From Pseudomonas sp. HN11 (lineage in GTDB: Bacteria; Pseudomonadota; Gammaproteobacteria; Pseudomonadales; Pseudomonadaceae): DNA of 64,000 bases. Both the position numbers and the translations under genes were made by a program. Every line of letters begins with the position of its first letter. Positions within the stretch are counted from its first letter, which is position 1. Positions 1 to 64,000 of the stretch are shown piece after piece. A model generated the notes under the pieces. That model had not been told where the DNA came from. It ran no database searches and saw only the letters and a list, made by a program, of their open reading frames with translations. The stretch spans positions 1,375,001-1,439,000 of the forward strand of contig NZ_CP089985.1 of assembly GCF_021390155.1 (NCBI RefSeq), written 5' to 3'.

Positions 1-645
1 ATCGCTCGCCTGGACGACCAGCCGGTAATGGTGATCGGTCACCAGAAAGGCCGTGAAGTGCGCGAGAAAGTGCGTCGCAACTTCGGCATGCCGCGTCCTG
101 AAGGCTACCGCAAGGCTTGCCGCCTGATGGAAATGGCCGAGCGCTTCAAGATGCCGATCCTGACGTTCATCGACACCCCGGGTGCTTACCCAGGTATTGA
201 CGCAGAAGAGCGCAACCAGAGCGAGGCGATCGCCTGGAATCTGCGCGTCATGGCCCGCCTGAAAACCCCGATCATTGCCACTGTGATTGGTGAAGGTGGT
301 TCCGGCGGCGCTCTGGCCATCGGCGTCTGCGACCAGCTGAACATGCTGCAATACTCGACCTACGCGGTGATTTCGCCGGAAGGTTGCGCTTCGATCCTGT
401 GGAAAACCGCCGAAAAAGCGCCGGACGCTGCCGAAGCCATGGGTATCACCGCCGATCGCCTCAAAGGCCTGGGTATCGTCGACAAAGTGATCGCGGAGCC
501 ATTGGGCGGCGCCCATCGCGACCCGGCTGCCGCTGCTGCGACCATCCGCGCTGAACTGGGCTCGCAACTGGCGATGCTCAAGAAGCTCGATAACGAAGCG
601 CTGCTGGCCCGTCGTTATGAGCGTCTGATGAGCTACGGTCTGTAA
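1..645 (+). CDS. accA: Acetyl-CoA carboxylase carboxyltransferase subunit alpha (3' part)
   Basis: This is the C-terminal 214 residues of AccA; the reading frame is open from base 1, so the gene begins upstream of the window (the family is about 315 residues). With AccD it forms the cytoplasmic carboxyltransferase that moves CO2 from biotin-BCCP to acetyl-CoA, the first committed step of fatty acid synthesis. Visible signatures are the crotonase-like core with [10 protein letters not shown] and the glycine-rich [12 protein letters not shown] stretch that binds the CoA thioester, then the typical [12 protein letters not shown] segment. It lies directly before tilS, separated by a REP palindrome pair, as in other pseudomonads. 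Identity is secure; only the N-terminus is unseen. Confidence 0.97.
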
Positions 646-662
646 GGCTACGCAGGATTAAA

Positions 663-752
663 TGTGGGGGCGGGCTTGCTCGCGAAGGCAGAGTGTCAGT
701 CACTGAAGAGGTTGACCAATACACCGCCTTCGCGAGCAAGCCCGCTGCCACA
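663..752. repeat. REP palindrome pair A between accA and tilS
   Basis: Two arms in inverted orientation (663-689 and 726-752) share the core GCGGGCTTGCTCGCGAAGGC and its complement, separated by about 36 bases of unrelated sequence. The same core recurs at 15705-15796, 31641-31729 and 34887-34953. This matches the extragenic REP/REPIN elements of fluorescent pseudomonads. The RNA could fold into a long hairpin and may help stabilise or end the accA transcript. Confidence 0.85.
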
Positions 753-804
753 TTTGCCTTGTGTATGCTGAGTTATTGCATTCCAGAGAGTGGCGGTACT
801 TTCC

Positions 805-2124
805 ATGAAGCCTTCCTTAGCCGCCAAGCTCCTGCACGTTCTGTCACCCTGGCGCAATGCTCCGGCCTGGCACGTCGCATTCTCGGGTGGACTTGATTCC
901 ACCGTCCTGCTGCATCTCCTGGCCAGTCTGGCCAATACCGACACCCTACCGCCCATCAGCGCTGTCCATGTTCATCATGGCTTGCAAGCTGCCGCTGATG
1001 CGTGGCCCGCTCACTGTCAGTCGATTTGCGACGATCTGGGTGTTTCCCTGCGCGTTAAGCGCGTCCAGGTACACCCCGGCGCCAGTCTTGAGCGTGCTGC
1101 CCGCGAGGCGCGTTACCAGGCGTTTATCGAGGTGACCGGTGCAGGAGAGGTGCTACTGACGGGTCAGCATCGCGACGATCAGGCGGAAACCCTGTTGTTC
1201 CGCCTCCTGCGTGGGGCGGGGGTGCGGGGGGGGGCGGGAATGCCAGCACAGCGCCCATTGGCGACTGGCTACCTTGTGCGGCCTTTGTTGGATATCTCGC
1301 GGGCAGAGTTGGAAGCCTATGCCGGGGTGCATCAGCTCAACTGGATCGAGGATCCTTCCAACGCGGACTCGCAATTCTCCCGAAATTACCTGCGTCACCG
1401 CGTGCTTCCGATACTGGCGGAGCGTTGGCCCCAGGCAGCCTCGAGCCTGGCGCGCGCCGCCGAACACCTGAGTGAAGCCCAGGGCCTGCTGGATGAGCTG
1501 GCGCGGCAGGATCTGCAAGCGGCCGATCAACCTTCGCCGTTTCCCTGGTTGCACTTGCCTTCGTTGGTGCTTACGCCGCTGCGCGAGCTCTCCGATGCCC
1601 GTCAGCGCAATGCCCTGCGCCACTGGCTAACCCCTCTGACCCGGTTACCTGCCAGCGACCACTGGGCCAGCTGGTTATCCCTACGGGATGCCAAAGGCGA
1701 CGCACGGCCTTTGTGGCGACTGGCGGACGGTGATCTACACCGCAGCGGTGAGCGCATCTGGTGGTTGCCCTCCACTTGGTCGGAATTTTCCGACATGTCG
1801 GTGAGCTGGCCCGATCCGCAAAACCCACTAGAGTTACCCGGCAATGGCCAGGTGAAACTGGCGGGCAAGGTGCCTGGAGGTCCATTGGCGATCCGCTACC
1901 GCCGGGGCGGTGAAATTGTTGAGGTGTCCGGTCGAGGCCGGCGCGACTTGAAGCGCCTGCTTAACGAAAGTGGCCTGCCGGGTTGCGTCCGTGGCAGATT
2001 GCCGCTGCTCTACCGGGGCGAGCAATTGCTAGGCGCGCCTAGCCTCGCGGGACTCTGGCCGGCACCGAGTGATGAATGGCAATTACATTGGTTGCCACAG
2101 ACCTGCGATCAAGGTTTGAGCTGA
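805..2124 (+). CDS. tilS: tRNA(Ile)-lysidine synthetase TilS
   Basis: TilS adds lysine to C34 of the CAU-anticodon tRNA-Ile, changing both its amino-acid identity and codon reading from Met to Ile. The ATP pyrophosphatase P-loop SGGLDST is at residues 27-33, followed by HVHHGL and the HRDDQAET motif typical of the family; a C-terminal TilS substrate-binding domain follows. I chose ATG 805 over the in-frame GTG at 790 because it places the P-loop at the usual distance from the N-terminus; GTG 790 remains possible. A run of nine G (1226-1234) around residue 142 is unusual in an essential gene; it encodes GVRGGAG where relatives usually have a larger residue after GVRG. The gene lies between accA and pyrG as in other Pseudomonas. 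Confidence 0.95.
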   Translation: MKPSLAAKLLHVLSPWRNAPAWHVAFSGGLDSTVLLHLLASLANTDTLPPISAVHVHHGLQAAADAWPAHCQSICDDLGVSLRVKRVQVHPGASLERAAREARYQAFIEVTGAGEVLLTGQHRDDQAETLLFRLLRGAGVRGGAGMPAQRPLATGYLVRPLLDISRAELEAYAGVHQLNWIEDPSNADSQFSRNYLRHRVLPILAERWPQAASSLARAAEHLSEAQGLLDELARQDLQAADQPSPFPWLHLPSLVLTPLRELSDARQRNALRHWLTPLTRLPASDHWASWLSLRDAKGDARPLWRLADGDLHRSGERIWWLPSTWSEFSDMSVSWPDPQNPLELPGNGQVKLAGKVPGGPLAIRYRRGGEIVEVSGRGRRDLKRLLNESGLPGCVRGRLPLLYRGEQLLGAPSLAGLWPAPSDEWQLHWLPQTCDQGLS

Positions 2125-2144
2125 TAGAGCCTTTCCGGTAGACT
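2116..2144 (+). promoter_or_regulatory. Candidate sigma-70 promoter for pyrG
   Basis: TTGAGC (2116-2121) and TAGACT (2139-2144) are separated by 17 bases and sit across the tilS stop codon, about 250 bases before pyrG. The spacing and sequence fit a sigma-70 promoter. A similar TCCGGTAGACT string recurs at 4891-4901 ahead of eno. No transcript data are available. Confidence 0.45.
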
Positions 2145-2376
2145 ACGCTCCCTTCTTGATACAACTTCTGTGGATTCGACTGAATCGCAGCAGTTGCCGA
2201 TTACCAAGCAGTCTTTGCTGGGCGATTCCAAAAAATGTGTAGCGATCAACGTACCGGTGTTTCATTGCTGGTCTGTCACCACGCGGCGGTTTTTTTGAAA
2301 GGTGCACTGTGATTAATGCAGGTGATCGGGGGCTTCGGCCTCTCTTCGCTTTCCCCGGCGGCTCGGACCGCTTTAA

Positions 2377-4880
<2,504 letters not shown>

Positions 4881-4895
4881 ACGTCGTTTCTCCGG

Positions 4896-6327
<1,432 letters not shown>

Positions 6328-6498
6328 TCAGTAAGTGGTAAAAAGTCAGCCGATTGCATCGGAAAATTCACGACAGTGTGTATTTCGACGCTAATCTGAT
6401 GGCTATCAAGCACAAGCCTGGGTCTTCCAGGCTTCGTGCTATCAGTTGCTTCAAAAGTTTTGCATGGCTGTCTTTTTTCACTGGATACCCGATATTCG

Positions 6499-6777
6499 AT
6501 GCGCAGTCCCAATTGGTTGTTCCTCGTCTTGCTCTTGTTGCTGGCTGGCCTGCAGTACCGCCTATGGGTGGGTAATGGCAGTTTTGCGCAGGTAAAAGAC
6601 CTGACCGAGCAAATTGCTGCACAGCACGCCGAAAACGAGATCTTGCTGGAGCGCAACCGCGTCCTCGATGCCGAAGTGCTTGAGCTGAAAAAAGGTACGG
6701 AGACCGTTGAAGAGCGGGCACGTCATGAACTGGGCATGGTCAAGGAGGGCGAAACCCTCTACCAGTTGGCCCAATGA
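6499..6777 (+). CDS. ftsB: Cell division protein FtsB
   Basis: FtsB is a small bitopic inner-membrane protein that joins FtsL and FtsQ in the divisome and activates septal peptidoglycan synthesis. The 92-residue product has one membrane segment near the N-terminus (WLFLVLLLLLAGLQYRLW) and then a periplasmic coiled coil rich in Glu, Leu and Gln (about residues 30-70). The start at 6499 gives MRSPNWLF, the familiar beginning; the upstream extension is not conserved in character. The stop overlaps the ispD start in an ATGA arrangement, indicating translational coupling. Confidence 0.93.
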   Translation: MRSPNWLFLVLLLLLAGLQYRLWVGNGSFAQVKDLTEQIAAQHAENEILLERNRVLDAEVLELKKGTETVEERARHELGMVKEGETLYQLAQ

Positions 6778-7481
6778 ACCACGGTTTGCCGGCCTTCTGG
6801 GCCGTGATTCCTGCCGCGGGCGTCGGTGCCCGCATGGCCGCGGACCGTCCCAAGCAATACCTGCAACTGGGCGGGCGCACTATTCTCGAACACAGCCTTG
6901 GCTGTTTTCTCGATCATCCATCGCTCAAGGGCTTGGTGGTCAGTCTGGCTTCCGATGATCCTTATTGGCCCACCTTGGCGTGTGCGGCTGACCCTCGTAT
7001 CCAGCGTGCGGACGGCGGTTCTGAGCGTTCGGGCTCGGTACTCAATGCACTGTTGCACCTGAATGCCCTGGGCGCCGGCGATGAGGACTGGGTACTGGTA
7101 CACGATGCGGCGCGGCCGAACCTGAGTCGTGATGACCTCGACAAGCTACTGGCTGAGCTGGCGGACGACCCGGTCGGCGGCCTGCTGGCCGTTCCGGCCC
7201 GTGACACGCTCAAGCGCATCGACAAGCAGGGGCGCGTGGTCGAGACCGTCGACCGTAGCCTGATCTGGCAAGCCTACACACCACAGATGTTCCGCCTGGG
7301 TGCCTTGCATCGCGCGTTGGCCGACAGCCTGGTAGCGGATGCCGTCATCACCGACGAAGCGTCGGCCATGGAGTGGTCCGGTCAGGCGCCGCGCCTGATC
7401 GAAGGACGCTCGGACAATATCAAGGTGACCCGGCCGGAAGACCTGGAGTGGTTGCGGTCGCGGTGGGCCAATCGGCGTTAA
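6774..7481 (+). CDS. ispD: 2-C-methyl-D-erythritol 4-phosphate cytidylyltransferase
   Basis: IspD transfers CMP from CTP to MEP in the non-mevalonate isoprenoid pathway. The 235-residue product shows the CTP-binding loop PAAGVGARM near residue 13, followed by the PKQY motif, and VHDAARP, all diagnostic. It overlaps ftsB by 4 bases. ispF, the second-next enzyme in the pathway, lies 3 kb downstream beyond the formaldehyde genes rather than adjacent as in enterics, which is the normal Pseudomonas layout. The 3' end overlaps the convergent LysR gene by 4 bases. Confidence 0.96.
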   Translation: MNHGLPAFWAVIPAAGVGARMAADRPKQYLQLGGRTILEHSLGCFLDHPSLKGLVVSLASDDPYWPTLACAADPRIQRADGGSERSGSVLNALLHLNALGAGDEDWVLVHDAARPNLSRDDLDKLLAELADDPVGGLLAVPARDTLKRIDKQGRVVETVDRSLIWQAYTPQMFRLGALHRALADSLVADAVITDEASAMEWSGQAPRLIEGRSDNIKVTRPEDLEWLRSRWANRR

Positions 7482-8377
7482 GCCTCACCATACTCGGGTC
7501 TTTCAGCCAGCCCGGTTTTCAAGAAATCCACCAACTTCCTGACCTTCGGCGACAAATGCCGCTGCTGTGGATAGAGCGCCCACACTGCCGTATTCGGCGG
7601 TTGATGCGCCTCCAGCAAAGACACCAATGCGCCACTGTGCAGGTGTTCCAGCACGTAATAGTCCGGCAACTGGCATAACCCCACGCCCTGCAGCGTCGCA
7701 TCCAGCACCGCCTGCCCACTGTTACAGCGCCAGTTTCCCTGCACACGTTGGGAAAATTCCCGCCCGTCCTGGGCCAGTTGCCAGATATCAGAACTGCCAA
7801 TCAAGCAGTTATGCCGACTCAATTCCGACAAGCTATGGGGCCGTCCATATCGCGCCAGGTAGGACGGCGACGCGCACAAGTACATGCGCCTAGGCGCCAG
7901 TCGGCTTGCCACCATGCGCGAATCCTGCAAGCGCCCCAGGCGGATCGCCAAGTCGAGGCCTTCGTGCACCAGGTCCAACTGACGGTTGCTCAGCTCGATA
8001 TCCACCCGCAATTGCGGATAGAGCCCCATGAACCGCGTGACCAGCGGCACGATAAAGCGCTCGCCATAAGCCACGGCGCAGGTCATGCGCAACATGCCCT
8101 TGGGCTCGCTGGTGAGGTCGCCCACCGCGCGCAGGGCTTCTTCGCGACCGTCCTGCAGGCGCTGGCAATGTTGCAGGAAGGTCTGGCCTGCTTCGGTCAG
8201 GGTCACTTTGCGCGTACTGCGATACAGCAGCCGCGTTTGCAGGCGTTCCTCCAGGCACGCCACCTGCCGGCTGATATGCGAAGACGACACCCCCAGGCGC
8301 TCCGCCGCTGCCGTGAACTGGTTGCATTCGGCGACAGCGACGAATTCATCGATGCCTTCCCAGCGGTTTTCCAACAT
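7478..8377 (-). CDS. gfnR: LysR-family regulator of the formaldehyde genes (GfnR-like)
   Basis: A 299-residue LysR-type transcription factor: an N-terminal winged helix-turn-helix (about residues 5-65, with ERLGVSSSHISRQVACLEERL as recognition region) and a C-terminal effector-binding domain. It is transcribed divergently from adhC-fghA with a 109-base shared promoter region, the arrangement of PA3630 (gfnR), the regulator of glutathione-dependent formaldehyde neutralisation in P. aeruginosa. By position it most likely controls adhC. The gene symbol rests on synteny and family type; the effector is not visible in the sequence. Confidence 0.85.
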   Translation of the reverse strand: MLENRWEGIDEFVAVAECNQFTAAAERLGVSSSHISRQVACLEERLQTRLLYRSTRKVTLTEAGQTFLQHCQRLQDGREEALRAVGDLTSEPKGMLRMTCAVAYGERFIVPLVTRFMGLYPQLRVDIELSNRQLDLVHEGLDLAIRLGRLQDSRMVASRLAPRRMYLCASPSYLARYGRPHSLSELSRHNCLIGSSDIWQLAQDGREFSQRVQGNWRCNSGQAVLDATLQGVGLCQLPDYYVLEHLHSGALVSLLEAHQPPNTAVWALYPQQRHLSPKVRKLVDFLKTGLAERPEYGEA

Positions 8378-8468
8378 TGTGATTATCCCTGTACAGCAAT
8401 AAAGTTTTGCTTTTACCCGGATTATTCATCAGTCGGTCGTGTTTTACACTCACCGTCTCAATTTTTAA

Positions 8469-9599
<1,131 letters not shown>

Positions 9600-9600
9600 A

Positions 9601-9681
9601 GCAGCGGCAAGCTACGAGCTGCAAGCTGCAAGTGGGGTGTACGCCTGACTTGCCGCTTGAGGCTTGAAACTTGCAGCTGGG
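9601..9681. repeat. Imperfect inverted repeat of the GCAGCGGCAAGCT type
   Basis: The adhC-fghA gap is filled by GCAGCGGCAAGCTACGAGCT and iterated GCAAGCTGCAAG, then a complementary arm (CTTGCCGCTTGAGGCTTG, ACTTGCAGCT). A near copy with the same opening occurs at 46802-46905, and a partial copy at 30941-30978. It appears to be a second dispersed repeat family distinct from the REP elements. The RNA could fold into a stem of imperfect pairs between adhC and fghA. Confidence 0.65.
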
Positions 9682-9690
9682 AGCATCCCC

Positions 9691-10536
9691 ATGTCCCTGG
9701 AAAATATCTCGTGCCAGAAGAGTTTTGGTGGCTGGCACAAACGCTATAAGCACAGCTCCCACGTACTCGGTTGCGACATGACCTTCGCCGTCTACCTGCC
9801 GCCGCAAGCGGAGGAGGGCGGCAAATTGCCGGTGCTGTACTGGCTGTCCGGCCTCACCTGCACGGACGAGAACTTCATGCAGAAGGCCGGTGCCCAGCGC
9901 ATGGCTGCCGAGCTTGGGTTGATTATCGTCGCGCCGGACACCAGCCCGCGCGGACCGGGTGTGCCGGGCGACCCGGACAACGCCTGGGATTTTGGCCTCG
10001 GCGCCGGCTTCTACCTGAACGCCACCCAGGAACCCTGGGCCAAGCACTATCGGATGCATGACTACGTGGTGCAGGAATTACCTGCATTGGTTGAAGCGCA
10101 TTTCCCAGCATCGGACAAGCGCGGCATCAGTGGTCACTCCATGGGCGGCCACGGGGCGCTGGTGTGTGCATTGCGCAACCCGGGGCGTTACCTGTCGGTG
10201 TCGGCCTTTTCGCCGATCAACAACCCGATGGATTGCCCGTGGGGGCAGAAAGCGTTCTCCCGCTACCTGGGCGAAGAGCGCTCTAAGTGGCGCGAATGGG
10301 ACGCCTGCGTGCTGATCAGCGAAGCCACGGAAAAGCTGCCGTTGCTGGTGGACCAAGGCGACCGCGACGATTTCCTCGCCGTGCAACTCAAGCCTGAAGC
10401 CTTGCAGCAAGCGGCCAAGGCGGCCAACCATCCGCTGGAAATGCGCCTGCAACCCGGCTACGACCACAGCTACTTCTTTATCGCCAGCTTCATCGAAGAT
10501 CATTTGCGACACCATGGCCGTGCTTTGCTCGGTTAA
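9691..10536 (+). CDS. fghA: S-formylglutathione hydrolase
   Basis: FghA hydrolyses S-formylglutathione to formate and glutathione, completing the pathway begun by adhC. The 281-residue alpha/beta hydrolase has the nucleophile elbow GHSMGG with Ser150, the [12 protein letters not shown] oxyanion region, and the late GYDHSYFF motif carrying the catalytic His. ATG 9691 (MSLENIS) is preferred over the upstream in-frame ATG 9664, which lies inside the repeat. The gene ends just before a hairpin-T tract that abuts ispF. Confidence 0.96.
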
Positions 10537-10560
10537 TGTGAGGCAAAAGTAGGTAGAATC

Positions 10561-10590
10561 ACGCCCTGAATTAAATCGGGGCGTTTTTTT
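10561..10590 (+). terminator. Intrinsic terminator of fghA abutting the ispF start codon
   Basis: ACGCCCTGA (10561-10569) pairs with TCGGGGCGT (10576-10584) across an ATTAAA loop, followed by T at 10585-10590; the next base begins the ispF ATG. This is a textbook Rho-independent terminator for adhC-fghA. Because it occupies the position of the ispF Shine-Dalgarno sequence (GGGGCG lies in the 3' arm), it could also affect ispF initiation. A TAGAAT hexamer at 10554-10559 could be the -10 of an ispF promoter starting inside the hairpin. Confidence 0.8.
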
Positions 10591-11064
10591 ATGCGTATTG
10601 GCCACGGCTACGATGTGCACCGTTTCGCTGAAGGCGATTTCATCACCCTGGGCGGCGTGCGCATTGCACACCACCACGGGTTGCTGGCTCATTCCGACGG
10701 CGACGTTGTGTTGCATGCCTTGAGCGATGCTTTGCTCGGCGCGGCTGCGTTGGGCGATATCGGCAAGCACTTTCCGGACACCGACCCGACCTTCAAGGGC
10801 GCCGACAGTCGTGTACTGCTGCGCCATGTGGTCGGCCTGATCCATGCCAAAGGCTGGAAGGTCGGCAATGTCGACAACACCATCGTGGCCCAGGCGCCGA
10901 AGATGGCCCCCCATATTGAATCGATGCGTGCCTTGATTGCCGCGGATCTTCAAATTGAACTGGATCAAGTGAACGTGAAAGCCACCACCACCGAAAAGCT
11001 CGGCTTCACCGGTCGTGAAGAGGGCATCGCCGTGCATTCCGTTGCCTTGTTGCTGCGCGCATGA
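10591..11064 (+). CDS. ispF: 2-C-methyl-D-erythritol 2,4-cyclodiphosphate synthase
   Basis: IspF cyclises CDP-ME 2-phosphate to MEcPP with loss of CMP in the MEP isoprenoid pathway. The 157-residue product begins [12 protein letters not shown], containing the zinc-binding DxH pair, and has the [24 protein letters not shown] signature and the late [11 protein letters not shown] motif. The start codon directly follows a terminator hairpin and T run, leaving no free canonical ribosome-binding site. The stop overlaps truD by 4 bases (ATGA). Confidence 0.96.
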
Positions 11065-12106
11065 ATGACTTGCAACTGTTGGGGCCACGGGCCTATGGCG
11101 AGGCCTTGGGCAGCGCGGTACTGAAGGCAACGGCCGAAGACTTCCAGGTCGACGAGGTGCTGGATATTCCACTGACCGGCGAAGGTGAGCACCTGTGGTT
11201 GTGGGTGGAAAAACGCGGTCTTAACACCGAGGAGGCCGCGCGGCGGATCGCCAAGGCGGCCGGCGTGCCGTTGCGCACGGTCAGCTATGCCGGCCTCAAG
11301 GACCGCCAGGCGTTGACTCGCCAATGGTTCAGCGTGCAACTGCCCGGCAAGGCCGATCCGGACATGAGTGCGGCGCAGAACGACACGCTCAAGATCCTCA
11401 AGACCGCCCGCCACAAGCGCAAGCTGCAGCGGGGCGCGCACTCAGCCAACGGTTTTACTTTGCGCCTGACGCAGTTGGCCGGCGATACCGCTGCCATCGA
11501 TGCGCGGTTGCAACTGATTGCACAACATGGCATTCCGAACTACTTCGGCGCTCAGCGTTTTGGCCACAATGGCGGCAACGTGGTGGACGCCCGTGAATGG
11601 GCCGCGCGCAAGGCCTTGCCGGAGCAGCGCAACGTGCGATCGAGGTTGCTTTCCACCGCGCGCAGTTTTTTGTTTAACAAAGTGTTGGCGGCGCGTGTGG
11701 CTGATGGCTCGTGGCAGCGTGCCCAGGTCGGCGACTTGCTGGCCTTTACCGATAGCCGCAGTTTTTTCCCGGCGGGGGAGGCGGAATGCAACGACCCGCG
11801 CCTGGCGATCCTGGACCTGCACCCGACCGGGCCGCAGTGGGGCGAAGGCGATTCGCCGGCCAGTGGTGCAACCTTTGAGCTTGAACAGGCGATTGCCGCC
11901 CAGGAAGCCGACCTGCGTGATTGGCTGGTGAATGCCGGCATGAGCCAGGAACGTCGTATTCTGCGACTGCCCATTGGCGGTTTGACGTGGCATTATCCCT
12001 CGCTGGACATTCTGCAATTGGAATTCGTCCTGCCGGCCGGATGCTTCGCCACTGTCTTGGTGCGCGAGCTTGTTGATCTGGTGCCGGTGGGGCAGACGGA
12101 CAACCC

Positions 12107-12119
<13 letters not shown>
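11061..12119 (+). CDS. truD: tRNA pseudouridine(13) synthase
   Basis: TruD isomerises U13 of tRNA-Glu to pseudouridine. The 352-residue protein has the catalytic motif YAGLKDRQA with Asp81, and the TruD insertion domain; [15 protein letters not shown] is a clear family signature. It overlaps ispF by 4 bases and surE by 13 bases, so ispF-truD-surE-pcm form one tightly coupled transcription unit. Length and motifs are normal. Confidence 0.96.
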
Positions 12120-13533
<1,414 letters not shown>

Positions 13534-13742
13534 TCATTTGTTCGCACGCAGTGAATTCTGTTGGCGGTGATGTGTCTTACGGCGGGGTCTATCGAATCAA
13601 CATGATCGGGCGTCGGTATTAAACGCACTGAATGTTTCGTTTCAGTCGTGTGCCGGTAAAAAACCAACGCCCAGTTATACTTGCGTCATATTTCAAGCCT
13701 GATACAGGCATCTATGTTCAGCCACCACAAAGGGAGCGGCGG

Positions 13743-14579
13743 GTGAGTCTCACAGGTCTTGCGCAGCGTATGAGTAAATCAAGCTTTCATCGACTGGTGC
13801 TTGGCCTCGTCTTCAGTTCCGTGTTGGTAGGATGCTCCAGCTCGCCAAGCAGCGGCGCCCGGGTGGTTGACCGTAATAATGCTGCCCCGCAAAAACCGAC
13901 GGTGACCACGGGACAATATGTGGTACGAAAGGGGGACACCCTGTTTTCGATTGCCTTCCGGTATGGCTGGGATTACAAGGCGCTTGCAGCTCGTAACAAT
14001 ATTCCCGTGCCCTACACGATACATCCGGGTCAGACGATTCGCTTCGACGGCCGTACCGGTTCAACCCCTACGGCAGTTGTGACAAACACCGGATCTTCGC
14101 CGTCGTCTTCGAGCAAAACCACCCTTATCACCCGGCCTGCAGGCAGCGTCACACCGGCGCCTGCGGCCAAGCCTGCACCCGCGCCGTTGCCGCCTGCCGG
14201 GCCCGCGCCGACTGGTTGGGGATGGCCCTCAAATGGAGTGTTGATTGGAAAATTCTCTTCAAACGGTAGTTTGAATAAAGGCATTGATATCGCCGGGGAT
14301 TTGGGACAGCCTGTTTTAGCTGCGTCTGATGGGACAGTGGTGTACGCCGGGAGTGGTTTACGGGGCTACGGCGAGCTGGTCATCATCAAACACAGCGATA
14401 CCTACGTCAGTGCTTACGGCCACAACCGTAGGCTGTTGGTTCGGGAGGGGCAGCAGGTCAAGGTCGGACAGACAATTGCCGAAATGGGGTCAACGGGTAC
14501 GGACCGGGTGAAACTGCACTTTGAGATTCGCCGCCAGGGTAAGCCTGTAGATCCGTTGCAATTCCTACCCCGTCGTTGA
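13743..14579 (+). CDS. nlpD: Lipoprotein NlpD (LysM-LytM amidase activator)
   Basis: NlpD is an outer-membrane lipoprotein that activates the amidase AmiC during cell separation. I chose the GTG at 13743, with AGGGAG 8 bases before it, giving VSLTGLAQRM, a signal peptide and lipobox LVGC. A LysM domain follows (QYVVRKGDTLFSIAFRYGWDY...), then a Pro/Ala/Ser linker and a C-terminal LytM domain. The LytM zinc ligands are degenerate: the first His position reads NKGID instead of HxGxD, and the end has LHFEI, as expected for a regulator rather than an active endopeptidase. The main rpoS promoter normally lies within nlpD in this group. Confidence 0.93.
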   Translation: MSLTGLAQRMSKSSFHRLVLGLVFSSVLVGCSSSPSSGARVVDRNNAAPQKPTVTTGQYVVRKGDTLFSIAFRYGWDYKALAARNNIPVPYTIHPGQTIRFDGRTGSTPTAVVTNTGSSPSSSSKTTLITRPAGSVTPAPAAKPAPAPLPPAGPAPTGWGWPSNGVLIGKFSSNGSLNKGIDIAGDLGQPVLAASDGTVVYAGSGLRGYGELVIIKHSDTYVSAYGHNRRLLVREGQQVKVGQTIAEMGSTGTDRVKLHFEIRRQGKPVDPLQFLPRR

Positions 14580-14589
14580 TGTGTTGCAC

Positions 14590-14619
14590 AGCCTGTTCCT
14601 CACGTAGAAGGAACAGGCT
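14590..14619 (+). promoter_or_regulatory. Perfect hairpin in the nlpD-rpoS gap (rpoS leader)
   Basis: AGCCTGTTCCT (14590-14600) pairs perfectly with AGGAACAGGCT (14609-14619), with loop CACGTAGA and no T tract afterwards. It lies 65 bases before the rpoS ATG. Since rpoS is usually transcribed from within nlpD, this would be part of the rpoS 5' leader and could influence transcript stability or translation. Confidence 0.5.
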
Positions 14620-14684
14620 CCAGCGTTGCCAAGGATAAAGGCGCCGCTTGAGCTTGAGGTCGAACTCACCAAAGGACTATAACA

Positions 14685-15689
14685 ATGGCTCTCAGTAAAG
14701 AAGCGCCGGAGTTTGACATCGACGATGAGGTTCTCCTTATGGAGACCGGTATCGCTACGGAATCGATGTCGAATGAGGGACCTGCTGTACCTTCAGTTCG
14801 CACCAAATCCAAGAACTCCACCGCATTAAAGCAACACAAGTACATTGACTACACACGGGCGCTCGATGCGACCCAGCTGTATCTCAATGAAATCGGCTTT
14901 TCCCCTCTGCTGACCCCCGAAGAAGAAGTTCACTTTGCGCGCTTGTCGCAAAAGGGCGATCCGGCCGGGCGCAAGCGCATGATTGAAAGCAACCTGCGAT
15001 TGGTGGTGAAAATCGCCCGACGCTACGTCAATCGTGGGCTGTCCCTGTTGGACCTGATCGAGGAGGGCAACCTGGGCTTGATCCGGGCTGTGGAGAAGTT
15101 CGATCCTGAGCGGGGCTTCCGCTTTTCGACCTATGCCACCTGGTGGATTCGTCAGACCATCGAACGGGCGATCATGAATCAGACTCGCACGATCCGGTTG
15201 CCGATCCATGTGGTCAAGGAGCTCAACGTCTACCTGCGGGCAGCGCGTGAGCTTACCCAGAAACTCGATCATGAACCTTCGCCCGAAGAAATCGCCAACC
15301 TGCTGGAGAAGCCGGTAGGAGAGGTCAAGCGTATGCTGGGTCTCAATGAGCGTGTGTCTTCGGTTGATGTCTCGCTGGGTCCGGATTCGGATAAAACCCT
15401 GTTGGACACCCTGACGGATGATCGTCCCACAGATCCTTGCGAGCTGTTGCAGGACGATGATCTTTCCCAAAGCATTGACCAGTGGTTATCGGAGCTCACG
15501 GACAAGCAGCGTGAGGTGGTGATTCGCCGCTTCGGCCTGCGTGGTCACGAGAGCAGCACCCTGGAGGACGTAGGCTTGGAGATCGGCCTGACTCGTGAAC
15601 GGGTGCGGCAGATCCAGGTGGAGGGGCTCAAGCGCTTGCGCGAGATCCTCGAGAAGAATGGCTTGTCGAGTGAGTCGTTGTTTCAATAA
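14685..15689 (+). CDS. rpoS: RNA polymerase sigma factor RpoS
   Basis: RpoS is the sigma factor for stationary phase and general stress. The 334-residue protein has region 1.2/2 ([67 protein letters not shown]), region 3, and region 4 helix-turn-helix ([24 protein letters not shown], here [13 protein letters not shown]). The ribosome-binding site AAAGGA precedes the ATG. A REP palindrome with a T run follows, probably ending the transcript. In P. aeruginosa rsmZ and fdxA follow rpoS; neither is seen here. Confidence 0.98.
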
Positions 15690-15704
15690 GCGCTGCAGGA
15701 CCCC

Positions 15705-15803
15705 ATGTGGGAGCGGGCTTGCTCGCGAAAGCGGTGGATCAGTCAGTACTTCTGTCAACTGATGCACCGCATTCGCGAGCAAGCCCGCTCCCACATTTTT
15801 TTG
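15705..15803. repeat. REP palindrome pair B, likely rpoS terminator
   Basis: A perfect 25-base inverted repeat (15705-15729 and 15772-15796, arms starting ATGTGGGAGCGGGCTTGCTC) is separated by 42 bases and followed by seven T. It belongs to the family described at 663-752. Its position and T run suggest it doubles as the rpoS terminator. Confidence 0.85.
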
Positions 15804-15848
15804 TACCTGGCTGGCCCCTACCTTGCTGGTAGCACCAAATAACAGGCA

Positions 15849-15882
15849 TAAAAAAACCCCGCTTTTAAGGGCAGGGTCTTTT
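15849..15882 (-). terminator. Intrinsic terminator of the cold-shock gene
   Basis: Read on the minus strand, a GC stem (GACCCTGCCC with GCGGGG around TTAAAA, one mismatch) is followed by seven T, ending about 20 bases after the cold-shock stop codon. Confidence 0.7.
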
Positions 15883-15900
15883 CGACTAAGTCAGTACAAG

Positions 15901-16110
15901 TTAGATAACTTGAACTTCTTCAGCTTGCATGCCTTTCTGACCGCGGGTAGCGATGAAAGAAACCTGTTGGCCTTCTTTCAGGCTTTTGAAGCCGTCGGAT
16001 TGGATAGCTTTGAAGTGAACGAACAGGTCGTCACCGGATTGTGGAGTGATGAAGCCGAAGCCTTTTTCATCGTTGAACCACTTAACGGTACCAGTTTGGC
16101 GATTAGACAT
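15901..16110 (-). CDS. Cold-shock protein, CspA family
   Basis: A 69-residue single cold-shock domain, a five-stranded OB fold that binds single-stranded RNA and DNA as an RNA chaperone. RNP1 reads KGFGFI and RNP2 reads LFVHFKAI, with the N-terminal GTVKWFND hallmark. A strong AAGGAGATACACC site precedes the ATG, and a long AT-richer leader (16111 to about 16270) fits the long structured 5' UTR of this family. Which of the several Pseudomonas Csp paralogues it is cannot be told from the sequence; it resembles the CapB/CspA type. Confidence 0.94.
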
Positions 16111-16499
16111 GGTGTATCTCCTTGGACAAAGTTAACTGCGACTCAGGAAAAGCCCTGGCCGAGACTGAGTGCAAAGAGCAGGAAAAATTCTTGGAGATGG
16201 TTGGATCGAAATTCAACATATCGTGTAGAGATTCTCAGTGACACAAGCAGCACAGTGGCGCCACCTTAACCCTTTTTCCGGGACGTGCCAATGATATTTC
16301 CGAAGGTTTCTCCATTTTCGTGACTGGCGGTGGTATTTCCGCTCCCCGTGCATGGCAATACGGGTCCCGGCCCCGCTGGCTGTGGCTTATAGGAGCAGGC
16401 ACATTCGTCAAGAAAAGCCTTGTGGCCTTTGAACCCCAACGCCGGCCCCGGTAAGATGCCCCACAGAATTTTTCCACCTCGCTATTCAGGACACCCGCC
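16111..16499. other. Divergent intergenic region between csp and dcd
   Basis: This 389-base gap holds the leader and promoter of the minus-strand cold-shock gene on the left and the dcd promoter on the right. The leader carries the strong SD next to the csp start. The frames that stay open here are antisense extensions of csp without a family signature. No palindrome or repeat was noticed. Confidence 0.5.
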
Positions 16500-17066
16500 A
16501 TGAGCATCAAATCGGACAAGTGGATTCGCCGCATGGCGCAGGAACACGGCATGATCGAACCGTTCGTCGAGCGCCAGATCCGTGGCCAAGGCGATGCCCC
16601 GGTGATCTCCTACGGCGTTTCCAGCTACGGCTACGATGTGCGCTGCGCCGATGAGTTCAAGGTGTTCACCAACATCAATTCGGCGATCGTCGATCCAAAG
16701 AACTTCGACGAAAAGAGCTTCGTCGACGTCAAGAGCGACGTGTGCATCATCCCGCCGAACTCCTTCGCCCTGGCGCGCACCGTGGAATTCTTCCGCATTC
16801 CCCGCGATGTGCTGACCATCTGCCTGGGTAAAAGCACCTACGCGCGTTGCGGCATCATCGTCAACGTGACGCCGCTCGAGCCGGAGTGGGAAGGCCATGT
16901 GACCCTGGAGTTCTCCAACACCACCACGCTGCCGGCGAAAATCTATGCCAATGAAGGTGTGGCACAGATGCTGTTCCTGCAGTCCGACGAGGCCTGTGAA
17001 GTGTCCTACAAAGACCGTGCAGGCAAGTATCAGGGCCAGCGCGGCGTCACACTCCCACGCGCTTGA
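16500..17066 (+). CDS. dcd: dCTP deaminase
   Basis: Dcd deaminates dCTP to dUTP, feeding dUTPase and thymidylate synthesis. The 188-residue trimeric enzyme starts [19 protein letters not shown] and contains [24 protein letters not shown] and the catalytic-site segment [32 protein letters not shown]. All are typical of the family. In P. aeruginosa dcd lies far from rpoS, so its nearness here reflects a rearranged neighbourhood. Confidence 0.97.
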
Positions 17067-17129
17067 TCGAAAGCTCCTACGCGTAAAGGGAATTAGTCTG
17101 CATAAAGTGACTCTATCTAGGTGTACTGC

Positions 17130-17154
17130 CTCGGCGCGTGTGAAACGCGCCGAG
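17130..17154 (+). promoter_or_regulatory. Perfect GC-rich hairpin before a small ORF
   Basis: CTCGGCGCG (17130-17138) pairs perfectly with CGCGCCGAG (17146-17154) around a TGTGAAA loop, ending 20 bases before the next ATG. There is no T tract. It could be a leader hairpin of the small gene or a stabilising end of the dcd transcript. Confidence 0.5.
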
Positions 17155-17174
17155 CCACGCTTGAGGAGTACCCT

Positions 17175-17372
17175 ATGAAGATCGACCCGCGAATCAGTGC
17201 AGAACTTGCCCGGCTTGAACCCAATCAGATTGGCGTTCTGGCCTGGTCCCTGATGGCCGATCCTGCTTATGCGGGCGGCATCCCCGGTCAACCCGAGCCG
17301 GATTATCCGCAACCCACCGAGCCCGGTGAGCCGACCCTGCCGGACGAGCCACCACCCGCGCCTGTTGCCTGA
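17175..17372 (+). CDS. Small proline-rich hypothetical protein
   Basis: A 65-residue ORF with a good GAGGAG site 7 bases upstream of ATG 17175. Residues 1-36 could form a short helical domain (MKIDPRISAELARLEPNQ, then AWSLMADPAYAGG); residues 37-65 are an acidic, proline-rich tail (about a third Pro). No signal peptide or membrane segment. I do not recognise the family. The ribosome-binding site, codon use and hairpin leader support a real gene. It converges with the MPE nuclease gene 3 bases away. Confidence 0.6.
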   Translation: MKIDPRISAELARLEPNQIGVLAWSLMADPAYAGGIPGQPEPDYPQPTEPGEPTLPDEPPPAPVA

Positions 17373-17375
17373 GCC

Positions 17376-18026
17376 CTAGCCCACCGGCCAGACCTCATGA
17401 TCGCCAATCACGTAGATTCGGCGGTCATCGTCCTGTTCCACCGCATGCCCCCCGGTAAATGCGCCGAACGCCGGCAGCAGGCTGACTCGGACACCGATCA
17501 TAAAGCACGGCAGCCGTAGGCTCTGCCGGCCTTTGCCGCGTAACCGATACACAGGATGCACATGCCCCGCCAGCACGTGGTGGCTGGGGTGGGCATCTGG
17601 TTCGTGCTGTAGGGCGAAAGGGCCCATCAGCAGCGGCTCCGTGACCATATCTATCCTCAAGTCCTCGGGTGGGTCGCCCGCACGTTTATCGTGATTGCCA
17701 CGAATCAAGGTCATGTGCAGGTCAGGCTTGAGGGCTCGCCAGTTTCTCAATGCACCCAGCGTGCCGCTGGAGTGCGATCCCGGACCGTGCAGGAAGTCCC
17801 CGAGAAAGATCACCTGCGCACAGGGCAGCGCCGATAGCAACCGGTCCAGGCGCTGCAAGTTCTCGGTCGTAGTACCTTGCGGCACCGGTTGCCCCAGGCT
17901 GCGATATGCCGAGGCCTTGCCAAAATGCGCATCGGCAATCATCAAGCATTGGCGAGCGGGCCAGTAGACAGCCTTGTCTGCCAGCAACCACAGTTCCTCA
18001 CCCTCCAGCGTCACCGTGCACCCCAT
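17376..18026 (-). CDS. pdeM: MPE/PdeM: manganese-dependent ssDNA endonuclease of the ligase-associated cluster
   Basis: A 216-residue calcineurin-like metallophosphoesterase. Metal-binding motifs are in order: ADAHFGK, LGDFLHG, IRGNHDK and AGHVHPVYR. The P. putida homologue (MPE) is a Mn-dependent single-strand DNA endonuclease encoded with Lhr-Core, an MBL exonuclease and an ATP-dependent ligase. Here its start overlaps the Lhr-Core stop by ATGA, so the two are translationally coupled. The ligase and exonuclease partners lie 7 kb away on the same strand beyond an ABC transporter operon. Confidence 0.92.
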   Translation of the reverse strand: MGCTVTLEGEELWLLADKAVYWPARQCLMIADAHFGKASAYRSLGQPVPQGTTTENLQRLDRLLSALPCAQVIFLGDFLHGPGSHSSGTLGALRNWRALKPDLHMTLIRGNHDKRAGDPPEDLRIDMVTEPLLMGPFALQHEPDAHPSHHVLAGHVHPVYRLRGKGRQSLRLPCFMIGVRVSLLPAFGAFTGGHAVEQDDDRRIYVIGDHEVWPVG

Positions 18027-20506
18027 CAGCGCTTCCCGTTATCCGCGACTTTTTCCAGGTCCTTGACCATGCGTGCGATGCGCTCCGAGAGTTTTTCCGA
18101 ACTCATGCTTTCGCGCATCCGCTCCACCAGCAACGGAAAGGCCAGGGGCGTAGGCCGTTCGATCAGATGCAGGTCCCGTTTCAGCGCCGAAAGATGCCGC
18201 AAGGTCGCTTCCAGCCGACGAATATCCAGTTCATCGCGCAGGACTTCTTCCCCGGCCTGGGTCAGCAGCAGGTTCTGTGGGTCATATTGCTTGAACACCT
18301 CAAAGAACAGGCCGCTGGATGCTTGTACCTGCCGCGTACTCTTAGGCGCCCCTGGATAACCGGCAAACACCAGCCCGGCGATGCGTGCGATTTCGCGAAA
18401 GCGGCGCAGGGCCAGTTCCCCGGCATTCAGGCTGGCCACCACGTCTTCGAGCAAATGTTCAGGACTCAACAGCGTGTCATTCAATAGCATCGGCCAATCC
18501 ACTGCTGTGGCGCTCAACAGCTCCAGTCCGTAATCATTGACGGCAATCGAAAAAGTCACCGCCTGCCGTTGACTCACCCGCCACGCCAGCAGACTCGCCA
18601 GGCCCAGGTGCACCTGGCGCCCGGCGAACGGATAGAGAAACAGGTGCCATCCCTCCCGCGACTTCAGCGCTTCGGCCAGCAAATGTTCGCGCGTCGGCAG
18701 ACCGGACCAGCGCAACTGCGTCTGCAAAAGAGGCCGTACCGCCTGCATCTCCGGGCCTTCAAAGTGCCCGTGAGCCGCGGCATCGAAGCGCTCCACCACG
18801 GCCTGGGCCAGCTCGTTGGAAAGCGGCATGCGCCCACCATTCCAGCGTGGCACAGCGGCTTTTTTCGCGGTGCTGCGGCGTACATAGGCGGTCATGTCTT
18901 CCACCCGCACCAGTTCCAGCAAACGCCCGGCAAACAGAAAACCGTCACCGGGCTTGAGCCGCGCGATAAAGCCTTCCTCGACACTCCCCAGGTTCTTGCC
19001 GCCACCGCCCTTGCTCCAGAATTTCAGATGGATGCTCGCGTCACTGACGATCGTACCCACGCTCATCCTATGGCGCCGTGCCAACCGCGCATCCGGGACA
19101 CGCCAGACGCCGTGCTCGTCCGGTTCCACGCGGCGGTAATCCGGATAGGCGGTCAGCGACAGACCGCCGTGGCGCACAAAACCCAGGGCCCAAGCCCAGT
19201 CTTCGTCTGTCAGGTCGCGATAAGCCCAGGCGCCGCGCACCTCGGCCAGTAACGCATCGGGCGTAAAGCCGCCGCCCAGCGCCATGCTGACCAAGTGCTG
19301 TACGAGCACATCCAATGGCTTGTGCGGCGATTCCCGCGCTTCAATGCGCCGCTGGGCAATCGCATCCTGGGCCGCTGCGGCTTCCACCAGCTCCAGGCTG
19401 TGGGTCGGCACCAGCGTTACCCGCGAGGGTCGCCCGGGTGCATGCCCCGAACGCCCGGCGCGTTGCATCAGGCGCGCCACGCCTTTGGCCGAGCCGATCT
19501 GCAGCACCCGTTCCACCGGTAGGAAATCCACCCCCAAGTCCAGGCTTGACGTACACACCACGGCTTTGAGTTGGCCGTCTTTCAACGCTCGTTCCACCCA
19601 GTCGCGGGTTTCACGCGACAGAGAACCATGGTGCAGGGCAATAAGCCCGGCCCAATCGGGACGGGCTTCCAGCAACGCCTGATACCAGATTTCCGACTGG
19701 GCCCGCGTGTTGGTGAACACCAGGCAACTGTTGCTGCTGTCCACCTCCGCCACCACTTGGGGCAACATTTTCAAGCCGATATGCCCAGCCCAGGGAAACC
19801 GTTCGGCGAGCGGCGGCAGCAAGGTGTCGACTTCCAGACGCTTAGCCGTTTGCCCCTGTACATTTATCCCGTCGCCGTGTGGGACCAAGACTTCCAGGGC
19901 GTGGGACTGATTGCCCAATGTCGCGGAAATCCCCCACACCATCAGCCCGGGATGCCAACGCCTCAAACGCGCCAATGCCAGTTGCAACTGCACGCCGCGC
20001 TTGTTGCCGATCAGTTCATGCCATTCGTCTACGACCACCATGCGTAAGTGTGCAAGGCTCGTTTCGCTGTCAGCGCGCGCCAGCATCAGGGTCAGGCTTT
20101 CCGGTGTGGTGATCAACGCGGTGGGCTGACGCCGGGTCTGGCGCGCGCGCTCGCTGCTGCTGGTGTCACCGGTGCGCAGGCCGACACTCCAAGGAATCTG
20201 CAATCCTTCCAGAGGCGCTTCAAGGGCGCGAGCGGTGTCGGCTGCGAGGGCACGCATAGGCGTGATCCACAGTAGCGTCAGCGGCTCAGCGGGTGGTTTG
20301 CGTTTACCTGTAGCGGGCGGGCGAGTCATGGCGAAGCGATTGAGGGCGGCGAACCACAGTGCGTAGGTTTTACCCGCGCCGGTGCTGGCATGCAGCAACC
20401 CCGATTGGCCGCGCTTGACCGCCGTCCATACCTCTTTCTGAAAGGCAAACGGCTTCCAGCCTTTGGCGGTAAACCAGCGTTTGGCGAAGTCGGTGGGTTT
20501 TGCCAT
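18026..20506 (-). CDS. Lhr-Core: ligase-associated DEXH DNA/RNA helicase
   Basis: An 826-residue superfamily 2 helicase. Walker A STGAGKT is at residues 41-47; the DEWH box is in VVVDEWHEL; motif VI reads [12 protein letters not shown]. Beyond the RecA pair lie the winged-helix and Lhr-specific domains ([20 protein letters not shown] onward). The family unwinds RNA:DNA hybrids and DNA with 3'-5' polarity, and the shorter Lhr-Core form is the one found in this repair cluster. pdeM is coupled downstream. The product's role is inferred from P. putida; no anomaly was seen. Confidence 0.93.
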
Positions 20507-20563
20507 GGGGCGGCTGACACTCTGGAAGGCCTATTCCACAGACCCTCCAGAGCGGCCAAAGGT

Positions 20564-21328
20564 TTACTTCAAGTTGCCACTTAAGAACTGCTGCAAACGG
20601 TCACTCTTCGGGTTGCCCAGCACCTCCTCCGGCGCGCCTTGCTCTTCCACCAGGCCCTGGTGCAGGAACAACACCTGGCTCGACACCTTGCGTGCAAAGC
20701 TCATTTCGTGGGTCACCATGATCATGGTGCGGCCTTCCTCGGCCAGGCCTTGGATGACCTTCAATACTTCTCCCACCAACTCCGGGTCGAGGGCCGAGGT
20801 GGGTTCGTCGAACAGCATGACCTCCGGTTCCATCGCCAAGGCGCGGGCGATGGCGACGCGTTGCTGCTGGCCGCCGGACAGGAACGCCGGGTATTGATCG
20901 GCCACGCGCCCCGGCAAACCCACCTTGTCCAGGTAGCGACGGGCACGGTCCTCGGCGTCCTTCTTGCTGCAACCCAGCACCCGGCGCGGGGCCATGGTGA
21001 TGTTTTCCAGCACGCTCATGTGGCTCCACAGGTTGAAGTGCTGGAACACCATCGCCAGCCGCGTACGCAGGCGTTGTAATTCGGCGTCGTCGGCCACGCG
21101 CATGCCGTGGCGGTCACTGACCATGCGGATTGGCTGGCCGTCGAGGGTCATGGCGCCGTCGTTGGGGGTTTCCAGGAAGTTGATGCAGCGCAAAAAGGTG
21201 CTCTTGCCGGAGCCGCTGGCGCCGATCAGGCTGATCACGTCCCCGGTCTTGGCCTTGAGCGAAACACCTTTGAGCACCTCATTGTCGCCATAGCTTTTAT
21301 GCAGGCCTTCAACGGTCAATTTGTACAT
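20564..21328 (-). CDS. Polar/basic amino-acid ABC transporter, ATP-binding subunit
   Basis: A 254-residue ABC ATPase of the PAAT (HisP/AotP/GlnQ) type, energising uptake from the periplasm. Walker A is GASGSGKST, the signature LSGGQQQRVAIARAL, Walker B VMLFDEPTSALDP. The start at 21328 (MYKLTVEGLHKSYG) is the family N-terminus; a longer open frame upstream shows no similarity. It is the last gene of the five-gene operon binding protein-permease-permease-deacylase-ATPase, which is the gene order of the P. aeruginosa aotJQMOP arginine/ornithine operon, but without the argR gene that follows there. Confidence 0.94.
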   Translation of the reverse strand: MYKLTVEGLHKSYGDNEVLKGVSLKAKTGDVISLIGASGSGKSTFLRCINFLETPNDGAMTLDGQPIRMVSDRHGMRVADDAELQRLRTRLAMVFQHFNLWSHMSVLENITMAPRRVLGCSKKDAEDRARRYLDKVGLPGRVADQYPAFLSGGQQQRVAIARALAMEPEVMLFDEPTSALDPELVGEVLKVIQGLAEEGRTMIMVTHEMSFARKVSSQVLFLHQGLVEEQGAPEEVLGNPKSDRLQQFLSGNLK

Positions 21329-21341
21329 GGGGCGTGCATCC

Positions 21342-22460
21342 TTAAGGCGAAAGTAGATAGCCGCTGCGGTAGGCCTGGCTGCCGGCGACATGGCCGATGA
21401 CCATCCCGGCAGTGGCCATGCGGCGTAGCGAGCGGGCGTAAAGCAGGCCGGCATTGCGACAATGCACGGGCGTTACGCGGTCGGTAATGGGGTCGATGAT
21501 TTCAGCGATCAGTTGCCCGGCCTCCAGGTATTCACCGGGCAGGGCGCGGAATACCAGCAGGCCACCTACAGGCGTAGCCACGGGTTCAACGCCGGCCAAC
21601 GGCGTGGCCGGGTAGGGCAGGTCGGGGAGGGGTGCCACTTCCCCGGTGATGGCGCCGAAGTGAATCAGGTAATCGATGATCGCCTGGCAGTCGAGGCTGG
21701 CCAGGCCGTGGTTGACGTCGCCCTGCCCACGCAGCTCGACGGTGACCGAAAAGCTGCCCATGGGGATCGGGAAGCGCTCGCCGAAGCGTTGCTGCAACTG
21801 CCACCACACCAGGGTGAAACACTCATCGAAGGACTGCCCGCCGGAGTCGGTCGCCAGCAGATTCGCCTCCGAACCGATGTAACATGCTAGCGGCTCCACC
21901 TGCGCCCAGGCCTCGGGCGTGGTGTACAAGTGCGCCACGGCTTCGAAGTCGCAATGCAGGTCCAGCACCATGTCGGCATCACACGCCAGGCGTTGCAGCA
22001 CCAGGCGCTGGGATTGCAACTGGGTCTCGGCGCGTTGTGCGGCGAGGGCATTGGACAGCGCCGAGCGGATCAATTTGACGTTGTCTTCGGGAGCATCGCC
22101 GAGTAAATCCTCGATCTGGTTACCCACTTCTTCGCTGAGATCGACAAACAGGCGATTGAAGTTCTGCCCGCTCTCCAGCTCGTAGCGGCCCAGCGGAATA
22201 TCCATCAACACCTGTTCCAGGCCGACCGGATTGGCGATGGGCACCAGCACGATCTCGCTGCGCAGGCGGCCGGCAGCCGCCAATTCAGCCAGGCGCAGCT
22301 TGAGGTGCCAGGCCACCAGCATGCCCGGCAACTCGTCGGCATGCAGCGAAGACTGAATGTAGATCTTGCCCTCAGCCTGCTCCGGGCCAAAGTGAAAACT
22401 GTGAATCTGCCGCGCCGTACCTGGCACTGGCGCGATCAGTTCATGAACCTGATGACGCAT
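21342..22460 (-). CDS. AotO-like succinylglutamate desuccinylase/aspartoacylase-family protein
   Basis: A 372-residue zinc-carboxypeptidase-fold protein of the AstE/aspartoacylase family. SSLHADELPGM carries the His and Glu zinc ligands (HxxE), and DLHCD carries the later His. ATG 22460 with AGGAG 5 bases upstream is preferred over the in-frame GTG at 22466. Relatives remove acyl groups from acylated amino acids. It sits inside the amino-acid transporter operon, like AotO of P. aeruginosa, whose role is not established. A function in deacylating imported N-acyl amino acids is an inference. Confidence 0.85.
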   Translation of the reverse strand: MRHQVHELIAPVPGTARQIHSFHFGPEQAEGKIYIQSSLHADELPGMLVAWHLKLRLAELAAAGRLRSEIVLVPIANPVGLEQVLMDIPLGRYELESGQNFNRLFVDLSEEVGNQIEDLLGDAPEDNVKLIRSALSNALAAQRAETQLQSQRLVLQRLACDADMVLDLHCDFEAVAHLYTTPEAWAQVEPLACYIGSEANLLATDSGGQSFDECFTLVWWQLQQRFGERFPIPMGSFSVTVELRGQGDVNHGLASLDCQAIIDYLIHFGAITGEVAPLPDLPYPATPLAGVEPVATPVGGLLVFRALPGEYLEAGQLIAEIIDPITDRVTPVHCRNAGLLYARSLRRMATAGMVIGHVAGSQAYRSGYLLSP

Positions 22461-22469
22461 ACACACTCC

Positions 22470-23180
22470 TTAATGACTCGGCCCGAGGAACGCCAGCCAG
22501 CGACGCTCCGCCAACCGGAACAGACCGACCAGGGCAAAGGTCACGGTCAGGTAGATCAGCGCAGCGATACCGAATGATTGAAAGGTCATGAAGGTGGCCG
22601 AGTTGGCATCCCGCGCCACTTTGAGGATGTCGGGGATCGTCGCGGTGAAAGCCACTGTGGTCGAGTGCAGCATCAGGATCACTTCATTGCTGTAGTAGGG
22701 CAGCGAGCGACGCAACGCCGACGGCATGATCACGTAGGCGTACAGCTTCCAGCCACTCAGGCCGTAAGCCTTGGCCGCTTCGACTTCGCCATGGGCCATG
22801 CTGCGGATCGCCCCGGCAAAAATCTCCGTTGTGTAGGCGCAGGTGTTGAGAGCGAAGGCCAGGATGGTGCAGTTCATCGCATCGCGAAAGAACGCATCCA
22901 GCAGCGGTTGTTCGCGCACCGCGGCGATGCTGTAGATGCCGGTGTAGCAGATCAGCAGCTGGATATAGAGCGGCGTGCCCCGGAACAGGTAGGTGTAGAA
23001 CTGCACCGGCCAACGCACCAGGCGCTTGCGCGACACGCGGGCGATGGACAACGGGATCGACACCAGGAAGCCGATGACCAGGGCGGCGGTGAGCAACCAC
23101 ATGGTCATGGCGAGGCCGGTAATGTGCTGGCCGTCGCTATAAAGGAAGGGACGCCAGTATTCCTGCAAGAGTTCGATCAT
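22470..23180 (-). CDS. Amino-acid ABC transporter permease (HisM/AotM type)
   Basis: A 236-residue inner-membrane permease with about five hydrophobic segments and the cytoplasmic EAA loop (GEVEAAKAYGLSGWKLYAYVIMPSALR), which contacts the ATPase. FRGTPLYIQLLICY is typical of the PAAT permease family. It overlaps the other permease by 4 bases (ATGA), implying a co-translated heterodimer. Substrate class is polar or basic amino acids by family; the exact substrate is not readable. Confidence 0.93.
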   Translation of the reverse strand: MIELLQEYWRPFLYSDGQHITGLAMTMWLLTAALVIGFLVSIPLSIARVSRKRLVRWPVQFYTYLFRGTPLYIQLLICYTGIYSIAAVREQPLLDAFFRDAMNCTILAFALNTCAYTTEIFAGAIRSMAHGEVEAAKAYGLSGWKLYAYVIMPSALRRSLPYYSNEVILMLHSTTVAFTATIPDILKVARDANSATFMTFQSFGIAALIYLTVTFALVGLFRLAERRWLAFLGPSH

Positions 23181-23905
23181 CGCACGGCCTCCCGGGCACC
23201 CGCGGAGTAACGATGTTCAAGGCGGCGCAGGACGAAGTTGGACGCGCTGGTGATCAACAGGTAGATCAATGCCGCGAGTACCAGAAAGTAAAACAGCTGA
23301 TAGGTGCTCTTGCCGGCATCCTGGGCAGCCTTGACCAGATCGGCCAGGCCGATGATCGACACCAGAGCCGTGGCCTTGAGCATCACCATCCAGTTATTGC
23401 CGATACCCGGCAGGGCAAAGCGCATCATCTGCGGGAAGGTCACGTAGCGAAACCGCTGGCCACGCTTGAGGCCGTAGGCCGTGGCGGCTTCCAGTTGGCC
23501 ACGGGGCACCGCCAGGATCGCACCGCGAAAAGTCTCGGTAAAGTAGGCACCGTAGATAAAGCCCAGGGTGATAACCCCGGCGCTGAAGGGGTCGATCTCG
23601 ATGTATTCCCATTCCATGAAGTCGGTCAAACCGGTCAGCCAGGTTTGCAGGCTGTAGAAAATCAGCAGCATCAGCACCAGGTCGGGCACACCGCGGATCA
23701 ACGTGGTGTAGAGCTGGGCGGGGATACGCAGGAAGGGCAGGCTGGACAATTTGGCACTGGCGCCAAGCAGGCCCAGCAACACGCTGACGGCCAGTGACAG
23801 TACCGACAACTTGATGGTCATCCAGGTGCCTTGTAGCAACAGCGGGCCGAAACCCTTCAGGCTGAGCGCGCTCAACCCGAGGGTTTGCAACAATTCTTCG
23901 AACAT
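23177..23905 (-). CDS. Amino-acid ABC transporter permease (HisQ/AotQ type)
   Basis: A 242-residue permease with the motif LIRGVPDLVLMLLIFY and the EAA loop GQLEAATAYGLKRGQRFRYVTFPQMMR. Several hydrophobic segments span the inner membrane. It follows the binding-protein gene across a terminator-like hairpin (23925-23955), an arrangement that lets the binding protein be made in excess. Downstream it overlaps the second permease. Confidence 0.93.
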   Translation of the reverse strand: MFEELLQTLGLSALSLKGFGPLLLQGTWMTIKLSVLSLAVSVLLGLLGASAKLSSLPFLRIPAQLYTTLIRGVPDLVLMLLIFYSLQTWLTGLTDFMEWEYIEIDPFSAGVITLGFIYGAYFTETFRGAILAVPRGQLEAATAYGLKRGQRFRYVTFPQMMRFALPGIGNNWMVMLKATALVSIIGLADLVKAAQDAGKSTYQLFYFLVLAALIYLLITSASNFVLRRLEHRYSAGAREAVR

Positions 23906-23923
23906 AAATCAGGACCTATGGCG

Positions 23924-23955
23924 ATAAAAAAGCGCCCCTCCAGGGGAAGGGCGCT
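23924..23955 (-). terminator. Hairpin and T run between binding protein and permease genes (attenuator)
   Basis: On the minus strand AGCGCCC pairs with GGGGCGCT around a CCCCTGGA-type loop, followed by TTTTTTATC. It lies in the 57-base gap after the periplasmic binding-protein gene. A partially efficient terminator here would give more binding protein than membrane subunits. Confidence 0.7.
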
Positions 23956-23962
23956 CCAGGCA

Positions 23963-24742
23963 TTATTTGCCGCTGTACAGGTTCAGATCGCCAAAGTGTT
24001 TCTTCTGGATGGTGGCGTAGGTGCCATCATCGTGTAACGCTTTGATACCTTTATCCAAAAGCGCCTTCAGTTCAGTGTTACCTTTTTTGATACCGATGGC
24101 GGTTTTCGACGGCAACAGTGGGTCGTCGATGGCTGCGCTGACCTCATAACCGGCACCGGCCGGCGATTTCAGGAAGCCCAGCTCGGCTTGCAGCATGTCC
24201 TGCACGGACGCGTCGAGACGGCCGGACGTCAGGTCGGCATACACCTGGTCCTGGTTGGCGTAGGCCTTGGTGGTCACGCCGGCTTTGTCCAGTACGGCCT
24301 TGGCATAGGCTTCCTGGATGGTGCCTTGCTCGTAGCCCACGGACTTGCCCTTGAGGGACTCGGGCGTCGAGTAGCCTGCGCCTTTCTTGAACACCAGCGA
24401 AGTAGGGCCGGAGAACAGTTCGTTGGAGAAGTCGATGGCCTTTTCCCGCACTGGAGTCACGGTCATGGACGAAATTACGCCATCGAACTTGTTGGCTTTG
24501 AGGCCTGGAATCATGCCGTCGAAGTCACTTTCGACCCACTTGCACTTCACTTTCAGCTCGGCGCAGATCGCATTGCCCAGGTCGATATCAAAGCCCACCA
24601 GGCTGCCGTCGGCGGCCTTGGATTCGAACGGTGCGTAGGACGGATCGACACCAAAACGCAATTCCTTGTATTCCTTGGCCGTGGCTACACCTGCGGCCAT
24701 GCACAGAGCCAGTGCAGAAAGGGTCAGCAATGCTTTTTTCAT
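23963..24742 (-). CDS. Periplasmic amino-acid-binding protein (HisJ/AotJ type)
   Basis: A 259-residue type II solute-binding protein. A signal peptide (MKKALLTLSALALCMAAGVATAK) is followed by the family hallmarks RFGVDPSYAPFESK, GFDIDLGNAICAEL and FDGVISSMTVTPVREK, the basic amino-acid pocket region. ATG 24742 is chosen because it starts the signal peptide; the upstream extension is not needed. It heads the transporter operon. By sequence it looks HisJ-like as much as AotJ-like, so lysine/arginine/ornithine/histidine are all possible ligands. Confidence 0.93.
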   Translation of the reverse strand: MKKALLTLSALALCMAAGVATAKEYKELRFGVDPSYAPFESKAADGSLVGFDIDLGNAICAELKVKCKWVESDFDGMIPGLKANKFDGVISSMTVTPVREKAIDFSNELFSGPTSLVFKKGAGYSTPESLKGKSVGYEQGTIQEAYAKAVLDKAGVTTKAYANQDQVYADLTSGRLDASVQDMLQAELGFLKSPAGAGYEVSAAIDDPLLPSKTAIGIKKGNTELKALLDKGIKALHDDGTYATIQKKHFGDLNLYSGK

Positions 24743-24972
24743 TATGTAATCCCTGGAAACCAAGATAAGCGCTTGTGGCGCGTTTAGGACTGTTACTGAG
24801 CGGTATCAGACGGATCACAGGTAGCAATTTCTGCACCATAGTTCCGAATGAACGTTTTAAAAGGTGTGATAAGGGAAGTCTGAGAGTAGACGGTGCCCGA
24901 AAATGGGCATCAAGAATTCAGCGCACCACGTTGGAGCGGACGCATATCAAATGTGTGGCAGCTGGCTTGTAT
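24743..24972. promoter_or_regulatory. Promoter region of the ABC transporter operon
   Basis: This 230-base gap lies upstream of the binding-protein gene (minus) and downstream of the ligase stop. It must hold the transporter promoter. No argR gene, operator palindrome or clear -35/-10 pair could be assigned by eye. Confidence 0.3.
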
Positions 24973-26607
24973 TCAGGTCAGGAGGTCTTGCAGGGTGGCG
25001 AGATTGTCGGCTTCCTCGACGTTCTTATCCTGTCGCCAGCGCAACATCCGTGGAAACCGCACCGCAATCCCGCTCTTGTGCCGCTTGGACAGGGCAATGC
25101 CCTCGAAACCCAGCTCAAACACCATGCTCGGTGTCACGCTGCTGACCGGGCCGAATTTTTCCACCGTGGTCTTGCGCACAATCGCATCGACCTTGCGCAT
25201 TTCTTCGTCGGTCAGGCCGGAGTAGGCCTTGGCAAACGGCACCAGGGTGCGCTCGCTGCCGGCCGGGCCGTCCCACACGGCGAAGGTGTAGTCGCTATAG
25301 AGGCTTGCGCGCCGGCCGTGGCCGCGCTGGGCGTAGATCAATACTGCGTCGACGCTGAACGGATCGACCTTCCACTTCCACCACACGCCCATGTCCTTGG
25401 TGCGGCCGACGCCGTAGAAGCCATCGCGTGCCTTGAGCATCATGCCTTCCACGCCGAGGCTGCGAGAGGCTTCGCGTTGCTCGGCCAGCTCCTCCCAGGT
25501 TGCGCCGGTCAACAGTGGAGATGCCAGTAATACCGGCTGGTTGCACTGGGCGATCACCTGCTCAAGTTGCGTGCGACGCTCTGCCTGGGTGTGGTTGCGC
25601 CAGTCGTCGCCCTGGTGTTCCAGCAGGTCGTATGCGAGCACCGCGACCGGGGCATCCTCCAGCACCTTTTTGCTCAGGGTCTTTCGGCCGATCCGTTGTT
25701 GCAGCAGGGCGAAAGGTTGCACCGCGTCTTTCCACACCACGATTTCACCATCGATCACCGTGCCATCGGGCAGGCCGCTCACCAGGCTATGAAATTCGGG
25801 GAAACGCTCGGTCACCAACTCTTCGCCACGGGACCAGATCCACAGGCGGCCGTCACGTTTCACCAGTTGTGCACGGATGCCATCCCACTTCCACTCCACT
25901 TGCCAGTTGGCGGGAGAACCGAGCAAATTGTTAAATTGCTCCACCGGTTGCGCCAAGCCATGGGCGAGAAAAAACGGGTAAGGTTGCCCGCCGCGTTGCG
26001 CATGTTCGTCGGATGATTCGGCGGCGATCAGCTTGAGGTAGCCCTCAGCTGTCGGACGATTGGATAAATCGGTGTAGCCCACCAGCCTCTGCGCCACGCG
26101 CTTGCTGTCCAGATTGGCCAGCGCGGCGAGGGCTCGGGTCACCAGTAGCTTGGACACGCCCACACGAAAGCTGCCGGTGATCAACTTGATGCACACCATC
26201 AGGCTGGGCTGATCCAGTTGCGTCCATAGCGCCGGTAGACGTTCGGCTAATTCCTGCGGCGGCAGGCCACGTAGAGGGAGGAGTTTTTCTTCCAGCCACA
26301 CCGCCAGGCCGTCCTCCGAGGTGTAGGCAGACTCCGGTAACAACAGGGAAATAGTCTCTGCCAAGTCGCCCACCGATTGGTAGCTTTCTTCGAACAGCCA
26401 CGGCTCGATGCCCGACGCTTCGGTGGCCATATCGCGCAGCAGGCGCGTCGGCACCAGTTGCCGAGGTCGCCCACCAGACAGGAAATACACGGCCCAGGCC
26501 GCATCTTCCGGCGCGGCCTCGCGGAAGTAGGCTTGCAGCGCGGCAAGCTTGGCGTTGCTGGACGTGGTGGCGTCAAGGTTCGCGTACAACTCGGCAAAGG
26601 CTTTCAT
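24973..26607 (-). CDS. ATP-dependent DNA ligase of the Lhr-Core/MPE repair cluster
   Basis: A 544-residue ATP-dependent ligase. The N-terminal half is the DNA-binding domain; the adenylated lysine lies in KWDGIR at about residue 240; further motifs are DGEIVVWKD, GVEGMMLKARDG and WWKWKVDP, the last being motif V. It is distinct from the essential NAD-dependent LigA and is the archaeal/eukaryal-like ligase found with the Lhr-Core helicase, MPE nuclease and MBL exonuclease. Its start overlaps the exonuclease stop by ATGA. Confidence 0.94.
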   Translation of the reverse strand: MKAFAELYANLDATTSSNAKLAALQAYFREAAPEDAAWAVYFLSGGRPRQLVPTRLLRDMATEASGIEPWLFEESYQSVGDLAETISLLLPESAYTSEDGLAVWLEEKLLPLRGLPPQELAERLPALWTQLDQPSLMVCIKLITGSFRVGVSKLLVTRALAALANLDSKRVAQRLVGYTDLSNRPTAEGYLKLIAAESSDEHAQRGGQPYPFFLAHGLAQPVEQFNNLLGSPANWQVEWKWDGIRAQLVKRDGRLWIWSRGEELVTERFPEFHSLVSGLPDGTVIDGEIVVWKDAVQPFALLQQRIGRKTLSKKVLEDAPVAVLAYDLLEHQGDDWRNHTQAERRTQLEQVIAQCNQPVLLASPLLTGATWEELAEQREASRSLGVEGMMLKARDGFYGVGRTKDMGVWWKWKVDPFSVDAVLIYAQRGHGRRASLYSDYTFAVWDGPAGSERTLVPFAKAYSGLTDEEMRKVDAIVRKTTVEKFGPVSSVTPSMVFELGFEGIALSKRHKSGIAVRFPRMLRWRQDKNVEEADNLATLQDLLT

Positions 26608-27608
26608 GCGCTGGCCTCTTCTTCGTCATCACCGTATTCAGTCGTGAAGCCCTGGGCATCCAGGCCTTTTTCCCGCAGATGACGCACCAGAACACCGACA
26701 GACCCGTGGGTAACCATCACCCGCTCAGCGCCGGTTTGCTCGATGGCCCACAACAGGCCGGGCCAGTCGGCGTGGTCCGACAGTACAAAACCGCGGTCAA
26801 CCACGCGCCGCCGTCGTGTGCCGCGCAGGCGCATCCAACCGCTGGCGAAGGCGTCGCTGTAATCGCCAAAGCGTTTTATCCAACTGCTGCCGCCGGCGGA
26901 AGGTGGGGCGATAATCAAGGCTTGGCGCAACAGCGGGTCGGTCTTTTTGAAGTCACCGGCGTAAAGCGTTTCTGGGATATAGATGCCGGCCTCGCGGTAC
27001 ACCCGGTTCAACGGTTCGACCGCGCCATGGCTGAGGATCGGACCGATGCTGGCGTCGATGCCATGCAGGATGCGCTGGGCCTTGCCGAAGGAATAACAGA
27101 ACAACACGCTGGCCTTACCCGCCGCGATGTTCGCCTGCCACCAATCATTGATCCCGGCGAAGATCTGCGCCTGGGGCTGCCAGCGGTAGATCGGCAGGCC
27201 AAAGGTGGATTCGGTAATAAAGGTGTGGCAACGCACCGGTTCGAATGGCGCGCAGGTGCCGTCGGGCTCGACCTTGTAGTCGCCGGACGCGACCCAGACT
27301 TCGCCCTGGTATTCCAGGCGTACCTGGGCTGAACCGAGCACATGCCCCGCCGGGTGAAAACTCAGGGTGACACCGTGGTGGACGAGTTGCTCGCCGTAGG
27401 CCAGGGTCTGCAGATTAATGTCCTGTCCCAGGCGCGAACGCAGTATGCCTTCGCCGGGAGCCGCCGCCAGATAGTGCTGATTACCTGTGCGGGCGTGGTC
27501 GCCGTGGGCGTGGGTGATGACTGAACGCTCCACCGGGCGCCACGGGTCGATGTAGAAATCTCCGGCGGGGCAATAGAGGCCTTCGGGGCGGGCGATGACA
27601 AGGTCCAT
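26604..27608 (-). CDS. Ligase-associated MBL-fold DNA exonuclease
   Basis: A 334-residue metallo-beta-lactamase/beta-CASP nuclease, often annotated as an mRNA 3'-end processing factor, but belonging to the ligase-associated exonuclease group. The metal motif THAHGDHAR is at residues 32-40 (His33, His35, Asp37, His38), with HPAGHVLGSAQ and a late LSDHADWPGL carrying further ligands. It is translationally coupled to the ligase. With Lhr-Core and MPE it is thought to act in DNA repair; the pathway is not defined. Confidence 0.91.
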   Translation of the reverse strand: MDLVIARPEGLYCPAGDFYIDPWRPVERSVITHAHGDHARTGNQHYLAAAPGEGILRSRLGQDINLQTLAYGEQLVHHGVTLSFHPAGHVLGSAQVRLEYQGEVWVASGDYKVEPDGTCAPFEPVRCHTFITESTFGLPIYRWQPQAQIFAGINDWWQANIAAGKASVLFCYSFGKAQRILHGIDASIGPILSHGAVEPLNRVYREAGIYIPETLYAGDFKKTDPLLRQALIIAPPSAGGSSWIKRFGDYSDAFASGWMRLRGTRRRRVVDRGFVLSDHADWPGLLWAIEQTGAERVMVTHGSVGVLVRHLREKGLDAQGFTTEYGDDEEEASA

Positions 27609-27675
27609 GGGCGTGCCGGGGGCAGTGGGCTTATCAGGTAGGAGGCGGGCGGGCGGGGAGAAGTTCGATTAACTA

Positions 27676-27715
27676 TTTGTGGGGGGGGCTCACCACAGCA
27701 AGCCACCCCCCACAC
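27676..27715 (-). terminator. GC-rich hairpin after the quiP-type acylase gene
   Basis: TGTGGGGGGGGCT on the left pairs with AGCCACCCCCCACA on the right (one bulge) around a short loop. It is 10 bases after the acylase stop on the minus strand. The T tract is weak, so termination efficiency is uncertain. The eight-G run is also a likely slippage site. Confidence 0.5.
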
Positions 27716-27725
27716 ATTGATCAGG

Positions 27726-30164
27726 CTATTTACCGGGGGTCAGGGTCAACCGGGTTTTCCCATACGCCTTCTCGAAGTTCTGCGGCTGCATCGGAAAGCT
27801 CAGGTATTGCGCCTTGAGCGATGGGTCGATGCCATTGGCATAGTTCGGGCTGGCCGGGTTGCCGGATTGGCCGATGCCGCCCTGGCCCATCATCGGTTCC
27901 ACCTGGCCGAAATCGACGATCATGCGCAGCGCCGGCACCTGAGTGGTGGTGAAGTCCTGGCCCCAGTTGTAGGGCGCAGGGTTCAGGGTATTGTGGTCGC
28001 CACCGGAGGCCAGCGGACCGCGAATCACCTGGCCATTGGTGTTTTTCCAGGTAGTGGTGTGCAGTTTGCCCCATTGCCAGGCTTTGTGATCGGCGCCCAG
28101 GCTGTCACCGGCGCTGATCGCGGCGGCCAGGCTGCGGGCGAGGATCGCCGGTTTGTCTTCTTTCTGCGGGGTGCGCACGTCATCCCAGAACGGGCTGTCT
28201 TCACGGCCCAGCAAGTGGTCGGCTTGCGCTGCATAGGACAGGCTGGCATTGCTGACAAACGCCTTCCAGCTCGCACTGTTTTCCGGGCCGAGTTCGTCGA
28301 GAAAGATCTGCTTGGTGCTTTCCTGCAGGAACAGTTCATATATCGCCGCGTCGGCGGAGGTGGACACCAGGCGACCGTCGAAAGCCATCAGGTGACTCAA
28401 TGTTTCCCGCGCCTTGGCCTGTTCAGTCGCTGGTAATGCGTCGATTGCCTGTTTCAACGGCTGGGCCATGCCCGGCGCCTGGAACATGGTCTTGAGCTTG
28501 GCGGCGAAGGTGGTGGTCTGGTCGTATTGCATGGCGATCACGCTGCGACTGTCATGCTTGCCTGCGTTGGCCAATTGCGCCAGGCGCTCGCTGCGCTCCG
28601 GGGCGTCCCACGAGTTGGACAACTGCATGCCATAACCGCGCGGCGCGGTGCGCTGGTTGGCGGTGCCGATCCAGCCTTGGGCCGGGTCCTGGTCATAGGG
28701 GTGCAGCATCGCGTCGGCGTAACCGTCCCAGTCGAACCGCGTATCCCAGCCCGGCGACGGCAGCAGGCCTTCGCCTTCGCGACGGTTGGGGAAGCGCCCG
28801 GTGACTTGCCAGCCAATGTTGCTGGCGTCGGCGAAGACCATGTTAAGCGCGATGGCGCGGATCTCGCGGGTGGCGTCCGAGGCCTTGCCGGCGTTTTGCG
28901 CGCGGGACAGGTCGAAGAACGCATCCAGGCTCTTATCGTCCTTGAAGTCGGCGGTTTGCAACGCCAGGCCCAAACCGGTGGTCAGCGCCTGGCTGCTGTT
29001 GAGCAGGGCACCGTGTCGGGTTTCGTACACCACTTCGCGAATCGAGCGCTGGCCTTTGACGAAGAAAGTTTCGTTACGCACACCGGCGGGTAGCCATTTG
29101 CCGTTGTTCTCGTAGTACAACGCGTTGCCCTGGCGTCGGACTTTTTCCAGGAACAGGTCCTGGGTGTCGCCCTTGACCGTGCTCATGCTCCAAGCGACTT
29201 TGCCGTTGAAACCGGACAACAGCGTCGGCAGGCCGGCAATCGAGGCGCCCACGGCCTGGTATTTCGGTGCACGGATCTGCACGTAGCTCCACGGCGATGG
29301 CGCTTGCGGTTGGGCGGCGAGGTCGCCGGCCAGCAGGCTTTTACCGCTGCGGCTGCGTTGTGGGCCGATGGCCCAGTTGCTCGAAGTAGTGACTGCCAGG
29401 GAGTTGAGGCTGCTCAGTTGCTGGCTGACCGCGTCCAGCCCGGCCAAGCCGGTGATCTGGCTCAGGTTCACGCCCTTGAGTTTTTCGGCTTCGGCCAGCG
29501 GGATAGCTTCATCCGGCGCGCTCGGGGTGAGCCAGGCAAGTTTGTCGACGCCGACTTTCTGCGCCAGCAGCAGGGAGGCAATTTCTTCCTGCAGGTTGGC
29601 CGACTCGCTGAAATTCAGCAGGCAGAACAACAGTGCCGAATCTTCCGGCTTCCAGTACTCGGGCATGTAGCCGGTCTGGGCCAGGTCCGGCGGCAGCTTG
29701 TCGCGGTAGCGGAACAGGTAGGCGTTGACGCCTCGCGCATACACTTCGAAGAAACGCTTGAGGCGCGGACTTGAGGCGTTATACAGCTCGCCGGCGCTTT
29801 TCTTCAGGTTGACCGCGCGCATGAACCGGTCGACATCCAGCACCTCGGGCCCGGACATTTCCGCCAGGCGGCCCTGGGCGAGCAGGCGCAGGGTGACCAT
29901 CTGGGTGATGCGGTCACTGGCATGCACATAACCAAGGCTGAACAGTGCGTCATGGAAGGTGTTGCTTTCGATCAGCGGCATGCCCTGGGCATTGCGGCGT
30001 ACGGACACATTTTGCGCGAGGCCTTTGATCGGTTGTACGCCGGCCACGGGGGGCAGGGTGTCCTGGGTGCTCTGGAGCTGGCAACCGGCCAGGCTTAACG
30101 CACTGGCCACTGCCGCGGCAACGCCGAACCGGGGAAGAAAATGTGAGAGGGCTGGCGAGGCCAT
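27726..30164 (-). CDS. quiP: Penicillin-amidase family acylase, QuiP-like acyl-homoserine lactone acylase
   Basis: An 812-residue Ntn hydrolase precursor that should self-cleave into alpha and beta chains. Its N-terminus [14 protein letters not shown] and the segment [22 protein letters not shown] closely resemble QuiP (PA1032), which cleaves long-chain acyl-homoserine lactones. A lipobox-like SLAGC puts Cys28 at the lipidation site. The autocatalytic Ser should be Ser261 in [21 protein letters not shown]; the next residue is Ser where many relatives have Asn. Flanking GST and ligase genes match the Pseudomonas context. Substrate specificity is inferred and cannot be read from motifs alone. 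Confidence 0.86.
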
Positions 30165-30265
30165 GGCAAAGCTCCTGCGGGGGTAGCGTCAGTAAAGGCG
30201 CTACGTTAGTGAGCGCGGCGAAACGACGCAAGCAGGAGCTATGCCTTATTTTCAGGAATTGCGTA

Positions 30266-30910
30266 TCAAGACTTGGGCGGGTTCACTTTCTGCACCAGCT
30301 CATACGCGCGGACCGTCGCCGGCCGCTCCTTGATGCTGTTGAACCAGCGGTGCAGGTGTGGGAAATCTTCCAGGCGCTGGCTCTGCCACTTGTGGGAAAC
30401 GATCCACGGGTAGATCGCCATGTCCGCGATGCTGTAGTCCTCACCCGCCACGAATGCACGATCCGCCAACCGTCGATCCAGCACGCCGTAAAGACGGGCG
30501 GTTTCATCCACATAACGCTTGATCGCATACGGAATTTTTTCCGGCGCGAACTGGCTGAAGTGATGATTCTGACCGGCCATAGGGCCCAGGCCACCCATTT
30601 GCCAGAACAACCATTGCAGCGCTTCCTGACGACCGCGCAGGTCTTTTGGAATGAACTGGCCGGTTTTTTCCGCGAGGTACAGCAGGATCGCGCCGGATTC
30701 AAATAGCGAAATCGGCGCGCCGCCGTCGGTCGGGTGCTGATCGACGATGGCCGGAATGCGATTGTTGGGAGCGATCTTCAGGAAGTCAGGCTTGAACTGG
30801 TCGCCCTGGCCGATGTTGATCGGGTGCACTTTGTAGGGCAGCCCGGCTTCTTCCAGGAACAGCGATACTTTGTGACCGTTAGGGGTCGTCCAGTAATACA
30901 GGTCGATCAT
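30266..30910 (-). CDS. Nu-class glutathione S-transferase / disulfide-bond reductase (YfcG/YghU-like)
   Basis: A 214-residue GST with the N-terminal thioredoxin-like domain (MIDLYYWTTPNGHKVSLFLEE) and a helical C-terminal domain. The TPNGHKV motif at residues 9-15 is characteristic of the Nu class, whose members show GSH-dependent disulfide reductase activity. ATG 30910 with GGAG upstream is preferred over the longer frame. It lies beside the acylase gene as in PA1032-PA1033, with a repeat and a histidine kinase relic upstream. Confidence 0.9.
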   Translation of the reverse strand: MIDLYYWTTPNGHKVSLFLEEAGLPYKVHPINIGQGDQFKPDFLKIAPNNRIPAIVDQHPTDGGAPISLFESGAILLYLAEKTGQFIPKDLRGRQEALQWLFWQMGGLGPMAGQNHHFSQFAPEKIPYAIKRYVDETARLYGVLDRRLADRAFVAGEDYSIADMAIYPWIVSHKWQSQRLEDFPHLHRWFNSIKERPATVRAYELVQKVNPPKS

Positions 30911-30940
30911 CGGGTGCTCCAACGCTGGGGGATTGGGAAG

Positions 30941-30978
30941 CAACAAGCTACAAGTTTCAAGCGCCAAGTTACAAGCGC
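30941..30978. repeat. Partial copy of the GCAAGCTACAAG repeat
   Basis: CAACAAGCTACAAGTTTCAAGCGCCAAGTTACAAGCG repeats the iterated CAAGYTACAAG unit seen at 9601-9681 and 46802-46905. It touches the point where the truncated histidine kinase frame begins, suggesting a rearrangement junction. Confidence 0.6.
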
Positions 30979-30983
30979 TCTAG

Positions 30984-31622
30984 ATCGCCAATATCGCCGA
31001 GCGCACGCGGTTTCTCGCGGCTATTTCCCACGACCTGCGTTCACCGATCACACGCCTGCGTCTGCGCACCGAGATGCTCGAGGACAACCGCACCAAGGAA
31101 CGTTTTCGCAGCGACTTGGAGGAAATGGAACAGATGGTGGCCAGTACGCTGGATTTTGTCAGCAGTGGCGAAAACAACGAGGCGCGGCAGAACATCGACA
31201 TCAATGCCTTGCTGCAAAGCTTGCAGGCGGATCTGCAGGATGTGGGTGAGAAGGTGGTGATCGAAGGCCGGGCAAAACAGCCACTCCCAGGGTACGCCCG
31301 CAGCCTCAAGCGTTGTGCGCAGAACCTGCTGGAAAACGCGGTGCGTTATGGCAGCGATGTGACGGTGCGGGTCGAGGACCAGATGGATAGCTTAAAAGTT
31401 GTCATCAGCGACCGAGGGCCGGGGATTCCCCAGGAACAACTGGAGCAGGTGATGGAGCCGTTTTATCGCGTAGAGGGCTCACGTAATGCGCAGACCGGCG
31501 GGTATGGCTTGGGCTTGAGCATTGCTCACACCATCGCCAAGGCGCATGGCGGGCGGTCGAATTTGCGTAATCGGGAGGGCGGAGGGCTTGAAGTGGAGCT
31601 GCGATTTCTACGCAGATTCTGA
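30984..31622 (+). pseudogene. 5'-truncated sensor histidine kinase
   Basis: The frame opens right after a TAG at 30981 with IANIAERTRFLAAISHDLRSPI, so the intact dimerisation H-box (His in ISHDLRSP) and the catalytic ATPase domain are present (N-box CAQNLLENAVRYG, G-boxes DRGPGIP and GGYGLGLSIA), but the sensor, membrane and HAMP parts of a typical 450-residue kinase are missing. The first ATG, at 31074, lies downstream of the H-box. No response regulator gene is adjacent. The 5' edge touches a dispersed repeat, consistent with deletion. It may be wholly nonfunctional; a soluble fragment cannot be excluded. Confidence 0.82.
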
Positions 31623-31640
31623 ATTTGAAGTGCTGTCTAA

Positions 31641-31729
31641 ATGTGGGAGCGGGCTTGCTCGCGAATACGGAGCGTCAGTCACTGAATGTGTTTCTGATAC
31701 ACCGCCTTCGCGAGCAAGCCCGCTCACAT
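31641..31729. repeat. REP palindrome pair C
   Basis: Arms 31641-31665 and 31707-31729 carry the core GGGCTTGCTCGCGAA and its complement, 41 bases apart. The right arm has lost two C relative to copies A and B. It separates the kinase relic from the SEC-C gene (convergent). Confidence 0.85.
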
Positions 31730-31736
31730 TTGGGCT

Positions 31737-31937
31737 TTACGCCCCGTGACACTTCTTGAATTTCTTCTCGCTGCCGCACGGGCAAGGATCATTGCGACCC
31801 ACGTCCTTCAAGGCATTACGTACTGGCTCCTGATGAGCGTGGCCGCAGTTCGGGCCGTGGACATGGCCGTGGTCGTGATCATGGTGATCATGATCGTGGT
31901 TGCAATCAGGACCATGGACATGGGGTTGCTGAGTCAT
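31737..31937 (-). CDS. Small His-rich SEC-C motif protein
   Basis: A 66-residue protein. Residues 1-36 are packed with His, Asp and Cys ([14 protein letters not shown], then [12 protein letters not shown]), a probable metal-binding arm; residues 48-64 form a SEC-C zinc motif ([16 protein letters not shown]). Its start overlaps the stop of the upstream lipoprotein gene by 4 bases. Members of this group are small zinc proteins of unknown role; zinc or nickel binding is an inference from composition. Confidence 0.88.
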
Positions 31938-32416
31938 CGATGTCGCTCCGGAATAAAATCGCCGGGGATTATCTCGCCATTGTGGTTCACCTGCACGTCA
32001 TAACCGATGAATAATCCGGTTTTCAGCTCACCTTCCAGGCGATACGGCACAGGCCGGTCGGGATTTTTCAGCATCTGTACCACGTCGCGGATCTGCGGCC
32101 AGAGGTTGGTGCGCACCGACACCCGGAAAAACTTATGACTGTGTGGCGGTACGGTGAGCCATTCGTTGGACTCACCCTCGGTCAGCACAAAGTCATCCAG
32201 GGTCACCTTGTAGATCAGGCCGCGCACGGTCAGGTCGGCGTCGTCGCGGTTGTCCACGCGAAAGTACAGCTTGAATTTCTGCTCCAGCAGCTTGGCGCGC
32301 ACCACTTCGACTTTCACCAGCGACACGTGGGGCGGGGGGCAGTCGTCTTCAAACCACGACGCGCAGCCGGTTAGACCAAGGGTTAACGCCAGCATCAAGC
32401 TGTACATCCGGAGCAT
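31934..32416 (-). CDS. LEA type 2 family lipoprotein
   Basis: A 160-residue protein with a lipoprotein signal peptide ([18 protein letters not shown], lipobox LTGC, Cys18). The mature part is a WHy/LEA14-like beta sandwich ([37 protein letters not shown]). AAGGAC precedes ATG 32416; the longer frame upstream is not supported. It is coupled to the His-rich SEC-C gene and lies 20 bases after the YchJ-like gene. Function in the envelope is unknown. Confidence 0.88.
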
Positions 32417-32435
32417 GGCGTTAGTCCTTTGGTGG

Positions 32436-32906
32436 CTAGAGATAGCTGGAACAGCATTTCTTGAATTTCTGCCCGCTGCCGCACAGGCAGGCATCGTTGC
32501 GCCCGGCCTTCACTTCCACCGTTGGATCGATGAAGTACCAGCGCCCGTCATTCTGTACGAAAGAAGACTGCTCGCGGTGGCTATGTTCGCCGGTGCTGTC
32601 ATGCCAACGCGCGGTGAAGGTCACGAACGCATGCTCTGGCTGGCCGCCGAACACCTCGGAGCTTTCCACCTCAAGGCCGAGCCACGTGCTCTGGGCACTC
32701 CAAGCGGCGATGGCATTGCGGTCCAGACCCGCCTGTTGTGCGGGCAGGGTGGTTGCGACCAGGTAGTCCACCAGGCCCAGTACATAGGCGGTGTAGCGCG
32801 AGCGCATTAACGCGGTGGCGCAGGGAGCCGGGTGCCCGGCGTGATAATGACCGCAGCAGTTATCCAGCAGGTTGCCACTGCCGCAGGGGCAAATGGATGT
32901 ACTCAT
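32436..32906 (-). CDS. YchJ-family SEC-C protein
   Basis: A 156-residue UPF0225/YchJ protein with a SEC-C zinc motif at each end: [16 protein letters not shown] at the N-terminus and [16 protein letters not shown] at the C-terminus, around an NTF2-like core ([18 protein letters not shown] ... [19 protein letters not shown]). ATG 32906 is preferred because it starts at the first zinc motif. It forms a unit with the lipoprotein and the His-rich SEC-C gene. Function unknown. Confidence 0.9.
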
Positions 32907-32910
32907 CGGT

Positions 32911-33408
32911 TTACCACCAATACTTTCCAAAGTTTTCCGGGTTGGCCCAGAAGCGGGCGTTGAGCCAGTCCGGCACTTGTTTATAGTCAAGCAGATCGTA
33001 GGTAAACAGTGTCAAAACCTGTTCATCGCGCTGGAAACGCTCGCTGGCTTGCAAGGCCAGGGAGAAAAAGTCGGTGTCCTTCCAGTCGCAGGCGCCCAGG
33101 TCCACCAGCACCGCGATGCGGCTGGCATTCAGGTTACGGATGCCGCCGAGCAGGGTCAGGCCTTGCGGTTTTGACAGGTGCTCCAGGCAGTCCACTACCA
33201 GCGCCAGGTCAAAACGCTGTGCGGCAAGCTCCGTGGGCAACGCGCCTGGTGCCGCGACGGCCACTTGGGTATCCGGGTGCGCTTTTTGAAAAGCTTCCAG
33301 CGCCGGGAACTGGCTGGCGCCCAACAGCAACAGGCGTTTGGGCTGGTGCAGGTCGAGCAAGGCAGCCAAGGCTTGCTGGGGGGTACGGGCAGAAATACCA
33401 GCGATCAT
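32911..33408 (-). CDS. DUF6231-like hypothetical protein
   Basis: A 165-residue cytoplasmic protein without signal peptide. It has a Rossmann-like pattern ([13 protein letters not shown], then [12 protein letters not shown]) resembling a reduced methyltransferase fold, but I cannot point to a complete SAM motif. It appears to belong to the DUF6231 family found next to ychJ in Pseudomonas. It ends 4 bases before the ychJ-like start, so all four genes form one minus-strand unit. Role unknown. Confidence 0.75.
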
Positions 33409-33598
33409 CAGAGATCCTCACATCAGGACCCTAAAGACTAGCGCGGCTGAGCGTGCGGGCCTAGAGCGGGTGAGCGCGAAAAGTCCTACAGATGCGGCGA
33501 TCCTCAATGAATAAAGGGGCGCGGCGTAGTGGCGCCGATGAAAAGAGCCGTCTTTACCCCACCCATCGGCCCCGGCCGATCCCCTCAGGAGAAATCAG

Positions 33599-33950
33599 AT
33601 GAGCATCGTGCGGACAGCTCTACCCTTGGTTCTGCTAACCGGAGTATTGACAGGTTGCGCAGGTTTGCAAAAAACCAAGTGGCCCACCTGCGCTGCTACC
33701 GGCCATGGTTGAAGCCCTGAGCGGCCAGTTGCGGGTCAGTGGCCACACCGACAGCGTCGACAAAGATGCCTACAACCAGAACTGTCGGAAAATGCGCTCA
33801 CCCGGTCACGAACACCTGACCGGCGCCGGCGTACCGCGCAGCAACTTTGTCTCGGTGACCGGCGCGGGCGAAAGCCAGCCGGTAGCCGACAACAAAACCG
33901 CTGAAGGCCGCGCCTTGAACCGCTGCACGGAAATCCAGATCAACCGCTGA
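33599..33950 (+). pseudogene. Decayed OmpA-family lipoprotein gene
   Basis: The first frame (33599-33712) encodes a lipoprotein signal MSIVRTALPLVLLTGVLTGC and 17 more residues, then stops. A second frame, shifted, runs 33705-33950 and encodes the C-terminal part of an OmpA peptidoglycan-binding domain (LRVSGHTDSVDKDAYNQ, GESQPVADNKTAEGRALNRCTEIQINR). The glycine-zipper and linker regions expected between them are missing, and the helix after GHTDS is altered (NCRKMRSPGH). A deletion plus frameshift best explains this. The synteny suggests a relic of the OmpA-like gene PA1041 of P. aeruginosa. Confidence 0.85.
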
Positions 33951-34110
33951 CGGTCCTTGCCCCTGTGGGATCCACAGGGGCATTGCTGCCAATCCTCCCT
34001 CTTTATTAACTTTTTTGATCCTTCACTGGCAAAGCGCCCGTGGAAGTCGTTACTGTGCATCCAAAGAAAAACTAGAAATATTTTTTGAAAAAATTCAGGG
34101 GAGCTCCACG

Positions 34111-34869
34111 ATGCGTAAGGTTTTACTGCTGGCCCTGTTGGTCAGCCCCGTTGCCCTGGCTCAAAGCGTCAGTGTGGAAACCAACTCGTTGATGCGCCTG
34201 CCCAGCAGCACCAGCGTGTTGCAACTAGAGCGCCTGGACGTAGCGGACTATGGCACCTTGCTGATTCCCGCCACTATCAGCCAGGTCACGGTGGATGAAC
34301 TGCACCTGGGCCGCGACGCCCGCATCGCCATTGTGCCGGGCAACACCGCGCTGCAATTGCAGGTGCGCCATGCGCAGTTGGACCACGGCAGCCAGATCAC
34401 CTCACGCGGGGCTCCTGGCACTCACGAAAAACCGGCCAAGGCTGGCCGCGACCTGACCTTGCGCATCAATTCCCTGGCAGCAGAAGAACTCTCGGTGGAC
34501 GCCCGAGGCGGCGCCGGTGCCCAAGGTTATGCCGGGCTGGATGGCGCCAATGGCGAAGATCCGGGTTGCACCTGGGGCTCGGCCGGTCGCGGCGCCAATG
34601 GGGATAACGGCGGTGACGGTTTGCCCGGCGCGGCGGGCGCGCAGGTGCGGGTAGAGTTGCCGCAGGACTTCCCGGCTGAGCAAATCAAGGTCTGGGTGGA
34701 TGGCGGTGCCGGTGGTCTTGCCGGTACGGCGGGCAAGCCTGGCAAGGGTGGTCAGTCCAAGGGCTGCGTGGTGTACCGCGCCGATGGCGGCGAGAAGGGC
34801 CGCCCAGGGTTGGAAGGGCAGCCGGGGCCGGCTGGGCCTGCGGGCACTGTGACCATTCAGCGGCTTTGA
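34111..34869 (+). CDS. Secreted collagen-like glycine-rich protein
   Basis: A 252-residue exported protein. A signal peptide (MRKVLLLALLVSPVALA) is followed by a beta-rich region (residues 20-130) and two collagen-like Gly-X-Y stretches, about 133-178 and 198-246. Each stretch starts GGAG, has one Cys (153, 219), and ends in a short beta segment (AGAQVRVELP, AGTVTIQRL), so the pair looks like a tandem duplication. No LPXTG or other anchor. I do not recognise a characterised homologue. It lies between the decayed OmpA gene and a REP element, with no operon partner. It may be a fibrous surface or matrix protein (inference). Confidence 0.72.
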   Translation: MRKVLLLALLVSPVALAQSVSVETNSLMRLPSSTSVLQLERLDVADYGTLLIPATISQVTVDELHLGRDARIAIVPGNTALQLQVRHAQLDHGSQITSRGAPGTHEKPAKAGRDLTLRINSLAAEELSVDARGGAGAQGYAGLDGANGEDPGCTWGSAGRGANGDNGGDGLPGAAGAQVRVELPQDFPAEQIKVWVDGGAGGLAGTAGKPGKGGQSKGCVVYRADGGEKGRPGLEGQPGPAGPAGTVTIQRL

Positions 34870-34886
34870 ATCGCCTGGCCTGACGT

Positions 34887-34953
34887 TTTCGCGAGCAAGC
34901 CCGCGCCCACACTTGGAATGCATTTCAAATGTGGGCGCGGGCTTGCTCGCGAA
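34887..34953. repeat. REP palindrome pair D, opposite orientation
   Basis: Arms 34887-34911 (TTCGCGAGCAAGCCCGCGCC) and 34930-34953 (complement) face the other way from copies A-C, with only 18 bases between them. The core carries GCGCGGG in place of GAGCGGG. It sits after the collagen-like gene and may serve as its terminator and as that of the convergent CopD-like gene. Confidence 0.8.
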
Positions 34954-34971
34954 AGCGGTGCCAGGGTCGCT

Positions 34972-35436
34972 TCAGAACATCGGCCGAGCCGACGCAATGG
35001 CTACCACAAGCAGTCCCACGATCAAATTGATCCCCACCAACCGGCGAATCTGCCCCAGCACCGCAGCTCCCGCCGGCCAATCCTCGGCCGCCACTGCGGT
35101 GCGCAGTTCCGGGAATTTCAAAGCCTGGATACGGATAAACAGCGCCGTCATCACCAAGTACAACCCCATCATCACCTGCACATAACGTGGTGCGGTCTCA
35201 AACCCGTTGAAGCGCAATTGCAGCAGGCCAATGCCGCTGATCGGCAAAATCGCCACCGCGACCCACACCCACACGAAAAAACGTTGAAACACATTCGCCC
35301 AAAGCTTGAGCCGGGCAGGGCCCTCAAGTGCCGCCACAGCGGCGGGGCGCAGGATCATCCAGGCGAAAAACATACCGCCGACCCATACCAGGGCGGCCAA
35401 TACATGCAGGGTGTAAGCAAGGCTAAACGCGGTCAT
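34972..35436 (-). CDS. CopD-family membrane protein
   Basis: A 154-residue integral membrane protein with four hydrophobic segments; the first begins LAYTLHVLAALVWVGGMFFAWMIL, with the His and Trp pattern of the CopD/YcnJ copper-resistance membrane family. There is no periplasmic partner gene nearby. A role in copper or heme-related membrane chemistry is possible but unproven. It is convergent with the collagen-like gene across the REP element and divergent from dinG. Confidence 0.8.
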   Translation of the reverse strand: MTAFSLAYTLHVLAALVWVGGMFFAWMILRPAAVAALEGPARLKLWANVFQRFFVWVWVAVAILPISGIGLLQLRFNGFETAPRYVQVMMGLYLVMTALFIRIQALKFPELRTAVAAEDWPAGAAVLGQIRRLVGINLIVGLLVVAIASARPMF

Positions 35437-35535
35437 TGTGGTACTCCGTTCTGCGCGGGATTCATTAGCGGGGTATGATAGCCGCCGATCCGAACCACTG
35501 AAAATTTATCCAGCGTTTTTTGCGCCCGACTATCC

Positions 35536-37680
35536 ATGATCAGCACTGAACTCAAAACCACGATCCAGGGCGCCTACTCGCGTTTTCTCGAAGCCAAGAG
35601 CTTGAAACCGCGCTACGGCCAACGCCTGATGATCGCCGAAGTGGCCAAGGTCCTCGGGGATATCGACACCGACGATGAAGGTCGCCGCGAGGGTGAGCCC
35701 GCGGTCGTGGCCGTCGAGGCCGGCACCGGTACCGGCAAGACCGTGGCCTACAGCCTGGCCGCGATCCCCACCGCCAAGGCCGCCGGCAAGCGCCTGGTGA
35801 TCGCCACCGCCACCGTCGCCCTGCAAGAGCAGATTGTCTACAAAGACTTGCCTGACCTGATGCGCAACAGCGGCCTGAACTTCACCTTCGCCCTGGCGAA
35901 GGGCCGTGGCCGCTACATGTGCCTGTCCAAGCTCGACGTGTTGCTGCAGGAAGGCCACGCGCAGACCGCCACTGCCCAGCTGTTCGAAGAAGAAGGCTTC
36001 AAGATCGAAGTCGATGAGGCCAGCCAGAAGCTCTTCACCAGCATGATCGAGAAGTTGGCCGGCAATAAGTGGGACGGCGACCGCGACAGCTGGCCCACTG
36101 CCCTGGAAGATTCCGACTGGGCGCGCCTGACCACCGACCACAGCCAGTGCACCAACCGTCATTGCCCCAACTTCGGCCAGTGCGCCTTCTACAAGGCCCG
36201 CGAAGGCATGGGCAAGGTCGACGTGATCGTCACCAACCACGATATGGTCCTGGCTGACCTGGCCCTGGGCGGCGGCGCGGTATTGCCGGACCCGCGTGAC
36301 ACCCTCTATGTCTTCGACGAAGGCCATCACCTTCCCGACAAGGCCATCGGCCACTTCGCCCACTACACGCGGCTGCGCTCCACTGCCGACTGGCTGGAAA
36401 CCACTGCGAAGAACCTCACCAAGTTGCTGGCCCAGCACCCACTGCCCGGCGACCTGGGCAAGTTGATCGAACAGGTGCCGGAGCTGGCGCGGGAGATCAA
36501 GACCCAGCAGCAATTCATGTTCAGCGCCTGTGAGCAGGTGGCGGATTTCAAACCCGGCGAAGACGTCGAGGGCCGTGAGCGGCCGCGTCACCGGTTTGTC
36601 GGCGGGTTGATCCCCGAACACATGCGCGAAATGGGCATCGAGCTGAAGAAGGGTTTCTCACGCCTGACCGACTTGTTCACCCGCCTCACCGACCTGCTTA
36701 AAGAAGGCATGGACGGCGAGGTCAACATTGGCATCGCCAGTAACCAGGCCGAGGAATGGTACCCGCTATTCGGCAGCCTGCTGTCCCGTTCCCAGGGCAA
36801 CTGGGAGTTGTGGACCGCCTTCACCGTCGAAGACCCGGAAGACAACCCGCCGATGGCGCGCTGGCTGACGCTGTCGGAAAGCGGCGCGCTGTTCGACATC
36901 GAGGTCAACGCCAGCCCGATCCTCGCCGCCGAAATGCTGCGCCGCAACTTGTGGAACGTAGCCTACGGCTGCCTGGTGACCTCGGCCACGCTGACTGCGT
37001 TGGGCACGTTCGACCGCTTCCGCATGCGTGCCGGCCTGCCCAAAAAAGCTGTCACCGCCGTGGTGCCGAGCCCGTTCCATCACGCCGACGCTGGCGTGCT
37101 GCGGGTGCCGGACCTCAAGGCCGACCCACGCGACGCGGCAGCCCACACCGCTGCGATCATCCGCGACCTGCCGGAACTGGTAGAGGGTTCACGCGGTACG
37201 CTGGTGCTGTTCTCGTCGCGCAAACAGATGCAGGACGTGTTCGACGGCCTCGACCGTGACTGGCGCAAGCAGGTGTTTATCCAGGGCAACCTGTCCAAGC
37301 AGGAAACCCTGAACAAGCACAAGGCGCGGGTGGATGGTGGTGATTCCAGCGTGCTGTTCGGCTTGGCGAGCTTTGCCGAAGGCGTGGACTTGCCGGGTGC
37401 CTATTGTGAACACGTGGTGATCGCCAAGATTCCGTTCTCGGTGCCGGATGATCCGGTTGAAGCGGCCTTGGCCGAATGGATTGAAGCGCGTGGCGGTAAC
37501 CCGTTCATGGAAATCTCGGTGCCGGATGCTTCCCTGAAGCTGGTCCAGGCCTGCGGGCGCTTGCTGCGTACTGAAGAGGACCGGGGCACCATCACCTTGC
37601 TCGACCGCCGATTGGTCACCCAGCGCTATGGCAAGGCTATCCTTAATGCCTTGCCGCCGTTCAGGCGCGAAATTTCTTAA
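35536..37680 (+). CDS. dinG: ATP-dependent 5'-3' DNA helicase DinG
   Basis: A 714-residue XPD-like iron-sulfur helicase that unwinds R-loops, D-loops and forked DNA. Walker A EAGTGTGKT is at about residues 61-69; the iron-sulfur Cys are C129, C205, C210 and C216 (CTNRHCPNFGQC); DEGH box at about 261-264; the final motif is QACGRLLRTEEDRG. Its start follows a short 99-base gap after the CopD-like gene (divergent). LexA control is usual in E. coli; no clear LexA box was seen here. Confidence 0.95.
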   Translation: MISTELKTTIQGAYSRFLEAKSLKPRYGQRLMIAEVAKVLGDIDTDDEGRREGEPAVVAVEAGTGTGKTVAYSLAAIPTAKAAGKRLVIATATVALQEQIVYKDLPDLMRNSGLNFTFALAKGRGRYMCLSKLDVLLQEGHAQTATAQLFEEEGFKIEVDEASQKLFTSMIEKLAGNKWDGDRDSWPTALEDSDWARLTTDHSQCTNRHCPNFGQCAFYKAREGMGKVDVIVTNHDMVLADLALGGGAVLPDPRDTLYVFDEGHHLPDKAIGHFAHYTRLRSTADWLETTAKNLTKLLAQHPLPGDLGKLIEQVPELAREIKTQQQFMFSACEQVADFKPGEDVEGRERPRHRFVGGLIPEHMREMGIELKKGFSRLTDLFTRLTDLLKEGMDGEVNIGIASNQAEEWYPLFGSLLSRSQGNWELWTAFTVEDPEDNPPMARWLTLSESGALFDIEVNASPILAAEMLRRNLWNVAYGCLVTSATLTALGTFDRFRMRAGLPKKAVTAVVPSPFHHADAGVLRVPDLKADPRDAAAHTAAIIRDLPELVEGSRGTLVLFSSRKQMQDVFDGLDRDWRKQVFIQGNLSKQETLNKHKARVDGGDSSVLFGLASFAEGVDLPGAYCEHVVIAKIPFSVPDDPVEAALAEWIEARGGNPFMEISVPDASLKLVQACGRLLRTEEDRGTITLLDRRLVTQRYGKAILNALPPFRREIS

Positions 37681-37769
37681 GCCACCGTGGGCGGATTCGC
37701 CCACTTCGTGGTCTATCTCACTGTATTTCATCAGGCCATTAATCGGCCGTCTGGGAGAACCTTGCTCGT

Positions 37770-40067
37770 ATGATTCGCACGCTGCCCGCTCTTTTTGCCC
37801 TGCTGTTCACCGCGCCCTTGTTGGCCGCGCCTGCGGGGCAACAGACCTTGTTTAACTTCGTCCGGCCTGCCGATGTGGTCAAGGTGGCGACCCGGGACGC
37901 CAGCCTGCCGCAATACAATGCCGAACAAACGCCTGAGGGCGAGGTGCTGCGCCGCATTACCTTCAACCCAGCCGCTGAACCTAGCCTGGTGCTCAGCCCG
38001 CAAACCGGTGCCTGGGACTGGTCGCAGTCGGGCGCCATGAGCCTGCGCATCCAGAGTGCAATGGACTGGGCGCTGACGCTCTATGTCAAGGTGCAGAGCA
38101 GCGATGGCCGCACGCTGGTCAGTCGTATCGACCTGCCGGCCGGCCCGGCGCAGACCTTGTTAATTCCGTTGCAAGCCAATTCTCCACTGAGCCAAGGCAT
38201 GAAAGCCGGCCCGCCGATGCCGATCACCGTGGACGGGCAACGCGTATTGCTCGCCAGCAGTGCGGGCGAGATCGACCGCAGCCAAGTGGTCTCGGTGACC
38301 TTGTCGATGATCAAACCCAACGCCGCCCAAAGCATCCTGCTCGAGCGCTTCGGCGTACAAGACAACGCGCCTGTGTTGAAGGCAGCCTACAGCGAGTTGG
38401 TGGATGCCTATGGTCAATCCACCCGTGCGCGCTGGCCGGAAAAAGTCAGCAGTGACGAGCAACTCAAAGCTGCTGCAGCCAAGGAACAACAGCAACTTCA
38501 GGGTTGGCTGGCCACCCGCGACAAGTCCGCCCTGGATCAATACGGTGGCTGGAGCAAAGGCCCTACGTTCGACGCCAGCGGGTTTTTCCGCACCGAAAAG
38601 CGCGACGGGCGCTGGTATTTGGTGACGCCGCAAGGGCATCCGTTTTACTCCCTGGGCGTCAATACCGTCGCCCCGGATAACAGTCAGACCTACGTGGCCG
38701 GCCGTGAATGGATGTTTGGAGCATTGCCTAAAGGCGGTGAACCCTTCGACAAGTACTACGGCAGCGGCGACAACCGCACCGGCAACGGCGCAGGTGAAGG
38801 GCGCAGTTTTGGCGCCGGGCGTTGGTATGACTTTTACGGCGCCAACTTGCAACGCACCTATGGCGGTGACGGTTTTGACCAGAAACGCTGGGTGACCCAC
38901 ACCCTCGATCGCCTGCAAGCCTGGGGGTTCAATACCGTCGGCAACTGGAGTGACGAGGATTTGGCCACGGCTGATCGCGTGCCCTACACCTTGCCGTTGT
39001 CCATCGTCGGCGACTACACCAGCATCAGCACCGGCTCTGACTGGTGGGGCGGCATGCCCGACCCCTTTGATCCGCGCTTCGCCATGGCCACCGAGCGCGC
39101 CGTGGCGATTGCCGCCCGCGATCACCGTGACGACCCGTGGCTGGTCGGTTTCTTTGCCGACAACGAGTTGGCCTGGGCCGGCCCTGGTGATGATCCTAAA
39201 TCCCGCTACGCCTTGGCTTACGGCACGTTGCGCATGACTACCGATGTGCCGGCCAAACGCGCATTTCTCAAGCAACTGCGCGACAAATATCGTAATGAAG
39301 AGGGCCTGTCGAAAGCCTGGGGCATTGAATTGAAGGGCTGGGAGTTGATGGAAGACCCAGGGTTCGAACCGCCGATGCCCAACCCCGAGCACCCGGAAAT
39401 CGAAGCGGACTTCAAGTATTTCCAGAAGACCTTCGCCGATGCTTACTTCAAGACCATTTCCGACTCGTTGAAATGGCATGCGCCCAATCAATTGCTGCTG
39501 GGCGGTCGTTTTGCGGTAAGCACGCCGGAAGCCGTGGCGTCCTGCGCCCAATATTGCGATGTGCTGAGCTTCAACATGTACACCCTCAAGCCGCAGGACG
39601 GTTATGACTTTGCCGCCCTGCGTGCGTTGGACAAGCCTGTGTTGATCACCGAATTCAACTTTGGCTCGGCCGATCGTGGTCCGTTCTGGGGGGGCGTGAC
39701 GCAGTTGGCCCGGGAGGAAGATCGCGGCGCGGCCTATGGCAACTTCCTGAAGCAGGCCATGGCCGAACCGTCGATTGTCGGCGTGCATTGGTTCCAGTAC
39801 CTGGACCAGCCGGTAACCGGGCGTTTGCTGGACGGTGAGAACGGCCACTTCGGCTTGGTGGGCATCACCGACGTACCGTTCCAGGGTTTTGTCGAGAGCG
39901 TACGCAAAAGCAACCTGGCGGCACTCGATCAACTGGGCAAGGAAGCGCAAAAGGCCAAGGCGGCGGGCGCCGTCCGTGAAAGCGAGGGTGGCCGGGCCGG
40001 GCACGAAGGCAAAGGCCCGGGGCAGGGCGTCGGACATGCGGGCGGGCACTCTGGGAATGGTCATTGA
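37770..40067 (+). CDS. Secreted GH50-like glycoside hydrolase (agarase/beta-galactosidase type)
   Basis: A 765-residue exported enzyme. A signal peptide (MIRTLPALFALLFTAPLLAA) leads into a beta-sandwich domain (about 25-240), then a TIM barrel starting near residue 275 with GRWYLVTPQGHPFYSLGVNTV, a GH50-type motif. Likely catalytic Glu are E466 (FFADNELAW) and E628 (ITEFNFGS), spaced as in clan GH-A. The last 30 residues are rich in Gly and His (GGRAGHEGKGPGQGVGHAGGH), an odd tail. GH50 enzymes cleave agarose-type galactans; here the substrate is unknown. dinG precedes and an esterase gene follows. Confidence 0.8.
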   Translation: MIRTLPALFALLFTAPLLAAPAGQQTLFNFVRPADVVKVATRDASLPQYNAEQTPEGEVLRRITFNPAAEPSLVLSPQTGAWDWSQSGAMSLRIQSAMDWALTLYVKVQSSDGRTLVSRIDLPAGPAQTLLIPLQANSPLSQGMKAGPPMPITVDGQRVLLASSAGEIDRSQVVSVTLSMIKPNAAQSILLERFGVQDNAPVLKAAYSELVDAYGQSTRARWPEKVSSDEQLKAAAAKEQQQLQGWLATRDKSALDQYGGWSKGPTFDASGFFRTEKRDGRWYLVTPQGHPFYSLGVNTVAPDNSQTYVAGREWMFGALPKGGEPFDKYYGSGDNRTGNGAGEGRSFGAGRWYDFYGANLQRTYGGDGFDQKRWVTHTLDRLQAWGFNTVGNWSDEDLATADRVPYTLPLSIVGDYTSISTGSDWWGGMPDPFDPRFAMATERAVAIAARDHRDDPWLVGFFADNELAWAGPGDDPKSRYALAYGTLRMTTDVPAKRAFLKQLRDKYRNEEGLSKAWGIELKGWELMEDPGFEPPMPNPEHPEIEADFKYFQKTFADAYFKTISDSLKWHAPNQLLLGGRFAVSTPEAVASCAQYCDVLSFNMYTLKPQDGYDFAALRALDKPVLITEFNFGSADRGPFWGGVTQLAREEDRGAAYGNFLKQAMAEPSIVGVHWFQYLDQPVTGRLLDGENGHFGLVGITDVPFQGFVESVRKSNLAALDQLGKEAQKAKAAGAVRESEGGRAGHEGKGPGQGVGHAGGHSGNGH

Positions 40068-40149
40068 TTGAGTGCTGACGGGTTCACAAAACCCACAAGG
40101 GCTGGAACAATGTCGGCCACTTTTTGCTGTGTTGTCCGAGGGTGCTCAG

Positions 40150-41295
40150 GTGCAGATTCAGGGTCATTACGAACTCCAGTTCGAAGCGGTACGTGAAGCG
40201 TTTGCCGCGTTGTTTGATGACCCGCAGGAGCGTGGTGCCGGGCTCTGCATCCAGATCGCTGGCGAAACCGTCGTCGACCTGTGGGCCGGCACCGCCGACA
40301 AGGACGGCACCGAAGCCTGGCACAGCGATACCATCGTTAACCTGTTCTCCTGCACCAAGACCTTCACTGCCGTGACGGCCCTGCAATTGGTGGCTGAAGG
40401 CAAGTTGCAACTGGACGCCCCCGTTGCCAATTACTGGCCGGAATTTGCGGCGGCGGGGAAAGAAAATATTACCCTGCGTCAGTTGCTCTGCCACCAGGCC
40501 GGTCTGCCTGCGATCCGCGAAATGCTGCCGACCGAGGCGCTGTACGACTGGCAACTGATGGTCGACACTTTGGCCGCCGAAGCCCCGTGGTGGACGCCCG
40601 GCCAAGGCCATGGCTACGAGGCGATTACCTACGGTTGGTTGGTGGGCGAGTTGCTGCGTCGCGCCGATGGGCGCGGACCCGGAGAGTCAATCGTGGCGCG
40701 GGTTGCACGGCCACTGGAGCTGGACTTTCATGTAGGCCTGGCGGATGAAGAATTTTATCGCGTCGCACATATAGCGCGTAGCAAAGGCAATATGGGTGAT
40801 GAAGCCGCACAACGGTTACTTCAAGTAATGATGCGTGAACCCACGGCCATGACGACACGTGCATTTGCCAATCCACCGTCGATTCTGACCAGCACTAATA
40901 AACCTGAATGGCGCCGCATGCAGCAGCCGGCGGCAAATGGTCACGGTAATGCGCGCAGCCTGGCGGGTTTTTATAGCGGATTGTTGGACGGTAGTTTGCT
41001 GGAAGCCGACATGCTCGAACAATTGACCCGCGAACACAGTATCGGGCCGGATAAAACGTTATTGACACAAACCCGTTTTGGCCTGGGTTGCATGCTGGAT
41101 CAACCGCAGTTGCCCAATGCCACCTTCGGCCTGGGCCCACGTGCGTTCGGGCATCCCGGTGCAGGTGGCTCGGTGGGATTTGCCGATCCTGAGCATGATG
41201 TAGCATTTGGTTTTGTGACCAATACATTGGGCCCTTACGTACTTATGGACCCGCGGGCACAGAAGTTGGTCAGAATATTGGCCGGTTGTCTGTAA
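40150..41295 (+). CDS. Serine hydrolase/esterase of the beta-lactamase (class C) fold
   Basis: A 381-residue protein of the EstB/beta-lactamase family. The catalytic Ser-x-x-Lys lies in FSCTKTF; a YGWLVGEL motif carries the Tyr; GAGGSVGFAD gives the C-terminal GxG-like motif. I place the start at GTG 40150 (VQIQGHYELQF), since the upstream frame to 40072 has no family similarity. No signal peptide, so it is probably cytoplasmic. Such enzymes hydrolyse esters of short acyl chains. The physiological substrate is unknown. Confidence 0.85.
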   Translation: MQIQGHYELQFEAVREAFAALFDDPQERGAGLCIQIAGETVVDLWAGTADKDGTEAWHSDTIVNLFSCTKTFTAVTALQLVAEGKLQLDAPVANYWPEFAAAGKENITLRQLLCHQAGLPAIREMLPTEALYDWQLMVDTLAAEAPWWTPGQGHGYEAITYGWLVGELLRRADGRGPGESIVARVARPLELDFHVGLADEEFYRVAHIARSKGNMGDEAAQRLLQVMMREPTAMTTRAFANPPSILTSTNKPEWRRMQQPAANGHGNARSLAGFYSGLLDGSLLEADMLEQLTREHSIGPDKTLLTQTRFGLGCMLDQPQLPNATFGLGPRAFGHPGAGGSVGFADPEHDVAFGFVTNTLGPYVLMDPRAQKLVRILAGCL

Positions 41296-41434
41296 ACCCC
41301 TTGCTGTTTCACATTTTTTTGTTACAAAGGCAATTATAAGAAGATGTTGTAGGAAAAGTTTTAACTTTGCTCTGCAAGCATCTGTTTAACGGATCATTCA
41401 GATCCCTGATTTTTTCTCATTTTGTGGATATCTC

Positions 41435-42592
41435 ATGTTATCGAACAAGTCCTTGGCACTGGCGCTATGTCTCACTATTACCGGTTGCGCACAAACTCCA
41501 CAAAATGATGCCGAGGGCGGGCATTGGTGGTCATTTGGTTCTGACAAGGCCGCGACCAAGGATGCTGTGACCCAAACCGATGCCAAGCCGGAGGCTAAAC
41601 CGGACGCCAAGCCCGCTGCCGGCGCCAAGCCTGCCGCTCTGGAAGCCGCTGCTGCCGCACCAGCCCCAGCCCCAGCCCCAGCCGCCAAGGCTGACACCGG
41701 TTCCAGCTGGTGGCCGTTTTCTTCCAAGAGCGCTGACGAAAAGGCCGCAGATGCCAAGGCCGACCTGAAAGCGGACCTGAAGGCGGCGGAGCCTGCCCCG
41801 ACAGTCGCCAAGACCGACACCGAAACCCACTGGTGGTGGCCGTTCGAGAGCAAGCCCAAGCCACTGGCCAAGGTCGACGTGACCAACGTGCCGATGCCTG
41901 ACCCGAAGATCACCCAGGCCTGGTTGGACGACTATGAGCCACGCCTGCGTGCGGCCATCAAGGACAGCAACCTGCAACTGGAGCGTCGCGACAACGTGCT
42001 CGTCGTGATTGCGCCGGTTGACGGTTCATACAACCCGAAACGTCCGGCCATGCTGCTGCCGGTCACTCTGGGCCCGTTCACCCGCGTCGCCAAGGCCGTT
42101 GAAGCCGATCCGAAGACCGCCGTACTGGTACTGGGTCACGTCGACGCAACTGGCACCGCCCCAGCCAGCCAGGCGCTGACCAAGGAACGTGCGCAATCCA
42201 TTGCTTCGATCTTCAGCCTCAGTGGCCTGAAGCAAGACCGCCTGATGCTGCGTGGTATGGGCGACCTGATGCCACGTGCCGCCAACGACAGCAACCAGGG
42301 CCGTGCCCTGAACCGTCGCATGGAGATCATGTTCACCCAGCGCACCACCATGCTGGCGCTTTTGAGCAAGTACCAGTCGGGCAAAACCCCGCCTGTGGCT
42401 GAGATGGTTGCGGTACAGAACGTTCCCGCTCCGGCCCCGGCCGCCAAAGCTGCGGCCAAGAAAGCGCCCGCCGCGAAAAAAGCTGCCGCCAAGCCAGCCG
42501 CTAAAAAAGCCCCGGCCAAGCCTGCTGCGAAGAAGCCGGCACCAGCCAAGGCGAAGGCCGCTGCACCGGCAAACGACCAGGCGAAAAACTGA
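41435..42592 (+). CDS. OmpA-family lipoprotein with WW-F repeats and a Lys/Ala/Pro tail
   Basis: A 385-residue protein. A lipoprotein signal ends TGC (MLSNKSLALALCLTITGC). Between residues about 28 and 130 the motif WW-x-F occurs three times (HWWSFGSD, SWWPFSSK, HWWWPFES), linked by Ala/Lys/Asp/Pro repeats. A C-terminal OmpA peptidoglycan-binding domain follows (VLGHVDATGTAPASQALTKERAQSI ... NQGRALNRRMEI), then a tail of repeated KKAPAAKKA/PAKPAAKK, like AlgP or histone-H1-like proteins. Homologues are seen upstream of pdxH in P. aeruginosa (PA1048), though the repeat parts may vary. Probable cell-envelope role. Confidence 0.85.
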   Translation: MLSNKSLALALCLTITGCAQTPQNDAEGGHWWSFGSDKAATKDAVTQTDAKPEAKPDAKPAAGAKPAALEAAAAAPAPAPAPAAKADTGSSWWPFSSKSADEKAADAKADLKADLKAAEPAPTVAKTDTETHWWWPFESKPKPLAKVDVTNVPMPDPKITQAWLDDYEPRLRAAIKDSNLQLERRDNVLVVIAPVDGSYNPKRPAMLLPVTLGPFTRVAKAVEADPKTAVLVLGHVDATGTAPASQALTKERAQSIASIFSLSGLKQDRLMLRGMGDLMPRAANDSNQGRALNRRMEIMFTQRTTMLALLSKYQSGKTPPVAEMVAVQNVPAPAPAAKAAAKKAPAAKKAAAKPAAKKAPAKPAAKKPAPAKAKAAAPANDQAKN

Positions 42593-42619
42593 TCTGCTGA
42601 ACCAGAAGGATAAAGCCGC

Positions 42620-43267
42620 ATGACCCAGGCACTGGCCGATATGCGCCGTGATTACACACGGGAGGGTTTGAGCGAGGCCCAGGCCCCGAGCGAGCCGTTT
42701 GCCTTGTTCCACCAGTGGTTTGCGGATGCGGTGAAAACCGAGCAGCCACCAGTGGAAGCCAATGCCATGACCCTGGCTACGGTCGACCAGGAGGGTCGCC
42801 CTCACTGTCGCATCCTGTTGCTCAAGGGCCTGGATGCGCAGGGCTTTACCTTCTTCACCAATTATCAGAGTGCCAAGGGCCAACAGCTCGCAGCGCGGCC
42901 GTTTGCGGCCATGACGTTTTTCTGGCCGACCCTGGAGCGCCAGGTGCGCATCGAAGGGCGAGTGGTGAAAGTCTCGCCTGAGGAGTCGGACGCTTATTAT
43001 CAGGTCCGCCCATTGGGCAGTCGTCTGGGCGCCTGGGCGTCTCCGCAGAGCCAGGTCATTCGTGATCGCGAGGAACTGCAGGAGCTACTCAAGGCCACCG
43101 AGCAGCGTTTCAGCGATACCCAACCCGACTGTCCGGAACACTGGGGTGGCTATCGTTTGCTGCCCGAGCGCATCGAGTTCTGGCAAGGTCGTGCCAGCCG
43201 CCTGCACGATCGTCTGAACTACCGTCTGCAAGGGGCCGAGTGGACCCGCGAACGCCTGGCGCCCTGA
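42620..43267 (+). CDS. pdxH: Pyridoxamine/pyridoxine 5'-phosphate oxidase
   Basis: PdxH oxidises PNP and PMP to pyridoxal 5'-phosphate with FMN and O2. The 215-residue product has [33 protein letters not shown], the FMN-binding strand pattern, followed by RQVRIEGRV, and ends with the family signature W.G..L.P..IEFWQGR.SRLHDR and RLAP. It follows the OmpA-like gene by 27 bases. A perfect hairpin lies 44 bases after its stop. Confidence 0.96.
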
Positions 43268-43310
43268 GCTACACCTTTCGTCACTTCCCTTGAATGCAGC
43301 CCGTCATTGT

Positions 43311-43333
43311 GAAGTCTCTATTCCAGAGACTTC
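43311..43333 (+). terminator. Perfect hairpin after pdxH
   Basis: GAAGTCTCT (43311-43319) pairs perfectly with AGAGACTTC (43325-43333) around an ATTCC loop. The T content afterwards is modest (GCACGTTTACTG), so it may be a weak terminator or a processing or stability element rather than a strong stop. Confidence 0.45.
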
Positions 43334-43536
43334 GCACGTTTACTGCCGCGCCGAGTTCTCGGGGACCATTGCGACTACAATCAAAGTACTCCTTGAAGGT
43401 TGAACTACCGTTCGTCGAGTTTTCTGGTGTGGGCAGTCTGTACTAAGGCTGAATGAAAGCAATTTTCTGCGGTGCTTGCCGTGACAGGCGGCAAGCTGCA
43501 GCGTTTAATGACCACCTGTCCTTTGGAGTTGATGCT

Positions 43537-44001
43537 ATGCGTAAGTCCGTTTTACTGGTTGCCTGCTTTACCACCCTGTCGTTGCTGCTGGGCGGCTGCG
43601 CCTCGAGTCTGACCGGCGACTCGTATTCCCGTGACGAAGCGCGTCGTGTGCAGACCGTGCGCATGGGGACCATCGAATCCCTGCGCCCGGTGAAAATCGA
43701 AGGCACCAAAACCCCAATTGGCGGCGCGGCTGGCGCAGTCATCGGCGGCGTTGGCGGCAGCGCCATCGGCGGCGGCCGTGGCAGCATCGTGACCGCCGTG
43801 ATCGGTGCCGTCGCTGGCGGCCTGCTGGGTTCGGCTACCGAAGAAGGCCTGACCCGCACCCAAGGTGTGGAAATCACCGTCCGCGAAGACGACGGCAGCA
43901 TGCGTGCCTACGTGCAGGCCGTGCAGGAAAATGAAATTTTCCGCATTGGTGACCGTGTGCGCATCATGACCGTTGATGGCACCAGCCGCGTTACTCGCTA
44001 A
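43537..44001 (+). CDS. Glycine-zipper outer-membrane lipoprotein (SlyB-like)
   Basis: A 154-residue lipoprotein: signal MRKSVLLVACFTTLSLLLGGC with lipobox LGGC, then the motif SYSRDEARRVQTVRMGTIESLRPVKIEG and a glycine-zipper segment (GGAAGAVIGGVGGSAIGGG, then GAVAGGLLG) that inserts in or along the membrane. It matches the SlyB/Rcp family of envelope lipoproteins. ATG 43537 with TTGGAG upstream is chosen over the longer frame. A terminator follows. Confidence 0.9.
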   Translation: MRKSVLLVACFTTLSLLLGGCASSLTGDSYSRDEARRVQTVRMGTIESLRPVKIEGTKTPIGGAAGAVIGGVGGSAIGGGRGSIVTAVIGAVAGGLLGSATEEGLTRTQGVEITVREDDGSMRAYVQAVQENEIFRIGDRVRIMTVDGTSRVTR

Positions 44002-44021
44002 GCACGGGTTTTAGAAACACA

Positions 44022-44053
44022 AACCTCAACCGGGTGACTGGTTGGGGTTTTTC
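44022..44053 (+). terminator. Intrinsic terminator of the SlyB-like gene
   Basis: AACCTCAACC (44022-44031) pairs with GGTTGGGGTT (44040-44049, one wobble) around GGGTGACT, followed by a T-rich tract. It is 20 bases after the stop codon. Confidence 0.8.
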
Positions 44054-44100
44054 GTTTTATGGGCGGGCGTTTTTTGGGTGGCGATGCAAAAAACGCAGGC

Positions 44101-44135
44101 AATAAAAAACCGCCTTAGTAGGGCGGTTTTTTATT
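44101..44135. terminator. Bidirectional terminator
   Basis: AATAAAAAACCGCC (44101-44114) is perfectly complementary to GGCGGTTTTTTATT (44122-44135) across a 7-base loop. With A and T tracts on both sides it can end transcription from either strand, suited to this convergent site. Confidence 0.8.
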
Positions 44136-44266
44136 GCATACCCAACTATCGGCTGGGGATGCGACTCAAAGATGCATTGACCTGCATCCAAAGGCCACGT
44201 GTTTCGGTAAGTGTGCTGGAGGTAGGCCCAACGAAATGGGGCCGAGTATGTCGAAGTTTGCACGGC

Positions 44267-44298
44267 CTGTGGCGAGGGAGCTTGCTCCCGCCCCACAG
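44267..44298. repeat. Single REP-like palindrome of a second class
   Basis: CTGTGGCGAGGGAGCTTGCTCCCGCCCCACAG forms an imperfect 32-base palindrome with GGGAG-CTTG-CTCCC at its centre. The GGGAGCTTGCTCCC core differs from the GCGGGCTTGCTCGCG core of copies A-D. It is followed by the 3' end of nhaA (minus). Confidence 0.7.
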
Positions 44299-44311
44299 TG
44301 ATTGTGGCGAG

Positions 44312-45487
44312 TCAGGCCTTCTTACGACTCGCCATCGCCGTCACCGCATAACCAATACAGGCCGCCAGAATCGATCCCGTCAAAATCCCCATCCGGTCCT
44401 CACCCGCAAACTCACTGGCACCCGGCACAAACGCCAGCGAACCGACAAACAGGCTCATGGTAAAGCCGATGCCACAGAGGATCGCCACACCAAACACCTG
44501 GCCCCAGTTTGCGCCGCCGGGCAGGGCGGCAAGGCCGGTCTTGATGGCCAGCCAGGTGAGGCCAAACACACCCACGGTCTTGCCGATCAACAAGCCGGCA
44601 GCGATGCCCATGGGCACATGGTGGGTGAAGCTTTCAAGGCTGACGCCAGTCAGGGATACGCCGGCGTTGGCGAAGGCAAACAGCGGCAGGATGCCGTAGG
44701 CCACCCATGGGTGCAGGGCGTGTTCCAGCGTTAGCAGCGGCGAGGGCTCGGCGTTCTTGGTGCGCATAGGGATGCAAAATGCCAATGTCACACCGGCAAG
44801 CGTCGCGTGCACGCCACTCTTGAGCACGCACACCCATAGGATCAACCCAACGATCAGGTACGGCCCGAGTTTGATCACGCCCAGGCGGTTCATCGCAATC
44901 AACGCAATCAAGCAGGCACCAGCGCCAGCAAGAGCAGCACCGGACAGGTCGGCGGAATAGAACACGGCAATCACGATGATTGCGCCCAGGTCGTCAATGA
45001 TCGCCAGGGTCATCAGGAACAGCTTCAGCGACACTGGCACGCGCTTGCCCAACAAGGCCAGCACACCCAGGGCGAAGGCGATGTCGGTGGCCATGGGGAT
45101 CGCCCAGCCGGAGAGTGCGGCCGGGTAGTCCTTGTTGATCGCCCAGTAGATCAGCGCCGGCACGACCATGCCGCCGATAGCGGCTGCGCCTGGCAGAACC
45201 ACTTGCGAGGGCTTCGAAAGGTGGCCGTCGAGCAATTCACGCTTGACCTCCAGGCCGATCAGCAGGAAGAAGAGGGCCATCAGGCCATCGTTGATCCACA
45301 ACAAGGCCGGCTTGGCGATTTTCAACGCGCCGATCTGCGCCACCACCGGTACGTCGAGAAATGCAGCGTACAGGTGCGACAAAGGTGAATTGTTGATGAT
45401 CAGCGCCAGGGCGGCAGCTGCGATCAGCAACAGGCCGCTGGCGGCTTCCAGCTGGAAGAAACGGGTGAAAGTGCTACGCAGAGGCAA
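44312..45487 (-). CDS. nhaA: Na+/H+ antiporter NhaA
   Basis: A 391-residue, 12-segment inner-membrane antiporter exporting Na+ for H+ uptake, important in alkaline or salty conditions. Diagnostic regions include [38 protein letters not shown] and [17 protein letters not shown], whose Asp pair is the ion-binding site. The start appears to be a TTG at 45487 with GGAGAG 6-7 bases before it; no better ATG lies near. It is convergent with the SlyB-like gene and divergent from the PLP enzyme. Confidence 0.95.
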
Positions 45488-45703
45488 GGGATGCTCTCCA
45501 ATCCAGGTTCAATAGGTGGGTACCCTAACCCGTACCGTTAGTTGTTAAAACAAAAGTTATATTCTTATTTGTTATAAAGGGCTGCTTGGGGTGAGGTTGC
45601 GGCGAAGCCTAGCAATTGTGTGTCCGATTGAGTCGGTACTGTATCTGTGTGGCCTGTAGGAAACTCCTTAAAATTGGGTTCGAAACCTTTTGAGAAACTC
45701 ACC

Positions 45704-46798
45704 ATGAGCGACCATCGTCCCTGGGCCCGCGAAGCCATTCGCATTATTGAAGCAGACTTCCAGCGCAGCGCTGACACACACCTGATCCCCCTGCCGTTGC
45801 CGGGCTTGCCGGGTATCGCGTTGTACTTCAAGGACGAGTCCAGCCACCCCACGGGCAGCCTCAAGCACCGACTGGCCCGCTCGTTGTTCCTGTATGCGTT
45901 GTGCAATGGCTGGCTCAAGCCGGGCGCGCCGGTGATCGAGGCCTCCAGTGGCTCGACGGCGATCTCCGAAGCCTACTTCGCGCGCCTGCTTGGCTTGCCG
46001 TTCATTGCGGTGATGCCGGCCACTACTTCTCAGGAAAAAATCGCGCAGATTGCGTTCTACGGTGGCAAGAGCCATCTGGTGCAAGACCCCACGCAGATCT
46101 ACGCCGAATCCGAACGCCTGGCACGGGAAAGCGGCGGTCACTTCATGGATCAGTTCACCTACGCCGAGCGCGCCACTGACTGGCGGGCGAACAACAACAT
46201 TGCCGAGTCGATCTTCCAGCAGATGCGGTTTGAGCGACATCCGGAACCGAGCTGGTTGATCTCCAGCCCCGGCACCGGCGGCACTACTGCGACGCTTGGT
46301 CGTTATGTGCGTTATCGCCAGCATTGCACCCGCGTATTGTGTGCCGATGCCGAGCGTTCAGTGTTCTTTGATTTCTATCAGAGTGGCGACGCCAGCTTGC
46401 GCCTGGACTGCGGCTCACGCATCGAAGGCATTGGCCGGCCACGGGTCGAGGCGTCGTTTCTGCCCAAGGTGATCGATGCGATGGTCAAGGTGCCGGATGC
46501 GCTGTCGCTGGCGGCCATGCACTACCTGGCTGAGCGGCTGGGCCGGCGTGTGGGTGGCTCGAGCGGGACCAACCTGGTTGGCGCTTTGGTGGCGGCGCAG
46601 CAAATGAAAGCGGCGGGGGAATCGGGCTCGATCGTGGCGATCTTGTGTGATGGCGGTGAACGCTATGCCACCACCTACTACGACCAGGCCTGGCTGGCAG
46701 GGCAGGGGTATGCGCTGGACGGGCTGATTGAGGCCGTTGCGGCCAGTGTCGAGCGGGGCGAGCCGTTGCCGGACAGCATCCTGCGCGCCAATATCTAA
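45704..46798 (+). CDS. PLP-dependent cysteine synthase-family protein
   Basis: A 364-residue fold-type II PLP enzyme. The lysine that would bind PLP lies in [13 protein letters not shown] (about residues 50-62); the substrate loop [12 protein letters not shown] and the glycine loop [15 protein letters not shown], for the phosphate, follow. It resembles cysteine synthase/cystathionine beta-synthase catalytic domains without accessory domains. The exact reaction (cysteine synthase, desulfhydrase or other) cannot be settled. It is preceded by a 216-base gap shared with nhaA. Confidence 0.85.
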
Positions 46799-46801
46799 GA
46801 C

Positions 46802-46905
46802 GCAGCGGCAAGTTGTAAGCTCCAAGCTACAAGAAAAAGCAGGTGACCTATCCGCTTTTAGCTTGCAGCTTGAGGCTTGCAACTCGAAGCTTGCAACTCG
46901 AAGCT
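46802..46905. repeat. Dispersed inverted repeat with a 14-bp tandem duplication
   Basis: GCAGCGGCAAG opens the element, followed by iterated AAGCTCCAAGCTACAAG and a complementary half (GCTTGCAGCTTGAGGCTTG). Within it CTTGCAACTCGAAG is exactly repeated in tandem (46876-46889 and 46890-46903). It is the longest copy of the family at 9601-9681, and fills the gap between the convergent PLP-enzyme and flavoprotein genes. Confidence 0.65.
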
Positions 46906-48519
46906 TCAGCCCAGGCTGGCCAACATATCCCGCGCCAACGCCTCGGCAATCCGAATCCCATCCACGCCCGCCGACAGAATCCCTCCGGCATAACCGGCGC
47001 CTTCGCCGGCCGGGAACAGGCCTTTCACGTTCAGGCTCTGCATCGAGTCGTTACGGGTAATCCGCAGCGGCGACGAGGTGCGCGTCTCGATACCCGTCAA
47101 CACCGCGTCGTGCAGCGAGTAACCCTTGATTTGCTTTTCGAACGCCGGCAGGGCTTCACGAATCGCGTCGATGGCAAACTCCGGCAAGGCCAGCGCCAAG
47201 TCACCCAGGGATACGCCAGGTTTGTAGGACGGTTCCACACTGCCGATCGCCGTGGAGGGTTTGCCGGCAATGAAATCACCCACCAACTGCGCCGGTGCCT
47301 CGTAGTTGCTGCCGCCGAGGACATAAGCGTGGGATTCCAGACGTTCCTGCAACTCGATACCCGCCAGCGGGCCGCCCGGGTAGTCCACCTCAGGCGTGAT
47401 GCCGACCACGATGCCGGAGTTGGCGTTGCGCTCATTACGCGAGTACTGGCTCATGCCGTTGGTGACGACACGGCCCGGCTCGGAGGTTGCGGCAACCACG
47501 GTGCCGCCCGGGCACATGCAGAAGCTGTAGACCGAGCGACCGTTCTTGGCGTGGTGCACCAGCTTGTAGTCGGCGGCGCCGAGTTTCGGATGCCCGGCGT
47601 ATTTGCCCAGGCGTGCGGCGTCGATCAGCGATTGCGGATGCTCGATACGGAAACCCACCGAGAACGGCTTGGCTTCCATGTACACGCCACGGCTGTGGAG
47701 CATGCGGAAAGTATCGCGGGCGCTGTGGCCCAGGGCCAGGATCACATGCTTGGACAGGATCCGCTCGCCGCCATCGACGACCACGCCGTTCAACTGGCCG
47801 TCTTCGATGAGCACGTCGGTCACGCGCTGCTCGAAGCGTACTTCACCGCCCAGGGCGATGATCTGTTCGCGCATGTTCTCTACCACGCCGGTCAGGCGGA
47901 ACGTACCGATGTGCGGCTTGCTGACGTAGAGGATTTCTTCCGGCGCACCGGCCTTGACGAATTCGTGCAGGACTTTACGGCCGTGGAATTTCGGGTCCTT
48001 GATCTGGCTGTACAGTTTGCCGTCAGAAAAGGTCCCGGCGCCGCCTTCGCCGAACTGCACGTTGGACTCTGGGTTCAGCACACTTTTACGCCACAGACCC
48101 CAGGTATCCTTGGTGCGCTGGCGCACTTCTTTGCCGCGTTCAAGGATAATCGGCTTGAAGCCCATCTGCGCCAGCAACAGACCTGCGAATATCCCGCACG
48201 GGCCGAAGCCGACCACGATCGGACGCTCTGTCAAGCCTTCCGGCGCTTGGCCAACAACGTTGTAGCTGACATCCGGCGCCGGGTTGATGTTGCGATCATC
48301 GGCAAACTTGAGCAGCAGGGCGGCTTCGCCCTTCACATTCAAGTCGATGGTGTAGATGAAGCACAGCTCCGACGATTTCTTGCGGGCGTCGTAGCTGCGT
48401 TTGAACAGAGTGAAATCGAGCAGGTCATCACTGGCGATGCCTAGGCGCTGCACGATGGCAGGCCGCAGGTCTTCTTCGGGATGGTCGATGGGCAGCTTGA
48501 GTTCGGTGATTCGTAACAT
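46906..48519 (-). CDS. NAD(P)/FAD-dependent oxidoreductase, COG2509 family
   Basis: A 537-residue flavoprotein. After an 80-90-residue N-terminal domain (MLRITELKLPIDHPEEDLRPA) comes a dinucleotide-binding motif VVGFGPCGIFAGLLLA and ERGKEVRQRTKDTWGLW, then the FAD-linked region GGEVRFEQRVTDVL, GHSARDTF and the C-terminal PAGEGAGYAGGILSAGVDGIRIAEA. It is a member of the uncharacterised COG2509 family of FAD-dependent dehydrogenases. Substrate unknown. Single gene, minus strand. Confidence 0.9.
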   Translation of the reverse strand: MLRITELKLPIDHPEEDLRPAIVQRLGIASDDLLDFTLFKRSYDARKKSSELCFIYTIDLNVKGEAALLLKFADDRNINPAPDVSYNVVGQAPEGLTERPIVVGFGPCGIFAGLLLAQMGFKPIILERGKEVRQRTKDTWGLWRKSVLNPESNVQFGEGGAGTFSDGKLYSQIKDPKFHGRKVLHEFVKAGAPEEILYVSKPHIGTFRLTGVVENMREQIIALGGEVRFEQRVTDVLIEDGQLNGVVVDGGERILSKHVILALGHSARDTFRMLHSRGVYMEAKPFSVGFRIEHPQSLIDAARLGKYAGHPKLGAADYKLVHHAKNGRSVYSFCMCPGGTVVAATSEPGRVVTNGMSQYSRNERNANSGIVVGITPEVDYPGGPLAGIELQERLESHAYVLGGSNYEAPAQLVGDFIAGKPSTAIGSVEPSYKPGVSLGDLALALPEFAIDAIREALPAFEKQIKGYSLHDAVLTGIETRTSSPLRITRNDSMQSLNVKGLFPAGEGAGYAGGILSAGVDGIRIAEALARDMLASLG

Positions 48520-48625
48520 GACAGGATCCGGTAGGCGGCGGGCTCGGAGGCCGGCTGTTTTGCAAACCGGCGATTATAAGCCCCAATGGCGGTTTCCCGT
48601 CATGTTAAAACAGCGCGGGGTCGCG

Positions 48626-49297
48626 TCAGTCGTCGCGCGAGCCACCGAACGACGCGCAACCGCGCTGCACCTGGCCGTTGACGCGCAATTCGGCGGTCAT
48701 GTGTTGCAGGCTGCCGCTGACCGGGTCAACGCAACGCTGCGGAGCCACCCACAACTCCACGTGCTGATTATTGGCCTCGGTCATCAGGTTGAAGCGGCCG
48801 TCACCGATTTGCTCCTCCACATAGGGCACCGCCAGTGGCGGCTGGCCTTCGCGCTCCAGCACCAGGCCCTTCGCTGTGACATTCATCACCCAGGTCGGCT
48901 TGTGGCCGTTGGCGCGCAGGATCATGCGCTTGAAGTCCGGGTCATCGCAGGCCGAGGTCGAGCGCTCGACGCGATAGAGTTGTTGCAGGTCGACACTGCC
49001 TTGGGTGCCGCTGGCAACGCCGGAGAACTTGCCACGCAGGTCGGCAAACAACGCGCCTTGCTGGCCGGCCAGGGAGGCCGCTTCCTGCAGGATGCTGGTG
49101 CCGCCTGTGTCGTTGACCACGTAGTTGCGTTTGTTGTTGCACGGCTGGAACAGCAGTTTACCGCCGACCGCGGTGAGTTCGCCTTGCATACGCGTCAGCC
49201 CGGCGAGAGACGGCTTGGCCGGCTCGCTCTCGAACATCTGGCAGGCGGCGAACAGGGGAAGCAGGGCAAACAGAGCGAGGGTACGGGCGGCACGCAT
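48626..49297 (-). CDS. COG3650-like lipoprotein
   Basis: A 223-residue protein with signal MRAARTLALFALLPLFAAC (lipobox FAAC, Cys19). The mature part has the YVVNDTGG, DLQQLYRVERSTSACDD and a C-terminal META-like C...C region (RCVDPVSGSLQHMTAELRVNGQVQRGCAS). It belongs with uncharacterised envelope proteins of the COG3650 group. No operon partner is seen; flanking genes are separated by 100 bases on each side. Role unknown. Confidence 0.8.
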   Translation of the reverse strand: MRAARTLALFALLPLFAACQMFESEPAKPSLAGLTRMQGELTAVGGKLLFQPCNNKRNYVVNDTGGTSILQEAASLAGQQGALFADLRGKFSGVASGTQGSVDLQQLYRVERSTSACDDPDFKRMILRANGHKPTWVMNVTAKGLVLEREGQPPLAVPYVEEQIGDGRFNLMTEANNQHVELWVAPQRCVDPVSGSLQHMTAELRVNGQVQRGCASFGGSRDD

Positions 49298-49393
49298 TAT
49301 CGGGTCTCCAGACAGGTGCCGCCACGTTACGCAGGCTGGCGGCGCATCACAACCCCGGCCGCCAGTTTCAGGCGTTTCTGACAGACGTGCAGG

Positions 49394-49993
49394 TCAGCCC
49401 ACGATAAAGGTCTGGCCGGTTTGCAAGCCTTCCACGCTCTTGGCGTAGGCCAATGCCACGTCAGCAGCTGGAGCGGGCTTGTAGCCACGGAAGTACGGCG
49501 CGTAGCTGTCCATGGCTTCGAGCAGGACTGTCGGGCTGACGGAGTTGACCCGCAGGCCGCGTGGCAATTCGATTGCCGCTGCTTTTACAAACGCGTCGAT
49601 GGCACCGTTGACCAACGAGGCAGAGGCACCGGTGCGGATCGGGTCGCGGTTCAGAATGCCACTGGTGAAGGTGAACGAGGCGCCATCGTTGGCGTACTCA
49701 CGGCCGATCAGCAGCAGGTTGACCTGGCCCATCAGTTTGTCACGCAGGCCCAGCTCGAAATCACTTTCGCTCATGTCGCCCAGCGCCACGAAGTTCACGC
49801 TACCCGCCGCACAAACCAGCGCGTCGAACTTGCCGGTCTGTTCGAACAGCTTGCGGATCGACGCGCTGTCGCTGATATCCACCTGAAAGTCGCCGCTGTT
49901 GCGGCCGATGCTGATCACGTCGTGACGTTGAGCCAGTTGCGCCTTGACCGCCGAACCGACGGTGCCGCTGGCGCCAATCAATAGGATTTTCAT
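49394..49993 (-). CDS. Short-chain dehydrogenase/reductase
   Basis: A 199-residue SDR beginning MKILLIGASGTVGSAVKAQL, with the dinucleotide-binding GASGTVG at residues 7-13. A canonical YxxxK pair is not obvious; the region ASASLVNGAIDAFVKAAAIELP carries an N..A..A..K-like pattern. It is therefore a divergent or atypical SDR. ATG 49993 is chosen over a longer frame that would cross the divergent promoter. The LysR gene starts 106 bases away in the opposite direction, so it is the probable target. Confidence 0.85.
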   Translation of the reverse strand: MKILLIGASGTVGSAVKAQLAQRHDVISIGRNSGDFQVDISDSASIRKLFEQTGKFDALVCAAGSVNFVALGDMSESDFELGLRDKLMGQVNLLLIGREYANDGASFTFTSGILNRDPIRTGASASLVNGAIDAFVKAAAIELPRGLRVNSVSPTVLLEAMDSYAPYFRGYKPAPAADVALAYAKSVEGLQTGQTFIVG

Positions 49994-50098
49994 GGTGCTG
50001 TTCCTCCAGGGGTTTAAGTGAAGGTTCAGTCTAGAGTGGCTTTTCTGGTGGATAAACGCACTAATAGGCAACTTTTGGTTTTCAATTGGAAACAATCC
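49994..50098. promoter_or_regulatory. Divergent promoter region with a near-palindrome (LysR box candidate)
   Basis: The gap between the SDR and LysR genes contains TTTTCAATTGGAAA (around 50078-50092), symmetrical at 12 of 14 positions. This T-rich/A-rich dyad resembles LysR binding sites and lies just before the LysR ATG, suggesting autoregulation and control of the SDR. Confidence 0.4.
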
Positions 50099-51007
50099 AT
50101 GAGCGAAATGGATGACTTGGCCGCCTTCGCCGTGCTGATCGAAGCCGGCAGTTTTACCGTGGCGGCGGAGCAACTGGGCTGCAGCAAGGGGCAGTTGTCC
50201 AAGCGCATCAGCCAGTTGGAGGCACAGTATTCGGTGGTGTTGCTGCACCGCACCACACGCAAGTTGAGCCTTACCGCCGCCGGTGCGGCGTTGCTGCCCC
50301 AGGCTCAGGCCTTGGTGGCGCAGGTGGATCGTGCCCGCCAGGCATTGGCTCGGCTCAAGGATGACTTGGCTGGACCTGTGCGTATGACGGTGCCGGTGTC
50401 CCTTGGCGAGACGTTCTTCGACGGTTTGTTGCTGGAGTTTTCTAAACAGTACCCCCAGGTGCAGATCGAGTTGGAACTCAACAACAACTACCGCGATCTG
50501 GCGCGGGATGGTTTTGACCTGGGGGTGCGCTCAGGCACGATCGAGAACGAGCGCCTGGTGGCCAAGTCTCTGCTCGCCTGGCGTGAGATGACCTGCGCCA
50601 GTCCGGCATACCTTGAGAGACATGGCGAGCCGCAAACGCCGGCCGACCTGGCCACTCACATTTGCCTGCTCAACAGCCACTACAGCGGCCGTGAAGAATG
50701 GCTGTATCACCAACAGCACGAACTGCAGCGGGTGCGAGTCAGTGGCACTTTTGCGTCTAATCACTACAACCTGTTGAAAAAAGCCGCGTTGGTGGGCGCC
50801 GGTATTGCGCGCCTGCCGTCCTATGTTCTGCCCGCAGAATTGGCTGACGGCCGCTTACACTGGCTCCTGCGTGATTATCAGACGCGCAGCATGCCGATGT
50901 ACCTGGTACATCCCTACCAGGGCGGCCTGCCGCGTCGCACCCAAGTGTTGGCCGACTATCTGGTGGATTGGTTCAAGCGCAGCGGCGAGGTGTTGGACCG
51001 GCTTTAA
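50099..51007 (+). CDS. LysR-family transcriptional regulator
   Basis: A 302-residue regulator: N-terminal winged HTH at about residues 4-62 (LGCSKGQLSKRISQLEAQYSVVLLHRTTRKL) and a periplasmic-binding-like effector domain. ATG 50099 starts MSEMDDLAAFAVLIEAGSF, the family N-terminus. It is divergent from the SDR gene and its stop codon overlaps that of the convergent DoxX gene of the bufferin operon in a shared TTAA. It most likely regulates the SDR. Confidence 0.92.
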   Translation: MSEMDDLAAFAVLIEAGSFTVAAEQLGCSKGQLSKRISQLEAQYSVVLLHRTTRKLSLTAAGAALLPQAQALVAQVDRARQALARLKDDLAGPVRMTVPVSLGETFFDGLLLEFSKQYPQVQIELELNNNYRDLARDGFDLGVRSGTIENERLVAKSLLAWREMTCASPAYLERHGEPQTPADLATHICLLNSHYSGREEWLYHQQHELQRVRVSGTFASNHYNLLKKAALVGAGIARLPSYVLPAELADGRLHWLLRDYQTRSMPMYLVHPYQGGLPRRTQVLADYLVDWFKRSGEVLDRL

Positions 51008-51489
51008 GCATAGCGACGGGCGATCAGTTGATCGATGGACAGACGCCCCGGCCCTTTTGCTACGAGCAGCAACAGCAGCGCAATCCAGGTGCCATGGGTC
51101 GGGTAGGCGTCCGGGTAAACGAACAGTTGAATCACCAGGGTCATGCCGATCAGGGCTAGAGCCGAGAAGCGCGTAGCGAGCCCCACCAGGATCAGCACCG
51201 GGAAAAAGTGTTCGGCAAATGCGGCCATATGCGCCGCCACTTCCGGCGACAGCAACGGCACGTGGTACTCGCTGCGAAACAGCGGCAGCGTCGAGGCGGC
51301 CAGTTTTGGTTCGCCGATTTGGAAGGTGCCGCTGATCAAATCAATAGCGAAGCCTTCGACTTTGGTTTGCCCGGACTTCCAGAACACGGCGGCCACGGAA
51401 AAGCGTGCGAGAAAGGCGATCAGGCTGTAGGGGATTTGTGCGAAAAGCGCGATGACCCGTTTGATCAGGCAGGACGGAGGAGTGTTCAT
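51004..51489 (-). CDS. DoxX-family membrane protein of the bufferin operon
   Basis: A 161-residue DoxX protein with four hydrophobic segments (IPYSLIAFLARFSVAAVFWKSGQTK at the N-terminus; HFFPVLILVGLATRFSALALIGMTLVIQLF). It is the last gene of the minus-strand operon DUF2282-DUF692-DUF2063-DoxX, and its start overlaps the DUF2063 stop by ATGA. DoxX proteins are common in bufferin loci (BufD). Its stop codon shares bases with the stop of the convergent LysR gene. A role in the redox state or membrane handling of the peptide is inference. Confidence 0.85.
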   Translation of the reverse strand: MNTPPSCLIKRVIALFAQIPYSLIAFLARFSVAAVFWKSGQTKVEGFAIDLISGTFQIGEPKLAASTLPLFRSEYHVPLLSPEVAAHMAAFAEHFFPVLILVGLATRFSALALIGMTLVIQLFVYPDAYPTHGTWIALLLLLVAKGPGRLSIDQLIARRYA

Positions 51490-52262
51490 GGCGATACCTT
51501 TTGTGCTGGATGCAAATGAGTGATGACGTTGTGGCTGATCAGCAGCGTCAGGCATTGGTGCAAGTCGAACTCGGCTGACGCTTCAAGCGCCAGCTCCACG
51601 GCTTTTCCCAAGGGGGTGCCATGGGCCAGGCCGTCGATAAATGCGACTGAGCCATGGTCGATCGCAAAGACCTGGACCTCCAGGCCCTGACGCATGATCA
51701 GCGCACCCTGGGCGTACCAGGGATTCAACGTGGCCAAACCGCCCTCGGTCTGGTGCGCGGCCCAGATGGCCACCACCGCGTAGGCTGAATTCAAGGTGAC
51801 AAGGGAGGGATGCAGCTGCACGCGCAATTTTCCAAGGTCTGACTGGCCTTGTAGTGCTTGGAGAACCGTCTGCTGGTCCAGAGATCGGGTATCTGCTGCG
51901 TGATACGCACGCACGCGCAGGCGTTCCAGCCGCGCGACATCGGCCAGGTAGGGCACGCTGGCGGCAGGCTCGAAGTCCTGGATAAACGCCGCGAACGCAC
52001 TCCCGTACTCGCTGATCAACGGGCTGGCGGGTGGGCAAGCCTGAACGAACAGGCCAGCCATGGCGCGAAAGAATTCCTCGCCCACCAGTTGCAATGTCAC
52101 GGGGTAAGCCGTTGCCAGTGCGTTGATCAACGAGCTGTGCACATTGTTGCGATACACCACAAAGCGGCTGGCGGGGTCGGCGCCATTGCTGCTGAACAAG
52201 CCATCGGGGCAGGCCTGGTCCGGCGCCAATAATGCCTCGGCGAAATCGTCATGCAGGCTCAT
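51486..52262 (-). CDS. bufC: DUF2063 (BufC/HvfC-type) RiPP maturation partner
   Basis: A 258-residue protein of the DUF2063 family, starting [22 protein letters not shown]. It has the helical N-terminal domain ([32 protein letters not shown]), as in the partner subunits that pair with DUF692 enzymes for leader-peptide recognition. ATG 52262 overlaps the DUF692 stop in an ATGA, and the DoxX gene overlaps its end. It probably brings the DUF2282 precursor to the iron enzyme. Naming by operon context and family; no characterised homologue at hand. Confidence 0.86.
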
Positions 52263-53137
52263 GGGGCCACCCGCGACAGATGCCATTCGGCCTGTCGAGC
52301 CTCGGCCAGCAGTACGTCAAACGCCGGTACCTGGTTATCCCGCTCGATCAGTGTTGCCATCGGGCCCACCTGCGCCAGTACCTTTTCGTACAGCTGCCAC
52401 ACGGCGTGATCGATAGCGGCTCCATGATCATCAATCAGCAAACGATCACCGAGGCTGTCAGTGTCTTCGGCAAAACCGGCCAGATGCATCTCACCCACTG
52501 CGTGCAATGGCAACGCGTCGATGTAGGCAAGAGGGTCACGCTGATGGTTGATGCACGACACGTAGACGTTGTTTACATCCAGCAGCAAACCACAGCCGGT
52601 GCGGCGGATGACTTCGCTGATGAAGTCGGTCTCGTCCAGGGTTGAACGCTGGAATTGCAGGTAGGTAGACGGATTTTCCAGCAGCATCGGGCGTTTGAGG
52701 GTGCTTTGTACCTGGTCAACGTGTTCGCACACCCGTTGCAGGGTCGCACTGTCGTAGGCCAGGGGCAGCAGGTCATTGAGGAACACAGGGCCGTGGCTTG
52801 ACCAGGCCAGGTGTTCGGAAAAAGAGTGGGGTTGATAGCGTTCGATCAGCGTGGCCAACCGTGCCAGGTGCTCACGGTCCAGCGGGCCTTCGCCGCCGAT
52901 AGACAGGCCGACGCCGTGCAATGACAGCGGGTACTGTTCGCGGATCAACCCCAGGTAATGATGAAACGGGCCGCCGGCCACCATGTAGTTCTCGGCGTGC
53001 ACTTCAAAAAAACCGATGTCGGGTGAGGTCTCGAGCACTTCAATGAAGTGCTCACGCTTGAGCCCCAGCCCGGCCCGGCGTGGGAGGCCGGGCGCCTGAG
53101 CCTGGGAGATGGCTTGCAGGGATGAATGAGTCATCAT
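52259..53137 (-). CDS. bufB: DUF692 MNIO enzyme (BufB/HvfB-type) modifying the bufferin peptide
   Basis: A 292-residue TIM-barrel metalloenzyme of the DUF692 family (multinuclear non-heme iron oxidative enzymes, with MbnB of methanobactin synthesis the prototype). Conserved metal-binding regions are visible: [45 protein letters not shown] and [10 protein letters not shown]. Family members convert precursor cysteines to oxazolone/thioamide or thiooxazole groups. It overlaps bufC downstream and lies 23 bases after the precursor gene. Confidence 0.88.
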
Positions 53138-53160
53138 CAGTACTCAGGTTTTGCGCGGTT

Positions 53161-53457
53161 TCAGGACTTGGCGGTGAAGGCAGCTTCCTGGCCGAAACCG
53201 GTTGGCGAGGTGGAGCTAGGGGTTTTGAGACAGGTGCCGGCTGGGACCAGTTTCCAGGCGTTGGCTTGATCCTTGGTTTTCGAGGTGCCGGCGCAGGAAG
53301 TGCCGGCGCCAGCGGCGCAGTCGTTCTTGCCGGCTTCAGCCACGCCGAAGCATTTTTGCATGTCGTCGGCAGCGTGGGCGGTGCTGGTCAGGGCGCTCAG
53401 GCTCAGGGCGGAACCGAGGGCCAGGACGAGGGTGGCGGCGGACAGTTTGGTAGTCAT
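53161..53457 (-). CDS. bufA: DUF2282 bufferin precursor peptide (BufA1-like)
   Basis: A 98-residue exported precursor. The N-terminus ([29 protein letters not shown]) is a Sec signal peptide ending AHA at about residue 29. The mature part has four Cys (C36, C47, C55, C76), in [23 protein letters not shown] and PAGTCLK. These are the residues expected to be modified by the DUF692 enzyme, giving copper-binding groups. It is the first gene of the operon. A candidate ECF-type promoter lies about 80 bases upstream. Copper buffering is known for related Caulobacter peptides; here it is inference. Confidence 0.86.
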
Positions 53458-53485
53458 GGTGTATCTCCAGCAGTGGGTTGGGGGG

Positions 53486-53545
53486 GCAGGTTTGAATGCC
53501 TGCTTGTACCACTAGAGAGGGTGGGTGGGAATTCGTTACAAGCCA
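53486..53545 (-). promoter_or_regulatory. Candidate promoter and leader hairpin of the bufferin operon
   Basis: On the minus strand the string TGTAACGAATTC (53531 region) resembles an ECF sigma -35 (GTAAC), with CTCTAG about 20 bases on. Downstream, GCAGG (53499-53503 on +) and CCTGC form a small hairpin (GCAGGCATTCAAACCTGC, 53486-53503) before the AGGAG-type site (GGAGATACACC) of bufA. No sigma-factor gene lies in the window. The assignment is visual and weak. Confidence 0.35.
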
Positions 53546-53561
53546 GCTGAAAAAACTTTGA

Positions 53562-53595
53562 ATAAAAAGGGGAGGCGGTTTCCCGGCTCCCCTTG
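53562..53595 (-). terminator. Intrinsic terminator of the bra operon
   Basis: AAGGGGAG (53567-53574) pairs with CTCCCCTT (53587-53594); read on the minus strand the hairpin is followed by TTTTATT. It is 20-odd bases after the braG stop and separates the bra operon from the bufferin promoter. Confidence 0.8.
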
Positions 53596-53616
53596 TGTCC
53601 AGCAACCATGGGCGTT

Positions 53617-54318
53617 TCAGCCGCCCAGGTAGGCCTCGCGTACTTTCGGATCCGTCAGCAATTGCTCGCCCGTGCCCTGCATCACCACACGACCGTTTTC
53701 CAGCACATAGGCACGGTCAGCGATTTTCAGCGCCTGGTTGGCGTTCTGCTCCACCAGGAACACCGTCACACCGTCCTTGCGCAGTTGTTCGATGATGTCG
53801 AAGATCTGCTGGATGATGATCGGCGCCAGGCCGAGGGATGGTTCGTCCAGCAGCAACAGCTTGGGTTTGCTCATCAACGCCCGGCCGATGGCGAGCATTT
53901 GCTGTTCGCCGCCGGACATGGTGCCGCCGCGCTGGCTGAAGCGCTCCTTGAGTCGCGGGAACAGGTGCAGCACCTTGTCCATCTGCTCCTGATAGTCGCC
54001 CTTGTCGGTGAAGAACCCACCCATGGCCAGGTTCTCTTCCACGGTCAGGCGCGAGAACACGCGGCGGCCTTCCGGTACCACCGCAATGCTCTTGCGCATG
54101 ATTTGCGATGACTGCAGGCCCACCAGTTCTTCACCCATGTAGCGGATGCTGCCGCTGTGGGCCTGAGGTGACCCGCACAGGGTCATCAGCAGGGTCGACT
54201 TGCCGGCGCCGTTGGCGCCGATCAGCGTGACGATCTCACCCTGGCGCACTTCCACGTTGACGCTGTGCAGGGCCTGGATCTTGCCGTAGAAAGTGGAAAC
54301 GTTTTCGAATTGCAGCAT
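53617..54318 (-). CDS. braG: Branched-chain amino-acid ABC transporter ATP-binding protein LivF/BraG
   Basis: A 233-residue ATPase of the HAAT family. Walker A GANGAGKST, signature MSGGEQQMLAIGRAL, Walker B LLLDEPSLGLAP. The FENVSTFYGKIQALHSVNVEV N-terminus and EQNANQALKIADRAYVLENG are typical of LivF. It works with BraF to energise BraD-BraE uptake of Leu, Ile and Val (also Ala and Thr in P. aeruginosa). Last gene of braCDEFG; a terminator follows. Confidence 0.96.
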   Translation of the reverse strand: MLQFENVSTFYGKIQALHSVNVEVRQGEIVTLIGANGAGKSTLLMTLCGSPQAHSGSIRYMGEELVGLQSSQIMRKSIAVVPEGRRVFSRLTVEENLAMGGFFTDKGDYQEQMDKVLHLFPRLKERFSQRGGTMSGGEQQMLAIGRALMSKPKLLLLDEPSLGLAPIIIQQIFDIIEQLRKDGVTVFLVEQNANQALKIADRAYVLENGRVVMQGTGEQLLTDPKVREAYLGG

Positions 54319-54319
54319 T

Positions 54320-55087
54320 TTACGCTTCCCCCAAATAGGCTTTGATCACTTCAGGATTGTCGCGGATCTGCTCCGGCGTCCCGTCGGCCAAAGGCGTGCC
54401 CTGGTTGATCACCACGATGTGATCGGAAATGCTCATGACCAGTTTCATGTCGTGTTCGATCAACAGCACCGTGGCGTTGTTTTCTTCACGCAACACGCTG
54501 ATCAGCGCCTTGAGGTCTTCGGTTTCCTTGGGGTTCAGGCCGGCGGCCGGTTCGTCGAGCATAAGGATCCGCGGGCGGGTCATCATGCAGCGGGCGATTT
54601 CCAGACGACGTTGCTGACCATAGGCCAGGGTGCCGGCAGGACGGTTGGCAAACTCGGTGAGGTTGACCTTGTCCAGCCAGTACGCGGCGTATTCCATGGC
54701 CTCGCGTTCGCTCTTGCGGAACGCCGGGGTCTTGAACAGGCCTGCAAAGAAGTTGGTGTTCAGGTGACGGTGCTGGGCAATCAAAAGGTTCTCGACCGCC
54801 GTCATGTCCTTGAACAACCGCACGTTCTGGAAGGTCCGCACCACGCCCTTGCGGGCGATCTCGTGACCGGCCAAACCCTGGATTGGCTGGCCATCCAGTA
54901 GGATGCTGCCGCCGCTCGGCTTATAGAAGCCGGTGAGGCAGTTGAACACCGTGGTCTTGCCGGCGCCGTTCGGACCGATCAACGCGACCACTTGTTTTTC
55001 TTTGACGGTGAGGGCCACGCCGTTGACCGCCAGCAAGCCGCCGAAGCGCATGCTCAGATTTTCGACTTTCAGGATCTCGCGGCTCAT
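54320..55087 (-). CDS. braF: Branched-chain amino-acid ABC transporter ATP-binding protein LivG/BraF
   Basis: A 255-residue ATPase: Walker [28 protein letters not shown] in place of the strict LSGGQ signature (the usual LivG variant), Walker [13 protein letters not shown]. It begins [17 protein letters not shown]. It overlaps braE by 4 bases upstream and lies 1 base from braG. Together with BraG it forms the heterodimeric ATPase. The operon is the same as PA1070-PA1074. Confidence 0.96.
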
Positions 55088-56337
55088 TTGCGCAGCTCCA
55101 TGTGTGGACGTTGCATGGGCAGCAGGCCTTGAGGGCGCCAGATCATCATCAGCACCATCATGGCGCCGAACATCAACATGCGGTATTCGCTGAACTCACG
55201 CATCATCTCCGGCAGCAGGATCATCACGATCGCCGCCAGGATCACGCCCAGTTGCGAGCCCATGCCGCCCAGTACCACGATGGCGAGGATGATCGCCGAC
55301 TCGATAAAGGTGAACGACTCCGGGGTCACCAGGCCTTGGCGAGCGGCGAAGAAGCTGCCGGCGAAACCGGCGAACGCAGCACCCAGGGTAAAGGCGGAGA
55401 GTTTGATGATGGTCGGGTTCAGGCCCAGTGCGCGGCAGGCGATTTCATCTTCGCGCAGCGCTTCCCACGCGCGACCGATGGGCATGCGCAGCAGGCGGTT
55501 GATCACGAACAGGGCGGCCAGTGCCAGCAGCAGCGCTACCAGGTACAGGAACACTACTTTGCTCACCGGGTTGTAGTCGATCCCGAAGTATTCGTGGAAG
55601 GTCTGCATGCCTTCTGCGGCGCTGCGGTCGAACGTCAGCCCGAAGAAGGTCGGCTTGGGGATGCTGCTGATACCGTTGGGACCGCCGGTGATATCGGTCA
55701 GGTTACGCAGGAACAGACGGATGATTTCACCGAAGCCCAGGGTTACGATCGCCAGGTAGTCACCGCGCAGGCGCAGTACCGGAAAGCCCAGCAGGAAGCC
55801 GAACGTGGCCGCCGCCATGCCCGCCAGGGGCAGGCAGATCCAGAAGCCCCAACCCAGGTAGTGCGAAAGCAGTGCGTAGGTGTAGGCACCCACGGCGTAG
55901 AAGCCCACATAACCCAGGTCGAGCAAGCCGGCCAGGCCTACCACGATGTTAAGACCAAGGCCCAGCAACACGTAGATCAGGATCAGGGTGGCGATGTCGA
56001 CCGCGCCGCGCGAGCCGAAGAACGGCCAGATCAGCGCAACGATGATCAGGGCAATGATGATGTACCGCTGTGTGCGCGGCAGGGTCAGGAATTGGCTGAC
56101 CTTGGGCGACACCAACGGACCACGGTTGCCTTTGAACAAGGCACCGACCTGTTGGGTGAACAGTACGCGCAGGAACATCAGCACCGAGCACAGGGCGATG
56201 ATGGTCAGGGTCACGGGACCGGTGCCATGCACTTCCAGGTTGATGCCGACAATGCTCAGCTTGAGGCCGAGTACGGGGAACGCAACCGCCCAAACCAACA
56301 GCGCGCTGAAAAACGCCGATTTAAGATATCTGCTCAT
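55084..56337 (-). CDS. braE: Branched-chain amino-acid ABC transporter permease LivM/BraE
   Basis: A 417-residue inner-membrane permease with about 9-10 hydrophobic segments. [32 protein letters not shown] is the LivM hallmark; the EAA-like cytoplasmic loop appears at [26 protein letters not shown]. It is overlapped by braF and braD by 4 bases each, indicating coupled synthesis. The long antisense open frame on + here is a by-product of composition. Confidence 0.95.
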
Positions 56338-57257
56338 ACTTTCTCAACCTCCGGGCGGCCCAAAATGCCGGTCGGACGGAACAACAGCACCAGAACCAAC
56401 AAGCCGAACGCCACCACGTCCTTGTATTGGTCGCCGAAGATATCGGCGCCAAAGGCTTCGGCCACACCCAGCACCAGGCCACCGAGCATCGCGCCCGGGA
56501 TACTGCCGATGCCGCCCAATACCGCCGCGGTGAAGGCCTTGAGGCCTACCAGGAAACCGGCGTTGGGGTTGATCACGCCGTACTGCATGCTCAGCAGCAC
56601 CGCCGCAACGGCGGCCAGTGCGGCACCGATCACGAAGGTCAGGGCGATGATGTTGTTGGTGTTGATGCCCAACAGGTTGGCCATCTTGATGTCTTCGGCG
56701 CAGGCCCGGCAGGCGCGTCCCAGACGGGAGCGGGAGATGAACAGGGTCAGACCGAGCATCGCCACCAGGGTGACGACGAAGACCAGAATCTGCATGTACG
56801 AAATCAGCACTTCTTGTGCGCCGCCTGGGCCGAAGGAGATGCTCCCCGGGATCAGGTTGGGAATGGACTTGTCCTTCGAGTCCTGGGACAGCAATACGGT
56901 GTTCTGCAGGAAAATCGACATGCCGATGGCGGAAATCAGTGGAATCAAACGGTTGCTGCCACGCAAGGGGCGGTAGGCAACGCGCTCGATACTGTAGCCA
57001 TAGGCACTGGTCACGACGATCGACGCCAGGAACGCGGCGGTCATCAACAGCGGCAGGGAGTGGATACCCATCATGGCCAACCCGGCAAGGGCGATAAAGG
57101 CCACGTAGGAACCAATCATGTACACCTCGCCATGGGCGAAGTTGATCATTCCAATGATGCCGTAAACCATTGTGTAGCCAATGGCTATCAAGGCATAGGT
57201 GCTGCCAATGGTCAGGCCATTAACCAGCTGTTGGAAAAAATGATAGATCTCAGGCAT
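56334..57257 (-). CDS. braD: Branched-chain amino-acid ABC transporter permease LivH/BraD
   Basis: A 307-residue permease with the LivH N-terminal signature [38 protein letters not shown] and the cytoplasmic loop [32 protein letters not shown]. It overlaps braE by 4 bases. braC is upstream across a 227-base gap with a hairpin, so BraD is probably made from a read-through message in lower amount than BraC. Confidence 0.96.
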
Positions 57258-57437
57258 TACAGCGCTCCTAAAAACCCGATACGCATTTCACTGGTGGAGT
57301 CATTTCCGGCTCGGTGCCCTGTTCTGTGACCAGGTTGCACAAAGCGTTTGCCAGCGAACCGCTGGTGACGGTTTTAAGATTTTCAGGTGAGCCAGCGCCC
57401 GGATCGCGGGTGACAGGCCCATAAACCTCGTAAAACA

Positions 57438-57463
57438 AAGCCCACTGCTCTCACAGTGGGCTT
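57438..57463 (-). terminator. Partial terminator between braC and braD
   Basis: AAGCCCACTG on one side pairs perfectly with CAGTGGGCTT (57438-57447 and 57454-57463) and, on the minus strand, is followed by TGTTTTACG. It stands about 22 bases after the braC stop codon. A leaky terminator here would explain the excess of periplasmic binding protein over permease. Confidence 0.75.
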
Positions 57464-57484
57464 GTTGGACCAGTAACGCCCGGC

Positions 57485-58612
57485 TTACTGAGGGGAAACT
57501 TCGGTTTTTGGTTTACCGAAGTGCCATTCGTAGACCACGAATTTGAAGTCCTTCAAGTCGCCCTTGGCATCGAAGCTCAGGTCGCCGGTAGGCGTCTTGA
57601 AAGTGCCCGCGTGGATGGCGGCGGCCACTTTGGCGGTGTCTTCGCTCTTCGCAGCGGTAATACCGCCGGCGATCACTTCAATGGCCGAGTAGGCTGGGAA
57701 CACGAACGGACCAGTTGGGTCCTGCTTGTTCTTGGCGAACTCTTCAACGATGGCTTTGTTGGCCGGATCGGTGTCGAAGGACTTAGGCAGGGTCACCAGC
57801 AGGCCTTCGGAAGCGCCCTGGGCGATTTGCGAGATGGAATCGTTGCCGACGCCTTCTGGACCCATGAACTTGGCGTTCAGGCCTTTTTCCTTGGCCTGGC
57901 GCAGGATCAGGCCCAGCTCAGGGTGGTAGCCGCCGTAGTAGACGAAGTCGACGTTGGCTTGCTTGAGTTTCTGGATGATCGAGGAGAAATCTTTGTCGCC
58001 GGCGTTCAGGCCTTCGAAGACGGCAACCTTGGTGCCTTTTTTCTCGAGGGTCTGTTTCACGGCGGTGGCGATGCCCTCACCGTATTGCTGTTTGTCGTGC
58101 AGTACGGCGACGATCTTCGGCTTCACGTGGTCGGCGATGTAGTTGCCGGCGGCTGGGCCCTGGGCGCTGTCCAGGCCGATGGTGCGGAAGATCAGCTTGT
58201 AGCCACGGGCGGTGATTTCCGGGCTGGTGGCAGCCGGGGTAATCATGATCACGCCTTCATCTTCATAGATGTCGGAGGCTGGCTGAGTGGAGCTGGAGCA
58301 GAGGTGACCGACCACGAACTTGACGCCGTCGTTGACCACTTTGTTCGCGACGGCAACGGCTTGTTTAGGATCGCAAGCGTCGTCGTATTCCTTGGCTTCA
58401 AGCATTTTACCGTCGACGCCACCTTTGGCGTTGATGTCAGCGATGGCTTGCTTGGCACCCATGAATTGCATGTCGCCGTATTGTGTCACTGGACCGGTTT
58501 TAGGACCTGCGATACCGATCTTGATGGTGTCGGCTGCGAACGAATGGCCGGCAACCCCAGCCAGGACCATAGCGGCAAACAGTTTGGAAATCTGCTTAGT
58601 AGCCTTATTCAT
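57485..58612 (-). CDS. braC: Leu/Ile/Val-binding periplasmic protein BraC/LivK
   Basis: A 375-residue type I periplasmic binding protein. The signal peptide MNKATKQISKLFAAMVLAGVAGHSFA precedes the family start DTIKIGIAGPKTGPVTQYGDMQFMGAKQAI. FVVGHLCSSSTQPASDIYEDEGVIMITPAATSPE is the ligand-contacting segment with a disulfide-type Cys pair in LCS and the DDACDP region. It heads the braCDEFG operon, with GTGGAGC before its ATG and a palindromic operator candidate in the promoter region. Confidence 0.96.
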   Translation of the reverse strand: MNKATKQISKLFAAMVLAGVAGHSFAADTIKIGIAGPKTGPVTQYGDMQFMGAKQAIADINAKGGVDGKMLEAKEYDDACDPKQAVAVANKVVNDGVKFVVGHLCSSSTQPASDIYEDEGVIMITPAATSPEITARGYKLIFRTIGLDSAQGPAAGNYIADHVKPKIVAVLHDKQQYGEGIATAVKQTLEKKGTKVAVFEGLNAGDKDFSSIIQKLKQANVDFVYYGGYHPELGLILRQAKEKGLNAKFMGPEGVGNDSISQIAQGASEGLLVTLPKSFDTDPANKAIVEEFAKNKQDPTGPFVFPAYSAIEVIAGGITAAKSEDTAKVAAAIHAGTFKTPTGDLSFDAKGDLKDFKFVVYEWHFGKPKTEVSPQ

Positions 58613-58953
58613 AGTGCTCCACTCTTACTGTTGTATTTTTTATAGTTCTAGCGGCCTTGTGAGCTGCAGAACCGGATCAGATATCTCGGATATCCCCCCG
58701 GCAGTGCCCTGGCAACTGTACCGGTACAGTGTAGAGCGCCGGTTCATCGCTTGAAAAGCTGGCTGCTGGGGGCAAAACCCGGGTGTGTCGCTTAAATGAA
58801 AGAAAAAGACAGAATCGCGGCGGGGTAATGCCAGAGTTTCGGGCAATCCTTGGCTTTACTGACACTTTCTCTCGGTGACTCATTTGCAACTGGGTTTTTC
58901 TACCAGAGCCACGACGTTATGATTGCGCCGTTTTTTTACTCAGGTGAATTCCC
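58613..58953. promoter_or_regulatory. Divergent promoter region of braC and the DUF2288 gene
   Basis: This 341-base gap has no supported gene. It holds the perfect 14-base palindrome CTGTACCGGTACAG (58716-58729), about 105 bases before the braC ATG, and two GATATC sites nearby (58680-58694). The palindrome is a good operator candidate. -35 and -10 could not be fixed by eye. Confidence 0.5.
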
Positions 58954-59265
58954 ATGACGCAAGAACCTAGCACCCTCTATGCCAAGCTGCTCGGTGAAAC
59001 CGCCGAAATATCCTGGAAAGAGCTTGAGCCGTTCTTCGCCAAGGGTGCCCTATTGTGGGTCGACGCCGGGCTGGATTTGATCGAAGCCGCCGAAGCAATG
59101 GCCGAAGACAACCGCGACAAAGTCGCTGCCTGGCTGGCCTCTGGCAGCCTGGCCGAGGTGTCTGCGACGCGGGCGCTGGACCTGGTGGAGCGCGATCCGA
59201 AGCTGTGGGCGGTGGTGGTTTCGCCTTGGATCCTGATCCAGGAAAGGGCAGTGTCTTCGAGCTAG
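58954..59265 (+). CDS. DUF2288 family protein
   Basis: A 103-residue acidic cytoplasmic protein (MTQEPSTLYAKLLGETAEISWKELEPFFAKGALLWVD), helical by composition, without signal peptide or cysteine. It fits DUF2288, common as a single gene in pseudomonads. The ATG follows a moderate ribosome-binding site. Function unknown; no operon partner. Confidence 0.85.
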   Translation: MTQEPSTLYAKLLGETAEISWKELEPFFAKGALLWVDAGLDLIEAAEAMAEDNRDKVAAWLASGSLAEVSATRALDLVERDPKLWAVVVSPWILIQERAVSSS

Positions 59266-59515
59266 GCACCAAAAAGGGGCGTGATTTTCTGCTTTGAAAG
59301 TGTGTAGCGGGGTAACTGCTGGCGGGGTGATGGCATCTTGCCGTGAAGAAAGGTCACAGCCCAGGGTGACGCGCACGTTATGGGAACAGTTTTCCCGTCG
59401 CCCAAAGCGCGGGAGAATTGTTTCTTAGTGTGAATAAAGCCTGTTAGTTGTCAGATTCCGACGTAGGAAAAGGTGAAGTCCGGTAAAGTTCGCCGCCTGC
59501 CATCCGGAGTTCGTC

Positions 59516-60607
59516 ATGCTGTCAACGCTGCCCCTCTCAGCGAAACCCTCGCACCAGTTGCTTTATCTGATCTACGGTAAACAGGATGTTTATCGGCGCG
59601 AAGCCAAGTTCAGCATTCTCAGCGCCTTGTCACAGCTCAAGCAGGGCGAGTCGCTGTGCATCCGGGTCATGACCGACCGTCCTCAGGACTTCATCGGTTG
59701 GCCGGTGGAAACCATCGAGCTCGACGAGCAGACCCTGATCCAATGGCAGGGTGGAAACGGCTACCTTCACCGACGCAAAGCCTGTGCGATCGCCCAAGGG
59801 TTGACGCTGGCGGACAAGACCCTGTTTGTCGACACCGACACGGTGTTCCTCAAGTCTCCCCATCGCGTGTTCGAACTGATCGAGCCTGGCCAGTATGTGA
59901 TGGACGAGTTCGAGTACGACTGGAGCTACGTCTGCGAACGGCCGGATTACCTCAAGCTGGGCAAGCACCTGCACACCCATGGTGTGTCTGCCGGCAACAG
60001 CTTCAAGCTCTACAATAGTGGCCTGTGCGGTGTCCGTGATACGGATGCGTCGCTGCTTGAAACCTCGATCCGCCTGATCGACGAGTGGACCCAGGACTCA
60101 TTCGATATCCACACCATCGAGCAAGTCGCGATTTCCTTCGCAATGCGTGGCAACACGGTGCGCGAGGCCAGGAAGTTCGTTCATCACTATTACGCCGACA
60201 AACGCTTCTTCCATGCCATGCAGGCGCGTTTCTTCAGCCTTCACGGTGAAGCCTTCAGCCCTGAGCTGGTCGCGCGTTGCCTTGACGTACCGCAGGTCAA
60301 GCCCATGCCCTCGGCCTGGCAGCGATTGCGCATCAAATGGAAACTGCGCAATCAGCGCAAGCATGTGAAGAGGGTGGGGCGCGATTTGCTTTACGGCAGC
60401 GCGGCACCTGAGCACCCCTATTACCAGGTGTGTCGACAAGGTTGGTGGGAGTCGGCCTCGCGTGAGATCCGTGGCTGGGATGAGGCTGAACAGAATAAGT
60501 TCTTCGGTACGCAAGCATCCGCCTGGCCTAAGCAACTGCCTCGGCCTGCCAAAGCGGCAGACGAGCAGGCCATCATCGCCTACTTGCAACAACGAAGAGC
60601 CTATTGA
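59516..60607 (+). CDS. GT-A-like hypothetical protein
   Basis: A 363-residue protein of unknown role. A DxD-like motif DTD at residues 106-108 sits in KTLFVDTDTVFLKSPHRVFELI, preceded by a Rossmann-like beginning (HQLLYLIYGKQDVYRREAKFSILSAL) and followed by YNSGLCGVRDTD, the pattern of GT-A nucleotide-sugar transferases. No signal peptide or membrane segment. It is not next to LPS or capsule genes. Sugar donor and acceptor are unknown. Confidence 0.7.
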   Translation: MLSTLPLSAKPSHQLLYLIYGKQDVYRREAKFSILSALSQLKQGESLCIRVMTDRPQDFIGWPVETIELDEQTLIQWQGGNGYLHRRKACAIAQGLTLADKTLFVDTDTVFLKSPHRVFELIEPGQYVMDEFEYDWSYVCERPDYLKLGKHLHTHGVSAGNSFKLYNSGLCGVRDTDASLLETSIRLIDEWTQDSFDIHTIEQVAISFAMRGNTVREARKFVHHYYADKRFFHAMQARFFSLHGEAFSPELVARCLDVPQVKPMPSAWQRLRIKWKLRNQRKHVKRVGRDLLYGSAAPEHPYYQVCRQGWWESASREIRGWDEAEQNKFFGTQASAWPKQLPRPAKAADEQAIIAYLQQRRAY

Positions 60608-60663
60608 GGCAGCGGGTGGCAGAGTTATTTTTGGAATGACGGCTAAATGCCAGGATGTCGGCG

Positions 60664-62943
60664 TCAGCGAATTGGCCTGACGATGGACGCGGAGCCTCCA
60701 CGGTTTGGGGAGGCGTCTTTCGGCGGACTGCTGTCCTGGTTGCCCGCCTCTCTATGCGGGGGGATCGGGTTGCGCTGGTTGATGCCTTGCATCACACCGA
60801 TGATGTCACTGGCTGGCACCGCCGGGCTTAACAGGTAACCCTGTACGAAATCGCAGCCATGTCTGAGCAGGACCTCGAATTGGGCCTGGGTTTCCACGCC
60901 TTCGGTTACCACCTGCAAATGGAGGGTGTGAGCCATGCCGATCACCGCCTGGACGATCTCGATATCGGCGATGGACTTGGGAATGTCCTGGATAAACGAG
61001 CGGTCGATTTTCAGGGTGTTGAGGGGCAAGCGCTTGAGGTAAGCGAGTGACGAGTAGCCGGTGCCGAAGTCGTCGATGGCCAGCGACACGCCCAGCGCGC
61101 GAATCTGCCGCAGCAACGCCAGGGTGCTGCTGATGTTGCCCATCAGCGCGTTTTCGGTCACTTCCAACTCCAGTCGGTTGGCGCCGATCCCGCTGAAGCG
61201 CAACGCGTCTTCGATTTCGTCCGCCAACTCATCGCGCGCCAGATTCAGGGCCGAGCAGTTCACCGTCATGGTCAGGTCGGTATAACCCCGTTCAGACAGC
61301 AGGCTCAGATCATGACAGGCTTGGCGCAATACCCAGTGGTCCAATTCGGCAATCAGCCCGTTGCTTTCGGCGATCCCGATAAACCGGTCCGGGGCCAGTA
61401 AGCCGTGCTGTGGATGTTGCCAGCGCACCAGCGCTTCCAGCCGTGTGACCTTGCCCAATTTCATGTCGAAGATCGGTTGATAGAACAGCACCAGTTGGTT
61501 ATGGGTGCGCAGCGCTGCGCGTAGTTCCTCTTCCAATTGCAATTCGAGGAAGGCGCGGGTTTTCAGGTTGGAACTAAAGAAATTCAGGCTGTTTCGCCCG
61601 GCATCCTTGGACTGATACAGCGCCAGGTCGGCGGTTTTCAACAGCTCTTCGCAGGTCAGGCCGTCATCGGGGAACAGGCTGATACCAATGCTGGTGGTCA
61701 TCACCATGCGCCGTCCGGCCAGTTCGATGGGCTCTTTCATCTGTTGCATGATCCGCTGGGCCAGGTGCCGGGCTTCGTCGCGGTGGTGGATGCTGATCAG
61801 GATGCAGAACTCATCGCCGCCAAACCGCGCGACCACGTCGGCGTGACTGCGCACCGAGCCCTTGATGTGTCCGGCCAGCACGGTGAGCAATTGGTCGCCG
61901 GCGTCATGCCCGAGGCTGTCATTGATGCGTTTGAAGTGGTCTATATCCAGAAAGATCACCGCCATCATGCCATGGGAGGCGGTTTTTTCGGCGAGCTTCT
62001 CGGCAAAGATCTGGTTGAAACCCCGGCGGTTGAGCAGGCTGGTCAGGGCATCGTAGTGGGCCACCTGTTGCAGCGAGGCACGTGCTTGATCGAGTTCGCT
62101 GAGCAGGGCATTGACCCGGCGCAGGTCACGTTCCTTGTGCTGCAGCTTCTTGTCGGCCAGGGCAGCGCTGATGCTGCTGCCGATCACCAGCAGGGTGATG
62201 ACGGCCACCGACAGGCCAAGTTGAATCGGGTTGTTGTCCGCAGACAACGACAGGTCGGCCCCGGTAGGCACGATCAATTGCAGGGCGGCCATACCCGTAA
62301 AATGCATGCTCAATATTCCGGCACCCAATACCAGGCTGGCGGCATATTTGAGCAGTTGGTGAAACACGCCCGATCCCGTGCGCAAATAGCTCGACAGCAA
62401 CAACGCAGCCAGGCTGGCGCCCATGGCGATGCCCACCGAAGCCAGGAACAGTCCCGAGTCAAAGTACAGCTGAGCCTGTGACCGCATCGCCGACATGCCG
62501 ATGTAATGCATCAAGGCGATACCGATGCCCATCCACACCGACGCCAGTAAATACTGGTGGAAACGCAGGTTGGAGTGACTGAGGGTTTGCATGGCGATCA
62601 ACGACGCGATCAGCGCGATCAGTAAGGATGCGAACGTCATCAACAGGTCGTAGTGGATGGCGATCGGGGCCTGGAAGGCCAGCATGCTGATGAAGTGGGT
62701 GGACCAGATCCCGCCTGCCAGACAACCGGCACCTAGCCATCGCCAGTGGCGCCGCGCGGTAGGGTCTTCGACGTGTCCGACGCGTTCGGCCATGTCCAGC
62801 GTGCCAAAACCCGCCGCGCACGCGACCAGATAGGCAAGTAACACCAGGAAGGGGTTATGACTGCAATTGAGTAATAAGTGCCCGCTCTCTGGAAGCGCGG
62901 TAAAAAAATGCAGACCCAGCCATTCCATAGCATGTCCCGTCAT
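60664..62943 (-). CDS. MHYT-GGDEF-EAL cyclic-di-GMP regulator
   Basis: A 759-residue membrane signalling protein. The N-terminal seven-helix MHYT sensor has three motifs: STHFISML (about 81-88), LMHYIGMSA (about 144-152) and SMHFTGMAA (about 212-220). These His/Met sites are thought to bind copper or sense gases. The GGDEF domain contains RFGGDEF (about 373-379), and the EAL domain begins RLEALVRW (about 501-508) and retains DDFGTGYSS. The inhibitory I-site position reads SHAD, so its Arg is missing. Likely dual or phosphodiesterase activity; the signal is not known. ATG 62943 is used, a second Met lies five codons on. Confidence 0.92.
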   Translation of the reverse strand: MTGHAMEWLGLHFFTALPESGHLLLNCSHNPFLVLLAYLVACAAGFGTLDMAERVGHVEDPTARRHWRWLGAGCLAGGIWSTHFISMLAFQAPIAIHYDLLMTFASLLIALIASLIAMQTLSHSNLRFHQYLLASVWMGIGIALMHYIGMSAMRSQAQLYFDSGLFLASVGIAMGASLAALLLSSYLRTGSGVFHQLLKYAASLVLGAGILSMHFTGMAALQLIVPTGADLSLSADNNPIQLGLSVAVITLLVIGSSISAALADKKLQHKERDLRRVNALLSELDQARASLQQVAHYDALTSLLNRRGFNQIFAEKLAEKTASHGMMAVIFLDIDHFKRINDSLGHDAGDQLLTVLAGHIKGSVRSHADVVARFGGDEFCILISIHHRDEARHLAQRIMQQMKEPIELAGRRMVMTTSIGISLFPDDGLTCEELLKTADLALYQSKDAGRNSLNFFSSNLKTRAFLELQLEEELRAALRTHNQLVLFYQPIFDMKLGKVTRLEALVRWQHPQHGLLAPDRFIGIAESNGLIAELDHWVLRQACHDLSLLSERGYTDLTMTVNCSALNLARDELADEIEDALRFSGIGANRLELEVTENALMGNISSTLALLRQIRALGVSLAIDDFGTGYSSLAYLKRLPLNTLKIDRSFIQDIPKSIADIEIVQAVIGMAHTLHLQVVTEGVETQAQFEVLLRHGCDFVQGYLLSPAVPASDIIGVMQGINQRNPIPPHREAGNQDSSPPKDASPNRGGSASIVRPIR

Positions 62944-63068
62944 AGCGTCACGTCACTGCCTACGGCGATGACCTATGAGGACCAGTGTAGACGCGTAGGA
63001 GAATTCGCCAAGGAGTAATGGCACTTTGATTTTCTACAATTTTGGCATGCCATCCATAGCGTTTGATG

Positions 63069-63443
63069 CTAAGCGCTGATGGGCAGGTCCAATTCGAACG
63101 GTGCTTCCAAAGGCGCGAGGCCAAATGCGGCGCGGGCTGCATCGCAATCGGCGTTGTGCACGCCCTCATACCAGGAGGACTCGAATTCACGGCACACACT
63201 GGAACGCTGATCGTAAATCGTGCAGCGGGTGCCTTGGCCCACTTCTCCTTCAAGGCTGCAGCAGCGCGCGGGTTTCTGGTCGGTGCCGATCATTGCCACG
63301 CGGGTGGGGTTGATCTGCACCACCAAGTCATCGGGCACCGTGCCCCCCGATGAGGCGCACTCACCCCAGAAGAAAGACACACGAAAGTGTGAACAGCAGG
63401 CACCGCAATTCAGACACGGACTGGCTTCGGACATGGGCGTCAT
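63069..63443 (-). CDS. YkgJ-family cysteine cluster protein
   Basis: A 124-residue protein. The first cysteine cluster is CLNCGACCSHFRV (CxxCxxCC), with GECASSGG and later CSLEGEVGQGTRCTIYDQRSSVCREF, the YkgJ pattern of a likely zinc or iron-sulfur site. Two possible start codons (63443, 63434) lie close together. Function unknown. It is next to the MHYT regulator but separated by 125 bases. Confidence 0.9.
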   Translation of the reverse strand: MTPMSEASPCLNCGACCSHFRVSFFWGECASSGGTVPDDLVVQINPTRVAMIGTDQKPARCCSLEGEVGQGTRCTIYDQRSSVCREFESSWYEGVHNADCDAARAAFGLAPLEAPFELDLPISA

Positions 63444-63685
63444 CGATAAGAAAAGTAGGATTGGAGGTGTTACGGAAGGCTCGCCATTCTATCCGTGCCA
63501 TGGCCGTTGGGAAGGGGGGCATGAACTTATATTTTTGTAGGTGAAGTCCCGTGATAGGGGACGAAATCATGCCCTATCAGCTTTACGAATCATTACAGAC
63601 AACCGGGCCCCGCCTGACTATGTTGCAGGTACCGGGCAGGATGCATCGGGCATCGCAGCTCTCATAACAATAAAGAGACGGACCC
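63444..63685. promoter_or_regulatory. Divergent promoter region between ykgJ-like and MFS genes
   Basis: This 242-base gap contains a 7-bp perfect dyad GATAGGG/CCCTATC (63553-63559 and 63572-63578), which may be an operator or leader hairpin of the MFS gene. AAAGAGACGG precedes the MFS ATG. No supported gene lies here. Confidence 0.4.
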
Positions 63686-64000
63686 ATGCAGAACTCGACC
63701 CAAGCGGCGAATGCCTGGCGCATTCTGTTCCTGCTGTTCCTCGCCAACCTGTTCAACTTTTTCGATCGCACGATTCCGGCAATCATCATTGAACCAATCC
63801 GCATGGAGTGGCACCTGAGCGACTTCCAGCTCGGCATCATCGGCACCGCCTTCACTATCGTCTACGCCATTGCCGGCTTGCCCCTCGGGCGCCTGGCCGA
63901 TACCGGCTCGCGCAGCAAACTGATGGGCTGGGGTCTGTTTGCCTGGAGCGGGCTGACGGCGGTCAACGGCATGGTCGGCAGTTTCTGGACGTTTCTGCTG
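63686..64000 (+). CDS. Major facilitator superfamily transporter (5' part)
   Basis: The N-terminal 105 residues of an MFS transporter; the frame continues past the end of the window. The first membrane segment is WRILFLLFLANLFNFFDRTIPAIII, the second FQLGIIGTAFTIVYAIAGLPLG, with the MFS loop motif GRLADTGSRSKLMGWG between helices 2 and 3. It looks like the spinster/hexuronate-like group by the FDRTIPA motif. Substrate cannot be judged from the fragment. Confidence 0.9.
   Translation, partial: MQNSTQAANAWRILFLLFLANLFNFFDRTIPAIIIEPIRMEWHLSDFQLGIIGTAFTIVYAIAGLPLGRLADTGSRSKLMGWGLFAWSGLTAVNGMVGSFWTFLL

What the first reader, a model, noticed from the sequence alone, without database searches (positions are those of the whole stretch)
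51004..53457. Compact bufferin-type RiPP operon (bufA-bufB-bufC-DoxX)
A four-gene minus-strand unit with overlapping or near-touching ends carries an exported 98-residue DUF2282 precursor with four Cys, a DUF692 MNIO enzyme, its DUF2063 partner and a DoxX protein. Family knowledge: DUF692/DUF2063 pairs modify Cys of exported precursors; bufferins of Caulobacter bind copper. The inference is that this organism makes a modified, copper-binding secreted or periplasmic peptide. It is a member of a newly described class rather than an unknown one, but the peptide and its chemistry in Pseudomonas are open.
Basis: partly seen in the sequence, partly recalled or inferred. Interest (0 to 1): 0.75.

Follow-up and report, generated by a model that had tools for sequence, protein, structure and literature searches.

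The report
Bufferin operon with shared stress promoter
A soil-type Pseudomonas carries genes for a small, chemically modified, probably copper-binding peptide of a known class, and comparison with relatives suggests that a distant, little-studied stress-response switch turns on this and a second such gene set together.

Summary
Window 51004-53457 (-) is bufA-bufB-bufC-doxX, a Buf1-type (DUF2282) bufferin operon coupled by ATGA overlaps. The layout is already catalogued in P. fluorescens as 'Pep1' (PMC8719888). BufB passes NCBIfam's bufferin-maturase cut-off; modelled BufB and BufC match MNIO and MNIO-partner structures. In 80 of 80 named Pseudomonas loci the precursor keeps four Cys with identical spacing. 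By Buf1 precedent only C47 and C55 should be modified.

TGTAAC-N17-CTCTA lies 55 nt upstream of bufA. All 80 named loci have it (72 strict, 8 relaxed), both elements near-invariant, spacer diverged. The 6.27-Mb genome has two perfect copies: here and before a Buf2-type MNIO cluster. In three other Pseudomonas it precedes an ECF sigma gene. That sigma, with a zinc-finger anti-sigma, adjoins bufferin operons in two genomes (a diverged relative in a third) and occurs in 132 of 134 Pep1 genomes. Here it lies 3.2 Mb away. In three genomes lacking Pep1, the same promoter at the same site drives a Met-rich exported peptide. Likely a periplasmic Cu/oxidant-stress response; the sigma assignment is inferred.

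The parts
53161..53457 (-). bufA: Buf1/DUF2282 precursor, 98 aa, Cys 36/47/55/76
   Evidence: ORF; PF10048 75.9 bits; Cys spacing 11-8-21 in 80 of 80 named loci
53371..53457 (-). presumed Sec signal peptide of BufA (residues 1-29, cut after AHA)
   Evidence: read by eye from the sequence; no signal-peptide program was run
52259..53137 (-). bufB: MNIO (DUF692) bufferin maturase, 292 aa
   Evidence: PF05114 353.7 bits; NF050167 387.6 bits over cut-off 310; AF2 model best PDB match 3bww, Foldseek E 4.5e-21; H74, H109, E154, D187, N190, H218, D236, H238, E265 invariant in 14 aligned MNIOs
51486..52262 (-). bufC: DUF2063 + RRE-type MNIO partner, 258 aa
   Evidence: PF09836 86.6 bits; AF2 model pLDDT 90.3, best matches TglI (8hci, 8hi7) and 3dee; ATGA overlap with bufB
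51004..51489 (-). doxX: small membrane protein, 161 aa from the ATGA-coupled start
   Evidence: PF07681 54.9 bits; ATGA overlap with bufC
53513..53540 (-). ECF-type promoter element TGTAAC-N17-CTCTA
   Evidence: one match, 0 mismatches; 0.21 expected in the window at up to 1 mismatch; 80 of 80 named loci, 72 strict; one of two perfect matches in the genome
53486..53503 (-). predicted 5'-leader hairpin just after the -10 element
   Evidence: 65 distinct leader sequences, mean fold z -2.03 against +0.14 for the next 34 nt; z of this window's own leader only -1.3; weak or absent in L106 (P. gingeri)

Best explanation
The locus is a Buf1-type bufferin operon. BufB, a multinuclear iron oxidase working with BufC, oxidises the two central cysteines (C47, C55) of BufA to thiooxazoles before export. 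The peptide is then exported by Sec, its outer cysteines pair as a disulfide, and it binds Cu(I)/Cu(II) in the periplasm; DoxX is an accessory inner-membrane protein. Transcription starts at TGTAAC-N17-CTCTA, which I propose is read by an ECF sigma factor encoded 3.2 Mb away (G000:C1:4598955-4599569, 204 aa) and held by a 77-aa zinc-finger anti-sigma encoded next to it. Thiol or metal stress would free the sigma and switch on this operon together with the Buf2-type cluster at 6.23 Mb. Shown here: gene content, folds, the conserved element, its placement, linkage of sigma to bufferins in a few other genomes, co-occurrence. Inferred from relatives: chemistry, export, copper binding. Inferred only: that this sigma reads this promoter, and the inducing signal.
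For: Family and fold. Buf1 chemistry by precedent. Promoter: 80 of 80 named loci, pairwise identity 0.992 (-35) and 0.972 (-10) against 0.47 for the spacer; two perfect genome hits, both upstream of MNIO precursor genes. Same element 19-25 nt before the sigma gene in G007, G096, G089. Sigma and zinc-finger anti-sigma next to bufABC-doxX in G134 (where a Buf2 cluster follows them) and G200; a 39%-identical sigma adjacent in G250. Co-occurrence: 132 of 134 Pep1 genomes have the sigma, 46 of 164 others; one control ECF 72 of 134 and 22 of 164. Precedents, passages only: sigma-F in Caulobacter controls DUF2282/DUF692/DUF2063/DoxX genes; RpoE2 with a 67-aa anti-sigma controls a DoxX-COG3220-DUF2063 cluster under HOCl in H. 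influenzae.
Against: No biochemical or expression data in this organism. In this genome no sigma gene, the proposed one included, has the element upstream. G035 has Pep1 and the element but no close sigma, nor a match to the neighbouring KAS III gene. At 59 sigma loci with flanks of up to 1.5 kb, 0 had bufferin genes: linkage is the exception, and I found the three linked cases by eye in listed coordinates. The number of perfect matches (2) is not above the reversed-pattern control (3); the case rests on placement. Co-occurrence was not corrected for phylogeny; the control ECF also associates (odds ratio 7.5 against 169). 17 genomes have a perfect site but no sigma at E 1e-60. In C. metallidurans RpoQ control of gig was not shown; its deletion raised gig.
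Confidence: 0.68

Rival explanations
1. The operon defends mainly against reactive chlorine or other oxidants, and copper binding is secondary: the thiooxazole peptide acts as a sacrificial periplasmic nucleophile, functionally exchangeable with a Met-rich peptide.
For: At the same livF-LysR site, under the same element, G007, G089 and G096 carry a Met-rich exported-type peptide instead of bufABC. The proposed sigma has an adjacent HxxxCxxC zf-HC2 protein, a thiol-sensing type (recalled). RpoE2 and HOCl in H. influenzae; a DUF692 RiPP iModulon expressed with NaOCl, and also on GlcNAc, in P. aeruginosa. In one genome (G196) the element precedes a DUF417 gene.
Against: The characterised Buf1 binds copper and aids growth under copper excess. 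Met-rich motifs also bind Cu(I) (recalled), so the swap fits copper too.
Confidence: 0.3
2. The element is a real promoter, but another ECF sigma of the genome reads it.
For: PF08281 gives 38 matches in the genome, ECF sigmas among them; -35 motifs containing AAC are common to many ECF groups (recalled). In this genome no sigma gene carries the element, so the genome itself does not single one out.
Against: Of the element sites I inspected in other genomes the only sigma gene met was the proposed one, and only it was found beside bufferin operons.
Confidence: 0.2
3. The peptide is a secreted antimicrobial (bacteriocin-like) used against competitors.
For: Pep1 was the gene cluster that correlated most strongly with suppression of Streptomyces scabies in P. 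fluorescens, and antiSMASH called it a putative bacteriocin (PMC8719888 passages).
Against: No exporter, protease or immunity gene in the four-gene operon; Buf1 sequesters copper in the periplasm; correlation only.
Confidence: 0.06

Closest known systems
Buf1 bufferin operon of Caulobacter vibrioides (sigF-nrsF, DUF2282-DUF692-DUF2063-DoxX)
   Same: Gene content and order of the four core genes; ECF-sigma-type promoter (sigma-F motif GTAACC-N16-CGAA, passages)
   Different: No sigma gene in this operon, no NrsF match in this genome; different -10; proposed anti-sigma is a 77-aa zf-HC2 protein. The two precursors were not aligned here
Pep1 cluster of P. fluorescens (PMC8719888)
   Same: Short DUF2282 peptide, DUF692, DUF2063, DoxX: the same layout in the same group of organisms (passages)
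   Different: None seen in layout; the two passages seen describe neither promoter nor regulator
H. influenzae RpoE2/HrsE regulon with its DoxX-COG3767-COG3220-DUF2063 cluster
   Same: ECF sigma with a tiny cytoplasmic anti-sigma controlling a DoxX-MNIO-DUF2063 cluster encoded elsewhere (passages)
   Different: Different precursor type and ECF group; sequences not compared here
gigPABT of Cupriavidus metallidurans with rpoQ-rsqA
   Same: DUF2063- and DoxX-related genes in a four-gene operon induced by copper and gold; ECF sigma gene beside it (passages); named a bufferin cluster in PMC12452194
   Different: Predicted membrane anti-sigma; control by RpoQ not shown there

Membership tests
Buf1 bufferin operon | DUF2282 precursor with four conserved Cys | tested here: met
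Buf1 bufferin operon | Sec signal peptide on the precursor | tested here: inconclusive
   typical N-terminus ending AHA-AD read by eye; no predictor run
Buf1 bufferin operon | MNIO maturase of the BufB type | tested here: met
   NF050167 387.6 bits over 310
Buf1 bufferin operon | Partner with DUF2063 and RRE-type domains | tested here: met
   PF09836; model matches TglI and 3dee over most of its length, TM 0.51-0.60
Buf1 bufferin operon | Thiooxazoles on the two central Cys | not testable with these tools
   needs mass spectrometry and NMR
Buf1 bufferin operon | Copper binding and growth benefit under copper excess | not testable with these tools
   reported for the Caulobacter Buf1
MNIO superfamily | TIM-barrel fold with conserved metal-binding His/Asp/Glu | tested here: met
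   Foldseek to 3bww, TglH, MbnB; His/Asp/Glu shared with them where the alignments reach; invariants in 14 MNIOs. That these positions are the ligands is recalled
Sigma-F/NrsF-controlled Buf1 cluster | NrsF anti-sigma | tested here: not met
   PF06532 0 of 1 genome; the control rings in Caulobacter
ECF sigma with zinc-finger (ZAS-like) anti-sigma | Sigma regions 2 and 4 plus adjacent zf-HC2 protein with HxxxCxxC | tested here: met
   a match to the small protein lies beside the sigma at 58 of 59 loci. Anti-sigma activity itself not testable
ECF293 (PA3285) | Assignment to the ECF293 group | not tested
   PA3285 = ECF293 per PMC8999054 (passage); orthology to P0001 recalled from the porin neighbourhood, no PA3285 sequence was compared. 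PMC3832394 (passage) calls PA3285 not associated with an anti-sigma
Methanobactin | MbnB-type MNIO over cut-off | tested here: not met
   TIGR04159 46.1 vs 325

The most novel reading that the evidence does not exclude
An orphan Pseudomonas ECF sigma and its zinc-finger anti-sigma (probably the PA3285/ECF293 group) command a scattered regulon of exported soft-nucleophile peptides: Buf1, Buf2 and, in genomes without Pep1, a Met-rich peptide at the same chromosomal slot. Thiooxazole peptides and Met-rich peptides would then be interchangeable answers to one periplasmic signal, Cu(I) and/or reactive chlorine.
Probability: 0.45. Interest if true: 0.7.

Novelty: new member of a known kind. Interest (0 to 1): 0.5.

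Why it matters
Bufferins are a very large RiPP family, and what induces them outside a few model species and what they protect against is largely open. If the sigma assignment holds, a sigma factor that the papers I saw list without a shown function gains a regulon, and one deletion plus two reporters would tell whether the signal is copper, oxidants or both. It also offers a testable alternative reason why Pep1 tracks with potato-scab suppression: stress fitness rather than antibiosis.

Tried and rejected
NrsF as the regulator: no match. A copy of the element at the third MNIO cluster (L005, Pep4-like): none; only chance-level matches at two mismatches. A wider regulon in this genome: a relaxed pattern gave one extra hit, inside a long open frame, so not counted. 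Linkage of the sigma to bufferins as a rule: rejected, 0 of 59 checked loci (the 30 best genus matches and 29 further loci from the order, some cut short by contig ends); the three linked cases were noticed by eye in the listed coordinates, and others may exist. A scan for the element upstream of 30 sigma-type loci of this genome read every locus on the plus strand and so was valid for only about half; I rely instead on the whole-genome pattern searches. Assembly gap as the cause of the G035 exception: the neighbouring KAS III gene is also unmatched (without a positive control), which fits loss or a gap and decides nothing. CueR/CopR boxes were not tested with a motif model. Co-occurrence was not tested on a species tree, and only one control ECF was run (at E 1e-50, the sigma at 1e-60). 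Hairpin covariation was judged by folding statistics, not by pair counting. A first literature search matched 'buffering' and was useless.
Full report
OBSERVATION. ATGA overlaps couple bufB-bufC and bufC-doxX. The Pfam hits are over the curated cut-offs. NCBIfam names BufB an MNIO bufferin maturase over its cut-off; BufA, BufC and DoxX reach only related models below cut-off. Matches to BufB at E up to 1e-3 exist in 250 of 298 sampled Pseudomonas genomes, but these include other MNIO types; 134 of 298 have a close relative (best E below 1e-100), here called Pep1-like (list typed into).

FOLDS. An AlphaFold2 model of BufC (28-sequence alignment, pLDDT 90.3) matches the MNIO partner TglI and NGO1945 (3dee) over most of its length; PMC12452194 describes NGO1945 as DUF2063 plus RRE-type domain (section read). 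BufB (pLDDT 84.3) matches 3bww, TglH and MbnB. Candidate metal-binding residues are shared with those proteins where the alignments reach and invariant in 14 aligned Pseudomonas MNIOs; that they are the ligands is recalled. The precursor has Cys at 36, 47, 55 and 76, and the spacing 11-8-21 is identical in 80 of 80 named loci. By Buf1 precedent the two central Cys are modified and the outer two form a disulfide (section 14 of PMC12452194).

GENOME. The genome holds three MNIO loci. L004 carries a 6-Cys Buf2-like precursor (no Pfam match) with MNIO, DUF2063-like, methyltransferase (CFA-synthase-like) and cardiolipin-synthase-like genes (the last three named by eye), beside a P-type ATPase gene: the Pep2 layout. 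L005 carries a Buf1 precursor and DoxX, a hydrolase, a Buf2-like precursor, MNIO and a DUF2063-like gene (by eye): the Pep4 layout. PMC8719888 lists Pep1, Pep2 and Pep4 with these contents and reports that Pep1 correlated most strongly with S. scabies suppression (two passages seen).

PROMOTER. Alignment of 68 upstream regions showed a strongly conserved block. In all 80 named loci, 200-560 nt upstream of bufB, lies TGTAA[C/T]-N17-CTC[T/A]A, strict TGTAAC-N17-CTCTA in 72 of 80. Over 81 sequences the mean pairwise identity is 0.992 for the -35 element, 0.972 for the -10 element and 0.47 for the 17-nt spacer: elements constrained, spacer free, spacing fixed, as for an ECF promoter. The genome has two perfect matches: this one, 55 nt upstream of bufA, and one upstream of the Buf2-like gene of L004. 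The reversed control pattern gives three matches, so the argument is placement, not number. The third MNIO locus lacks the element. In the genus, 166 of 298 genomes have at least one match. The tool returned 30 loci, which hold 31 sites: 12 precede a Buf1 precursor by motif and 3 more (L161, L165, L168) do so by their distance (about 410-425 nt) to the bufB coordinates; 9 precede Buf2 precursors, 1 an MNIO gene, 1 a radical-SAM gene, 1 a Met-rich peptide; 4 are unassigned. The many other sites were not classified, apart from those read.

SIGMA FACTOR. In G007, G096 and G089 the element ends 19-25 nt upstream of an ECF sigma gene. The relative in this genome, 81% identical to the G007 protein, is at G000:C1:4598955-4599569, 3.17 Mb from bufA along the contig, and is followed by an overlapping gene for a 77-aa zf-HC2 protein with an HxxxCxxC motif. 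In G134 one array reads element, bufA, bufB, bufC, doxX, sigma, zinc-finger protein, element (18-nt spacer), Buf2 precursor, MNIO, DUF2063-like; in G200 the sigma and zinc-finger protein follow doxX; in G250 a 39%-identical sigma lies divergently beside bufABC-doxX with its own relaxed element. Across 298 genomes 132 of 134 Pep1-like genomes have the sigma (E up to 1e-60) and 46 of 164 others do; one control ECF of the same genome (E up to 1e-50) is found in 72 of 134 and 22 of 164, which shows the phylogenetic background. The exceptions are G250 (diverged sigma present) and G035 (none close). Against the idea: at 59 sigma loci with flanks of up to 1.5 kb none has bufferin genes; in this genome no sigma gene has the element upstream; 17 genomes have a perfect site without the sigma.

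SWAP. In G007, G089 and G096, none with a Pep1-like BufB, the site between livF and LysR/SDR holds the same element followed by a Met-rich exported-type peptide (flanks of all three confirmed by tblastn). G089 has a distant BufB match elsewhere; G007 and G096 have none. In the 80 named Pep1 loci LysR lies downstream on the other strand in 78 of 80, and livF upstream in 64 of the 76 with enough flank.

MECHANISM. Best reading: an ECF-sigma-controlled Buf1 operon whose product buffers copper, possibly oxidants, in the periplasm. Precedents, all from passages: sigma-F in Caulobacter controls two DUF2282/DUF692/DUF2063 clusters and a YedY gene under chromium (PMC3511200); RpoE2 with a 67-aa anti-sigma controls msrAB and a DoxX-COG3220-DUF2063 cluster after HOCl in H. 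influenzae (PMC7907618); a DUF692 RiPP iModulon of P. aeruginosa rises with NaOCl and on GlcNAc (PMC9023270). Copper and gold induce gig in C. metallidurans, but its control by RpoQ was not shown and rpoQ deletion raised gig (PMC10304878).

NOVELTY. Operon: known kind, already catalogued. Regulator link: not found in the open-access library in searches; most subscription papers are not held, and the original bufferin paper did not appear in the listing. PA3285 is given as ECF293 and predicted to be regulated by PvdS (PMC8999054 passage), and elsewhere as having no assigned function or associated anti-sigma (PMC3832394 passage); its identity with the sigma described here is recalled from the porin neighbourhood, not tested.

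Noticed in passing
L179, L193, L276 (livF-LysR site in G007, G089, G096): A Met-rich exported-type peptide stands in place of bufABC-doxX under the same promoter element; no Pfam match for the one tested, L193.
   Followed up: partly
window 53486-53503 and leaders of L036-L115: A predicted hairpin directly after the -10 element, with alternative pairings (GCAGGC/GCCTGC, GCAAGC/GCTTGC); mean z -2.03 over 65 leaders, control +0.14.
   Followed up: partly
L178 (G137:C1:2544000-2554000): An HD-domain-like gene (by eye) sits between a Buf2 precursor and its MNIO, and a second copy of the promoter element precedes the MNIO.
   Followed up: no
L189, L162/L187: The element lies upstream of a radical-SAM gene (ArsS-like by eye) in G137 and G082.
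   Followed up: no
L190 (G196:C1:3373500-3376500): The element lies 34 nt upstream of a DUF417 membrane-protein gene, a family that includes RclC (recalled).
   Followed up: partly
L005 8557-8829 and 7073-7345: One cluster with both a Buf1 and a Buf2-like precursor but a single MNIO/DUF2063-like pair: which enzyme matures the Buf1 peptide is unclear.
   Followed up: no
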